Shown: positions 1 through 45,533 of the stretch, one piece after another
How positions within the stretch are numbered: position 1 is the first letter of the stretch
Layout of the letters: every line of letters starts with the position of its first letter
NCBI RefSeq assembly: GCF_016429285.1
Contig: NZ_JAELUI010000032.1
Coordinates: 1-45,533, forward strand
Source of the DNA: Ralstonia sp. ASV6
GTDB taxonomy: Bacteria > Pseudomonadota > Gammaproteobacteria > Burkholderiales > Burkholderiaceae
Direction: 5' to 3'
DNA: 45,533 nucleotides
Position numbers and translations under genes: made by a program
Notes under the pieces: model-generated
What the model was told of the DNA's origin: nothing
What the model saw: the letters and a program-made list of their open reading frames with translations, nothing else
Databases searched by the model: none

Positions 1-679
1 GGTCCGCCAGTTCGCACGTGGCCGTATGGCGCGGGTCGACCACCACCACCTTCATCTCGGGCCGCGCCTCTTTGGCGCGCATGATGCGCTGGAACAGGAT
101 CGGGTGGCACCACGCGGTGTTGGAGCCGACCAGCACGATCAGGTCCGCCGCTTCCAGATCGTCGTAGCAGACGGGCACGAGATCTTCGCCAAACGCGCGC
201 TTGTGCCCCGCTACGGCCGACGACATGCACAGCCGCGAGTTGGTGTCGATGTTGGCTGTGCCGATAAAGCCCTTCATGAGCTTGTTGGCGACGTAGTAAT
301 CCTCGGTCAGCAACTGGCCGGACACGTACAGCGCAACAGCATCCGGGCCATGCTCGTCGACGATGCGGCGCAAGCCCTGCGCGACGGTATCGAGTGCGGT
401 GTCCCACGACACGCGGTGCAGCGGCGCAACGGGTGCGTCCGGATCATGCAAGCGCTCGCGTATGGCCGGATACAGCAGGCGGCCATCCAGGCTGATGGTT
501 TCGCCCAGCGCGGAGCCCTTTACGCATAGGCGCCCTGCGTTGGCCGGGTGCGTCGGGTCGCCTTGGATGCTGACGCTGCCGTCTGCTTGCGGGGTTGCCA
601 GCACGCCGCAGCCGACGCCACAGTATGGGCAGGTGGTGCGCACGGCGTCCGCTATTGGGTGAAGGGGGATGGTGGTCAT
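1..679 (-). CDS. nasA: Assimilatory nitrate reductase catalytic subunit, N-terminal part (cut by window edge)
   Basis: Reduces nitrate to nitrite in the cytoplasm using a [4Fe-4S] cluster and Mo-bis-MGD. Translation from the ATG at 679 begins MTTIPLHPIADAVRTTCPYC and gives 226 residues before the window ends. The cluster ligands are visible as C17-x2-C20-x3-C24-x27-C52, with C52 in GRLCVKG, and C151 in NSRLCMSS fits the molybdenum ligand of the NasA/NarB/NapA group. The remaining two thirds or more lies outside the window. It is the last visible gene of the minus-strand nitrate assimilation cluster, but a repeat-rich gap of about 355 bp separates it from the oxidoreductase gene, so it may have its own promoter. 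NapA/formate dehydrogenase relatives share the motifs; the assimilatory assignment rests on the nirBD context and the lack of a visible signal peptide. Confidence 0.93.
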   Translation of the reverse strand, partial: MTTIPLHPIADAVRTTCPYCGVGCGVLATPQADGSVSIQGDPTHPANAGRLCVKGSALGETISLDGRLLYPAIRERLHDPDAPVAPLHRVSWDTALDTVAQGLRRIVDEHGPDAVALYVSGQLLTEDYYVANKLMKGFIGTANIDTNSRLCMSSAVAGHKRAFGEDLVPVCYDDLEAADLIVLVGSNTAWCHPILFQRIMRAKEARPEMKVVVVDPRHTATCELAD

Positions 680-719
680 CGTCGTCTTTGTATTGCTTTG
701 CGTGGGTGGTGCATCCTTT

Positions 720-955
720 GTTTCATCCCCTGCCGGGGCGGGATTTGGTGGTCCATCCCCGGTTTCGTCCCCTGCCGGGGCCGACTCACTTTCTTTGGTC
801 TTGCCCAAAGAAAGTAAGCAAAGAAATGCGCGCCCGAGATGGCGACCCCCTCCTTGAATTTTTGTAAGCGGGCGGGGAAGGAGGCAAACTCGCTGCGCTC
901 AAACAAGCCTCCTTCCTTTTTCCGCCGGCTTACAAAAATTCAAGGCGCCATCTAG
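720..955. repeat. Ralstonia-type interspersed repeat with long inverted arms ('FERSEF' repeat)
   Basis: A non-coding stretch between the oxidoreductase gene and nasA. Two copies of a TCCCCTGCCGGGGC core lie at about 725-739 and 767-781. Next comes the dyad CTTTCTTTGG / CCAAAGAAAG around 789-814. Then there is a long stem: a perfect 17-bp inverted repeat 853-869 / 928-944, and inside it a 10-bp pair 876-885 / 907-916. The minus strand can be read as a spurious peptide starting MFERSEFASFP, a false ORF I associate with such repeats in Ralstonia and relatives. The stems could terminate or attenuate transcription into nasA. No gene is supported in 680-1034. Confidence 0.8.
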
Positions 956-1034
956 GGCCGGAAAGTCAAAGGCCAAACCATCTCCGTGCACGCGGTGTCG
1001 CCGAGTTGCGCTTTGGTCGAGTCGCCTTGGTTCA

Positions 1035-2267
1035 TCACGCGGCCTCTGCTTCGCAGAGTGCTCGGCCGAACAACAGGCGCTGGCGGATCGGCGTGATGGG
1101 CGTCTGGCGCTGGATCAGGTCGAAATACCACGGGCCGTCGGCCACGTCGCCGTACAGCACTGCGCCGACCACGCGGTCTTCCTTGAGCACGAGGCGCTTG
1201 TAGACGCCGCGGCGCGGGTCGCGCAGCACGATGTCTTCGGTACCCTCGCCGCCGATGAAGTCGCCGGCTGAGTAGAGGTCGACGCCCGTGACCTTGAGCT
1301 TGGTCGCCGTGGCCTGCTGGATGTAGCGGCGGTGGCCAGCACCAGCCAGATGCGCGGCACACACACGGGCCTGGTCCCAGATGGGGGCCACCAGGCCGAA
1401 GGTGGCGCTGCGGTGCTGCACACATTCGCCCACGGCGTAGATGCGCGGGTCGTAGGTCTGCAGCGTGTCGTCGACGACGATGGCGCGTTCGCAATGCAGG
1501 CCGGCGGCACGCGCGAGTTCAATGTTGGGACGTACGCCGGCCGTCATGACGACGAGGTCGGCGGGAATCTCGGAGCCATCTTTAAAACGAATGGCCGTCA
1601 CGCGATCTGTGCCGAGCAACTCAGCCGTGTGCGCGCCCAGTAGGAAGCGCAGGCCCTTGGCCTCCAGCGCCTTCTGCAGCAACTGCGCGGCGGGCTTGTC
1701 GAGCTGGCGCTCCATCAGCGTGTCCGGCAGGTGCACTACGGTCACGTCCATGCCCTGGCGCATCAGACCGTTGGCCGCCTCCAGCCCGAGCAGACCACCG
1801 CCGATGACCACCGCATGCCGATGGTTGCGCGCCGCCTCCAACATCGTCTCCACGTCCTGAATGTCGCGAAACGCGATCACGCCCGGCAGCATGTGACCCG
1901 GCACCGGCAGGATGAAGGGTCGCGAGCCGGTGGCGATCAACAGGCGGTCATAGCGCATCTCCACACCATCGCGCGAGCGCACCGTACGGCGCGGCCGGTC
2001 GATAGCGACCACCGGATCGCCCGCATGCAGCGTGATGTGGTGCTGCGCATACCACTCGCGCGTGTTAAGCATGATGTCGTCAACCTGCTTCTCGCCCGCC
2101 AGCACGGGGGATAGCAGGATGCGGTTGTAGTTACCGTGCGGCTCTTCGCCAAACACGGTGATGTCGTACTGGTCCGGCGCCAGCTTGAGCAGCTCTTCGA
2201 CCGTGCGCATGCCGGCCATGCCGTTGCCGATGACGATGAGCTTGGGGCGCACAGACTCGGTGTTCAT
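1035..2267 (-). CDS. FAD/NAD(P)-dependent oxidoreductase, probable electron-transfer subunit for NasA (NasB-like)
   Basis: A 410-residue flavoprotein of the pyridine-nucleotide disulfide oxidoreductase class. It has an N-terminal FAD-binding motif (VIGNGMAGM, near residue 10), a second Rossmann motif for NAD(P)H (VIGGGLLGLEAANG, about residues 155-168) and the distal FAD contact IYAVGECVQHRS. It resembles the N-terminal half of NirB but lacks the BFD [2Fe-2S] and siroheme regions. Placed between nirD and nasA, it most likely passes electrons from NAD(P)H to nitrate reductase, as NasB/NasC proteins do. The start at 2267 was preferred because its ATG overlaps the nirD stop codon (ATGA), implying translational coupling; an upstream in-frame ATG at 2279 is possible. 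The function is inferred from family and context. Confidence 0.9.
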   Translation of the reverse strand: MNTESVRPKLIVIGNGMAGMRTVEELLKLAPDQYDITVFGEEPHGNYNRILLSPVLAGEKQVDDIMLNTREWYAQHHITLHAGDPVVAIDRPRRTVRSRDGVEMRYDRLLIATGSRPFILPVPGHMLPGVIAFRDIQDVETMLEAARNHRHAVVIGGGLLGLEAANGLMRQGMDVTVVHLPDTLMERQLDKPAAQLLQKALEAKGLRFLLGAHTAELLGTDRVTAIRFKDGSEIPADLVVMTAGVRPNIELARAAGLHCERAIVVDDTLQTYDPRIYAVGECVQHRSATFGLVAPIWDQARVCAAHLAGAGHRRYIQQATATKLKVTGVDLYSAGDFIGGEGTEDIVLRDPRRGVYKRLVLKEDRVVGAVLYGDVADGPWYFDLIQRQTPITPIRQRLLFGRALCEAEAA

Positions 2268-2602
2268 ACCAACACCCATACCTTGCCGCCTTCGACCTTT
2301 GCGGCATACGCATGCACCGAGTTGGCCGGCGCCTCAAGGCACTCGCCTGTCGCCAGATCGAAGTGCTGCTTATAGATGGGCGAAGCCACAACGATGCGAT
2401 CGCCCAGACTGCCGACCAGCCCACGTGAGAGCACGGCCGCATCGGAGTTCGGATCGTAGTTGCCGATGGCGTAGACACGCTGCGGTGTGTCGCCCCCGAC
2501 ATGAAACACAGCGACTTGCTCATCGCCCACCAGCGCGCACACGCCGGTGTTCGGGACAATATCGTCCAGGGCGCAGATGGGGGTCCAGCGGTTGGCTTGC
2601 AT
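2264..2602 (-). CDS. nirD: Nitrite reductase (NADH) small subunit
   Basis: A 112-residue Rieske-fold subunit that partners NirB in cytoplasmic nitrite reduction to ammonium. The sequence starts MQANRWTPICALDDIVPNTG and contains the typical DRIVVASPIYKQHFDLATG segment; as usual in NirD, the Rieske Cys/His cluster ligands are absent. The start at 2602 is chosen because AAGGA lies about 7 nt upstream, between the nirB stop and this ATG; an in-frame ATG eight codons earlier would lie on that ribosome-binding site. It ends 4 bp inside the next gene (ATGA overlap) and begins 24 bp after nirB, so the three genes form one operon. Confidence 0.95.
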   Translation of the reverse strand: MQANRWTPICALDDIVPNTGVCALVGDEQVAVFHVGGDTPQRVYAIGNYDPNSDAAVLSRGLVGSLGDRIVVASPIYKQHFDLATGECLEAPANSVHAYAAKVEGGKVWVLV

Positions 2603-2626
2603 GGCGATTTCCTTGTCCTCAGGCAC

Positions 2627-5182
2627 TCAGGCAGCTTCAGCAACAACAGGAATGCGCACGGGGCGCGTCTTGCTGCGCTCTTCCAGCGTGGCGGGGCGAA
2701 CCTGGCCGCGCTCTTCAACGAAGACGACGTTCGCATCGTTCGCGTCGCTGTTGACGAAGTGGCGGAAGCGCTTGCGCACGTCCGGGTTCGTCACGGCGGT
2801 CTTCCATTCGTCTTGGTAAGTGTCGACCACGTGCTGCATCTCGGCTTCCAGTTCAGCCGCGATACCCAGCTTGTCGCTGATAACCACGTCCTTCAGATAG
2901 TCCAGTCCGCCTTCCAGGTTGTCGCGCCACGTGCTGGTACGTTGCAGGCGGTCTGCCGTGCGCACGTAGAACATCAGGAAGCGGTCGACGTATTTGATGA
3001 GCGTGTCTTGGTCGAGGTCCGCCGCCAGCAGTTCGGCATGCCGGGGCTTCATGCCGCCGTTGCCGCACACGTAAAGGTTCCAGCCCTTTTCGGTGGCGAT
3101 GATGCCGACGTCCTTGCCCTGTGCTTCAGCGCACTCACGCGTGCAGCCCGACACGCCAAACTTCAGCTTGTGTGGTGAACGCAGGCCCTTGTAGCGGTTC
3201 TCCAGCGCCACCGCAAAACCCACTGAATCGCCCACGCCATAGCGGCACCATGCGGAGCCCACGCACGACTTCACCGTACGCAGCGATTTGCCATACGCGT
3301 GGCCCGATTCAAAGCCGGCTGCGATCAGTTCTTCCCAGATCAGCGGCAGTTGTTCGAGGCGCGCGCCGAACAGGTCCACGCGCTGGCCGCCGGTGATCTT
3401 GGTGTACAGGCCGTACTTCTTGGCGACCTGGCCCACGGCGATCAGCCCATCGGCCGTCACCTCACCGCCCGGCATGCGCGGCACCACGGAGTACGTACCG
3501 TCCTTCTGGATGTTGGCAAGAAAATAGTCGTTGGAATCCTGCAGGCTGGCGTGCTCTTTCTTGAGCACAAACTCGTTCCAGCACGAAGCCAGGATGCTCG
3601 CCGCTGCGGGCTTGCAAATATCGCAGCCCATGCCCTGGCCGTGCGCTTTGAGCAGCGCCTCGAACGATTGGATGCGGCCCACGCGCACCAAGTGATACAG
3701 CTCCTGGCGCGAATACGGGAAGTGCTCGCAGATGTGGTTGTTGACGGCCAGGCCTTGCTTCTTCATCTCGGCCTTCATCACCTGCGTCATCAGCGGCACG
3801 CAACCGCCGCATGAGGTGCCGGCCTTCGTCGCATCCTTGAGCGTGCCCACGGTGGTGGCGCCGCTGCACACGGCCTGACACAGCGCGCCCTTCGACACGT
3901 CGTTGCACGAGCAGATCTGCGCGCTGTCAGGCAGCGCATCCACGCCCAAGCCTGGGCGAGTGTGGCCATCAGCCTGCGGCAAAATCAGGAATTCCGGCGC
4001 CTCCGGCAACTCGATGCGGTTGAGCATCATCTGCAGCAGCGTGCCGTATTCGGCTGCGTCGCCCACCAGCACGCCGCCCAGCAGGTACTTGCCGTCTTCC
4101 GACACCACCAGCTTCTTGTAGATCTGCTTGCGCTCATCGGTGAACTGCACGCTGCGGCTACCCGGCGTCGAGCCTTGCGCGTCGCCCAGGCTGGCCACGT
4201 CCACCCCCATCAGCTTGAGCTTGGTGCTCATGTCGGCGCCGGTGAAGGTGGTTTCTCCATCAGCGGCCAGAATTCGCTTGGCAGTGATGCGCGCCATCTC
4301 GTAACCCGGTGCCACAAGGCCGTAGACCTTGCCGCCCCACAGTGCGCATTCGCCAATGGCGTACACATCCGGCGCGGAGGTACGGCATTCGGAGTCGATC
4401 ACGATACCGCCGCGCTCGCCCACTTCCAGGCCGCAGGCGCGTGCGAGTTCGTCACGCGGGCGGATGCCGGCGGAGAAGACAACCATGTCGGCATCCAAGT
4501 GCGTGCCGTCGGCAAAGCTCAGGCGGTGCGTACCGTCTTCACCGTCAACAATCTCCACTGTGCTCTTCTGCGTGTGGACGGTCACGCCCAGGTCTTCGAT
4601 CTTCCGGCGCAGCATGCGACCGCCGCCATCGTCCACCTGCATCGCCATCAGGCGGCCGGCAAATTCCACCACGTGCGTCTGCAGGTGCATGTCGCGCAGG
4701 GCCTTGGCGCATTCCAGGCCCAGCAGGCCACCGCCAATCACCACACCGGTCTTGGCGCGCTGGCCGCACTCGGCCATTGCCTCCAGGTCTTCGATGGTGC
4801 GGTAGACGAAGCAATCCTTGCGGTCCTTGCCCGGCACTGGCGGCACGAACGGTGAGGAGCCCGAGGCAATCACCAGCTTGTCGTACGGCAGCACCTCGCC
4901 GGTAGAGGTTGTCACTGTTTTGGCCGTGGTGTCGATGGCGGTAGCGCGCACATTCAGCTTGAGCACCACGTCGTCGCGGTCAAAGAAGCCGGGGGCCACC
5001 AGCGAGAGGTCTTCCGCCGTTTTGCCGGCAAAGAATTCCGACAGGTGCACACGGTCGTACGCGGGGCGCGGCTCTTCGCACAGCACCGTCACGTGCAAGT
5101 GATGGCCGGGGGCATGCAGCAGGCTTTCCAGAAACTTGTGGCCTACCATCCCGTGGCCGATGACGACGATCTTCATGGTCAT
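2627..5182 (-). CDS. nirB: Nitrite reductase (NAD(P)H) large subunit
   Basis: An 851-residue siroheme enzyme that reduces nitrite to ammonium with NirD. Domains in order: FAD motif GHGMVG (9-14), NAD(P)H motif VIGGGLLG (148-155), BFD-type [2Fe-2S] region with cysteines at 424, 426, 458 and 461, then the nitrite/sulfite reductase core with C640-x5-C646 and C680-x3-C684 for the [4Fe-4S]/siroheme centre. The open frame continues 120 codons further upstream, but that part is antisense to the transporter gene and reads as low-complexity Arg/Ala/Trp sequence. The ATG at 5182 is preceded by AAGGAG, which overlaps the TAA stop of the transporter. The length matches the family. The role is nitrate assimilation, given the nasA and narK-type neighbours. 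Confidence 0.97.
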   Translation of the reverse strand: MTMKIVVIGHGMVGHKFLESLLHAPGHHLHVTVLCEEPRPAYDRVHLSEFFAGKTAEDLSLVAPGFFDRDDVVLKLNVRATAIDTTAKTVTTSTGEVLPYDKLVIASGSSPFVPPVPGKDRKDCFVYRTIEDLEAMAECGQRAKTGVVIGGGLLGLECAKALRDMHLQTHVVEFAGRLMAMQVDDGGGRMLRRKIEDLGVTVHTQKSTVEIVDGEDGTHRLSFADGTHLDADMVVFSAGIRPRDELARACGLEVGERGGIVIDSECRTSAPDVYAIGECALWGGKVYGLVAPGYEMARITAKRILAADGETTFTGADMSTKLKLMGVDVASLGDAQGSTPGSRSVQFTDERKQIYKKLVVSEDGKYLLGGVLVGDAAEYGTLLQMMLNRIELPEAPEFLILPQADGHTRPGLGVDALPDSAQICSCNDVSKGALCQAVCSGATTVGTLKDATKAGTSCGGCVPLMTQVMKAEMKKQGLAVNNHICEHFPYSRQELYHLVRVGRIQSFEALLKAHGQGMGCDICKPAAASILASCWNEFVLKKEHASLQDSNDYFLANIQKDGTYSVVPRMPGGEVTADGLIAVGQVAKKYGLYTKITGGQRVDLFGARLEQLPLIWEELIAAGFESGHAYGKSLRTVKSCVGSAWCRYGVGDSVGFAVALENRYKGLRSPHKLKFGVSGCTRECAEAQGKDVGIIATEKGWNLYVCGNGGMKPRHAELLAADLDQDTLIKYVDRFLMFYVRTADRLQRTSTWRDNLEGGLDYLKDVVISDKLGIAAELEAEMQHVVDTYQDEWKTAVTNPDVRKRFRHFVNSDANDANVVFVEERGQVRPATLEERSKTRPVRIPVVAEAA

Positions 5183-5195
5183 GGCGCTGTTCTCC

Positions 5196-6518
5196 TTAGG
5201 CATTGCCGGCCGCTGCCAGCGTGTTGTCGTACAGCGCCTGTTCACGCGCCTTGTGTTCTGCCGAGAAGCGCACCGCGATCGCGCAGACGGCGGAGGTCGC
5301 CACCAGCACGCCCAGGATGGACAACGTGGCCTGCGTATCGCCCATGCCCTTGAGCAGGAAGCCCGCCGCCACCGCGCCGGCGTTGCCGCCCGCGCCGATG
5401 ATGCCGGCCACGCCACCCAGCGCGCGGCGATCAATGAACGGCACCAGCGCATACGTCGCGCCGCACGCCATGTGGGTGAACAGGCCAAAGCCGAGCATGG
5501 CCAGCACCGCCACCGTGGCACTGCCGGCGTGGGCAAAACCAAACAGGCCCAGGCCCTCGCCCACCATCAGCAGGCACAGCAGTTGGGTGCGGGCATCGAG
5601 ACCTCGCTTGGCCGCCACGCGGTCCGACACGATGCCGCCCAGTGCACGGGCAAACAGCGCCAGCAGGCCGAAGCTCGCCGCGGCCATGCCGGCAGCCGAG
5701 AGCGACAGCCCAAAACGATCAACATAGAAAGTCGCCGCGATGTTATGGATGAAGATCTCCACGCCAAAGCACGCGCCGTAGGTGATGAACAGCAACCACA
5801 CGCGGTAGTTGCCGGCTGCCGTGACGAAGCTGCCCCAGCCGCCTTTCTTGCCACCGTCGATGGTCTTACCGGCGGCGCGCAGCTCATCGAAGTTGCCTTC
5901 TGGGCAATCCTGCGTGTACCGCCAGTACAGCGCCGCGACGATCAGCATGGCCACACCCGGCACCACCATGGCGAGGCGCCAGCCCAGGCTTTGCGTCACG
6001 CCCATCATCACGATGGCGGTCAGCAGCAGCGGCATCGTGCCCTGCGCCACGCCGCCGCCCGCATTGCCCCAACCAGCCGCCGCCGCGTTGGCGGTACCCA
6101 CCACATTGGGCGCGAACATGACCGAGGTGTGGTACTGCGTGATGACGAAGCTCGCGCCAATCGCACCAATCGCCAGGCGGAAGAACAGGAACGCCTCGTA
6201 GCTCTGCGCCGTTGCCACACCCAGCACAGGGACGGCCCCCAGCACCAGCAGCCCGGTATAGGTTTTGCGCGGGCCGAAGCGGTCGCACAAGGGGCCGACA
6301 ATCAGCCGCACAAGAATCGTCACCGCCACCGCTGCAATGTTGATGTTCGCGATCTGCCCGGGGGTGAGATGAAACTCGCCCTTGAGCACCGGCATAAGGG
6401 GCGCGCAGGCAAACCACGCATAGAAGCACACGAAGAACGCGAGCCACGTCAGATGAAAGGCGCGCATCTGCGGCGTGCGCAGGCTGAACAGATCGATTCG
6501 GGTGGCTTTGCCGGTCAT
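5196..6518 (-). CDS. narK: NarK/NasA-family nitrate/nitrite transporter (MFS)
   Basis: A 440-residue inner-membrane major-facilitator protein with about 12 hydrophobic segments. The two glycine-rich nitrate signatures of the NNP family are visible (AAGWGNAGGGVAQ near the middle and GIIGAGGNAGAVAAGF near the C-terminus), as are arginines in TILVRLIVGPLCDRFG and LFARALGGIVSDR, which fit the substrate-binding arginines. It imports nitrate for the NasA/NirBD enzymes and is the first gene of the operon. The ATG at 6518 (MTGKATRIDLFS) is favoured over an ATG at 6569 because the latter lies inside the leader terminator hairpin. Only 13 bp separate its stop from nirB, and the nirB ribosome-binding site overlaps its stop codon. 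Confidence 0.94.
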   Translation of the reverse strand: MTGKATRIDLFSLRTPQMRAFHLTWLAFFVCFYAWFACAPLMPVLKGEFHLTPGQIANINIAAVAVTILVRLIVGPLCDRFGPRKTYTGLLVLGAVPVLGVATAQSYEAFLFFRLAIGAIGASFVITQYHTSVMFAPNVVGTANAAAAGWGNAGGGVAQGTMPLLLTAIVMMGVTQSLGWRLAMVVPGVAMLIVAALYWRYTQDCPEGNFDELRAAGKTIDGGKKGGWGSFVTAAGNYRVWLLFITYGACFGVEIFIHNIAATFYVDRFGLSLSAAGMAAASFGLLALFARALGGIVSDRVAAKRGLDARTQLLCLLMVGEGLGLFGFAHAGSATVAVLAMLGFGLFTHMACGATYALVPFIDRRALGGVAGIIGAGGNAGAVAAGFLLKGMGDTQATLSILGVLVATSAVCAIAVRFSAEHKAREQALYDNTLAAAGNA

Positions 6519-6534
6519 GTCGAATCCCGCTTCC

Positions 6535-6589
6535 GAAAAAAAGAAAGGCGCCCGAGAACCGGGCTGCACTTGCCAGGTTCTGGGACGCC
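6535..6589 (-). terminator. Intrinsic terminator in the leader of the nitrate assimilation operon (candidate attenuator)
   Basis: On the minus strand a 14-position stem (13 pairs counting one G-T wobble, one mismatch) joins 6576-6589 with 6547-6560 across a 15-nt loop, and is followed by the U-rich run TTTCTTTTTTTC. It lies 17 nt upstream of the transporter start codon and downstream of the sigma-54 type promoter. It would therefore stop transcription before the genes unless relieved. A second hairpin of 7 bp sits upstream at 6601-6619. This layout matches the known nasF-type leaders relieved by NasR/NasT ANTAR antiterminators; no such regulator is encoded in the window. Confidence 0.75.
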
Positions 6590-6665
6590 GTTGTCCAAAT
6601 GGCCCTGAGCACCAGAGCCTTCACCACGAAGAGCGCGAATCGCCATTGACCCGCGCAACGGTGCT

Positions 6666-6683
6666 ATGCAACAGGTGTGCCAG
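6666..6683 (-). promoter_or_regulatory. Sigma-54 (RpoN) -24/-12 promoter of the nitrate assimilation operon
   Basis: The minus strand reads CTGGCACACCTGTTGCAT. It matches the consensus TGGCAC-N5-TTGC exactly, with GG and GC elements at the correct spacing. The expected start of transcription is near 6656, giving a leader of about 138 nt before the transporter ATG at 6518. Two NtrC-like sites lie upstream. Sigma-54 promoters with NtrC control are well known for assimilatory nitrate genes. Confidence 0.85.
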
Positions 6684-6723
6684 CACCTAGAACCCTTGAT
6701 CTGTAGAGGTTTACCGCGAGTGT

Positions 6724-6738
6724 GCACGGCCGCCGTGC
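6724..6738. promoter_or_regulatory. NtrC-like binding site (proximal)
   Basis: The perfect palindrome GCACGGCCGCCGTGC fits the GCAC-N7-GTGC core of NtrC sites. Its centre is about 75 bp upstream of the predicted sigma-54 start site, a usual enhancer distance. It could also be chance in GC-rich DNA; the second site of the same form and the exact sigma-54 promoter support it. Confidence 0.6.
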
Positions 6739-6759
6739 CTCGCACGCGGGCAGCGGGAA

Positions 6760-6774
6760 GCACGGTTTCGGTGC
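6760..6774. promoter_or_regulatory. NtrC-like binding site (distal)
   Basis: GCACGGTTTCGGTGC has the GCAC-N7-GTGC arrangement of NtrC sites, including the GGTGC right half. Its centre is 36 bp from the proximal site and about 111 bp upstream of the predicted start site. Paired sites of this kind allow cooperative NtrC binding. Confidence 0.6.
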
Positions 6775-6885
6775 GTAAGCGATTCCTTATGGTGCGACAC
6801 AACAAACGCGGCGCGCGTCAATGGAAGACGATCGACGCACCACGCGTGAGCGCCAAAAGAACGCTGAGGTAGATACGGAAGGGGG

Positions 6886-7176
6886 TCAGTACCCGTGCGT
6901 AACGAGCGACAGCACCGACAGATCCGGATGCGTGCCGTCGACAATGCTGCGCGCGACGTGCACAGCCTCCTCCATCGCAGCTTCCGGGCTGCGGAAGCTG
7001 TCGTCGCCATCGGCTTGGAAAGGCACCACGTGGCCGGGCTGCGCAGGGTTGGCGCCGGGGTGGCAGACGTAACCGGTATAGGTGTATCGGGTGTTGTCGG
7101 CCCGGATTGGGCTGGGCGACACGTGAATCTCGAACCCTTCGTAGAGTTCTTGCGGCGGAGATAGCTGGTCAGACAT
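6886..7176 (-). CDS. Small conserved-type hypothetical protein (96 aa)
   Basis: A 96-residue soluble, acidic protein starting MSDQLSPPQELYEGFEIHVS. It reads as a compact alpha/beta domain: an aromatic beta-rich first half (EIHVSPSP, TYTGYVCHP) followed by a helix (SPEAAMEEAVHVARSIVDG). No signal peptide or membrane segment is seen. Its style resembles short proteins of unknown function that I associate with Burkholderia and Ralstonia, possibly of the DUF6566 type, but I cannot assign it firmly. It is monocistronic and lies upstream of the nitrate operon control region in the same orientation. The ribosome-binding site is weak. Confidence 0.8.
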   Translation of the reverse strand: MSDQLSPPQELYEGFEIHVSPSPIRADNTRYTYTGYVCHPGANPAQPGHVVPFQADGDDSFRSPEAAMEEAVHVARSIVDGTHPDLSVLSLVTHGY

Positions 7177-7346
7177 GGTGGTCTCGCTTGGTTAGCGTGT
7201 GCCTGCCGCGCCTGCGCTTGTGGCGCGGCTTGGCTGTCTTGTACAACCAGTCTAGGTGATGCGGAGCGTTGTGGAATTCGGCGGTTTTTGGGGTATTGGG
7301 GCACAACGGCCAGGCCCCGCCGGGGGCCTTGGCCGCACCCCTATCG

Positions 7347-7601
7347 CTACGCGCGTTTGATGAGCCGGAGGATGAACAGCAGGATCACCGCACCAATCAC
7401 CGCCGTGATGATCGAGCCGATCCACCCGCCGCCCATCGAGATGCCGAGCACACCTGCCAGCCATCCACCGATGAATGCACCAACAATGCCGACCACGATG
7501 TCGACGAAGATGCCAAAGCCGCCACCCTTGACCAGCAGACCGGCCAGCCAGCCAGCCACTGCGCCAATGATCAACCAGGCAATCAAACCGTGTGAGGCCA
7601 T
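7347..7601 (-). CDS. GlsB/YeaQ/YmgE family stress-response membrane protein
   Basis: An 84-residue, very glycine-rich inner-membrane protein with three hydrophobic segments. It contains the repeated family pattern IIGAVAGWLAGLLVKGGGFG, VDIVVGIVGAFIGGWLAG and a C-terminal ITAVIGAVILLFILRLIKR. GGAG lies about 8 nt before the ATG at 7601. Members are small transglycosylase-associated-type proteins linked to envelope or general stress; the exact activity is unknown. It is monocistronic. An imperfect GC-rich hairpin at 7307-7335 follows its stop codon but lacks a clear U-run. Confidence 0.93.
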   Translation of the reverse strand: MASHGLIAWLIIGAVAGWLAGLLVKGGGFGIFVDIVVGIVGAFIGGWLAGVLGISMGGGWIGSIITAVIGAVILLFILRLIKRA

Positions 7602-7745
7602 GTTTCCGCTCCAGAGAATGTGCGTTGTGAGGGACGTTGCTGCATAGGCATAGTAGGCGAAGACAGCGCAATCGCCATGTGGCGACTACGCTGTTTTTGC
7701 AATTACCGAGTGCATGCAACGGCTCACGCGCAAACGCAAAGTGAC

Positions 7746-9290
7746 TCAACGGAACACGTTCACAGCCTCCACCAGGCGCGTGGCCTGAATACGCAAACCT
7801 TCCGCCGCCGCCGCGCTCTGCCCGACCAGGGTAGCGTTTTCCTGCGTGACCTGATCCAGGTGGTTGACCGCCTGGCTGACCTGCGTGATGCCATCGGTTT
7901 GCTGCGCAGTGGCCAGGCTGATGTCAGCGATCATGGACGACACCTTTTTGACCTGATCGACGATGTCTTCCATGGTCTTGCCTGCCTGATCAACCAGCCG
8001 CGAGCCCGACTCCACCTTGTCGACGCTGGTGCCGATCAACGCCTTGATCTCCTTGGCCGCGCCGGCGCTGCGTTGCGCGAGGGCACGCACCTCGCCGGCC
8101 ACCACCGCAAAACCACGCCCCTGCTCACCGGCGCGCGCAGCCTCCACGGCAGCATTGAGCGCCAGGATGTTGGTCTGGAAGGCAATGCTGTCGATCACGC
8201 CGATGATGTCGGCAATCTGCTTGGCGCTCTGCGAAATCGCGCTCATTGTCTCCACCACCTCTTCCATGGCACGCCCACCGTTGAGCGCAGCCTGCGTAGC
8301 CGCGCCGGACAGCGTGTTGGCCTGCCCAGCCGTTTCCGCATTGCTGGCCACCGTGGCAGTCATCTGCGTCATCGAGCTGGAGGTCTCTTCCAGGCTGGCC
8401 GCGGCCTGTTCAGTGCGGATGTTGATGTCGCCATTGCCCTTGGCGATCTCCTGGCTGGCCGATTGCACGTTGATGACCTGCTCAGCCACGTCGTCGATCA
8501 GCCAGCGGAACATCAGGCCCAGCTGGCTGATGGAGCGCAGCGTCATGCCGATCTCGTCCACGCGGTCTGCGATGGCGACTTTGCGGCTCTCACCTGAGGC
8601 CACATTCAGGGCCAGCTCCTGGAGCTTTTCGAGCGGCGTGGCGATCTGCACCTTCAATGACCACGACGCGAGCGCCAATGAAAACAAGATCGCCGCTGCA
8701 AAGCCGCCGAGCGCCGCCCCGGACAGGCCGAACGCCCACGCCACCGCAATCAGGGTCGGTAGCAACGACAGGAAGGTCAGGCGGATACGCCAGCGCACAG
8801 GCATCACCTGGAAGATCGAGCGCCAGGCCATCCACCCGGTACGCACGATCAGCCCCTTGTGGAACTTGCGGCTGCCTGCCTGGCCGGTACGGAAATCCTT
8901 GTACAGCGCCTCGGCAGCGGCAATCTCCTCGCGCGTGGGTTTGGTGCGCACCGACATATAGCCCGTCGCCTGGCCATTGCGCACCACCGGCGTGGCATTG
9001 GCGCGCACCCAGTAGTGATCGCCGTTCTTGCGGCGGTTCTTGACCAGCGCCGTCCAAGGCTGTCCTGCCTTGAGCGTGGCCCACATGTCGGCAAACGCCT
9101 CGCGCGGCATGTCCGGATGACGCACGATGTTGTGCGGCTGGTTTTCGATCTCCTCTCGCGAAAAACCACTGACCTCGATGAACGCAGCATTCGCGTAGGC
9201 GATGTAGCTCTGTGTGTCGGTGGTCGACATGAGCGTGGCGTTGTCGGGGAACTCGTATTCGTGTTGGGTCACCGGTTCGTTGACACGCAT
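7746..9290 (-). CDS. PAS-containing methyl-accepting chemotaxis protein (Aer-like)
   Basis: A 514-residue chemoreceptor. The N-terminal PAS domain (about residues 10-120) has the Aer hallmarks [24 protein letters not shown] and [19 protein letters not shown], which suggest an FAD-type redox/oxygen sensor. Two hydrophobic segments follow around residues 160-210, then a linker and the MCP signalling domain, with the conserved hairpin tip [20 protein letters not shown] and [20 protein letters not shown]. It should signal to CheA/CheW for energy taxis. The start at 9290 ([17 protein letters not shown]) is preceded by AAGGAG; the upstream in-frame extension is AT-rich and unlike coding sequence. 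No che genes are nearby. Confidence 0.94.
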
Positions 9291-9880
9291 GATGGGGCTT
9301 CTCCTTGCTGATTTGTTTTGCAAACGAATTTTCGGCAAGAAACTGAATTTATTAAGACAAAAATCCCCCCCTCTTTCGGAGGGTACCAACCAAAAACAGG
9401 TCAGCCTCTGTATAAATCCGTAGATGAGAGTGACTTTTATCTATTGCAATTCGACACGCCAATCGACATTCAAGATGTCATATCAGGTCAGCAAAAACCC
9501 CTTATACAGCAAGGAATGTGATGCTCAACCTTCATTATCTGTGTCAATGGAAAACGCGGCACAAAGGTAATCCTTTCCTCACTCATGAGAGCCGTTTTTA
9601 TTATTCAAAAAAATAACCTTTGATAATTACTCATCTGGGTTAATTTTCTAATTTTTACCGCATAACTGCCTAGTCAACATCAATCGCCATACGTTTGCTT
9701 GACAATTTCATTCACATGAAAAGGCCCTAAGAAGTGCGGGAAGATGGAGGCGCATGCCATCCGGTCGGCGACCTGCTGCGACGCTCACTTGCGGGGTGCC
9801 GCGACAGCGCGCCGCATTGTGCAAGCGCACAAGACGACTAAACTTTCAGAAATTCCTGAAAATTGAGAAAGATCAAAACC
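9291..9880. other. AT-rich intergenic region between chemoreceptor and gbsR-like gene
   Basis: About 590 bp without a supported gene. Most of 9310-9725 is strikingly AT-rich against a GC-rich genome. It must hold the divergent promoters for the Aer-like gene and the gbsR-cioAB unit. I see TTGACA at 9699-9704 without a convincing -10 at normal spacing, and a TTGAT half-site at 9621-9625 reminiscent of FNR/Anr boxes but lacking the second half. Short open frames occur but have no good start signals. Confidence 0.6.
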
Positions 9881-10447
9881 ATGCAACTTTCTCCCTTGAA
9901 ACAGCGCTTCGTCCTGCACTTTGGCGAGATGGGCAGCCGCTGGGGCATCAACCGCACGGTCGGGCAGATCTACGCCCTGCTCTACGCCGCGCGCGAGCCG
10001 ATCAACGCCGACGAGATTGCCGAGGCGCTCGGCTTCTCGCGCTCGAACGTGAGCATCGGCCTGAAGGAGCTGGAGTCGTGGAAGCTGGTGCGCCTCTCGC
10101 ACAAACCTGGCGACCGGCGCGAATATTTCTCTGCCCCCGACGACATCTGGACCATCTTCCGCACGCTGGCCGAAGAACGCCGCAAGCGTGAGATCGACCC
10201 CACGCTCACGCTGCTGCGCGACGTGATGCTCGAATCCCCCACCGACCCGGATGACCGCCACGCCCAGGCCCGCATGAAGGAGATGTACCAGCTCATCACG
10301 CTCATGACCAACTGGTTTGACGACGTACAGAAGCTGGATGCCGACTCCTTGCAGCAGCTCATGAAGATGGGCGCCAAGGTCCACAAGCTGCTGGAAGTGA
10401 AGAACAAGCTGGCCGTTGTCGTTGGTGGCGGCAGCAAGAGCAAGTAG
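9881..10447 (+). CDS. GbsR/MarR-family transcriptional regulator
   Basis: A 188-residue winged-helix regulator. The GbsR-type N-terminus is clear (SPLKQRFVLHFGEMGSRWG), followed by the helix-turn-helix PINADEIAEALGFSRSNVSIGLKELESWKLV and the wing KPGDRREYFSA; the C-terminal half is helical, likely for dimerisation. It lies 19 bp upstream of cioA in the same direction, so it probably controls and is co-transcribed with the bd oxidase. The ATG at 9881 is chosen; an in-frame TTG at 9863 would add six residues (MRKIKT). The effector is unknown. Confidence 0.93.
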   Translation: MQLSPLKQRFVLHFGEMGSRWGINRTVGQIYALLYAAREPINADEIAEALGFSRSNVSIGLKELESWKLVRLSHKPGDRREYFSAPDDIWTIFRTLAEERRKREIDPTLTLLRDVMLESPTDPDDRHAQARMKEMYQLITLMTNWFDDVQKLDADSLQQLMKMGAKVHKLLEVKNKLAVVVGGGSKSK

Positions 10448-10466
10448 TCAGCACCTGAGAAGAACC

Positions 10467-11836
<1,370 letters not shown>

Positions 11837-11840
<4 letters not shown>

Positions 11841-12868
11841 GCACCATCCCTGACCTTACCCAACCCGCCGGCTGGCTGCCGGTGGTCTTCATGGCCCTGA
11901 TGGGCATTGCCGTGCTGGCCTATGTGGTGCTGGACGGCTACGACCTGGGCGTCGGCATCCTGCTGCGCCGCGCCGATGATGCCGAGAAGGACACGATGAT
12001 CGCTTCCATCGGCCCGTTCTGGGATGCGAACGAAACCTGGCTCGTACTCGGCGTCGGCCTGTTGCTGGTGGCGTTTCCTGCTGCGCACGGCGAAATCCTG
12101 GGCGCGCTGTACCTGCCCGTCGCCATCATGCTGTTCGGGCTGATCCTGCGCGGCGTGGCATTCGACTTTCGCGTCAAGGCGCGCGCACACCACAAGCCGT
12201 GGTGGAACCGCGCGTTCTATGCGGGCTCAGTCATCGCCACCGCGGCACAGGGCCTGATGCTGGGGCTGTACATCACGGGCTTCCAGTACGACACGGCCAA
12301 CGTCATCTTTGCACTCTGCACGGCGGGCGGGCTCATTGCAGGCTACCTGCTGCTAGGCGCCACGTGGCTCATCATGAAGACGGAAGGCGCGCTGCAATTG
12401 CGCGCGGTGCAGTGGGCGCGCGGCAGCCTGTGGTTCACCGCGCTGGGCGTGGCTGCGGTGTCGCTGGCCACACCGTGGGTCAGCACACGCGTGTTCGACA
12501 AGTGGTTTGCATTGCCCAACATCATTCTGCTGGCGCCCGTGCCGCTGGTGACGATCGCGCTGTTCGGCCTGATCGACTGGGTGCTGCGCCGACTGCCCAA
12601 ACAGATCGCCAAGGGAGATGAACACCTGATCTGGGCGCCCTTCGTGGGCACCGGCGCGATCTTCCTGCTGGCCTTCAATGGCCTGGCCTACAGCCTGTTC
12701 CCGTATCTGGTGGTGGACCAGCTCGACATCTGGCAGGCCGCCAGCGCGCCGGAGTCGCTCGAATTCATGCTGGTGGGTGTGGCCATCGTGCTGCCGACCA
12801 TCGTTGGCTACACGATCTACTCGTACAAGGTGTTCCACGGCAAGGCGACAGAGCTGCGGTACTACTGA
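11837..12868 (+). CDS. cioB: Cytochrome bd-type quinol oxidase subunit II
   Basis: A 343-residue membrane subunit (CydB/AppB family) with about eight hydrophobic helices. Family motifs seen: YVVLDGYDLGVGILL near the N-terminus, FWDANETWLVLGVGLLLVAFP, and the C-terminal SYKVFHGKATELRYY. It is translationally coupled to subunit I by a 4-bp ATGA overlap. No cydX-like micropeptide gene is visible in the 63 bp downstream, and no cydDC exporter genes follow. CIO oxidases are poorly pumping enzymes that resist cyanide and nitrosative stress. A short 5-bp hairpin at 12896-12908 follows but is too weak to call a terminator. Confidence 0.95.
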
Positions 12869-12931
12869 GATTGACGACGCGGCGGGCAGGCATTTAGGCT
12901 CACAGCCTTTCCCCTCTCGCCCGCACACGCC

Positions 12932-13237
12932 ATGATCACCTGCTACCTCCGCTACATCATCAATCCGGCCCGGCTTGTTGAGTTCGAGACCTACGGCAAG
13001 ATGTGGATTCCGCTGGTCGAGAAATTTGGCGGCCAACACCACGGCTACTTTCTGCCGTCCGAAGGCGCAAACAACGTCGCGCTGGCCTTGTTCTCGTTCC
13101 CAAGCCTCGCGGCATACGAGGTCTATCGGGAACAGTCGAAGCGCGACCCTGCGTGCATCGCCGCCTTTCAATATGCAGACGAAACCGGCTGCATCGTCAG
13201 TTACGAACGCAGCTTTTTCCGCCCGGTGTTTTCCTGA
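12932..13237 (+). CDS. NIPSNAP family protein
   Basis: A 101-residue protein with a dimeric ferredoxin-like alpha+beta fold expected. It begins MITCYLRYIINPARLVEFETYG, the standard NIPSNAP opening, followed by KFGGQHHGYFLPSEGANN and ALFSFPSLAAYEVYR. Such proteins are small cytoplasmic proteins of unclear function, sometimes near monooxygenases. It starts 63 bp after cioB in the same direction and could be a read-through gene, although nothing in its sequence ties it to respiration. The family call is confident; the function is unknown. Confidence 0.88.
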   Translation: MITCYLRYIINPARLVEFETYGKMWIPLVEKFGGQHHGYFLPSEGANNVALALFSFPSLAAYEVYREQSKRDPACIAAFQYADETGCIVSYERSFFRPVFS

Positions 13238-13251
13238 CCCGCCACACAAAC

Positions 13252-13755
13252 ATGCCAACCATTCATCTGGTGGAAGGACCTGTTGGTGCGGGAAAGACAA
13301 CCTACGTTGAACGCCTGCGCCATCAGCATCGTGCACCGAGCCTGATCCTGGATGCGTGGTTCGTTCAGTTGTTCAGCCCGGACCGGCCCGCCGACGGCCT
13401 GTTGCCGTGGTACATCGAACGGAAGGAACGTTGCCTGTCGCAAATCTGGGCAACGGCCAGCGACATCCTGGACGCCGGACACGATGTCATTCTTGAACTC
13501 GGCCTGTTGGAAAAAAGCAGCCGCCAACGCTTCTACGCGCGCGTTGAAGACACAGGTCACCCGCTCAAGATCTACGTGCTGGACGCCTCCAGAGATATCC
13601 GCCGCGAACGGGTTCGTACGCGTAATCGAGAGAAAGGTGCGACGTTCGCCATGGAAGTCCCAGATGCATTTTTCGAGATGGCGAGTGATCGGTGGGAGCC
13701 GTTTGATGACATGGAGCAGGAGCTGTACGACGTGCGCCTGATTACAACCGGCTGA
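13252..13755 (+). CDS. P-loop kinase-like protein (AAA/zeta-type NTPase)
   Basis: A 167-residue single-domain P-loop protein. It begins MPTIHLVEGPVGAGKTTYVERLR, a Walker A motif GPVGAGKTT at residues 9-17. There is a Walker B-like hydrophobic strand (DVILELGLL) and a lid-type arginine cluster (DIRRERVRTRNREKG). The layout fits the predicted nucleoside/small-molecule kinase or zeta-like family that phosphorylates small substrates; no antitoxin gene is adjacent, so a toxin role is not supported. It starts 14 bp after the NIPSNAP gene. A 12-bp perfect palindrome (13750-13761) covers its stop codon. Confidence 0.85.
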   Translation: MPTIHLVEGPVGAGKTTYVERLRHQHRAPSLILDAWFVQLFSPDRPADGLLPWYIERKERCLSQIWATASDILDAGHDVILELGLLEKSSRQRFYARVEDTGHPLKIYVLDASRDIRRERVRTRNREKGATFAMEVPDAFFEMASDRWEPFDDMEQELYDVRLITTG

Positions 13756-13810
13756 TCAGCCCATCACAGGCCATACGACGCCCCATACACACCCAATCGC
13801 CGCACAGGTA

Positions 13811-15241
13811 TCAGCCAACCGTCGCCTCAAACACGCGCCGATAGTTGCCGCCAAGAATCTGCCCCACCTCTGCCTGCGTGAAGCCTGCCTGCAGCAACGC
13901 AGCCGCCAGCGCAGGCAACTGCTTGTAGCTGGTGAATACCGGCGGCTTGATGAAGCCCAGCATGTCGGTACCCAACCCCACGTGCGCCACGCCCACCACA
14001 TCCACCATCCGCTTGATGCCCGTCGCCATGGCATCCAGGTTGGGGAAGTCCGCCGCATTGGGCCATACGCCGATCACGCCGCCCGTATCCGCCACTGCGC
14101 GCGCATGCTCTGCCGAAATCAAACGGCTGCGCGCCCTCAGCGATCCTGAGAGCGCCGTGTGCGACAGCACCAGCGGCTTGGTCGTGGTTGCCGCTGCCCG
14201 CTTGACGAGGTCATACGTGCCGTGCGCCACATCCACGACAATGCCCAGCGTGTTGCAGCGTCGTACCACCTCCGCACCGAAGTCCGTCAGACCGCCATGC
14301 ACAGGTGGCTCGGTCTGGATGTCGCCAAGCTCGTTCACACGGTAGTGCGTGAGTTGCAGATGCCGCAGACGATGCTGTGTGTAGGCCTCGTCCACACGCT
14401 CAATGCGGCCCTCCAGAAAGTCAGCACCCTCCGACGCAATGATGACGCTCGGCCCCTGTGTGCCAACGTCCGCCAACGATGCGGCATCCGTCACCACGTG
14501 CAGTTGCTCTTTGTCGATCAAGCGTTGGGCACGCGCAAACTCGGTCATGCCAAGCTGGTACAGCTCACCGGGCTCAGGCGTACGGAAGGCCTCGAAGCGG
14601 TTGCCGCTGGCCGCCACGTGCACGGCAGTGGTATCGGTGACGATGGCCAGGCAGATGACGTTCATGCCGCCCGTGCGCATCGGCTCAGCTACCGGCAGAA
14701 ACGGCCGGTTGGCGCCGATCTTGGGATCGCGCGAGACGATCACGCGGCCGGCATGGCTGTGGATGTCGATCGTGAGTGCGCCCGGTAGTGGCGTCCAAGT
14801 GGTATCCGCCCCGGCTTCGCCTTCGGTGTAGTTGGCAAAGCGGCCAGGCGCGCAGGCCGCCAGCCCCAACGCGGCGCCGGCGGCCAGGAACACGCGGCGG
14901 CTCACGCGTGCCGATTGGGCCGCGGGCTGAGCTGCCGTCGGTGCGGCTGTCACCAGTTGATAGCGCCAGCCCGCCGGATCATCCTGCAAGCGCAGCAGGC
15001 GGCCGCGCAAGCGGATAACGTCATCGCCCATGCGCACCGGCTGCGTGGCGAACACCTCGATACTCGTCGCCGGACTGCGTGGCATGCAGCCGCCACAGCA
15101 AGGCGCGTCTGCCGAGAGCAGAAAGTAGCTTGCCGACTGCGCGGCCGCATCGAGCGGCATCGCCCAACCTTCCATCTCGACGATGGTGTCGTGCAAGGCA
15201 TCCGCCCCGCGTGTCTCGATGAGGGTCCAGTCGATCGGCAT
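13811..15241 (-). CDS. Membrane dipeptidase-like (peptidase M19) protein with N-terminal extension and internal Tat/lipobox signal
   Basis: A 476-residue protein in two parts. Residues about 140-476 are an M19 renal-dipeptidase-type metal hydrolase: DIHSHAG (metal-binding His pair), E in IIASEGADF, H in VVDVAHG, H in LVLSHTA and D in VGLGTDMLG occupy the expected positions. Just before it, residues 113-130 (VSRRVFLAAGAALGLAAC) form a twin-arginine signal with a lipobox-like LAAC. This is preceded by 112 residues with their own domain-like character (EMEGWAMPLD, FLLSADAPCCGGCMP), faintly similar to DUF3299-type sequences. An internal GTG at codon 113 could start a plain Tat lipoprotein, but no clear ribosome-binding site precedes it. 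The start at 15241 is the longest. Confidence 0.85.
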   Translation of the reverse strand: MPIDWTLIETRGADALHDTIVEMEGWAMPLDAAAQSASYFLLSADAPCCGGCMPRSPATSIEVFATQPVRMGDDVIRLRGRLLRLQDDPAGWRYQLVTAAPTAAQPAAQSARVSRRVFLAAGAALGLAACAPGRFANYTEGEAGADTTWTPLPGALTIDIHSHAGRVIVSRDPKIGANRPFLPVAEPMRTGGMNVICLAIVTDTTAVHVAASGNRFEAFRTPEPGELYQLGMTEFARAQRLIDKEQLHVVTDAASLADVGTQGPSVIIASEGADFLEGRIERVDEAYTQHRLRHLQLTHYRVNELGDIQTEPPVHGGLTDFGAEVVRRCNTLGIVVDVAHGTYDLVKRAAATTTKPLVLSHTALSGSLRARSRLISAEHARAVADTGGVIGVWPNAADFPNLDAMATGIKRMVDVVGVAHVGLGTDMLGFIKPPVFTSYKQLPALAAALLQAGFTQAEVGQILGGNYRRVFEATVG

Positions 15242-15366
15242 GTGCGCTCCAAGGGGTTGGGCTGCCGCATTGTGCGCTCGACGCTGCGGCGCTTCCAGCG
15301 CATTCGCGTTACCCTTATGCCCTTCGCTGCGGTATGCGTCTTACTTTGTCTTACAGCCCCTGCTTC

Positions 15367-15798
15367 ATGCCCACCCTGCAACATGTCGACCTGCGCACCG
15401 ACCCCGCCGCGCGCCCCTTCGTCAAGGACGAGACCGTCCAGGTCGATTTCGCCACGCAGCCCGGCGAGCTGATGAGCCTGGAAGGCCCCAACCGCTATGC
15501 GCCCGGCGATGCCCTCATCACGGGTTCAACGGGTGAGCGCTGGGTGGTCTCGCGCGAGCGCTTCGATGCCAAGTACCTGCCGGCAGACACATCGCTCACG
15601 CATGGATTGGCCGGCGCGTATCGCAACCGCCCGAGCGTGGTGCTCGCCAAGCAGATGCGCGAGCCTTTCTCGATGGCCCGATCCGAAGCGGGCGACGTGC
15701 TGCACGGGCAAGCCGGAGACTGGGTCCTGCAATACGCCCCCGGTGATTACGGCGTCGTGCAGGCACAGCGCTTCGCCAAGGTCTATCGCCCAGCGTAA
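15367..15798 (+). CDS. PGDYG domain-containing protein
   Basis: A 143-residue cytoplasmic protein starting MPTLQHVDLRTDPAARPFVK. The C-terminus carries the name-giving motif (YAPGDYGVVQAQRFAKVY), after a conserved-looking beta-rich stretch (GDALITGSTGERWVVSRERF). The family is of unknown function; proteins with this motif are often short and stand alone. An in-frame ATG eleven codons upstream (15334) gives an unlikely leader. It is divergent from the M19 gene and convergent with the downstream exported protein gene. Confidence 0.8.
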   Translation: MPTLQHVDLRTDPAARPFVKDETVQVDFATQPGELMSLEGPNRYAPGDALITGSTGERWVVSRERFDAKYLPADTSLTHGLAGAYRNRPSVVLAKQMREPFSMARSEAGDVLHGQAGDWVLQYAPGDYGVVQAQRFAKVYRPA

Positions 15799-15816
15799 GG
15801 CGGCGGTCCTGCTGCG

Positions 15817-16731
15817 CTATTGCGCCGTCTGCTGGCGCTCAACCTCGTGGTGCTTCATCTGCAGGTAGTCCTGCCGTTCAACTTCGTGCAACTGCTGCGG
15901 ATACTGCTCGGTGGCACTGAACCACGTTGTCAGCCGCTGCTGCAGGCGCTTGTCCGACGGTGCGGAGAGCGATTTCAGATACGCATCGATGGCGAGGTAG
16001 TAGCGCATCGTGTTGCGCTCCAGCAGGCCGCGTACGCCGCCCACGTATTCGGGCGCCGCGCCCGGCGACTCGGCCGCCTTGGTAAAGCCGACCTTGTTGC
16101 TGCCGGCGGTGGCAAGGTACGTGCGCATCGCCAGCCGGCCAGCAGTGCCATAGCCATACGTATAGGTCAGGTGCAGGAAGGTGTGATTGCCGCCGGCCGG
16201 TGAGGGAATCGCCTCCAGCACGATGCGGTAATCCCTTGTGCTGAATGGGCCGGAATCCGCACTGAGTTCCACACGGAAATAGTCCGCATTGCTGACGACC
16301 GGGTGATAGCCGAATTCAAGGCGGTAGCTGCTGGAAAGCGTCTGCTCCACCTTGCGGCCCAGGTTCACGTCGAGCACGCCTGCGCTGGCGCCCGACGCGG
16401 CATGGCAGTACTTGATGTTCAGATGCAGGATCAGCACATCGCACCAGTTGGCGGGGCCTTGCGCCGGGTCGCCCAGCGCGCCGCTCACGGTGGCAAACGG
16501 GTAATCGACCACGCTGTAGATGTCGCCCTTGAGCATGTTGGGCGTCTCGGTCGATTCCAGCGCCAGCGGGCGATGGAACGCGTTGTCGGCCAGTTGCTGT
16601 GCGAGGCTCTGATATTTGTCGCGCAAGGCTTGCCCGCCTTCGGCCGCCCACGCTTGCGCACACAGGCCAACCGCAATCAGCAAAACAATGCATCGGCAAA
16701 ACAAGACGGGGGAATGGAGTCTGGCGTGCAT
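15817..16731 (-). CDS. Exported protein of unknown function (304 aa)
   Basis: The ATG at 16731 gives a protein with a good signal peptide (charged MHARLHSPVLFCR, hydrophobic IVLLIAVGLC, cleavage after AQAWA). The mature part has LESTETPNMLKGDIYSVVDYPF, a Cys pair in NWCDVLILHLNIKYC that could form a disulfide, and many aromatic beta-strand-like segments (FLHLTYTYGYG). The C-terminus is charged and helical. It looks like a periplasmic, lipid- or START-like beta-sheet protein, but I do not recognise a named family. Longer in-frame starts (16758, 16836) would destroy the signal peptide position. It is divergent from the MpaB-like gene. Confidence 0.82.
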   Translation of the reverse strand: MHARLHSPVLFCRCIVLLIAVGLCAQAWAAEGGQALRDKYQSLAQQLADNAFHRPLALESTETPNMLKGDIYSVVDYPFATVSGALGDPAQGPANWCDVLILHLNIKYCHAASGASAGVLDVNLGRKVEQTLSSSYRLEFGYHPVVSNADYFRVELSADSGPFSTRDYRIVLEAIPSPAGGNHTFLHLTYTYGYGTAGRLAMRTYLATAGSNKVGFTKAAESPGAAPEYVGGVRGLLERNTMRYYLAIDAYLKSLSAPSDKRLQQRLTTWFSATEQYPQQLHEVERQDYLQMKHHEVERQQTAQ

Positions 16732-16862
16732 GCTGTTCTCGTCGGGCGTGATCTGCATTCTAGGAGAGCCGAATGCAACAGGCCCAGCAACAAGCGATCC
16801 ACATGCCTGGCAGGTCGTGCGGCGTTCTGTCATCACGGCGGGAGACCGGGCCGCCCGTTAAA

Positions 16863-17804
16863 ATGGAGGCATTCACCTCTCGCGCCATCCGGCACCAATT
16901 CGGCACCATGCTCTCCCCGCTTGCAACGCTGCGCGAACGCATCGCCAATCAGGTCCGCGGTCTGACGCGCCCCACCGGTGGCCTCACGCTCGACATCGCC
17001 TCGCCGCCCGGCGACCCCGGCCTGTTCGGCCCAGATGCCGTCTGCTGGCAGGTCCATGCCGACTTCCCATCGATGATGGCGGGTGGCATCAGTGCCTTGC
17101 TGCTGCAGGCGCTGCACCCGCGTGCCCTGGCCGGCGTGTGGGATCACTCCAACTTCCGAGAAGACCTGCAAGGGCGCCTGGGCCGCACCGCTCAGTTCGT
17201 GGCCGGCACCACCTACGGCAGCCGGCACGACGCGCTGACACTGATCGAACACGTCAAAGTCATCCACGGCCGCATCCAGGGCATTGCCCCCGATGGGCGC
17301 CCCTATTCCGCCAACGATCCGGATCTGCTCACCTGGGTGCACGTGGCTGAAATGTCGAGCTTCCTGGCGGGCTATCTGCGCTATGTGGATGGCAGCCTGA
17401 GCGGTGCCAATCAGGACCGCTACTTTGAAGAGACCGCATTGATTGCCGAACTGCTGGGCGCTGCCGACGTACCGAAATCACGCGCAGCGGTGCAGGCTTA
17501 CCTGAACGCGATGCGCGCCGAACTGGTGGCAAGCGATCGCACCCGCGCCGTGGTGGAAGTCTTGATGACATGGCAGGCACCACGGCCGGGGCTGCAACCG
17601 GCGGTGCGCCTTTTTCTCGACGCCGGCATCCAGTTGTTGCCGCCGTGGGCCACGCAGATGCTGCAACTGGAGCGCCCACCGTTGCGCGCCGCCTTCAGCG
17701 CAGCTGCCATGCGCACCGTGGCGCCGACGCTGCGCTGGGCGCTGCATGACGGCAGCGTCGTGCGCCGTGCCCGGCGCCGGGCACTCGCGCCGAGCATTTC
17801 GTAG
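16863..17804 (+). CDS. Oxygenase MpaB family protein (DUF2236)
   Basis: A 313-residue helical protein of the MpaB/latex-clearing oxygenase superfamily. Typical segments are visible: DAVCWQVHADFPSMMAGGISALLLQALHPRALAGV, HSNFREDLQGRLGRTAQFVAGTTYG and LLTWVHVAEMSSFLAGY, which supply the histidines and arginines used for haem or substrate binding in this group. Its physiological substrate is unknown. The start is uncertain: ATG at 16863 (MEAFTSRAIRHQFG) or ATG at 16908 (MLSPLATLRERI); neither has a strong ribosome-binding site, and TTAAAAT just before 16863 could be a -10 element, favouring the later start. It converges on the MFS gene with 3 bp between stops. Confidence 0.88.
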   Translation: MEAFTSRAIRHQFGTMLSPLATLRERIANQVRGLTRPTGGLTLDIASPPGDPGLFGPDAVCWQVHADFPSMMAGGISALLLQALHPRALAGVWDHSNFREDLQGRLGRTAQFVAGTTYGSRHDALTLIEHVKVIHGRIQGIAPDGRPYSANDPDLLTWVHVAEMSSFLAGYLRYVDGSLSGANQDRYFEETALIAELLGAADVPKSRAAVQAYLNAMRAELVASDRTRAVVEVLMTWQAPRPGLQPAVRLFLDAGIQLLPPWATQMLQLERPPLRAAFSAAAMRTVAPTLRWALHDGSVVRRARRRALAPSIS

Positions 17805-17807
17805 CGA

Positions 17808-19382
17808 TTAATCCACCACTGCGTGCGCGACTGACACCTTGCCGCGCAGCGCTTTTTCCTCAAGCCGCACAATCAACAGCGGCGAGATGACCGACACGGC
17901 TGCAGCAAAGAAGAACAGATGGCGGAACGCCGTCTCGCCCTCGCGTTGCAAAGCTTGTGCGTTGGCACTGTTGCTGGCAAGCGCCGCGTGGAACAAATCC
18001 ATCAGCAGATCCCCACCAGCAGCCACCTGCGCCTCTGGCGCGGCCTGACGCAGCAGCGCGATCAGCACCGACGTGAGCACCGCCACGCCCACCGCGCCAC
18101 CCAGCAGGCGTGAGAACGCCGTGAGCGCCGTGGCCAGCCCCACGGTTTCCGGCGGGACGGCATTCTGCGTCGCCACCAGCCCGGTCGGGAACTGCACGCC
18201 AATCGCCAAGCCCAGCACGATCATCGCCAAGGTCAGAGCCAGCACGCTGTGCGGGTCCAGCAAACCCAGTGAAGCCACGGCAAACGGCACCACGCAGGCA
18301 CCACAGATCATCAGCGGCTTGTAGCGGCCGCTGTGCGTCATCCACTTGCCGGCAAGGAAGGCCCCAAACGGAATCGACAGCGTAAGCGGCACCAGACGCA
18401 GTGCGGCGGCATCGGGGCTGGCACCCGCCACCATCTGAAAGCGCAGCGGCATCAACACCGACGTGGCGATCAGTTGGAAGAAGCACAGGAACAGCGCCAG
18501 GCAGCAGATCGTGACCGTGCGCACACGGAACATCGACAGCGGAATGATCGGCTCGGCCGCGCGGTTTTCCTGCCAGACGAAGGCGCCCAGCACCACCACC
18601 GCCCCCACCAGCAGCCCGAGGTTGTCGGGCTGCATGAGCGGCACGCCCTGGCCCACGCGCGTGATCATGATCAGCAGCGCGGTCAACCCCACGGCAAACA
18701 GCACGACACCCGGCACGTCGATCGGGCGACGCTGATGCGCCACCGGCAGGTGTCGCAGTGCGCGGCGTACCACCACCAATGCGACGAGTCCCAGCGGCAG
18801 GTTGATCCAGAAGATCCAGCGCCAAGACAGGTAGTGCGTCAGGTAGCCGCCGATCACCGGGCCGGCCAGGCTGGCCATGGCCCACATGCCGCTCACGTAG
18901 CCCTGGTAGCGGCCGCGCTCGCGCAACGGCACCACGTCGGCAATGGTGGCCTGAGCCACCGAGATCAGCCCGCCGCCGCCGAGCCCCTGCAGCACGCGCG
19001 CCACCAGCAGCATCGGCATGCTGGTCGCCAGCGCACACGCCACCGAGGCCAGCACGAACAGCGCAATGGCCGTCGTCAGCATGGCGCGACGGCCATACAG
19101 ATCGCTCAGCTTTCCGTAGATGGGCGTGACCACGGTGGAGGCCACGAGGTAGGCCGATACCAGCCACGCCATCAGCGCAAAACCGTTGAACTCCCCCGCG
19201 ATGACGGGCAACGCCACCGCGACAATCGTTTGCTCCAGTGCGCCCAGCAAGATGGCGAGCATCAGGCCGCCCATCACCACCATCACCGGAATCTCGGGCA
19301 CCGGCGGTGCATCGAGCGAGGCGGCCAACGGCGTGGTCGCGGTATCGGGGGTGGGCGATTCGAGGTTCGGGCGGGAGGACAT
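17808..19382 (-). CDS. DHA2-family MFS multidrug exporter (EmrB/QacA type)
   Basis: A 524-residue inner-membrane transporter with about 14 hydrophobic segments. Motif A (GKLSDLYGRRAML) and the DHA2 stretch LLVARVLQGLGGGGLISVAQATIADVV are present, and the first helix has GALEQTIVAVALPVI. It is a proton-driven drug exporter by family; the substrate is unknown. The N-terminal 40 residues are Pro/Thr-rich and cytoplasmic. The ATG at 19382 (MSSRPNLESPTPDT) is preferred to one 12 codons upstream, though the ribosome-binding site is poor. It lies 87 bp downstream of the LysR gene in the same direction and may be co-transcribed with it. Confidence 0.93.
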   Translation of the reverse strand: MSSRPNLESPTPDTATTPLAASLDAPPVPEIPVMVVMGGLMLAILLGALEQTIVAVALPVIAGEFNGFALMAWLVSAYLVASTVVTPIYGKLSDLYGRRAMLTTAIALFVLASVACALATSMPMLLVARVLQGLGGGGLISVAQATIADVVPLRERGRYQGYVSGMWAMASLAGPVIGGYLTHYLSWRWIFWINLPLGLVALVVVRRALRHLPVAHQRRPIDVPGVVLFAVGLTALLIMITRVGQGVPLMQPDNLGLLVGAVVVLGAFVWQENRAAEPIIPLSMFRVRTVTICCLALFLCFFQLIATSVLMPLRFQMVAGASPDAAALRLVPLTLSIPFGAFLAGKWMTHSGRYKPLMICGACVVPFAVASLGLLDPHSVLALTLAMIVLGLAIGVQFPTGLVATQNAVPPETVGLATALTAFSRLLGGAVGVAVLTSVLIALLRQAAPEAQVAAGGDLLMDLFHAALASNSANAQALQREGETAFRHLFFFAAAVSVISPLLIVRLEEKALRGKVSVAHAVVD

Positions 19383-19469
19383 GGAGACGCGTGCGAGCAC
19401 CCTGGAGGCGTCACACAAAGGCAGGAACGAAGCCCCTGATGATACTGCCGATCCGAATTCGTTGCAGCG

Positions 19470-20420
19470 TCAACGATTGAGGTTGACGTCGTCGCCCTCG
19501 TAGCAGCGGGTGAGCACCTTTTCGGTCAATGGGGGCATTTCCGCCGCCAGCAGTTCGATAAATGCGCGCACCGCCGGCACCAGCCCGCGCCGCGACGGAA
19601 ACACCGCGTGAAACTGGTGCGTTTGCAGCTTGTAGTCGGCCAGCAATTGCACGAGCCGGCCTTCCTGCAGCGCTTCAGCACACACGTTGTACGGCAGCCG
19701 CCCCACCCCCACGCCGCCGATGGCGCTCAGGCCGAGCAGGCGAAGGTCATCGGTGGCGAGCACCGCTTGGCATTCGATCTCAACGGCCGCACCATCCGGC
19801 GCGGTCAGGCGCCAGCGCGATCGTTCACCGCTGAGGGACCCCAACCACAGTCCGGCCACACCCTGCAGTGATTCCGGTGTGTCGAACGGCCCGTGCTCGG
19901 CCACAAACTCGGGGCTGGCGACCAGCACCTGATGGCTCACACCAAAGGTCCGCACGATCAGGTTGGAATCGTCCAGCGTCGAGCGCACGCGCAATGCCAC
20001 GTCATACCCCTCGCCAATCACATCCACCCGGCGGTTGGTCACGTCCAGCTCCAGGCGCACGTCCGGATGGGCACGCAGGAATCTCGGTATGACCGGTGCC
20101 AGAAACAGGCTCGACACGCCCACGGGGCAACTCACGCGCAAGCGGCCTGAGGGCTTCTCTCCAGCATGCTCGGCCACTTCCAGAGCGGCGCGCGCGGCCT
20201 GGGTCATGGTCTCGCAATGCGCATAGAACGCTGAGCCGACATCGGTGACGTGCACCGCACGCGTTGACCGCTGCAGCAGCCGCACGCCCAGCCGCGCCTC
20301 CAGATCTGCCACGCGGCGGCTCACGCGCGACTTGGGGATACCCAATGCCCGCGCGGCGCCGGAAAAGCTGCCGTGCGTCACTACGCTGGCAAACAGGACG
20401 AGGTCGTTCAGGTCTTCCAT
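19470..20420 (-). CDS. LysR-family transcriptional regulator
   Basis: A 316-residue regulator. The N-terminal winged helix-turn-helix is clear (MEDLNDLVLFASVVTHGSFSG, then RALGIPKSRVSRRVADLEARLGVRLLQRSTR), and a substrate-binding-like domain begins near residue 95 (GRLRVSCPVGV). It is divergent from the azoreductase gene with 127 bp between starts and upstream of the MFS exporter gene. The usual LysR arrangement suggests it controls azoR and perhaps the exporter. The shared intergenic DNA contains the 11-bp palindrome GTCGATTCGAC at 20471-20481, a possible operator. The inducer is unknown. Confidence 0.94.
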   Translation of the reverse strand: MEDLNDLVLFASVVTHGSFSGAARALGIPKSRVSRRVADLEARLGVRLLQRSTRAVHVTDVGSAFYAHCETMTQAARAALEVAEHAGEKPSGRLRVSCPVGVSSLFLAPVIPRFLRAHPDVRLELDVTNRRVDVIGEGYDVALRVRSTLDDSNLIVRTFGVSHQVLVASPEFVAEHGPFDTPESLQGVAGLWLGSLSGERSRWRLTAPDGAAVEIECQAVLATDDLRLLGLSAIGGVGVGRLPYNVCAEALQEGRLVQLLADYKLQTHQFHAVFPSRRGLVPAVRAFIELLAAEMPPLTEKVLTRCYEGDDVNLNR

Positions 20421-20547
20421 GGCCGTTCTCCGAGATCCACGCGCATTGTCTCACCCATAGAACGATGTGTGTCGATTCGACCCACTACTGGAACTTGGTG
20501 CGCCGCACTATCTTTGCAGCAACCCACCTTTTTCTTGGAGAGACACC

Positions 20548-21174
20548 ATGCAAGTCCTTCACATCGATTCCAGCATCCTCGGCGACGCTTCGGCCTCGCG
20601 CATCCTGACCGCTGCCATCGTCGACGAACTGCGCCGTGAAAACCCCGACGCCATCGTCGCCCGCCGTGACCTGGCCGTGGAAGCCATCCCCCACCTGGAC
20701 GGCGCCATTGCCGCTGGCTTCCGTGCCACGGGCAGCAACGATTTTGACGATGCCACCCGTGCTGAACACGCCCGCTCGGAAGCACTGGTCAACGAACTGC
20801 TCGCCAGCGACGTGATCGTGGTTGGCGCCCCCATGTACAACTTCTCGGTACCGAGCCAGCTCAAGGCCTGGGTTGACCGCGTGGCGCAAGCCGGCCGTAC
20901 GTTCAAGTACACGGAAAAGGGCCCGGCTGGCCTGGCAGGCGGCAAGAAGGTCATCGTCGCGTCGACGCGCGGCGGTGTGTATTCGACCGGTCCGGCCGCA
21001 GGGTTGGACTTTCAGGAAGCCTATCTGAAGGCGGTGTTCGGCTTCTTCGGCATTACCGACGTGCAATTCGTGCGCGCTGAAGGCCTGGCCATGGGCCCGG
21101 ATGCCCGTACGCAAGCCATGGAAGCCGCACACACTGCGATGCGCGACGTGGTGAACCAGACCGTGGCAGCCTAA
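20548..21174 (+). CDS. azoR: FMN-dependent NADH:quinone/azo oxidoreductase
   Basis: A 208-residue flavodoxin-fold enzyme that reduces quinones and azo compounds with NADH. Family motifs: MQVLHIDSSILGDASASR at the N-terminus, APMYNFSVPSQLKAWVDRVAQAGRTFKYT in the middle, and SRGG-like STRGGVYS with FGFFGITDVQFVRAEG toward the end. The ATG at 20548 follows GGAGAGACACC. It is divergent from a LysR gene, a common pairing for stress-induced quinone reductases. TATCTT at 20509-20514 may be its -10. Transcription should end at the hairpin at 21229-21261. Confidence 0.96.
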   Translation: MQVLHIDSSILGDASASRILTAAIVDELRRENPDAIVARRDLAVEAIPHLDGAIAAGFRATGSNDFDDATRAEHARSEALVNELLASDVIVVGAPMYNFSVPSQLKAWVDRVAQAGRTFKYTEKGPAGLAGGKKVIVASTRGGVYSTGPAAGLDFQEAYLKAVFGFFGITDVQFVRAEGLAMGPDARTQAMEAAHTAMRDVVNQTVAA

Positions 21175-21228
21175 GCGAAACCAAGCGCGACGCGACAAAG
21201 CGCGTCGCCGAGGATTCTTGCAACGCCT

Positions 21229-21261
21229 AAACGGGCGCCTGCAGCAATGCGGCGCCCGTTT
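21229..21261 (+). terminator. Intrinsic terminator after azoR (possibly bidirectional)
   Basis: A perfect 11-bp stem AAACGGGCGCC / GGCGCCCGTTT with an 11-nt loop ends in TTTT on the plus strand. The A-run on the other side gives a shorter U-run on the minus strand, so it may also end the small minus-strand gene at 21304-21450. Confidence 0.85.
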
Positions 21262-21303
21262 TGCATGGGCAAGCAGAATGCAGAAAAGGCCCGGCCCGGT
21301 GGC

Positions 21304-21450
21304 TTATTCGTCGCGGTGTTCGCGCGCCTGATGGATGGCTTCCAGGGCACGGCGCGTACGCAACTTGCGCCACATCACCGGCACGACAATCGCAGTGGCG
21401 ATCAGGCACGGCACAGCCCAGGCAATGGTGGATTCCAGAAAAGTCGTCAT
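21304..21450 (-). CDS. Small single-span membrane protein (48 aa)
   Basis: From the ATG at 21450 the product begins MTTFLESTIAWAVPCL, has one hydrophobic helix (about residues 8-26) and a strongly basic/acidic cytoplasmic tail (MWRKLRTRRALEAIHQAREHRDE). The positive-inside rule places the C-terminus in the cytoplasm. A purine-rich GGGGGGAA lies about 8 nt upstream. An in-frame ATG 18 codons earlier exists but adds an unlikely leader. I do not recognise the family. Its end points at the azoR terminator, which could serve both genes. Confidence 0.5.
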   Translation of the reverse strand: MTTFLESTIAWAVPCLIATAIVVPVMWRKLRTRRALEAIHQAREHRDE

Positions 21451-21907
21451 GATGCGTTCCCCCCAACACATAGTGCCGACGCGCGCGGTCAGGTTGGCGC
21501 GCATCGCGTAGTCCCCGCAGGGCGTCGTTGCGCCCTGACATGTCTCTAAGAACAGCTATCGGCGCCGGGTTTTCAGACTTGAATGCCCAACGTTTGCTGT
21601 TTGATGTATTTCCTGCCTATCGCGGCAATCTGTCAATAGATTGACGATAAGTTTGTAGAACGTTGTGGCGTGCCCCTGACAGGCCTGCATCGGCGTGGCG
21701 CGGCGTCTCTTCGACATACGCAGCTCCACGGTCTGCTCGCAAAGGTAACGGCAAGTTACGGCAGCCGATGCGCGAGCGCGGCAACGACAACCCAAGCCGT
21801 CGATTGGCAGCCCAGGCATCGCAGTTTTGCTTACAAACGGTAAAGCGCGGTTGCGAGGCATTTCCATAGAGTGAGGCCAAGTCCACCAACACACCCGGAG
21901 CCTCATC
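21451..21907. other. Intergenic region with an operator-like dyad
   Basis: About 457 bp without a supported gene; open frames here lack good starts. It contains the dyad GTAAC-GGCAA-GTTAC at 21745-21759, roughly 150 bp upstream of the small lipoprotein gene. No clear -35/-10 pair was recognised. Confidence 0.5.
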
Positions 21908-22036
21908 ATGAAACGCACGATTGCCCTACTGATCCTTGCCGCTGCTGCCGCAGCCTCGCTGAGCGCCTGCGTGGTCGTACCGGCCGGCGGCTACTACGGC
22001 CCGCACTACTATCACCCGTACTACCGCGGTTATTGA
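21908..22036 (+). CDS. Very small lipoprotein (42 aa), Tyr/Gly/His-rich tail
   Basis: ATG at 21908 with GGAG 10 nt upstream. The product has a basic start (MKRTIALLILAAAAAASL) and a lipobox LSAC with the lipidated Cys at residue 21. The mature tail of only about 22 residues is dominated by Tyr, Gly, His and Pro (GGYYGPHYYHPYYRGY). Tiny lipoproteins with YYG/HYY tails are common in Burkholderiales and are of unknown function. The base composition is normal for the region. The gene was found by direct reading because it is so short. Confidence 0.75.
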   Translation: MKRTIALLILAAAAAASLSACVVVPAGGYYGPHYYHPYYRGY

Positions 22037-22060
22037 TCGCCGGGGCATATGCCCGGCTGA

Positions 22061-23137
22061 TCAGTCACCGGCGTCGGCGCTGCCGGCTTGCTCGTTCTCA
22101 GCGGGGGATTGCTGTGCGCGTCCCTCGGCAAAGGCCTTGCGGATCAGCGCGCCACATGCCGCACTGCGCACGTAGGCACGCGGGGCAAGCGTCTCGCGCA
22201 CGATCATGCCGTAGTAGCGCTTGTCGGCGGTGACCCACGGATAGAAGCCGAACGCTCCGGGTGAGCTGAACGCCCGATCGCCGCCGGGCTGGTCTTCAAT
22301 CCAGTAGTTGAGCGCGTAGTGCCACGGCAGCGCGGCGGGCGTACTCACTGCGGTGGGGCAACTGCCGGGCTCGGTGCATACAGCATGCCGACCGAGCATC
22401 TTGCCGAGCAGGTAATCGCCCCGGATCAGCCGGCGCAGAAACTGCCCGTACGCCGCCGGCGTGGCGATCATGCCGCCAGCCGGCTCCGGCGCCAAGTACT
22501 TGATGCCGAGCGGTTTGTCGGCATCCCGCATGCCGGGCGTGTGGCCAAGCTCGCGATCCAATTCGTCACTAAGCGTAGCCGCATCGGCGCTGCCCAAACC
22601 GAGGTCGACCAGCAGCTTCTGGTCATGACCGCCGTTGTAGCTGAACCGGCCAACATGGCCCGGTGTGAAGGCATCGTTGCGCCCACGACGGAAGCAGCTC
22701 TGCACCGTGTCATTGCGATTGCAGAGGAGCGGATTGAGCGCGTCATAGCCCGAGCGCATGGTGAGCGCGTCGATCTCGACCGGCGTGAGCTTGCCGCGCA
22801 TGCGCTCGACCACGTAGGCGCCAAACACCCACTTGGAGGCAGACGCGAGCCGCACCGTCTTGTTAGCGCCAATGCGCTGACCCTGCTGGCCTTGCATGAG
22901 CACGCCGCTGGCGTCGCCGATTTCCCAGTAGTAGTCGCCCAGGCGCTGGCAATAACCAGCGTGCGCCAGTGTCGATTCAACAGCGGCACGGCGCGTCGCC
23001 AGACTCGGCTCCTGCGCACAGGCCGCGTCCGTCATGCCAATGACCCCGACTGCCCCCACGGCTGCCAGCACGGCGGCCGAACAGTGGCCAAGCCCTGCCA
23101 GCGCCCGAGGCTTCCGGGCGCGTTTTGCTTCCGTCAT
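22061..23137 (-). CDS. Exported serine hydrolase, beta-lactamase/PBP-like
   Basis: A 358-residue protein. The N-terminus is a signal sequence with a long hydrophobic run (AAVLAAVGAVGVIG) and likely cleavage after DAACA. The SxxK catalytic motif is SASK at residues 99-102 in RLASASKWVFGAYVVERM; SYNGG (166-170) may supply the second motif. Several Cys (C63, C139, C148, C260s) could form disulfides in the periplasm. The family is class C-like serine hydrolases, including esterases and D-aminopeptidases; the substrate is unknown. It converges on the small lipoprotein gene. Confidence 0.85.
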   Translation of the reverse strand: MTEAKRARKPRALAGLGHCSAAVLAAVGAVGVIGMTDAACAQEPSLATRRAAVESTLAHAGYCQRLGDYYWEIGDASGVLMQGQQGQRIGANKTVRLASASKWVFGAYVVERMRGKLTPVEIDALTMRSGYDALNPLLCNRNDTVQSCFRRGRNDAFTPGHVGRFSYNGGHDQKLLVDLGLGSADAATLSDELDRELGHTPGMRDADKPLGIKYLAPEPAGGMIATPAAYGQFLRRLIRGDYLLGKMLGRHAVCTEPGSCPTAVSTPAALPWHYALNYWIEDQPGGDRAFSSPGAFGFYPWVTADKRYYGMIVRETLAPRAYVRSAACGALIRKAFAEGRAQQSPAENEQAGSADAGD

Positions 23138-23543
23138 GTGTGGTTTCCTGCTTTTTTATGGTGTTTTGTAGCCGCCAGCACTCTACCGCGTGTTGGTGGC
23201 GTTTCCTACCTCGTGACGTTGACATCGCACCGCAACATCCGAGCGTTGGAAATGGGGCACGACTCTAGTCGTCCCACCTTGCGGGATGATTGTCTGGTTT
23301 GCCTCCGATTCGCTTGAAACGTAAGCGTTTGCGTCTCCGATAATCGCCTTCGCAACCCAAAACACCTCAGCATATTCCCTCCCTCATTAGGTCTTAGATC
23401 ACACAGACGTGAGCCAAATGGAGTAGAGAAATCATGCCAAGGCGCACTAGCGCTCCGCGTAGAGTGTCCTAGAATGCAACCAAAGAAAAACAGAATTAAA
23501 CAAAACTAAATTCACAGCAAAACAAGGCTGTCGGGAGCAAGCC
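23138..23543. other. Intergenic region upstream of the serine hydrolase gene
   Basis: About 406 bp without a supported gene. It holds overlapping dyads in 23311-23330 (CGCTT/AAGCG and AAACG/CGTTT), which could be an operator. TAGAAT at 23470-23475 may be a -10 for the small plus-strand ORF, but no -35 is convincing. Confidence 0.45.
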
Positions 23544-23753
23544 ATGGGAACGATGAAACGGGGAAGCGTGGGACTGTCAGCCCGCTTGGGGTGGGAACGA
23601 CACACTGCCAACTGGCAGGTCATTCCAACGCGACGGCGCTTGTTTCAAACGTCACGCCTTCCGCCGACACGTATTCCTGTTATTTTGCTCTGGCTGCTGG
23701 TGATTTCCATCGCAATTGGTATCGGCCGTGTGCTGCTGCAGCGATTGTGGTGA
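23544..23753 (+). CDS. Possible small membrane-anchored protein (69 aa)
   Basis: The ATG at 23544 is preceded by GGGAG at good spacing. The first 42 residues are basic and polar (MGTMKRGSVGLSARLGWERH). The C-terminus is a single hydrophobic helix (RIPVILLWLLVISIAIGIG) ending RVLLQRLW, so it would be a tail-anchored protein. I do not recognise a family and the codon use is less convincing than in neighbouring genes. It may be a real small protein or a chance frame. Confidence 0.4.
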   Translation: MGTMKRGSVGLSARLGWERHTANWQVIPTRRRLFQTSRLPPTRIPVILLWLLVISIAIGIGRVLLQRLW

Positions 23754-24023
23754 CCATAACAATATTGAAGAGCATCTGTACGGGGAAGGTCGCAGCGCGA
23801 GAGTGAATTTGTCGTCAAACACCGAATTGATAGACCGCATAACGGCACCGAGGGATAGTCCGACCCGCTTCACTGGGTCAATTGCGTCCAGATGGTATGG
23901 GTATCTGGACCATCGTCTTCCCTCCTTTCGGAAACCACGCTCCCGCATGTGATCAATGCGCCGCGAAAGCGGTATGTGGGGCACGCCGCCCAAGCAGCGT
24001 GCCTGATCATTGGGGGGAGCATC

Positions 24024-24365
24024 ATGAACATCTCGTTTACCGGTAAGACTTTCAGGTCTGTGGGAGACCTGTTCTTCCAAGCCATCGTCGACGGCAAGGT
24101 CGTGAGTTGTTTTGTCACATCCGAAGCCCTGTCGCTGTGCGATTGCGCACATCAAAAAGCCACTGCCGAAGACGTCTATCGCAGCTACCGCGACTGGATC
24201 GAGCAGGCCGCATCGGATCTGATCCGTGCGGGCGCGCTTGCCCCGGTGATCGTGCGCGGCCGTGATCTGGCGGCTTCGCGTGCATCGCTGCCGCATGGCG
24301 GTGTGCCGGCGTACGACCTGGATCGCGCGCGCCAGCTGCGTTTGGTCCCGCGTTCGTCGCGCTAG
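24024..24365 (+). CDS. Small cytoplasmic protein, DUF1488-like
   Basis: A 113-residue protein from the ATG at 24024, preceded by GGGGGGAGC. It begins MNISFTGKTFRSVGDLFFQA and continues DGKVVSCFVTSEALSLC and a helix YRSYRDWIEQAASDLIRAG. This order (short strand, internal DGxxVxCxVxxEAL pattern, helix) is like DUF1488 proteins, of unknown function. The C-terminal 40 residues look disordered and basic. An extension to 23892 is possible but lacks a ribosome-binding site. It converges with the acyl-CoA synthetase gene. Confidence 0.75.
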   Translation: MNISFTGKTFRSVGDLFFQAIVDGKVVSCFVTSEALSLCDCAHQKATAEDVYRSYRDWIEQAASDLIRAGALAPVIVRGRDLAASRASLPHGGVPAYDLDRARQLRLVPRSSR

Positions 24366-24458
24366 ACAGCCTTCTCAAACAGCCTCGCGCAGTACGAAGC
24401 ATGCGGCCTCGGGGGGGCAGCATGCTTGTCTGCACCGGGTGTGCGGGCGTCGTCGGTA

Positions 24459-26147
<1,689 letters not shown>

Positions 26148-26261
26148 GCCTGTCTCCTGTGATTGGATTGCACGCCTATTTGGACAACTCGGTCCGGGCG
26201 CTTAAAAAACGCACCAGCAACTGCCACACCCACTTATAGAAGGAAAGTCTCCACCAGACCA

Positions 26262-26279
26262 GCCCGGGAACACCCGGGC
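26262..26279 (-). terminator. GC-rich hairpin after the 169-aa membrane protein gene
   Basis: GCCCGGG / CCCGGGC form a perfect 7-bp stem with a 4-nt loop, 16 bp beyond the stop codon of the minus-strand gene ending at 26295. No U-run follows, so it may only stabilise the 3' end or act weakly. Confidence 0.4.
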
Positions 26280-26294
26280 CACATGCTCATCGGC

Positions 26295-26804
26295 TCATTG
26301 CGAGCGCGGCGGAAAGCGAAGAAAACGACCACCACCCAGACTCAGCCATGCCCAGGCCGTGGCCGCAGCCACCGCACCCAGCACGGCGGCCCATTGTGCG
26401 CAGACCAGCATCAACTCGATCGTGCCCGACATGCCCGGCAGGATCTGTGGCCAGGCGGGTTCCAGCCAGCCATCGGCGTCGAACCACGCTCCACGCCCGG
26501 CGCCCGTTGCCAGCTCCACCGCCAGCAGCGCTGCGTTGATGGCCGCGAATGCCATGCCGCTGTGTGTCAGCACGCGGCTGAACACCGGCAGTTCATACAG
26601 GGGCTTGAGATGCTGGATATGCCGGGTCAACGTCCATGCGCAGACGATCAGCAGCGCGACGCTGAGCGCCGCCATTGGCGCCGGGCTGCGCAGGCACACG
26701 CCCAGCGCGATCCACGCCAGCGCGTTGATCTCGTGGCGCCGATAGATACGCAGTGCACGCGCGGCGTGCAGCAGGCCAATCGGGGGAACACCGGCAGAAG
26801 CCAT
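26295..26804 (-). CDS. Four-span hypothetical membrane protein (169 aa)
   Basis: From the ATG at 26804 (MASAGVPPIGLLHAARALR) the protein has about four hydrophobic segments (INALAWIALGVCL, MAALSVALLIVCAWTL, SGMAFAAINAALLAVEL, ELMLVCAQWAAVLGAVAAATAWAWL). The C-terminus is short and basic. GGAG lies about 10 nt upstream of this ATG, which is why it was chosen over in-frame ATGs at 26816, 26852 and 26894. No family is recognised. It sits between the acyl-CoA synthetase and a LysR gene, all in the same direction, without close coupling. Confidence 0.75.
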   Translation of the reverse strand: MASAGVPPIGLLHAARALRIYRRHEINALAWIALGVCLRSPAPMAALSVALLIVCAWTLTRHIQHLKPLYELPVFSRVLTHSGMAFAAINAALLAVELATGAGRGAWFDADGWLEPAWPQILPGMSGTIELMLVCAQWAAVLGAVAAATAWAWLSLGGGRFLRFPPRSQ

Positions 26805-26946
26805 GATGTGCTCCATGAGCGGAAGGTTGGTGCGGTGCCGCACGTCTTCCATGCGTCCCGCAACTGTTTTTGCAGTGTACCGACGCGTTTTCACCGGCGC
26901 GAGTTCAAACAGCGCTCCTCCTCCGAATGACGGACGGGCACCACGC

Positions 26947-27831
26947 TCAGGCCTCGCGCAAATGCTCGATCAGTTGCCGCGCGAAGACCGGCAGGTCATC
27001 AAAACTGCGCACGCAGATACGCAGCAGGCGTGTCGCCCAGGCGTCGGTCAAGCGCACGCGGCGAATCCCCATTGAGCGCTGCAGCCGGATGGCCGCGTGC
27101 TCGGGAATCACGCCGACACCCACGTTGCGCTCCACCATCCGGCACACCGCATCAAAGCTGCGCAACCGCACGCGATACTTGAGCCGATAGCCAGCACGCG
27201 CAGCATGGCCCGCCAGATAAGCCTGCAGTGCGTTATCGCCGGTCAGGCCGACAAAGGCCTCCTGCAATGTCTCGACGAAAGCCAGTTCGCGGCGCTCGGC
27301 CAACGGATGATCACGCGCAGTGACCAGCACAAGGCGGTCGTGGCGAAATGGAAACGTCTCAAGCCCCGATAGATCCACCGCATCGTTGACGATGCCGATG
27401 TCGGCCCGCCCCTGTGCAATCGCCTCAACAATTTCATGGCTGACCAGCTCTTCCAGGTCGATGTCGACCTCGGGGTGGGCAGCCAGGAAGGCGCTCAGTG
27501 TTTCGGGCAGAAACTCGGTCATGGCAGCCGTGTTGGACAGCAGCCGCACGTAGCCCTTCAGCCCTCGCGCGTATTCGCCCAGCTCGCCGCGCATACGATC
27601 CATTTGCTGCAAAACGACGCGCGCGTGGTGCGCCAGCGTTCGGCCGGCAGCGGTGGTTTCCACACCGCGCCGGTTGCGCGTCAGCAGCGGCGCGCCCAAG
27701 GTTTCCTCCATGCCACGGATACGCGCGCTGGCGGAAGCCAGCGTCAAGTGCGAACGCTCGGCGCCGGCGGTCATGCTGCCAGCCTCGGCGGTATGCAGAA
27801 AAAGTCGCAAATCAGTCAGGTCGAAGCGCAT
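26947..27831 (-). CDS. LysR-family transcriptional regulator (divergent to TauE/SafE permease)
   Basis: A 294-residue regulator. Its N-terminal DNA-binding region reads MRFDLTDLRLFLHTAEAGS, followed by SASARIRGMEETLGAPLLTRNRRGVETTAAG; the effector domain follows from about residue 92. LysR proteins paired with TauE/SafE transporters often respond to sulfur or organic anions. A perfect 8-bp dyad at 27852-27874 lies just upstream of its start, between it and the permease gene, and is a likely binding site. The effector is unknown. Confidence 0.94.
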   Translation of the reverse strand: MRFDLTDLRLFLHTAEAGSMTAGAERSHLTLASASARIRGMEETLGAPLLTRNRRGVETTAAGRTLAHHARVVLQQMDRMRGELGEYARGLKGYVRLLSNTAAMTEFLPETLSAFLAAHPEVDIDLEELVSHEIVEAIAQGRADIGIVNDAVDLSGLETFPFRHDRLVLVTARDHPLAERRELAFVETLQEAFVGLTGDNALQAYLAGHAARAGYRLKYRVRLRSFDAVCRMVERNVGVGVIPEHAAIRLQRSMGIRRVRLTDAWATRLLRICVRSFDDLPVFARQLIEHLREA

Positions 27832-27851
27832 GGCGAGGTGAAATTGGCTTT

Positions 27852-27874
27852 AGCCTCAGTCTTACCCTGAGGCT
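27852..27874. promoter_or_regulatory. LysR-type operator candidate
   Basis: AGCCTCAG and CTGAGGCT form a perfect 8-bp inverted repeat with a 7-bp spacer. It lies 20 bp upstream of the LysR start and in the shared region with the divergent permease gene, as expected for an autoregulatory LysR site. Confidence 0.6.
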
Positions 27875-27966
27875 GGATCAATGTATCGCAGATTGTGGCG
27901 GGGTCGCCAGTGGCAGAAACTGAGGCATCTTCCAACGCAACACCCCAACACATTTCTCGCCCCCAA

Positions 27967-28725
27967 ATGGAATCCGCCACGCTGCTGCTGTTTGGCGCGG
28001 GCCTGCTCGCCGGCATGATGAATGCCTTGGCGGGCGGCGGCTCGTTCGTCACCCTGCCCGCGCTCATGTTTGCCGGCGTGCCGTCGGTTGCAGCCAATGC
28101 ATCGAGCACGGTTGCGCTGCTGCCCGGTGCGGCCACTTCTGCGTGGGCGTATCGGAGTGACTATCGCGGGTTCGAGCAGGTCTCGATGCGTGCCATGGTG
28201 GCGGTCAGCCTAGTTGGTGGCTTGGCGGGCGCGCTGCTGCTGATGAACACGTCCTCGCGGGCATTCGATTTCATCGTGCCGTGGCTGTTGCTGGTAGGCA
28301 CGCTGGCGTTCACGTTCGGCAAGCAGGCCGGGGCGTGGCTACGACAGCGCGTACAGATCAACCGGACGATGCTGCTGGTCGCCCAAGGCGGGCTGGCCAT
28401 CTACGGCGGTTACTTTGGCGGCGCGGTGGGGATCATGATGGTGGCGGTCTGGGCACTGTTCGGCCACGACGACATCAAAGCACTGAATGCCTCGCGCACG
28501 CTGCTGGTGGGTGCCACCAATCTGGTGGCCGTGCTCTGCTTCGCCCTGGCCAGAATGGTCTGGTGGCCCCAGACGCTGATCATGCTGGTGGCCGCTGCAC
28601 TGGGCGGCTATCTGGGGGCGCACGTCGGCAAGCGCCTGCCCGTGCCAGTCGTACGGGCGTTGATTTCGACCTTCGGCTTTTCGATGACGGCGTTGCTGTT
28701 CTGGCGCGCCTGGTCCCACGCTTGA
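27967..28725 (+). CDS. TauE/SafE-family sulfite/anion exporter-like permease
   Basis: A 252-residue membrane protein with about eight hydrophobic segments. The family repeats are clear: LLFGAGLLAGMMNALAGGGSFVTLPALMFAGVPSVAANASSTVALLPG in the first half and GGYFGGAVGIMMVAVWALFGHDDIKALNASRTLLVGATNLVAV in the second. Members export sulfite, sulfoacetate or other small anions; the substrate is not evident here. The ATG at 27967 has no strong ribosome-binding site, and a GTG at 27895 would add 24 polar residues. It is divergent from the LysR gene and followed 17 bp later by a small membrane protein gene. Confidence 0.9.
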   Translation: MESATLLLFGAGLLAGMMNALAGGGSFVTLPALMFAGVPSVAANASSTVALLPGAATSAWAYRSDYRGFEQVSMRAMVAVSLVGGLAGALLLMNTSSRAFDFIVPWLLLVGTLAFTFGKQAGAWLRQRVQINRTMLLVAQGGLAIYGGYFGGAVGIMMVAVWALFGHDDIKALNASRTLLVGATNLVAVLCFALARMVWWPQTLIMLVAAALGGYLGAHVGKRLPVPVVRALISTFGFSMTALLFWRAWSHA

Positions 28726-28742
28726 GCATGAGGAGAACCGCC

Positions 28743-29030
28743 ATGTCAGACATGCAGCCTCATCCGACCCACCGTACACGCGCACCGCGCGCGCATCGCG
28801 ATGCGATGCCGATGCACCTCCCGCGCCACGCCACGCACGCTGCTTGGCATACCCGACCCAACGAAGCAGCGCCTCCAGAGCCGGAAATGGCCGGCGCACA
28901 AACGGTGTTCTATATCGCGCGCGGTATCGCCGTCCTGCTCGCTGCGATTGCCGTCGGCCTGGGCTCGGCTTCCAGCAAAACGGAACGGCCGGTCGCATAC
29001 CCCACTTCGTCGCACGCGACAACGCGTTGA
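28743..29030 (+). CDS. Small membrane protein co-transcribed with TauE-like gene (95 aa)
   Basis: The ATG at 28743 follows GAGGAGAACCGCC, one of the best ribosome-binding sites in the region. The N-terminal half is His/Arg/Pro-rich and polar (MSDMQPHPTHRTRAPRAHR). One hydrophobic helix follows (VFYIARGIAVLLAAIAVGLG, about residues 55-75), then a short polar tail. I recognise no family. The 17-bp gap to the permease gene suggests one operon. The His-rich N-terminus could bind metal, but that is only inference. Confidence 0.65.
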   Translation: MSDMQPHPTHRTRAPRAHRDAMPMHLPRHATHAAWHTRPNEAAPPEPEMAGAQTVFYIARGIAVLLAAIAVGLGSASSKTERPVAYPTSSHATTR

Positions 29031-29065
29031 AGGCGCGTTATCATCCGCCCCCGCGGCGTGGACCG

Positions 29066-29105
29066 GGCAAAGAAAAAGCCCGCGGGCCGGGGGGCGAGCG
29101 GGCTT
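29066..29105 (-). terminator. Intrinsic terminator (3' end of the candidate small RNA)
   Basis: AAGCCCGC / GCGGGCTT form a perfect 8-bp stem with a 14-nt loop on the minus strand, followed by TTTTTCTTTG. The plus strand lacks a U-run after the stem, so the direction is minus. It could also end read-through from the membrane protein gene at 29315-30019. Confidence 0.85.
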
Positions 29106-29181
29106 AACATCTTCAGCCTTTGACGACGAAAGATGGTCGGGTGTGCTTTGTGAACGAGCAATGCGCCGGAATTCACAAAGC
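29069..29181 (-). ncRNA. Candidate small RNA (about 113 nt, three stem-loops)
   Basis: A free-standing transcription unit on the minus strand between two protein genes. A TATAAT -10 lies at 29188-29193 with a partial -35 (ATGGCA, 16-nt spacer). The predicted RNA starts near 29181 and folds at once into a perfect 9-bp stem (CTTTGTGAA / TTCACAAAG; 29172-29180 with 29146-29154). A 6-bp stem follows (29130-29135 with 29108-29113), then a terminator stem (29098-29105 with 29076-29083) with the U-run TTTTTCTTT. No start codon with a ribosome-binding site was seen inside. The family is not recognised; it is not 4.5S, 6S or tmRNA by visible motifs. Confidence 0.6.
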
Positions 29182-29187
29182 GAGGCC

Positions 29188-29215
29188 ATTATAAAAAGTA
29201 CACGTCCCCTGCCAT
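29188..29215 (-). promoter_or_regulatory. Sigma-70 promoter candidate for the small RNA
   Basis: The minus strand reads ATGGCA, 16 nt, TATAAT. The -10 is perfect and the -35 matches four of six positions. No protein start codon follows before the terminator, which supports an RNA gene. Confidence 0.55.
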
Positions 29216-29314
29216 ACCCCAACAACGAGGGGGGTCCGCGCCGTTTTCTTTAAGGACTGTTCACACTCCCGATAAGGGACGCGTCTCAGCCGACCACCTG
29301 ACCGACGGATGCTC

Positions 29315-30019
29315 TCAAGCGCGGGCGTTGGCTTCCGACATCACGCGGATGCTGCGCTCGATGCGGATCTGCACGATCAGCATCACCAGCATGATGAACG
29401 CCGAGAACAGTGCGGCAATCATGTACAGCGAGATATAGACGCCCGAGCGCTTGCCGCTGGCATCCAGCTTGGCTTCATCCTTCGCGTTGGAGATGCGCTC
29501 CTTCTCGGTGGCGTAGGCCATGTGGTAGTCCACAAACACCTTGTTGACGATCGCGTAGAACGCTTCGCTCGTCTTGGCTTGCTTGGCCACGTCGGCACGG
29601 CCCAGCACTTGGTCCAGATACGCCGTTTGCGAGGTCAGGAACGGCTCGCCCTGGTCGGGGTCTTCCAGCGCACCGACCACCAGTTCATGCACTTCCGCCT
29701 TGTCGAACTGGAACGATGCACCCAGCAACGCCTTGCCATGCTTGTTGATGACGTCAGCCAGTGCCGCTTCCAGCTTGGCCGCACCGGGATGCGGCTTGGC
29801 AGCGTCATCGCTCGCACCCTCTGCCGCTTCGTCGTCGAGCTTGAAGGCCGAGGCCTTGATGTCGATGGCTTCCGAGACAGGCGCCGGCTTGGCGTTGTAG
29901 TCGCTCACCGCGTTCACGCCCAGCAACACCACGCCCACCAGCACGACCGTTGCCAGCGCCAGCACCAGAATCCGCATCAGTTGCAGATAACCACTTTCGA
30001 CCTTATTGAGAACGCTCAT
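29315..30019 (-). CDS. Two-span hypothetical membrane protein (234 aa)
   Basis: It begins MSVLNKVESGYLQLMRILVLAL, with one transmembrane helix at about residues 14-38, a periplasmic or cytoplasmic middle domain of about 160 residues rich in Ala, Asp, Glu and Lys, and a second helix near residues 195-218 (YISLYMIAALFSAFIMLVMLIVQI), ending in a short basic tail (RIERSIRVMSEANARA). The middle domain is mostly helical (KLEAALADVINKHGKALLG, EAFYAIVNKVFVDYH). The topology (helix, domain, helix) suggests a periplasmic sensor-like loop, but no known domain is recognised. It is monocistronic with a moderate ribosome-binding site (GGCAGGGAA). Confidence 0.82.
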   Translation of the reverse strand: MSVLNKVESGYLQLMRILVLALATVVLVGVVLLGVNAVSDYNAKPAPVSEAIDIKASAFKLDDEAAEGASDDAAKPHPGAAKLEAALADVINKHGKALLGASFQFDKAEVHELVVGALEDPDQGEPFLTSQTAYLDQVLGRADVAKQAKTSEAFYAIVNKVFVDYHMAYATEKERISNAKDEAKLDASGKRSGVYISLYMIAALFSAFIMLVMLIVQIRIERSIRVMSEANARA

Positions 30020-30088
30020 TTCCCTGCCTTGTTGTTGAATTGGGGCCGGGATTATTTCAGAGCGCGCCTCCCGCTAGGTTAAGAGAGC

Positions 30089-30595
30089 TTAGTGTGCGAG
30101 CGCCGCATCCAAGGTTTCTGGCGTAAGCAGGCCGCTTGATGCGTGGCGCGTGCCATCGGCACGCAGGATGATCGTGCGCGGCATCTCGCCTTGCCAGCCG
30201 GGGTCCAGCGCGGCACGCATGCGCTCGGGCATGGCCTCGGCATTGGCGTATTGCGGCGTGCGCGCGAGGCCGATCTTGCTATCACGCGCCAGTGGCGCCA
30301 GCGCGCGGTTCATCATGTCGGCCTGTTCCGGGCCGTCCATCGCCACCATCACCACATCCACGTTCTGTTTGGCAGTGTGCCGCCATTGCGCGATACGGCC
30401 GATGTTCTCACGGCAATAACTGCAATCGAGCGACCAGATCTCGACGATGAGCGGGCGAGCGCGCGGCGTCTGCAACAGCGTCGGCACATCACGCGCATGC
30501 AGCGGCTGGAAGTGCAGCGCTTCGGCCGCCTGCGCGGTGATAGCGGCAGCAAAGAGTGCCACCCCCATCGCCAACGTCTTCAAGCGGATGCTCAT
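30089..30595 (-). CDS. Exported thioredoxin/TlpA-like protein
   Basis: A 168-residue periplasmic protein. The signal peptide is clear (MSIRLKTLAMGVALFAAA, cleavage after AQA). The mature part has a thioredoxin-like core with the redox pair C58-S-Y-C61 in VEIWSLDCSYC and later the cis-Pro-like strand GEMPRTIILRADG. The segment PLIVEIWSLDCSYCRENIGRIAQW is typical of TlpA-type disulfide reductases or metallochaperone maintenance proteins. Its ATG overlaps the stop of the BNR protein gene (ATGA), so it is the translationally coupled last gene of the DUF2946-TonB receptor operon. It could keep the CxCC motif of its neighbour reduced; this is inference. Confidence 0.88.
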   Translation of the reverse strand: MSIRLKTLAMGVALFAAAITAQAAEALHFQPLHARDVPTLLQTPRARPLIVEIWSLDCSYCRENIGRIAQWRHTAKQNVDVVMVAMDGPEQADMMNRALAPLARDSKIGLARTPQYANAEAMPERMRAALDPGWQGEMPRTIILRADGTRHASSGLLTPETLDAALAH

Positions 30596-31854
30596 AGCGC
30601 AGCCTCCAGCGTCGCGTTGGCGGGAACGGCGCTGGTTACGTCGATCAGCCGATAGCCTTCGGCCTGCGTGCGCCACGACAGATAGATGTGACCATCGCGC
30701 GCGAGCAGTTGCGGATGGTCGCTGCCGCCATCGGTGCTTGCCAGGCTGACCGGCGCTGTCCAATGTGCGCCGCCGTCGGTCGACTTGCGCAGCAGGATCT
30801 GCATGTGGTCGTCGGCAAACTGCTTCCAGACGAGCCACAGCACGCCATCGGTGGCGAGCAGCGTCGGGTGCGATGCCTGCGCACCCGCTTGCGCGGAACC
30901 CGCAAATGCCCAGGCACCGCCAATCGGCCGGCCGTCCGCCGAGAGACGGCTGTAGAACAGCGCCGGCTTGTCCTGCTGCACCGAGAACCACGCCATGTGC
31001 CGTACACCATCGGCTGTCACAGCCAACGCTGGACCATGGTGCGGGCACGCATCCACACGCCACTCGGAGAACGTCGCACGCGTGATGGCAAACGGCGTGT
31101 TGTCGACGGGCAGGGTCGCCAGCGCGTGATCGCGAATCTGCCCGGCAAACACGTTGCGCCACAGCGCCAGCATGTGGCCGTTGGCATCCGGCGCCAGCGC
31201 AATGCGGCAGCACTCGCAGGTCTGGTCGATGACCTTGCGCTCAGGCGCGAACGTTGCGCCCCGGTCGGTAGAGACGGTGTAGTACACCGCCGCACCGTCA
31301 TACGGCTGCTTTGCCGCCTGCGCGCGCAGCAAGTCGCGCTTGTCGATCCACGTGACGAAGATGCGGCCCGCGCCGTCCACCGCAATCGAGTCAAAGCGGT
31401 GTGTGATCGGCTGGCGATCGTGGTGAACGATGATGGGCGCGCTCCACGTCCTGCCGCCGTCCAGCGAGCGCGAGAAGCGCACGTAGCCCGTGTATGGCGC
31501 ATCGAGCGGGCGCGACCAGCTCACGTATAGCGCGCCATCTGGGCTGGCGATCACCTTCGGCCGGTTCTCGCCGTCGGTGTAGATCGGCTCAGGCTGCGGG
31601 TTGATGCGCTGCGGCTTGGAGAGCGTCTTGCCCAGGTCATCGGACGAAGCGACCACCACGTGCTGCCCCTCGGCCCAGGTCACCCACAGCTTGCCCGCTT
31701 TGTCGAACGCGGCCGTGGTGGCGAGTTGCGGCTTGGCAGCGGCCTTGCCGGCCATGCCACCGTGCTCGTGCCCTTCGTGTGCCGGGGCCAGGGTGCTTGC
31801 CAACGCCAGCAGAAGACCTGCCGCCCATCGGGACAGCTGAGAAATCGAGTGCAT
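30592..31854 (-). CDS. Secreted BNR/sialidase-fold protein with CxCC and His-rich N-terminus
   Basis: A 420-residue exported protein. The signal peptide starts MHSISQLSRWAAGLLLALAS and is cut before or near HEGHEHGG, so the mature N-terminus is His-rich. A six-bladed propeller is suggested by BNR Asp-box repeats (SLDGGRTWSAP, STDRGATFAPE, STDGGAHWTAP and a degenerate SDDLGKTLS). A conspicuous C213-E-C215-C216 motif lies mid-protein in IDQTCECCRIAL. True sialidase catalytic residues are not evident, so an enzyme call would be unsafe. The start at 31854 overlaps the receptor stop by one base (TAATG); an ATG at 31866 is an alternative. The context points to metal or ligand handling in the periplasm. 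Confidence 0.85.
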   Translation of the reverse strand: MHSISQLSRWAAGLLLALASTLAPAHEGHEHGGMAGKAAAKPQLATTAAFDKAGKLWVTWAEGQHVVVASSDDLGKTLSKPQRINPQPEPIYTDGENRPKVIASPDGALYVSWSRPLDAPYTGYVRFSRSLDGGRTWSAPIIVHHDRQPITHRFDSIAVDGAGRIFVTWIDKRDLLRAQAAKQPYDGAAVYYTVSTDRGATFAPERKVIDQTCECCRIALAPDANGHMLALWRNVFAGQIRDHALATLPVDNTPFAITRATFSEWRVDACPHHGPALAVTADGVRHMAWFSVQQDKPALFYSRLSADGRPIGGAWAFAGSAQAGAQASHPTLLATDGVLWLVWKQFADDHMQILLRKSTDGGAHWTAPVSLASTDGGSDHPQLLARDGHIYLSWRTQAEGYRLIDVTSAVPANATLEAAL

Positions 31855-34172
31855 TACAGACGCCATTTCAGTTGCCCATAGAACGTGCGCGACGGATACG
31901 GGTGGTACACGAAATACTTCCGATCGGTCAGGTTGTCGACGCCAAGCGCCAGCGTGAAGTGCTTGTCGATGCGATAGCTGGCTTTCAGATCCACCGTGAA
32001 GAAGCTGCTGGTGCCGCCATAGACGTTGGGCAGCACATCGGTGTTGTCGAGCGTGCCGTATTGCCGGCCCGAATAGCGTACACCCGCGCCCACCGTCCAG
32101 TCCGGCGTGGCATGCCAACTCGCGAATAGGTTGGCGCGTACGCGCGGCATACGCGGCCAGGTCTTGTCGACGTAGGTGGGGTTGGCGGCATCGGCCAGCG
32201 TTTTAGATTGCGTGAAGGCCACATTGGCTTCCACGTCGACACCGCGCACGCCCAAGTCATGCAGCACGTTCTGCCCCGAATAGGCCAGTTCGATACCACG
32301 CGTGCGCACGCGGTCGACGTTCTGCACGTTGGTCACGTTGGGCGTGACCAGGATGTTGGTCTGCGTGTAGATGCTGTCGCGCACGTCGCTCTGGAACAGG
32401 CTGGTGCGCAGCGTGCCGTAGGGCACGGCCTGCTCGACGGTGAAGTCGAAATCGTTGGCACGCTCGGGCTTGAGGTTCGGGTCGTTGTTGACGATGGTGT
32501 TGCCGCTGATCGTGCCCTGGAACAACTCCGCCACCGTCGGGAAGCGCACCGCACGGCCATACGACAGGCGCAGTAACGTGTCTTGCGTGGCCTGCCATTG
32601 CAACGCGGCCTTGGGGCTGAACGCGTCTTCGGTGCGGCTGGCATAGCCCAGCGTGGTGCCGCCATTGCCGAGCTGGCCGTTGTAGGCACGCCAGCTTTCA
32701 TAGCGCAGGCCGAGCGTTGCCAGCCAGCGCGGCGCAAAAGCCCACGCGTCCTGCAGGAAGACGGCCTGCGTCTGTGTATCACCCTGGTAGCTGGACTTGA
32801 GCGTTGAGAGTGCCTCGGTCGACCAGTTCGTCGCATTGAACGTCTGGTTGCGCAGGTGATACTGGTCGTAGTGGTAGCCGGTAGTGAAAGTGTGGCCGGA
32901 CACCGTGGGCGAGATGGCCTTCACGTCGAAGTTGGACCAGCCCGTGCCATCGCCGTAGAACACCGTGCCGGGGCCGTTGCCGGCAGCCGTGTTGGAAGCA
33001 CGCAGGATGTCGCGCGTGACGTTGTAGGCCGACGCGTTGGCGTCAATCTTCCAGCCACCCAGCTTGCCCTTGACCCCCAGGCCATAGAGCCAGTTTTCCT
33101 GGTCGCCGTTCTGCGGGGCGAAGCTGTTCTGGGCGATGGTGTACGGCGTACCGTTGATGAGCACGTTGCCACCCGTGACGACGTTGCCGGCCGCATCGCG
33201 CAGGAAGCTCAGAGCCTGATCGTTGTAATGGTTCTCCCAGTGGCCGAGCGTGAGTGAAGCCTCGAGACTGTCGCTGAAGACATAGCCCATGCGCAGCGTC
33301 TCTTGCAGTTGCTGCGTGCGCTCCAGCATCTGCGGCCCGAGAATCACGCGCGGCAGGCCATTGGGACCGAGGTCTTGCTTGGCGCCCGTCACAGGCACTG
33401 GCGTGCCCCCCGGGGTGAACCTGGAATTGGGCGTGGCGTACTGCATCGGCTGGCTGTCGTTCTCCAGCCGGTCGACCGACAGCGCGTACCAGAACTTGCC
33501 GATGCGATCGCCCAGCGATGCGCTCTCGTGGTTGCCGGTGACGTTGCGCGAGAACCCGTACGCATCGCTGAAGCGCTGGCTCATCACCTGCGTCTGCGCC
33601 GCGGCCTCGAAGGTCTCGGGCTTGCGCAACGTCATCGAGATGGTCGTGCCCATCGAGTTGCCTGGCAGCAACGCCGAGAACGGTCCATACAAAATATCGA
33701 CGCGCGCCAAATCATCCGGCCCGACCATTGACCAGCGCGGCGGATAGCTGTAGCTGGAGCCCAGCAAGTTCGAGAGCAGGATGCCGTCGGCATACAGCAG
33801 GCCGCGTGCGCTCTGGATCTCGTTGAAATCGCGGCCGGCAAAGATGGAGTTGCGATCACCAATGAAGCGGCGGCGCACCATCACATTGGGCTGGTACTTG
33901 ACGGCGTCTTCGGTGGTGACGACGTTGCGGTCGGCCAGTTGGTCAGCGGTGACGGTCTGCACCACGGCAGGCGTGTTACGGGCGAATGGCGCGGGTGCGG
34001 CGTTGGCGCGCACCACGGTGGGCGCGAGTTCCTGGGCGACGAGCGCGGGGGCCTGCGCAGTATCGTCGGCGGCAAAAGTGGACAGCGGTGCCGCTGCGCT
34101 CAAGGCGAGCGCAGCACGGCACATCAGCGAGCGCTTGGGGCGGGCAGCCGCAGCGCGCTTGTGGAATGACAT
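31854..34172 (-). CDS. TonB-dependent outer-membrane receptor (probable metal/metal-complex uptake)
   Basis: A 772-residue receptor. Signal peptide with cleavage near STFA-ADDT, TonB-box-like LAPTVVRA at about residues 49-56, a plug domain (VTTEDAVKYQPNVMVRRRFIGDRNSIFAGRDF, YGPFSALLPGNSMGTTI) and a 22-strand type barrel ending NLTDRKYFVYHPYPSRTFYGQLKWRL with the terminal aromatic signature. GGAG lies 8 nt before the ATG. The ligand is not readable directly. The DUF2946 gene upstream and the CxCC/His-rich and thioredoxin-like genes downstream favour copper over a siderophore; this is inference from gene neighbourhood. Confidence 0.93.
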   Translation of the reverse strand: MSFHKRAAAARPKRSLMCRAALALSAAAPLSTFAADDTAQAPALVAQELAPTVVRANAAPAPFARNTPAVVQTVTADQLADRNVVTTEDAVKYQPNVMVRRRFIGDRNSIFAGRDFNEIQSARGLLYADGILLSNLLGSSYSYPPRWSMVGPDDLARVDILYGPFSALLPGNSMGTTISMTLRKPETFEAAAQTQVMSQRFSDAYGFSRNVTGNHESASLGDRIGKFWYALSVDRLENDSQPMQYATPNSRFTPGGTPVPVTGAKQDLGPNGLPRVILGPQMLERTQQLQETLRMGYVFSDSLEASLTLGHWENHYNDQALSFLRDAAGNVVTGGNVLINGTPYTIAQNSFAPQNGDQENWLYGLGVKGKLGGWKIDANASAYNVTRDILRASNTAAGNGPGTVFYGDGTGWSNFDVKAISPTVSGHTFTTGYHYDQYHLRNQTFNATNWSTEALSTLKSSYQGDTQTQAVFLQDAWAFAPRWLATLGLRYESWRAYNGQLGNGGTTLGYASRTEDAFSPKAALQWQATQDTLLRLSYGRAVRFPTVAELFQGTISGNTIVNNDPNLKPERANDFDFTVEQAVPYGTLRTSLFQSDVRDSIYTQTNILVTPNVTNVQNVDRVRTRGIELAYSGQNVLHDLGVRGVDVEANVAFTQSKTLADAANPTYVDKTWPRMPRVRANLFASWHATPDWTVGAGVRYSGRQYGTLDNTDVLPNVYGGTSSFFTVDLKASYRIDKHFTLALGVDNLTDRKYFVYHPYPSRTFYGQLKWRL

Positions 34173-34267
34173 CGGGTGGTCTCCGGATTGCGATGGCGCC
34201 GGCCATGAACACGAACATGCGTGCGGCCAGACGCAAAGGCGCCGCGAGGCTCAACCCCGCAGGCGCA

Positions 34268-34678
34268 TCAGATCGACAACGACGGAGATGCAGGAGGCGC
34301 GCGCGACTCGGCCACGCGCAGCGCACTGCGCGCATACACGGGTGCCGGGCTGGCCGGCTGCCGCACGCGATAGATGAAATGGGCGGTAGGAACATCCAGC
34401 GCCGGCGGCGAGGCCAGCGCAAACCCGGCGGCAAACCCCGGGCAATACAAGCAGTGCGCCACGCTGTGGTGGGCAGCCGGATCACCGGACGGATCGTTGG
34501 AGCCATTGCCTTGCAGGTCAATGGACACCTGTACCGTGCTGCCATGCGGTGCCGTTGCGCTGCACAGGTCAATGGCGAGCGTGCCCGTGGCTGCCGCGCG
34601 TGCGGAAGCGAGCACCGGCGACAGTACATTCAGTACGATCGCAAGCCAGACGAGAGCGAGCCAGCGGCGATGGAGCAT
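34268..34678 (-). CDS. DUF2946 small protein, possible copper-responsive leader (CruR-like)
   Basis: A 136-residue protein from the ATG at 34678. It has a hydrophobic signal-like N-terminus (MLHRRWLALVWLAIVLNVL) and the DUF2946 centre H70-H71-x3-H75-C76-x2-C79 in HHSVAHCLYCPGFAAGF. In Bordetella, a DUF2946 ORF upstream of a TonB-receptor gene (CruR) controls the downstream genes in response to copper through its CxxC motif; I recall this from the literature. Here the gene is first in the operon, 95 bp ahead of the receptor. A longer GTG start at 34759 is unlikely. TATACT at 34703-34708 would give a very short leader, fitting a regulatory first ORF. Confidence 0.85.
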   Translation of the reverse strand: MLHRRWLALVWLAIVLNVLSPVLASARAAATGTLAIDLCSATAPHGSTVQVSIDLQGNGSNDPSGDPAAHHSVAHCLYCPGFAAGFALASPPALDVPTAHFIYRVRQPASPAPVYARSALRVAESRAPPASPSLSI

Positions 34679-34802
34679 GGGGTGGGACGGTGGAGTCCGG
34701 GGAGTATAGCGCTGCACATGGTTCCCCGTTTTGCCTGCGACGTACTGTCGCGCATGCACAAACTGTGTCGATCCGGTTGCAGTCCGTCCGGATTTATCCT
34801 TA

Positions 34803-34841
34803 ATTATGGTGTCAGCTATAATTTATACCGCGATCCATAAT
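34803..34841. promoter_or_regulatory. Promoter with nested dyad (operator candidate) for the AAA ATPase-GlxA operon
   Basis: TATAAT at 34817-34822 is the -10 of a plus-strand promoter; the -35 region is poor. The -10 lies inside the palindrome TATAATTTATA (34817-34827). Around it, ATTATGG (34803-34809) and CCATAAT (34835-34841) form a second inverted repeat with exactly the same centre (34822). Thirteen of nineteen symmetric pairs match. A repressor or activator dimer binding here would cover the -10. Confidence 0.6.
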
Positions 34842-34854
34842 CGAGCCTAAAGCC

Positions 34855-36039
34855 ATGGCATCCACCGATTCCGACACCGGCCGCTTCAACTTCCACCGTC
34901 AGGACCTCGCCCACACGCTGTGCGACAGCCTGGAGGGCAAGGGCCTGGCCGATGCGCGCTCCGGCCTGTTCCTGGCGGCGCCCCGGCGCACCGGCAAGAG
35001 CACGTTCCTGCGCGAAGACCTCGTGCCGGAGGTCGAGCGCCGTAAATGGATCTCCATCTACGTCGACCTGTGGGCCGACCGCGCCCGCGACCCCGGCCTG
35101 CTGATTGCCGATGCCATCAAGTCCAAGCTGGCCGAGTTCGACGGGCCGATCGCCAAGCTCGCCAAACAGGCCGGCATGGAGAAGGTCGAGGTACTGCGCG
35201 CCTTCACCTTCAACCTGGGCAAGATCGGGCTGCCGCAGGGCATTACCCTGGCCGATGCGCTGGATGTGCTCTACAAGGCAGTGCAGCGGCCGATCGTGCT
35301 GATCATCGACGAGGCGCAGCACGCGCTGTCGACCGAGGCAGGCACCAACGCCATGTTCGCGCTCAAGGCCGCGCGCGACCAGATGAACCAGGGCGTTGAG
35401 GAACCGCGTCTGTTTCTGGTTTTTACGGGCTCCAACCGCGACAAGCTCGCCAACCTGCTGCTCAATCGCACGCAGCCATTCTTCGGCTCGCGCGTGACCA
35501 ACTTCCCGCTGCTCGGCCGCGCCTATGTGTCGGCCTATACCGCGTGGGTCAACCAGCACTTGGCGCCCAACAACCAGTTCAAGGAAGACGACATCTTTGC
35601 CGCCTTCCAGCTGGTCGGACACCGGCCGGAGATGCTCAAGGGCATCGTCAGCGAGATCGCGCTGGAACTGGGCGAGGCCGCCAGCCTGGGCGAGCTGCTC
35701 AAGCGCGGCGCACAGGGCTTTCGTGACCGCATCTGGGGCGAAATCGAAAGCGAATACAGCGCCTTGACCGAAATCCAGCGCGCCGTGCTGGCGGTGCTGA
35801 TCGAGCGCGGGCAAGGCTACTCACCGTTCTCGGAGGACGCGATGAAAGCCTACGCCGCCCGCCTGGGCCACAGTGATTTCTCCACCGCCACGGTGCAAGC
35901 CGCACTCGACGCGCTGCGCGACAAGAACCTGATCTGGAAGGAGTCGCGCGGCGCGTATGCGCTGGAAGACGAAAGCCTGGCGCTGTGGTTTCGCGAAACG
36001 CGCGGCGCGCACGCCGTACCGCCCAAGCTGGGTGCCTAG
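34855..36039 (+). CDS. AAA-type ATPase with C-terminal winged helix
   Basis: A 394-residue cytoplasmic protein. Walker A is FLAAPRRTGKSTFL (about residues 39-52) and Walker B is PIVLIIDEAQHAL (about 145-157), followed by a sensor-1-like FLVFTGSNRDKLANLLLN. This resembles the archaeal-ATPase/ExeA/STAND-like group rather than AAA+ proteases. Residues about 300-385 (TEIQRAVLAVLIERGQGYSPF, then AALDALRDKNLIWKESRGAYAL) read as a winged helix. No membrane segment or nuclease domain is present. It is followed 2 bp later by a GlxA-type regulator, implying co-expression. The role is unknown; DNA-linked regulation or loading are possibilities. Confidence 0.85.
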   Translation: MASTDSDTGRFNFHRQDLAHTLCDSLEGKGLADARSGLFLAAPRRTGKSTFLREDLVPEVERRKWISIYVDLWADRARDPGLLIADAIKSKLAEFDGPIAKLAKQAGMEKVEVLRAFTFNLGKIGLPQGITLADALDVLYKAVQRPIVLIIDEAQHALSTEAGTNAMFALKAARDQMNQGVEEPRLFLVFTGSNRDKLANLLLNRTQPFFGSRVTNFPLLGRAYVSAYTAWVNQHLAPNNQFKEDDIFAAFQLVGHRPEMLKGIVSEIALELGEAASLGELLKRGAQGFRDRIWGEIESEYSALTEIQRAVLAVLIERGQGYSPFSEDAMKAYAARLGHSDFSTATVQAALDALRDKNLIWKESRGAYALEDESLALWFRETRGAHAVPPKLGA

Positions 36040-36041
36040 GC

Positions 36042-37001
36042 ATGCGCCGCGTCTTCTTTGTCGTGCTGCCGCATGTTCACATGCTGGACCTGGGCGGCCC
36101 GATGCAGGTGCTGGAGTCGCTGGCCGGGCTCGGGATTGCATCCGTGCCGCTGCGCTGCGTCGGCCCGCGCCATGAAGTCACAAGCGCCCAGGGCGCCGCA
36201 CTGACCGCCCTGCACCCATTACCCAAGCACCTGGAACGCGGCGATGTGGTCATTGTCATCGGTAGCCGGCTCGCACTCGACACGCCCGTCACACCCGAAC
36301 AGCTGGAAGCGATCGCCTGGCTGCAAACGGTGGTGGCGCCTCGGCTGCCAGAGATCACGCTTGCCAGCGTGTGCACGGGCGCCTTCCTGCTGGGGGCCGC
36401 CGGCCTGCTCGATGGGCGCCACTGCACGACGCATCACGACTACCTGGAGCGGCTGCAGAAGCGTTATCCGGCCGCGCGCGTACTACCCAACCGGCTGTTG
36501 CTGGAAGACGCAGGGTTGATTACGTCGGCAGGCGTGTCGGCGGGTATCGACCTGGCGTTGTTGCTGATCGTCCGGCATTTTGGCGAGGCGGCGGCAATCC
36601 GCGTAGCGCGTGAGAATGTCGTGCCATTCCGGCGGCTAGGGCATGACCCCGCTCTCGATGCGCAACTGCGCTACCGCAATCACGGCCATCCGGTCATTCA
36701 CGCGGTGCAGGATTTTCTGACAGCGCAACCCGCCAGCACACTACCCTACGAGGCCTTGGCAAGCCGCTTCGCTGTGAGCTATCGGCACTTGGCACGCCTG
36801 TTCCAGCAGGAATGCGGCGTCACACTCAAGCAATATCAGCAACAGTTGCGCATAGCGATGGCACGCAGGCTGCTCAAGGGCGGCGACTGGCCCGTCGAAC
36901 GCGTGGCAGAGGCCTGCGGCTTTGCCAGCCCGCAGGCCTTTCGCGCAGCTTGGCGCCAGGAAGAAAGCGTACCACCCGCTCGCTGGCGCGCCCAGGCCTG
37001 A
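36042..37001 (+). CDS. GlxA-family transcriptional regulator (DJ-1/PfpI + AraC HTH)
   Basis: A 319-residue regulator. The N-terminal DJ-1/PfpI-like domain (MRRVFFVVLPHVHMLDLGGP, ITLASVCTGAFLLGAAGLLDGRHCTTHH) keeps the nucleophile-elbow Cys in VCTGAF, though members are regarded as regulators rather than enzymes. The C-terminal AraC helix-turn-helix pair is present (YEALASRFAVSYRHLARLFQQECGVTLKQY and WPVERVAEACGFASPQAFRAAWRQ). The ATG lies 2 bp after the ATPase stop codon, so the two form an operon. The ligand and targets are unknown. It converges with the DUF1272 gene with 4 bp between stops. Confidence 0.93.
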   Translation: MRRVFFVVLPHVHMLDLGGPMQVLESLAGLGIASVPLRCVGPRHEVTSAQGAALTALHPLPKHLERGDVVIVIGSRLALDTPVTPEQLEAIAWLQTVVAPRLPEITLASVCTGAFLLGAAGLLDGRHCTTHHDYLERLQKRYPAARVLPNRLLLEDAGLITSAGVSAGIDLALLLIVRHFGEAAAIRVARENVVPFRRLGHDPALDAQLRYRNHGHPVIHAVQDFLTAQPASTLPYEALASRFAVSYRHLARLFQQECGVTLKQYQQQLRIAMARRLLKGGDWPVERVAEACGFASPQAFRAAWRQEESVPPARWRAQA

Positions 37002-37005
37002 TCGT

Positions 37006-37314
37006 TTAGCGCTGCTCCGGCGCAATCGCACGAATGGGCGCGGCAAACTGTGCGAATGCGTCCAGATCCACTGGGCGGTGCTTGACGACTGTGCCGGCCG
37101 GATGCTGCGCGAGATCGTTGTTGTCCTTCCAGTTTTTCGACGGCCGGATCGGACGGGCAGCAAAACCGCCACCACAGTTCGGACAGACGTTATCCAGAAG
37201 CGTATCAACGCACGTTGCGCAAAACGTGCACTCAAACGAGCAGATACGGGCCAGCGTCGATTCCGGCGGAAGGGCGCAATTGCAGTGTTCGCAGGTGGGG
37301 CGGAGTTCCAACAT
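37006..37314 (-). CDS. DUF1272 zinc-ribbon-like protein
   Basis: A 102-residue protein. From the ATG at 37314 it begins MLELRPTCEHCNCALPPEST and continues ARICSFECTFCATCVDTLLDNVCPNCGGGFAARPIRP, the DUF1272 pattern, with several CxxC pairs that should bind zinc. GAGG precedes the ATG by about 7 nt. Family function is unknown. The C-terminal 40 residues (KNWKDNNDLAQHPAGTVVKH) are less conserved-looking. In-frame codons upstream (to 37368) add an implausible leader. It is convergent with the GlxA gene. Confidence 0.92.
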   Translation of the reverse strand: MLELRPTCEHCNCALPPESTLARICSFECTFCATCVDTLLDNVCPNCGGGFAARPIRPSKNWKDNNDLAQHPAGTVVKHRPVDLDAFAQFAAPIRAIAPEQR

Positions 37315-37628
37315 GGCTGCCTCGGTCAAGTTGAGAAAACATGCCATCACGATAGCCATGCCGCACATAGCCCACCATCTGCAAACCGGACAGCAATGGA
37401 AAAAATCCTGCCATCAGAATTGACCAATGGCTACCGTGGCCCGACCACCATCCTCACCGCCGGCGTGCGGCCCAGCCCCCTCGTCACGATTCAGGCGCGC
37501 GATGGCGCCGCGCGAGGCATTGCTGGCCACCGTCGATTGCGCGATGGCGGCATGGGACGCCATGGTCAGCGCCCGCTAAACTGCAGACATCACACGCACA
37601 ACATCACAAGATTTCTCGGGGAAGAGTC

Positions 37629-38639
37629 ATGGCACGCAACCGCACCCTGTGGCGCTCGCTTGCAGCGGCGTTCTGCCTGTTGTCGGGCATCGGCACCGCC
37701 GCCGCACAAGACGCATCACCGCAAACGCCAAGTCACTGCCCGCCGCCGGCGTCCGACTCCATTCCCAAAGACGGCTGGGCCGCTGCCGCCCAGCGCGCCA
37801 CCGACCACGGCTTGCTCTGGCGGATCGAGAAGGACGGGCGCACATCGTGGCTGTACGGCACGATCCACGTTGCACGTGCCGACTGGATGCTGCCTGGGCC
37901 CACCATCCGCGATGCACTCAAGCACAGCGATGCCGTTGCACTCGAGCTGGACCTGCTCGACAAGGAAGGCAGCCGCAAGGCATTCGCCGCACGCAAGACC
38001 AAGGAGGATGTTCGCCTGGTGAGCGGCCGCCGCGGCGAGCGCCTCGACAAGCTGATCGCCGCCGCGTGCCTGCCCGACACCGCGCTGACACAGATCCGCA
38101 AGTTCCAGCCGATCATGCAACTCGCCTCGCTGTCGGCACTGGGGCTGCGCGCCGATGGGCTCTACCCCGATTTCGGCATCGACCTGTTCCTGACCACCTA
38201 TGCCAACAGCGTGCACCTGCCCATCGTTCCGCTGGAAACGCTGGCCGACCAACTGCGCGTGCTGGACGAGATCGTGCCGAAGAACGAAATGGTGCAGCAG
38301 TTCGACACCGAGCTCGACGCCATTGAATCGGGCGAGGCGCGCACGCAAACCCTCACCCTCGCCAATGCCTGGGCCGATAGCGACCTCAGCACGCTGGAGC
38401 GCTATCCGCAGTGGTGCGATTGCCTGAAGACGCCATCGGACAAGCGCGCCTTCAAGCGCCTGGTAACCAACCGCAACCGTGCCATGGCCGACAACATTGC
38501 CCGCGTGCATGCGCGTGGCCAACGTGTGTTTGTCGCCGTGGGCGCACTGCACATGATCGGGCCGCAGGGTTTGCCGGCGCTCATGGCTGCGCGCGGGTTT
38601 ACAGTCACGCAAGTGCTGCCGCCGGCAGCTTCGCACTGA
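37629..38639 (+). CDS. Exported TraB/GumN family protein
   Basis: A 336-residue periplasmic protein. Signal peptide with cleavage after GTAAAQ-DAS. The paired family motifs are present: TSWLYGTIHVARADW near residue 75 and QRVFVAVGALHMIGPQGLPALMAARGF near the C-terminus; these carry the Gx2H histidines thought to form a TIKI/GumN-type metalloprotease-like site. C-terminal-half cysteines (WCDC) may form a disulfide. GGGGAAGAG precedes the ATG at 37629. It is monocistronic. In Xanthomonas a relative lies in the gum cluster, but no polysaccharide genes are present here. Confidence 0.92.
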   Translation: MARNRTLWRSLAAAFCLLSGIGTAAAQDASPQTPSHCPPPASDSIPKDGWAAAAQRATDHGLLWRIEKDGRTSWLYGTIHVARADWMLPGPTIRDALKHSDAVALELDLLDKEGSRKAFAARKTKEDVRLVSGRRGERLDKLIAAACLPDTALTQIRKFQPIMQLASLSALGLRADGLYPDFGIDLFLTTYANSVHLPIVPLETLADQLRVLDEIVPKNEMVQQFDTELDAIESGEARTQTLTLANAWADSDLSTLERYPQWCDCLKTPSDKRAFKRLVTNRNRAMADNIARVHARGQRVFVAVGALHMIGPQGLPALMAARGFTVTQVLPPAASH

Positions 38640-38782
38640 CCCGCGCTGGGCGTGAGCGCTTCTTGGCGGGGGCGCCCCGGCGGCAACCACAGTTGTGCGC
38701 ATGCTGTGCCATATCGCAGCAGCCCCACCGCACCGTGCCAAAATCGCCCCCATCCTGACTGCCTCGGCGCCGACCTGTACCC

Positions 38783-39115
38783 GTGGACTTCCTCCGCATC
38801 GCCCTCCTGTTTGCCGTCACCGCCCTGGCGGAAATCGTCGGCTGCTACCTGCCGTGGCTCGTGCTGCGTCAGGGCAAGCCCATCTGGCTGCTGCTGCCGG
38901 CGGCGGTGTCGCTCGCGCTGTTTGCATGGCTGCTGACACTGCACCCAACGGCGGCCGGACGCACGTATGCGGCGTACGGGGGGATGTACATCGTCGTGGC
39001 GCTGGTCTGGCTGCGCTTGGTTGACGGTATTTCCCTCACGCGCTGGGACGTCGGCGGCGCAGCCATCGCGCTGATCGGCATGGCGGTGATTGCGCTGCAA
39101 CCGCAGGCAACCTGA
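38783..39115 (+). CDS. YnfA/UPF0060 family small membrane protein
   Basis: A 110-residue protein with four hydrophobic helices, starting at a GTG (38783). The family pattern is strong: [66 protein letters not shown] and [20 protein letters not shown]. YnfA proteins resemble small multidrug resistance transporters in size and topology; their substrate is unsettled. It is monocistronic with no clear ribosome-binding site. Confidence 0.94.
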
Positions 39116-39268
39116 TCGATTGCACGCGATATTTACGCTTTCCTGACCAAAACGGAACGCTAAGCCACGGCTAGGATCGGAAGGAGGATCATTGCTGTCG
39201 GCAACCGCGCAGTCAGTCACCGCGATCGGTTACCGTCAATTCAGTCCTTTTGTCGATGGAGGGCACCG

Positions 39269-39796
39269 ATGCCTGCCGCAATCCTTAAACATCTTGTCGT
39301 GGCATCAGTGTTGATGTCCGCAGCCATGACCGCTTCTGCACTGACGACGTCCTCCGCCACGTTCTCCGATCAGGAGCTTCAGGCGATGCTTGCGCAAAGC
39401 CGCCCGGTGCGGTCTGACCAGACCGCCGAGCCGACTTCAGAGCCGAGGCTGCGCATCGGCCTGTCCGATTCGAGCACTGAACTCGTGCTGCCGTGGTTTC
39501 TTGCTGAACTGGTCAACGCTGTCAACCAGCGCACCTCGCCCCAGGATCTGGCAAAAAAATGCGCGACGGAATCTGACCGGGCGCCCGCCTCAATGGCCGG
39601 TAAAGAAAACCTCCCGCACAAAAGCCTGCACGTCTTTACGGGATTTCTGGTACGCGGCCTCGTTGCGCCCGACATGCGCGCCCAACGACACGCACCCAGC
39701 GAAGAAATCCCGGAGCTTGGCGGGTTCAATGATTTCGCCAGTGCGCTCGGCGGTTGCTGTCCACGTATCGATATCCCACCGCACAACACCGCATGA
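39269..39796 (+). CDS. Exported protein of unknown function, 3' end antisense to the hydrolase gene
   Basis: The ATG at 39269 follows GGAGG at good spacing, and the product has a signal peptide (MPAAILKHLVVASVLMSAAM, cleavage near ASA-LTT). Residues 25-107 are polar with SATFSDQELQAMLAQ and LPWFLAELVNAVNQ. From about residue 108 on, the frame lies within the opposite strand of the hydrolase gene (39590-39796). That C-terminal part (GCCPRIDIPPHNTA) reads like antisense sequence. The gene has probably lost its original 3' end and now runs to the first stop in its neighbour. I recognise no family. Confidence 0.55.
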   Translation: MPAAILKHLVVASVLMSAAMTASALTTSSATFSDQELQAMLAQSRPVRSDQTAEPTSEPRLRIGLSDSSTELVLPWFLAELVNAVNQRTSPQDLAKKCATESDRAPASMAGKENLPHKSLHVFTGFLVRGLVAPDMRAQRHAPSEEIPELGGFNDFASALGGCCPRIDIPPHNTA

Positions 39797-40618
39797 CGTC
39801 GACTTCGTGGCCCGGCCCAGGTAAGCCAGCGCAACAGTGCTATCCCACCCGTGCCGAGCGCTGTCATAGCGGATCGTCCGCACAGGCACACCGGCATCTG
39901 CGTAGCGCTTGGCCAGTTGTTCGCACGGCTCGGGCATCACGTAATCGTCATCTGCCCCCACCAGATTGAGCATGGGCGCGCGGCTCAGGTCAGGCGACCA
40001 GTACACCTGGCCGCACGCCGCATACACCGGAATATGCAGCGCAAACTTGAGATCGCTCTTGATGACGGCGCGCCGTAGCGGTTCCTCTTCTGTCTGAAAG
40101 GCCACCGTACCGCCACGCGAGAACCCCATGATGCCGATGCGCGCGGGGTCGATGCGGGGGTGGGTCGCCAGCAGTTGCAGCGCTTGGTAGGCATCGACCA
40201 TGTCGGCCGAGTGAGGCACACGCGTCTGGTCCTCCACGGTGCGCTTCACGCCGCGCGGCTCGAAGATGTAGATCACAAAGGTGGCGACGCCGATCTCGTT
40301 GAGTGCCTGCACCCATTGCGCCATGGCAGGTTCCACACCGCCGCTACCGTGCACGAGCACGATGGCGGGCACCTTGGCGGCGTCCGTCTTGGGCAAAGAC
40401 AAGTCGCCCCAGACTTTCTGCTCAGGCCAATTCTGCCGACGCTCGCGCACCAGATCGAACATGGTCTTGGGGGTGAAGCTGTTGAACTCGATCCGACCTT
40501 GGGTATCCGGTTGCAGCGCCTGCGCCGCCGCCGTAGGCGACAGCATCACAGCAGCCAGCCATATCAGACAAGAAACCCACCGGTTGAAGTGCGATGCATG
40601 GCCCGCTTCGTATCGCAT
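39590..40618 (-). CDS. Exported dienelactone hydrolase-type alpha/beta hydrolase
   Basis: A 342-residue secreted protein. Signal peptide MRYEAGHASHFNRW plus VSCLIWLAAVMLSP, cleavage after TAAAQA. Alpha/beta-hydrolase features: oxyanion-region VLVHGSGGVEPAM, nucleophile elbow IGIMGFSRGGTVAF (Ser), acid region LVGADDDYVMPEP and catalytic His in SARHGWD. The segment between resembles dienelactone hydrolases but with Ser rather than Cys as nucleophile. The substrate is unknown. The ATG at 40618 fits the signal peptide; frames to 40702 are unlikely. Its last 207 bp overlap the convergent exported-protein gene. Confidence 0.88.
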   Translation of the reverse strand: MRYEAGHASHFNRWVSCLIWLAAVMLSPTAAAQALQPDTQGRIEFNSFTPKTMFDLVRERRQNWPEQKVWGDLSLPKTDAAKVPAIVLVHGSGGVEPAMAQWVQALNEIGVATFVIYIFEPRGVKRTVEDQTRVPHSADMVDAYQALQLLATHPRIDPARIGIMGFSRGGTVAFQTEEEPLRRAVIKSDLKFALHIPVYAACGQVYWSPDLSRAPMLNLVGADDDYVMPEPCEQLAKRYADAGVPVRTIRYDSARHGWDSTVALAYLGRATKSTSCGVVRWDIDTWTATAERTGEIIEPAKLRDFFAGCVSLGAHVGRNEAAYQKSRKDVQAFVREVFFTGH

Positions 40619-41056
40619 GACACATCCCCTTGCGCGATGATGGTTGATGTCCCGTAGAACCATCTTAGGGAGAACCGCCAGCACCGCAATACCATGTGCC
40701 ACCGGGTACGCTCCGGCAGCCGTCTTGCAGGCTGTACGTCTATACAGCGACTTCCGTGACGTTCCGCCCTGCGGGCTGGTTCCTCCATGCCCGCGCCGGC
40801 GTGCCCAGGCGCGCCGCCAACGAGTACTTGCCTTTATTTTTTATAAACAGAGATAACAATTGTTTTGCAACCCAACGACTGAAGATTGCCCTGCAAGACC
40901 TTGCTTGATGGTGTAGGTAGGATAAAACCCTTGGCCACATTCAGACTTGGCACATGAAGCACTCGCTTAAATGAATGAAAAATTTGTCGTGTAAGTTTTC
41001 GTAAACATCAATTTCGCATCAAAATTACAAAGCTAAAAAATAGACGCGACACTCCA

Positions 41057-41084
41057 TTGACACGGCAAATTTTGCCTCTATGAT
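41057..41084 (+). promoter_or_regulatory. Sigma-70 promoter with palindromic operator in the spacer
   Basis: TTGACA (41057-41062), 16 bp, TATGAT (41079-41084): a perfect -35 and a five-of-six -10. The spacer contains the palindrome GGCAAATTTTGCC (41064-41076), placed where a repressor would block RNA polymerase. The product of this promoter is unclear; it points toward the ORF-poor stretch and the S10 peptidase gene. Confidence 0.55.
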
Positions 41085-41521
41085 TCAACCACTCTTTTGA
41101 CGCCAGACGAATGGCGTGAACCGAGCAAAACACCCAAAAGGTGTATAAAACGGCCACCGAGATAACCCACAATGGCCTGACAACTATCCTGATCCGGGAG
41201 ACAGCATGTTGTCCGCAAGATCACAACAAAGAGATGGAACACGAGCACAACCTGGGCGCATAAGAACATGTGAATTCCATGCCCGGAATCAGCCCCCACT
41301 GCACCATTGCCGTGCATCTGACGCTTGGTCTGCAAATGGCGGCACCACGCTATTGAGCAACCCAGCCTCTCCATTCACCCTCGGTGGAAGCGGTGGCGCG
41401 AGTTCGCCACCAGAACCCGCTGTCGACCTTGTTCTCCTCAAGCCACCGCCCTCTGGTGACCGTGACTGGACTTAGCGCTTTTCAATGCAGATCAGGAATG
41501 CTTTTTTGATTCTTGATTTGC

Positions 41522-41602
41522 ATGAAACCCGCCGCTAAAGCGCCGATCGCACCGATCATATTATTGGCATTCATCGTTATCGCTTTCTTGATCACTGCGT
41601 GA
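41522..41602 (+). CDS. Possible 26-aa hydrophobic micropeptide
   Basis: The ATG at 41522 opens a 26-codon frame ending in TGA at 41600-41602. The product has a short basic start (MKPAAKAPIAP) and a single hydrophobic helix (IILLAFIVIAFLITA). This shape is shared by type I toxin peptides and small regulatory membrane peptides. No strong ribosome-binding site is visible, and no antisense RNA could be assigned, so it may be chance. Confidence 0.3.
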   Translation: MKPAAKAPIAPIILLAFIVIAFLITA

Positions 41603-41721
41603 AATCGTTTTGATTTCCCCGGTGAAATAAAAGCGTGCGTCGATTATTTTGCCCATTTTTGGTGATTTCTTCGCCAGGCGGCTTTTTGTTTGTTCGTATC
41701 TCATCAATGACAGGGATGCAA

Positions 41722-43524
41722 ATGAAACCAAACCGTAGTTCCAGTGGTTATGGCCTTGGCCGTTCTCCTTCTTTGGGGCGGCTGGTCGGCGTTGGCGCGC
41801 TGCTTGTCGGCATATCGCTTGTCACCGGGTGCGGGGGCGATGACGGCAGCCCCGTGGCGTCCGCAGCGAGCGCAAACCAGACAGACGTGACCGCGAAAAC
41901 CGTGCAGGCCAACCAGCCCTATGTGGACCCGGTCGCATATTCGTCCAATGCGACGGATAGCCTGGATCCGTCACAGGTGTCCGAGAATGCCGCGGTCATG
42001 CACTATCAGTGGACGGCCGGCACCACTCCGGTGAACTACACCACCACGACCGGCCACCTGACAGCATCGGATGCCAGCGGCAACCCCGAGGCGACAATGT
42101 CATACGTCGCGTACACGGCGCCCAGCACCAACGGGCAGCCGCGGCCTGTCACCTTCTTCTATAACGGGGGGCCGGGTTCGTCGTCGATCTGGCTGCGCCT
42201 GGGCTCATTTGCGCCCACCCGTGTCGCTACGCCGGATCCGCTGCTGACCAACTGGCCGAACTACACCCTGGTGGACAACGCGGAGAGCCTGATCGCCACC
42301 ACCGATATGGTGTTCATTGATCCGCCGGGGACTGGCCTTTCCGAAGCGATTGCGCCGAACACCAACCAGTCGTTCTGGGGCAGCGATGTCGACGTCAACG
42401 TCATGCGTGACTTCATCCAGCGCTACCTGACGGTGAACAGCCGCAGCAGCTCGCCGATCTATCTGTACGGCGAGTCGTACGGCACACCGCGCACCAACAT
42501 GCTGGCGCTTGCGCTGGAATCAGCAGGCGTGCACCTCACCGGCATCGTGCTGCAGTCGTCCATCCTGAACTACTTTGCGGATGCGGTTGAAGCCACCGCC
42601 ATCGAGAACTCAACCGCAGGGTTGAAGCTCGCGACCGATACGCTGGTGGGCTACTACCCCGGCTATGCCGCAGTGGCGTCTTACTTCAACCAGGTCTCGC
42701 CAAGCCAGCCGAGCCAGTCAGCGTTTGCGACGCAGTCTGAGCAGTTCGTCACGAACAAGTACAGCACGTTCAAGACGTACGCAAACTCGTGGGCGCTTAG
42801 CCAGTTGGGCTCTCCGAACGCGCTCGGCACGCCCAAGTTCCCGTCCAAGTCGACGCTCGCGTCGTGGGAATCGCCTTCCGGCCTGACGCTGCAGGCGTTG
42901 ACGGGGTACTTCAGCAAGACGCCGTTCCAGACCACGCTCCTGCCGGGCACGACGATTGGCCGTTACGACGGGCGCGTGTCGCTGCCGAACTCGGATTCGC
43001 GTCTGGCGAGCGACGGGGACCCGTCGGACATCCTGATCTCGCAGCCGTTCACCACCGCGCTGCAAACGCAGATGCCGAACTACCTGGGCTATACCGCACC
43101 AAATGCGACGTTCGTGCCGCTGAACGACAACATCATCGGTTCGTGGGACTTCTCGCATGATGGCCAGCCGCTGCCGGATACGCTGCCCGATCTGCTCGCC
43201 GCCATTCAGATGAACCCGCAGCTGAAGGTGCTCTCGTCCAACGGCTACCACGATCTCGCCACGCCGTTCTTCAACACCGAGAAGCAGCTGGCACGCCTGC
43301 AAACCGTGTCGGGCCTGAACCCGAAGCTGCAGGTCACGTTCTACCAGGGCGGGCACATGATCTACCTGGATGACGTTGCCCGGCCCCAGATGAAGAGCGA
43401 TCTGGTGGCGTATTTCGGTGGCCAGTCCATTCCATCCGCACTGACGCTGGCAACGCTGCCGGCGCCGTGGGCAGACGAGAACCCTGCTGGCACGCCAACA
43501 CTCACAGCACAAGCTGCACATTAA
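41722..43524 (+). CDS. Lipoprotein serine carboxypeptidase-like protein (peptidase S10)
   Basis: A 600-residue lipoprotein. The ATG at 41722 (preceded by AGGG) gives a signal with lipobox LVTGC; the lipidated Cys is residue 37, followed by GGDDGSP. The S10 core is present: NGGPGSSS (148-155), nucleophile Ser252 in YGESYG, D511 in SSNGYHDLATP and H545 in GGHMIY. S10 enzymes remove C-terminal amino acids, typically at acidic pH; a bacterial extracytoplasmic member is unusual next to an EF-hand-like partner. Upstream in-frame ATGs (41707, 41716) are possible. The next gene starts 19 bp downstream. Confidence 0.92.
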   Translation: MKPNRSSSGYGLGRSPSLGRLVGVGALLVGISLVTGCGGDDGSPVASAASANQTDVTAKTVQANQPYVDPVAYSSNATDSLDPSQVSENAAVMHYQWTAGTTPVNYTTTTGHLTASDASGNPEATMSYVAYTAPSTNGQPRPVTFFYNGGPGSSSIWLRLGSFAPTRVATPDPLLTNWPNYTLVDNAESLIATTDMVFIDPPGTGLSEAIAPNTNQSFWGSDVDVNVMRDFIQRYLTVNSRSSSPIYLYGESYGTPRTNMLALALESAGVHLTGIVLQSSILNYFADAVEATAIENSTAGLKLATDTLVGYYPGYAAVASYFNQVSPSQPSQSAFATQSEQFVTNKYSTFKTYANSWALSQLGSPNALGTPKFPSKSTLASWESPSGLTLQALTGYFSKTPFQTTLLPGTTIGRYDGRVSLPNSDSRLASDGDPSDILISQPFTTALQTQMPNYLGYTAPNATFVPLNDNIIGSWDFSHDGQPLPDTLPDLLAAIQMNPQLKVLSSNGYHDLATPFFNTEKQLARLQTVSGLNPKLQVTFYQGGHMIYLDDVARPQMKSDLVAYFGGQSIPSALTLATLPAPWADENPAGTPTLTAQAAH

Positions 43525-43543
43525 TCTTGATGAAGGAGTGATC

Positions 43544-43936
43544 ATGTCCCTTATGAACACTGTGCGGCACATGCTGCCCGCCATTCTCCTCGGTGCGCTG
43601 GTGGGTCAGGCATACGCATCGCCCACCACACAATCTGTGGCCCCGGTGACGTTGCCCAAGGGCGGCCACGGCGTGGATGGCCCGTTCTTTCCGGCCAATA
43701 AGGCCGCGCCTGCCGCCTCTTCCACGGGTGAGCAATTGCAACAGGAGGCCCAGCAGCGCCTTGTGAAACGGCTGAGTGCAAACGCGGCGCTGAGCAACGG
43801 CGGTTCGATCACCAAAGCGCAAGCCCAGGCCAGCGGTCTGGGCTACGTGGCAAAGCACTTTGACCAGATCGACACAGCCCATTCGGGCCAAGTCTCGATC
43901 AGTGATGTGCAGCGATACGTGCAACAGCGCCACTAA
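43544..43936 (+). CDS. Small exported EF-hand-like protein
   Basis: A 130-residue exported protein. The ATG at 43544 follows AAGGAG. Signal peptide MSLMNTVRHMLPAILLGAL, cleavage after QAYA-SPT. The mature part has a Pro/Gly-rich start (GGHGVDGPFFP), a helix-rich middle (EQLQQEAQQRLVKRL) and a degenerate EF-hand-like loop near the end (FDQIDTAHSGQVSISDVQRYVQ), which keeps D at loop positions 1 and 12. Its position 19 bp after the S10 gene implies an operon, perhaps as a calcium-linked partner or chaperone. Confidence 0.8.
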   Translation: MSLMNTVRHMLPAILLGALVGQAYASPTTQSVAPVTLPKGGHGVDGPFFPANKAAPAASSTGEQLQQEAQQRLVKRLSANAALSNGGSITKAQAQASGLGYVAKHFDQIDTAHSGQVSISDVQRYVQQRH

Positions 43937-44048
43937 GCAGGTCTGACGCACGCAAGCGGGCCTTGTCGTGCGCAAACACGGTGGTGTCGCGCCCGTTGCC
44001 AGGGTGTGACATCACCGTTCTCGCTTTTGATCGACGGGTCGCACGGTG

Positions 44049-44064
44049 CTGTATATTTATACAG
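44049..44064. promoter_or_regulatory. LexA (SOS) box
   Basis: CTGTATATTTATACAG matches the LexA consensus CTGT-N8-ACAG perfectly, with the usual AT-rich centre. It ends 23 bp before the GTG start of the helicase gene and would overlap its core promoter, so the gene should be induced by DNA damage. Confidence 0.9.
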
Positions 44065-44087
44065 TTATTTTCTGCGACGCCCCCGCC

Positions 44088-45533
44088 GTGCTTTCCGCTT
44101 CTCCCACCCCCGACACCGCCAATGGCTCGGTCACTCCGGGTTACCTGGCCCAACTGAACGACCAGCAGCGCCAAGCGGTCGAATTCGGCATTTCCGGGGC
44201 GGATGCGGCCGCAACAGGCCCGCTGCTTGTGCTGGCCGGCGCCGGGTCGGGTAAGACGCACACATTGGGCTGGCGTGTCGCACACCTGGTGGCCAACGGG
44301 GCCGATCCGCAACGCATTCTGCTGCTGACGTTCTCGCGCCGGGCCGCGAGTGAACTGTCCAACCGCGCCGGCCACCTGCTGGCGCGTGCCATGCAGGGCG
44401 AGCGCGGCGCCAGCGCGCTGAATGCCGCCGGCACGTCATACCAGACCACCCTGCCCTGGGCCGGCACGTTCCACGGCATCGGCGCACGCCTGCTGCGCGA
44501 ATACGCCGAACGCGTCGGCCTCGCACCCGACTTCACCATCCACGACCGCAGCGATTCCGCCGATCTGCTCAACGTCGTGCGCCACGAGTTGAGCCTGTCG
44601 ACCAAGGAGCGCCGCTTCCCGCTCAAGCAGACTTGCCTGGCGATCTACTCGCGGGCCATCAATGCGGAGAGCCCGCTCAACGCCGTGCTCAAGCATCACT
44701 TCCCGTGGTGCGCGATGTGGGAAGCGCAACTGCGCACGCTGTTTGATGGCTACGTAGAAGCCAAACAGGCCCAGCACGTGCTCGACTACGACGACCTGCT
44801 GCTGTACTGGCACGCGATGGTGTCCGACGCCGAACTGGCCGCCGAGATCGGCACGCGCTTCGACCACATCCTCGTCGACGAATACCAGGACACCAACCGG
44901 CTGCAGTCGTCCATCCTGCGGGCGCTGCGCCCCGACGGCCGTGGCGTGACGGTGGTGGGCGACGATGCACAGTCGATCTATGCATTTCGTGCGGCGACGG
45001 TGCGCAATATCCTCGACTTCCCGCGCCACTTCACGCGGCCGGCACACACAGTGCTGTTGGAGCGCAATTACCGCTCGACGCAGCCGATTCTGGATGCCTC
45101 GAACGGTGTGATGCGTTTCGCCACGGAGCGCTTTGCCAAGACGCTGTGGACGGACCGTGCGTCGACACATCGCCCACGGCTGATTTCGGTGCGCGACGAA
45201 GCCGAACAGGCGCGCTGTGTGGCCGAGCAGGTGCTGCATCAGCGCGAAGGCGGCTTGGCGTTGAAATCTCAAGCCGTGTTGTTCCGCACAGCCAGCCACA
45301 GTGCGCCGCTGGAGATCGAGCTCACGCGCCGCAACATCCCGTTCGTGAAATACGGCGGCCTCAAGTTTCTGGAAGCGTCGCACGTGAAGGATGTTCTCTC
45401 GGTGCTGCGCTGGGCCGAGAACCCCCGCAACCGCATCGCTGGGTTTCGCGTGATCCAGTTACTGCCCGGCGCCGGCCCTGCCACCGCCGCGCGCGTGCTC
45501 GACGCCATGGCCGAGGCGGTGGACCCGATTGCC
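44088..45533 (+). CDS. UvrD/Rep-family ATP-dependent DNA helicase, N-terminal part (cut by window edge)
   Basis: A superfamily 1A 3'-5' helicase; 482 residues are visible and the C-terminus lies beyond the window. Motif I AGAGSGKTHTLG (49-60), motif Ia LLTFSRRAASELSNRAG, motif II ILVDEYQDTNRLQSS, motif III VTVVGDDAQSIYAFRAA and motif IV LERNYRSTQPILDAS are all present. The insertion between Ia and II has the usual 1B-domain character. The start is a GTG at 44088 (product MLSASPTPDTANGS), chosen because the LexA box lies just upstream; a GTG at 44046 would translate through the operator. It is likely a DNA-repair helicase of the SOS regulon. It differs from canonical UvrD in its short N-terminal extension. 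Confidence 0.93.
   Translation, partial: MLSASPTPDTANGSVTPGYLAQLNDQQRQAVEFGISGADAAATGPLLVLAGAGSGKTHTLGWRVAHLVANGADPQRILLLTFSRRAASELSNRAGHLLARAMQGERGASALNAAGTSYQTTLPWAGTFHGIGARLLREYAERVGLAPDFTIHDRSDSADLLNVVRHELSLSTKERRFPLKQTCLAIYSRAINAESPLNAVLKHHFPWCAMWEAQLRTLFDGYVEAKQAQHVLDYDDLLLYWHAMVSDAELAAEIGTRFDHILVDEYQDTNRLQSSILRALRPDGRGVTVVGDDAQSIYAFRAATVRNILDFPRHFTRPAHTVLLERNYRSTQPILDASNGVMRFATERFAKTLWTDRASTHRPRLISVRDEAEQARCVAEQVLHQREGGLALKSQAVLFRTASHSAPLEIELTRRNIPFVKYGGLKFLEASHVKDVLSVLRWAENPRNRIAGFRVIQLLPGAGPATAARVLDAMAEAVDPIA

Follow-up and report, generated by a model that had tools for sequence, protein, structure and literature searches.

A predicted copper-starvation import operon with a CruR-type leader and a beta-propeller-like protein in Ralstonia sp. 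ASV6

The closest described system to the operon considered here is CruR-CrtA(BfrG)-CrpH of Bordetella pertussis, in which a DUF2946 leader with CxxC and RAPP motifs likewise precedes the gene for a TonB-dependent transporter (TBDT). The published accounts present that operon as a copper-repressed system of copper import for respiration (PMC9426467, PMC12914433, PMC13038864). They describe translation arrest and copper control of CruR (PMC9426467, PMC12992588), report that CxxC is required for the copper response, and report, or propose, Rho-dependent termination (PMC9426467). In CutF-CutO of Rhodobacter capsulatus the leader also belongs to the DUF2946 family, and its stalling is reported to affect a structure that masks the Shine-Dalgarno (SD) of the following gene (PMC9973294). 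In that system the sensor is CxxxC and expression goes up with copper, whereas the leader described below has CxxC and copper should lower expression. A third precedent is provided by SecM-secA and RAPP arrest peptides, for which the arrested ribosome is described as opening a helix that sequesters the downstream SD (PMC10987492). For CruR, by comparison, the signal would be copper and not secretion, and the putative anti-SD is formed by the codons that immediately follow the arrest site. OprC (TIGR01778) is a further copper-linked TBDT that is sometimes found behind cruR. Finally, the pcuABCDE operon of Bradyrhizobium japonicum, reportedly described by Serventi in 2012, is a copper-starvation operon that encodes a TBDT, PCuAC, a YcnI-like protein and a membrane protein; BNR and thioredoxin-like genes are not known to be among its five genes.

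The window analyzed here is a stretch of 45,533 nucleotides from Ralstonia sp. ASV6 (GCF_016429285.1, contig NZ_JAELUI010000032.1), and the operon occupies positions 30089..34678 of its minus strand. A sequence-only reading of this DNA had called four minus-strand ORFs, all of which are present, and we add a candidate promoter element:

34703..34708, minus strand: possible operon -10, TATACT CGCTATACT (identical in 8/8 Ralstonia sequences; start not mapped)
34268..34678, minus strand: cruR-like DUF2946 leader ORF (ATG at 34678, stop ending at 34268; 136 aa; PF11162 53.7 bits, cut-off 23.7)
31854..34172, minus strand: TBDT, P0002 (772 aa; Plug and beta-barrel both above cut-off)
30592..31854, minus strand: BNR/CxCC protein, P0003 (420 aa; BNR_2, PF13088, 44.3 bits, cut-off 31.4; alignments A1 and A2)
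30089..30595, minus strand: thioredoxin-like gene (Trx), putative TlpA-like fold, WSLDCSYC (168 aa; best Pfam match AhpC-TSA, sub-threshold at 22.5 bits, cut-off 26)

No -35 element for the TATACT candidate was recognised by eye, and the next ORF after Trx (30019-29315) has no Pfam match. The same reading had all of the genes joined by overlaps. Both overlaps exist, TAATG with one shared base at the TBDT/BNR junction and ATGA with four at the BNR/Trx junction, but they join only the last three genes; the DUF2946 ORF stands first, its stop separated from the TBDT ATG by a spacer of 95 nt, as had been stated. The motifs named in that reading were likewise recovered: HHSVAHCLYC in the DUF2946 protein, a His-rich start (HEGHEHGG near the N terminus) and CxCC in the BNR protein, and CSYC in Trx. 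Where the B. pertussis operon has PepSY_TM, this one has BNR and Trx, and its spacer measures 95 nt against 162 nt in Bordetella.

The DUF2946 leader seems to be a CruR-type copper-sensing arrest peptide and the switch of the operon. By gene order it comes first, it has the PF11162 domain and an N terminus that is hydrophobic in the sequence, it carries CxxC and a C-terminal RAPP about 45 residues apart, and a long spacer follows before the next gene. Its two motifs are placed as follows:

34442..34453, minus strand: CLYC, residues 76-79, presumed copper sensor (CxxC-RAPP spacing of 46 residues)
34292..34303, minus strand: RAPP arrest motif, residues 126-129 (46 residues past CLYC, followed by a 7-residue tail)

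The ORF has a dN/dS of 0.16-0.30 against seven Ralstonia relatives, and across Ralstonia the two Pro codons of RAPP vary synonymously while RAPP itself is constant. The proposal of a copper-responsive operon, which had overlooked RAPP, is supported for the copper link but needs a direction: because CruR turns its operon off with copper in Bordetella (PMC9426467), the control expected here is induction by copper starvation.

To place the operon among its relatives, we used 36 loci with enough flanking sequence, taken from 300 genomes drawn within the order (set A), along with sets B and C. TBDT-BNR-Trx forms a conserved block in 31 of the 36 set A loci. Beside BNR, TBDT, Trx and CruR were found at 31/36, 34/36 and 13/36 loci in set A, at 62/74, 70/74 and 33/74 in set B, and at 11/13, 11/13 and 9/13 in set C. 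The gene order recurs in other genera, in other families and in at least one other class, and chance adjacency is therefore ruled out. A CruR-type DUF2946 gene heads the block in 8/8 Ralstonia sequences (the window and L081-L087) and in many other lineages. None was found at the Cupriavidus, Rhodanobacteraceae and Methylotenera loci; CruR control is therefore not essential to the block. Visual inspection upstream of 29 TBDTs lacking CruR revealed no shared leader ORF. The ligand that is imported may differ between clades.

The case for copper rests on what the relatives' loci contain. The extra genes sought and found beside the block are PCuAC, DUF1775/YcnI, CopCD and ExbBD, and separate lineages have copper genes added to the operon, a synteny that supports the copper reading. 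The copper chaperone PCuAC lies in or beside the block at 12 loci, with CruR at 12/12 of those. Three loci read CruR-TBDT-BNR-Trx-PCuAC-DUF1775-CopCD, and at L227, L230 and L231 a pcuABCDE-like set is combined with BNR and Trx (Pfam bits at L227: DUF2946 61.4, PCuAC 141.9, DUF1775 159.2, CopC 76.9 and CopD 86.9). The window's own operon is not a pcu operon: PCuAC, DUF1775 and CopCD do not adjoin it, only relatives carry them in the operon, and the two PCuAC genes of this genome are on other contigs.

Examination of the cruR tail, that is, the codons after RAPP, revealed complementarity to the SD of the following gene. In the window the two arms are these:

34273..34288, minus strand: putative anti-SD arm in the cruR tail (duplex with the SD region, -14.5 kcal/mol)
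34180..34193, minus strand: complementary arm of the same duplex, with the TBDT SD CGGAGA (34185-34180)

Over 44 CruR loci, a swap test in which each tail is set against the SD regions of other loci gave z -9.35, and the signal persisted after GC restriction (z -7.40 and -7.46); 150 ordinary gene pairs gave z -1.34. The CruR signal forms one peak, in windows whose first position lies between -3 and +12 relative to the P-site codon, under the arrested ribosome, and it is lineage-specific and confined to this position. A pairing of the kind found in SD-sequestering arrest leaders is present in CruR as a class, over these 44 loci. The window's own pairing is only moderate: against shuffles it stands at 0.05 and 0.11, against other cruR windows at 0.18 and against SD-like windows at 0.31, and partition-function folding gives a pairing probability of 0.18. 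The same folding, applied at 29 loci with the arrested-ribosome footprint masked, showed no consistent rise in SD accessibility. In the arms of the eight Ralstonia sequences, which are uninformative on covariation, 98.1% of cells are paired, with no compensatory change. Covariation in 15 Burkholderia sequences is weak: there is one compensatory pair, and the paired share of cells is 93.9%, where shuffles give 92.5% and sliding gives no more than 47.3%. The complementarity, with its peak under the arrested ribosome, suggests that CruR is a SecM-type switch, where Rho termination had been proposed. It is also consistent with the RAPP mutants of the Bordetella operon, which are reported to be off even without copper. 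The complementarity across CruR loci is new; among the literature matches listed, we found no account of an SD-sequestering CruR tail.

By motifs and scores, the TBDT falls outside both the CrtA and the OprC groups. The ligand site of CrtA comprises E337, Q356-x-H358 and R395, plus Y130 and W265 (PMC12914433). A loose E-QxH-R pattern, which also matched two non-TBDT ORFs (T192 and T204), is absent from P0002 and from 14 further TBDTs of its group. In T207, from the CruR locus L207, the E, Q, H and R lie at a constant offset of -1 from CrtA, and Y130 and W265 are not at that offset. We took T207 for a CrtA and used it as the reference; P0002 is 23.4% identical to it over 325 aa (E 1.5e-5). Against TIGR01778, P0002 scores 50.1 bits of the 472.45 required for OprC.

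Two alternatives bear on the switch and on the ligand. The same copper operon might be controlled by Rho-dependent termination only, as reported for B. pertussis (PMC9426467), with the complementarity arising incidentally from the resemblance of Pro and Ser codons to an anti-SD. SD-like windows inside genes do pair with the tails almost as well, the difference from such stretches within the next gene being marginal (KS 0.056, Fisher 0.008), but this account sits poorly with a swap signal that survives GC matching, stays at one position, differs by lineage and is not matched in ordinary gene pairs. A tentative look at C over G shows no clear bubble within cruR, where C/G reaches about 2 only at the start. 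We regard control by Rho alone as somewhat unlikely. It is highly doubtful, in our judgment, that TBDT-BNR-Trx imports a siderophore or other metal complex unrelated to copper, CruR having been recruited in some lineages only. The many loci at which CruR was not found would fit such an import system, as would the generic matches of P0002 to heme and siderophore receptor models; all 20 scores listed are below their cut-offs, however, copper genes have entered the operon in separate lineages, and the leader's sensor is of the CxxC type.

The other alternatives concern the BNR protein, which is propeller-like and presumably secreted. Its BNR_2 match points to a BNR propeller, a feature of sialidases (GH33), and distant plasmid-borne relatives carry a sialidase annotation. 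The alignment of 61 sequences (A2) has 33 invariant columns, seven of which are Cys or His, and two of the clusters are:

31207..31218, minus strand: CECC, residues 213-216 (C213, C215 and C216 invariant, 61/61)
31036..31047, minus strand: CPHH, residues 270-273 (C270 in 61/61, H272 in 49/61, H273 in 57/61)

The sialidase motif RIP, of the arginine triad, is absent from P0003 and present in 1/61 rows. We set a sialidase function aside as improbable, and the invariant Cys and His probably form a metal site. We also doubt that BNR is an enzyme (a glycoside hydrolase, an oxidase or an isomerase) whose substrate is the organic moiety of the imported copper complex, with Trx reducing its cysteines. 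Such an enzyme would account for the BNR_2 and sialidase-like profile matches and for the 26 invariant columns that hold residues other than Cys or His (W169, D171, R173, R241 and D242 are examples); the sialidase-like matches span only part of the chain, however, and the near-absence of RIP and the Cys/His columns also speak against it. The four invariant Cys could instead form two structural disulfides, with Trx a DsbC/DsbE-like folding helper for TBDT or BNR and no metal site present. The family profile of Trx does match general TlpA/ResA-like proteins (3raz at 1.1e-7 and TlpA 1jfu at 1.5e-6), and its CxxC is conserved in all 39 sequences, with W54, C58, C61, G136, E137 and P139 invariant; its Pfam score is below cut-off. 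We nevertheless consider disulfides alone unlikely, as H152, H286 and H329 are just as invariant as the Cys (61/61), and H152, C213-216, C270 and H329 lie about one blade apart, the blade positions being derived from sequence spacing and Asp boxes.

We believe that the four-gene unit is probably a copper-starvation import operon with an arrest-peptide leader. Without copper, a ribosome on the CruR leader would arrest at RAPP and cover the post-RAPP codons that otherwise pair with the TBDT SD, so that TBDT, BNR and Trx are made. Copper bound to the nascent CxxC would relieve the arrest; the ribosome would leave, the tail-SD pairing would form and expression would fall, perhaps with a contribution from the Rho termination proposed for Bordetella. 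The TBDT would bring in a copper complex, and BNR, with His and Cys around its beta-propeller pore and a His/Met-rich N terminus, would be the periplasmic acceptor; Trx would keep the BNR cysteines reduced or help to pass copper on, with PCuAC/Sco and the cytochrome oxidases as its last recipients. From the gene order, motifs, conservation, synteny with copper genes and tail-SD complementarity over CruR loci, all of which are observed, we infer copper binding, transport, a redox role and regulation in Ralstonia sp. ASV6. BNR and Trx seem to handle copper in the periplasm and would constitute a binding protein with its own reductase; no description of a BNR protein in copper uptake was found among the literature matches listed.

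Most likely, then, this operon pulls copper through the outer membrane when the metal is scarce. We would give even chances to a broader reading, in which the CruR class consists of SecM-like translational switches. Their anti-SD, lying between RAPP and the stop and covered by the ribosome that arrests without copper, would be rewritten lineage by lineage so as to fit the SD that follows. Here such a switch would drive a new relay for copper, made up of a TBDT that belongs to none of the known copper groups, a beta-propeller chaperone whose pore holds a His/Cys copper site, and a dedicated reductase; the relay would feed PCuAC and the cytochrome oxidases. Copper uptake by bacteria is poorly known, and the operon offers a second widespread set of importer genes, while the tail-SD result yields a testable prediction for the entire CruR class.

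The four ORFs and motifs of the sequence-only reading are present in the sequence as it described them, and its junction sizes are right, although the one-base and four-base overlaps link only the TonB-dependent transporter (TBDT) gene to the BNR gene and the BNR gene to the thioredoxin-like gene; the first junction, between the DUF2946 ORF and the TBDT gene, is a 95-nt gap. That reading overlooked how the DUF2946 protein ends, CLYC-46 residues-RAPP-ASPSLSI. Its start is better placed at the ATG at 34678 than at the GTG further upstream (34759), since the two are separated by a TATACT box kept in 8 of 8 Ralstonia sequences. A conserved TATAAT-like sequence between this ORF and a divergent gene probably belongs to the latter. 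The neighbours are as follows (signal peptides were assessed by eye).

34855-36039, plus strand: divergent gene, ATP-binding protein (judged by eye)
29315-30019, minus strand: next ORF, 69 nt beyond the thioredoxin-like gene, 234 aa, with a hydrophobic N-terminal stretch and no Pfam match at E 0.01

A CxxC and a RAPP spaced by about 45 residues are the two hallmarks of CruR (PMC9426467). The CruR of Bordetella pertussis is a leader ORF for which a stall at RAPP without copper is proposed, with the operon on; copper is perceived by the nascent CxxC, the stall is relieved and the operon is turned off through Rho-dependent termination (PMC9426467). Arrest at both Pro codons was later demonstrated in vitro (PMC12992588, in part).

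When we folded the spacer of four Ralstonia, the best structure always paired the codons after RAPP (the tail) with the Shine-Dalgarno sequence (SD) of the TBDT gene. In the window, the tail UCUCCG...UUGUCGAU is predicted to pair with the SD AUCGCAAUCCGGAGA; this pairing is only moderate, and its fold energy against shuffles has a z of -0.23 (-2.58, -2.08 and -1.87 in the other three). Across the fetched loci, we collected all ORFs that have CxxC, end in RAPP or something like it (variants were accepted) and are followed within 200 nt by another gene of any kind, which gave 66 leader-gene pairs, reduced to 44 representatives; the tail ran from the P-site Pro codon to the stop, and next-gene start codons were picked by script. 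The mean tail-SD duplex was -10.76 kcal/mol, against -7.59 (sd 0.34) when SDs were swapped among loci (z -9.35; 0 of 20,000 permutations as low), and swaps confined to GC quartiles gave z of -7.40 and -7.46. Watson-Crick helices of at least 7 pairs occurred in 13 of the 44, with about 1.9 expected. Examples of tail/SD arms are CCUGAAAACGU/ACGUUUUCAGG at a Burkholderia-type locus (L036), CUUCCUGA/UCAGGAAG at L190 and CUCAAUC/GAUUGAG in Methylopumilus (L141), and at L058, an OprC-type operon elsewhere in the window's genome, the duplex reaches -18.7; duplexes were weak (above -6 kcal/mol) in 7 of 44 (L042, L047, L073, L075, L203, and one each at L233 and L239). For ordinary gene neighbours at these loci (150 of 325 representatives) z was only -1.34; their subsets of 44 differed by -0.27 on average (sd 0.34, lowest -1.02), compared with a GC-matched difference of -2.66 for CruR. 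In same-locus controls, the tail stood out at p <= 0.1 in 20 of 44 cases against other cruR windows (KS 1e-9) and in 16 against next-gene windows (KS 3e-7), but in only 10 against SD-like next-gene windows (KS 0.056). Sliding a 14-nt window across positions -75 to +76 relative to the P-site codon (42 representatives) gave a single peak at window starts -3 to +12, deepest (-3.03, SE 0.53) at +3 to +16, with all windows beyond it within about 0.6 in either direction.

The footprint of a ribosome halted at RAPP extends about 15 nt past the first P-site base. Because this footprint lies about where the anti-SD is, arrest would free the SD; the outer windows of the peak extend to +25, somewhat past the footprint. 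Without copper, the ribosome halted at RAPP would cover the anti-SD, whereas copper would release it and let the tail-SD helix form. Such a switch agrees with the report that Bordetella RAPP mutants keep the operon off even without copper (PMC9426467), a result for which Rho-dependent termination accounts too, and SD sequestration and Rho termination may both act. The term Shine-Dalgarno was not found in the available portions of PMC9426467 or PMC12992588. Control of secA by SecM follows the same principle as the proposed switch (PMC10987492, in part), and in CutF-CutO a stem-loop likewise hides the next SD, but with the opposite copper sign (PMC9973294, in part).

The window is one contig of a 5.9-Mb genome. 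This genome has five matches to DUF2946 (E <= 1e-3) and, on contigs other than the window's, two PCuAC genes. Its second CruR (HCPFC-45-RAPP; L056:3122-11911, on contig C53) lies between a TBDT gene and enzyme genes, namely a MoeZ-type adenylyltransferase-rhodanese (623 bits, cut-off 647), a JAMM-like desampylase, a CaiB-type CoA transferase and an acyl/DHB-AMP-ligase-like enzyme, and the locus looks like one for a thiocarboxylate metallophore under copper control. Further DUF2946 genes, with neighbours named by eye, head an OprC-like TBDT (RGPP motif; L058:5174-7756), outer-membrane-like and TlpA-like proteins (L057:5486-7865) and, with no RAPP, a set with a multicopper oxidase that looks like copper resistance (L059:6001-10778).

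The window's transporter (P0002) is 37-95% identical to 44 other TBDTs in our alignment. We rejected its assignment to OprC (50.1 bits, cut-off 472.45). The site of CrtA, the Bordetella copper TBDT, comprises Y130, W265, E337, Q356, H358 and R395, and a change of H358 alone abolished function (PMC12914433, in part). We take T207, the TBDT of a CruR locus from the DUF2946 draw, for CrtA from its residues, since E, Q, H and R all recur in it with the same shift of -1, though Y and W do not. P0002 does not fit CrtA: the E-QxH-R pattern is absent from it and from 14 other TBDTs of its group, and it matches T207 at only 23% over 325 aa. Its group also stands behind CruR without an adjoining BNR gene (T190, T196). 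At L202:4055-7930, a TBDT that shares 44-46% identity with P0002 follows a CruR variant with LDPP, and behind it comes PepSY_TM (251 bits, Pfam), the usual partner of CrtA, in place of the BNR-Trx pair; BNR-Trx and PepSY_TM therefore look like alternative periplasmic partners.

Profile searches place the BNR protein among sialidase-like propellers, from which its conserved core differs. H152, C213, C215, C216, C270, H286 and H329 make up 7 of the 33 invariant columns among 61 sequences; a separate set of 42 that includes distant members retains the four Cys and H286 without exception (H152 39/42, H329 38/42). The steps H152-C213-C270-H329 are 61, 57 and 59 residues, each roughly the length of a blade; H152 and C213 come 22 and 18 residues after Asp boxes (130 and 195), about where the inner strand of a sialidase blade starts. 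This spacing and position suggest that His and Cys cluster around the pore. Residues 16-60 hold four or more His or Met in 49 of the 61, and the gene is under purifying selection (dN/dS 0.08-0.14 against seven Ralstonia). W-x3-CxxC and G-E-x-P are common to 39 thioredoxin-like sequences, whose profile matches Trx-fold proteins including TlpA (1jfu, 1.5e-6). Rhizobial TlpA-like proteins reduce cysteines so that copper can be loaded, and we propose this, by analogy, as a model for the thioredoxin-like protein's role.

BNR homologues occurred in 44 of 300 genomes of the order draw at E <= 1e-10 (the window's own included) and in 16 of 398 of the phylum draw at E <= 1e-30. A scan of named genomes supplied the best 80 of 576 confirmed relatives, a set biased towards the query, from Ralstonia, Burkholderia, Paraburkholderia, Cupriavidus, Rhodanobacteraceae, Methylophilaceae and others; among these 80, the nearest are seven Ralstonia, including R. 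pickettii and R. soli (BNR protein 86-91% identical). Larger regions were taken from 41 of the 43 other order-draw genomes and 13 further places of the phylum draw, and loci entered the counts only if they had 3.5 kb or more upstream and 0.9 kb or more downstream. An upstream TBDT, a downstream thioredoxin-like gene and CruR were found at 31, 34 and 13 of 36 order-draw loci (of 41), 62, 70 and 33 of 74 named-genome loci (of the best 80 of 576), and 11, 11 and 9 of 13 phylum-draw loci (of 13); the profiles were made from members of these very loci and so favour close relatives, the TBDT profile may overlook distant members such as those of Luteibacter, and two CruR calls are weak (L078, 0.0012; L233, 0.0038). 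Among the best 80 of 576, a strict CxxC-R[AG]PP leader precedes the block in 7 of 7 Ralstonia and at 18 of 19 Burkholderia or Paraburkholderia loci (the exception, L092, has RDPP), and no CruR was found at 6 Cupriavidus, 4 Methylotenera or the Rhodanobacteraceae loci. Variants of RAPP in CruR-like leaders are QAPP (L042, L047, L108, L141), QEPP (L063, L065), AAPP (L075, L238), RDPP and LDPP. At several CruR-less Rhodanobacteraceae loci the block is directly downstream of a regulator gene; one regulator (L113:4662-5303) best matches ActR/PrrA/RegA in NCBIfam (202 bits, cut-off 250) and a kinase (L235:2250-3515) matches ActS/PrrB/RegB (220 bits, cut-off 350), which may point to a redox link with respiration.

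A PCuAC gene lies in or adjoins the block at 12 loci, all with CruR and partly non-independent, five (L227-L231) being from one genus: L041, L055, L068 and L075 from the order draw, L145 from the named genomes, and L227-L232 and L238 from the phylum draw. The order is CruR-PCuAC-TBDT-BNR-Trx at L041, L055 and L145 and CruR-TBDT-BNR-Trx-PCuAC at the other nine; at L227, where Pfam bore out the identities gene by gene, L230 and L231, DUF1775/YcnI and CopCD come after PCuAC. ExbB/ExbD genes are close to the block at 8 of 36, 5 of 74 (from the best 80 of 576) and 1 of 13 loci in the three sets, L233 has a weak CruR match followed by ExbB, ExbD, a TonB-like gene and BNR-Trx, and at L239 a distant BNR gene is directly behind a CruR variant with QGPP. 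The PCuAC-bearing relatives have the same kinds of gene as pcuABCDE of Bradyrhizobium japonicum, which is induced by copper starvation according to the available portions of PMC9426467, PMC12617631 and PMC8424229. Because the CruR operon of B. pertussis is on without copper and off with it, we would expect, by analogy, that the window operon is likewise induced by copper starvation.
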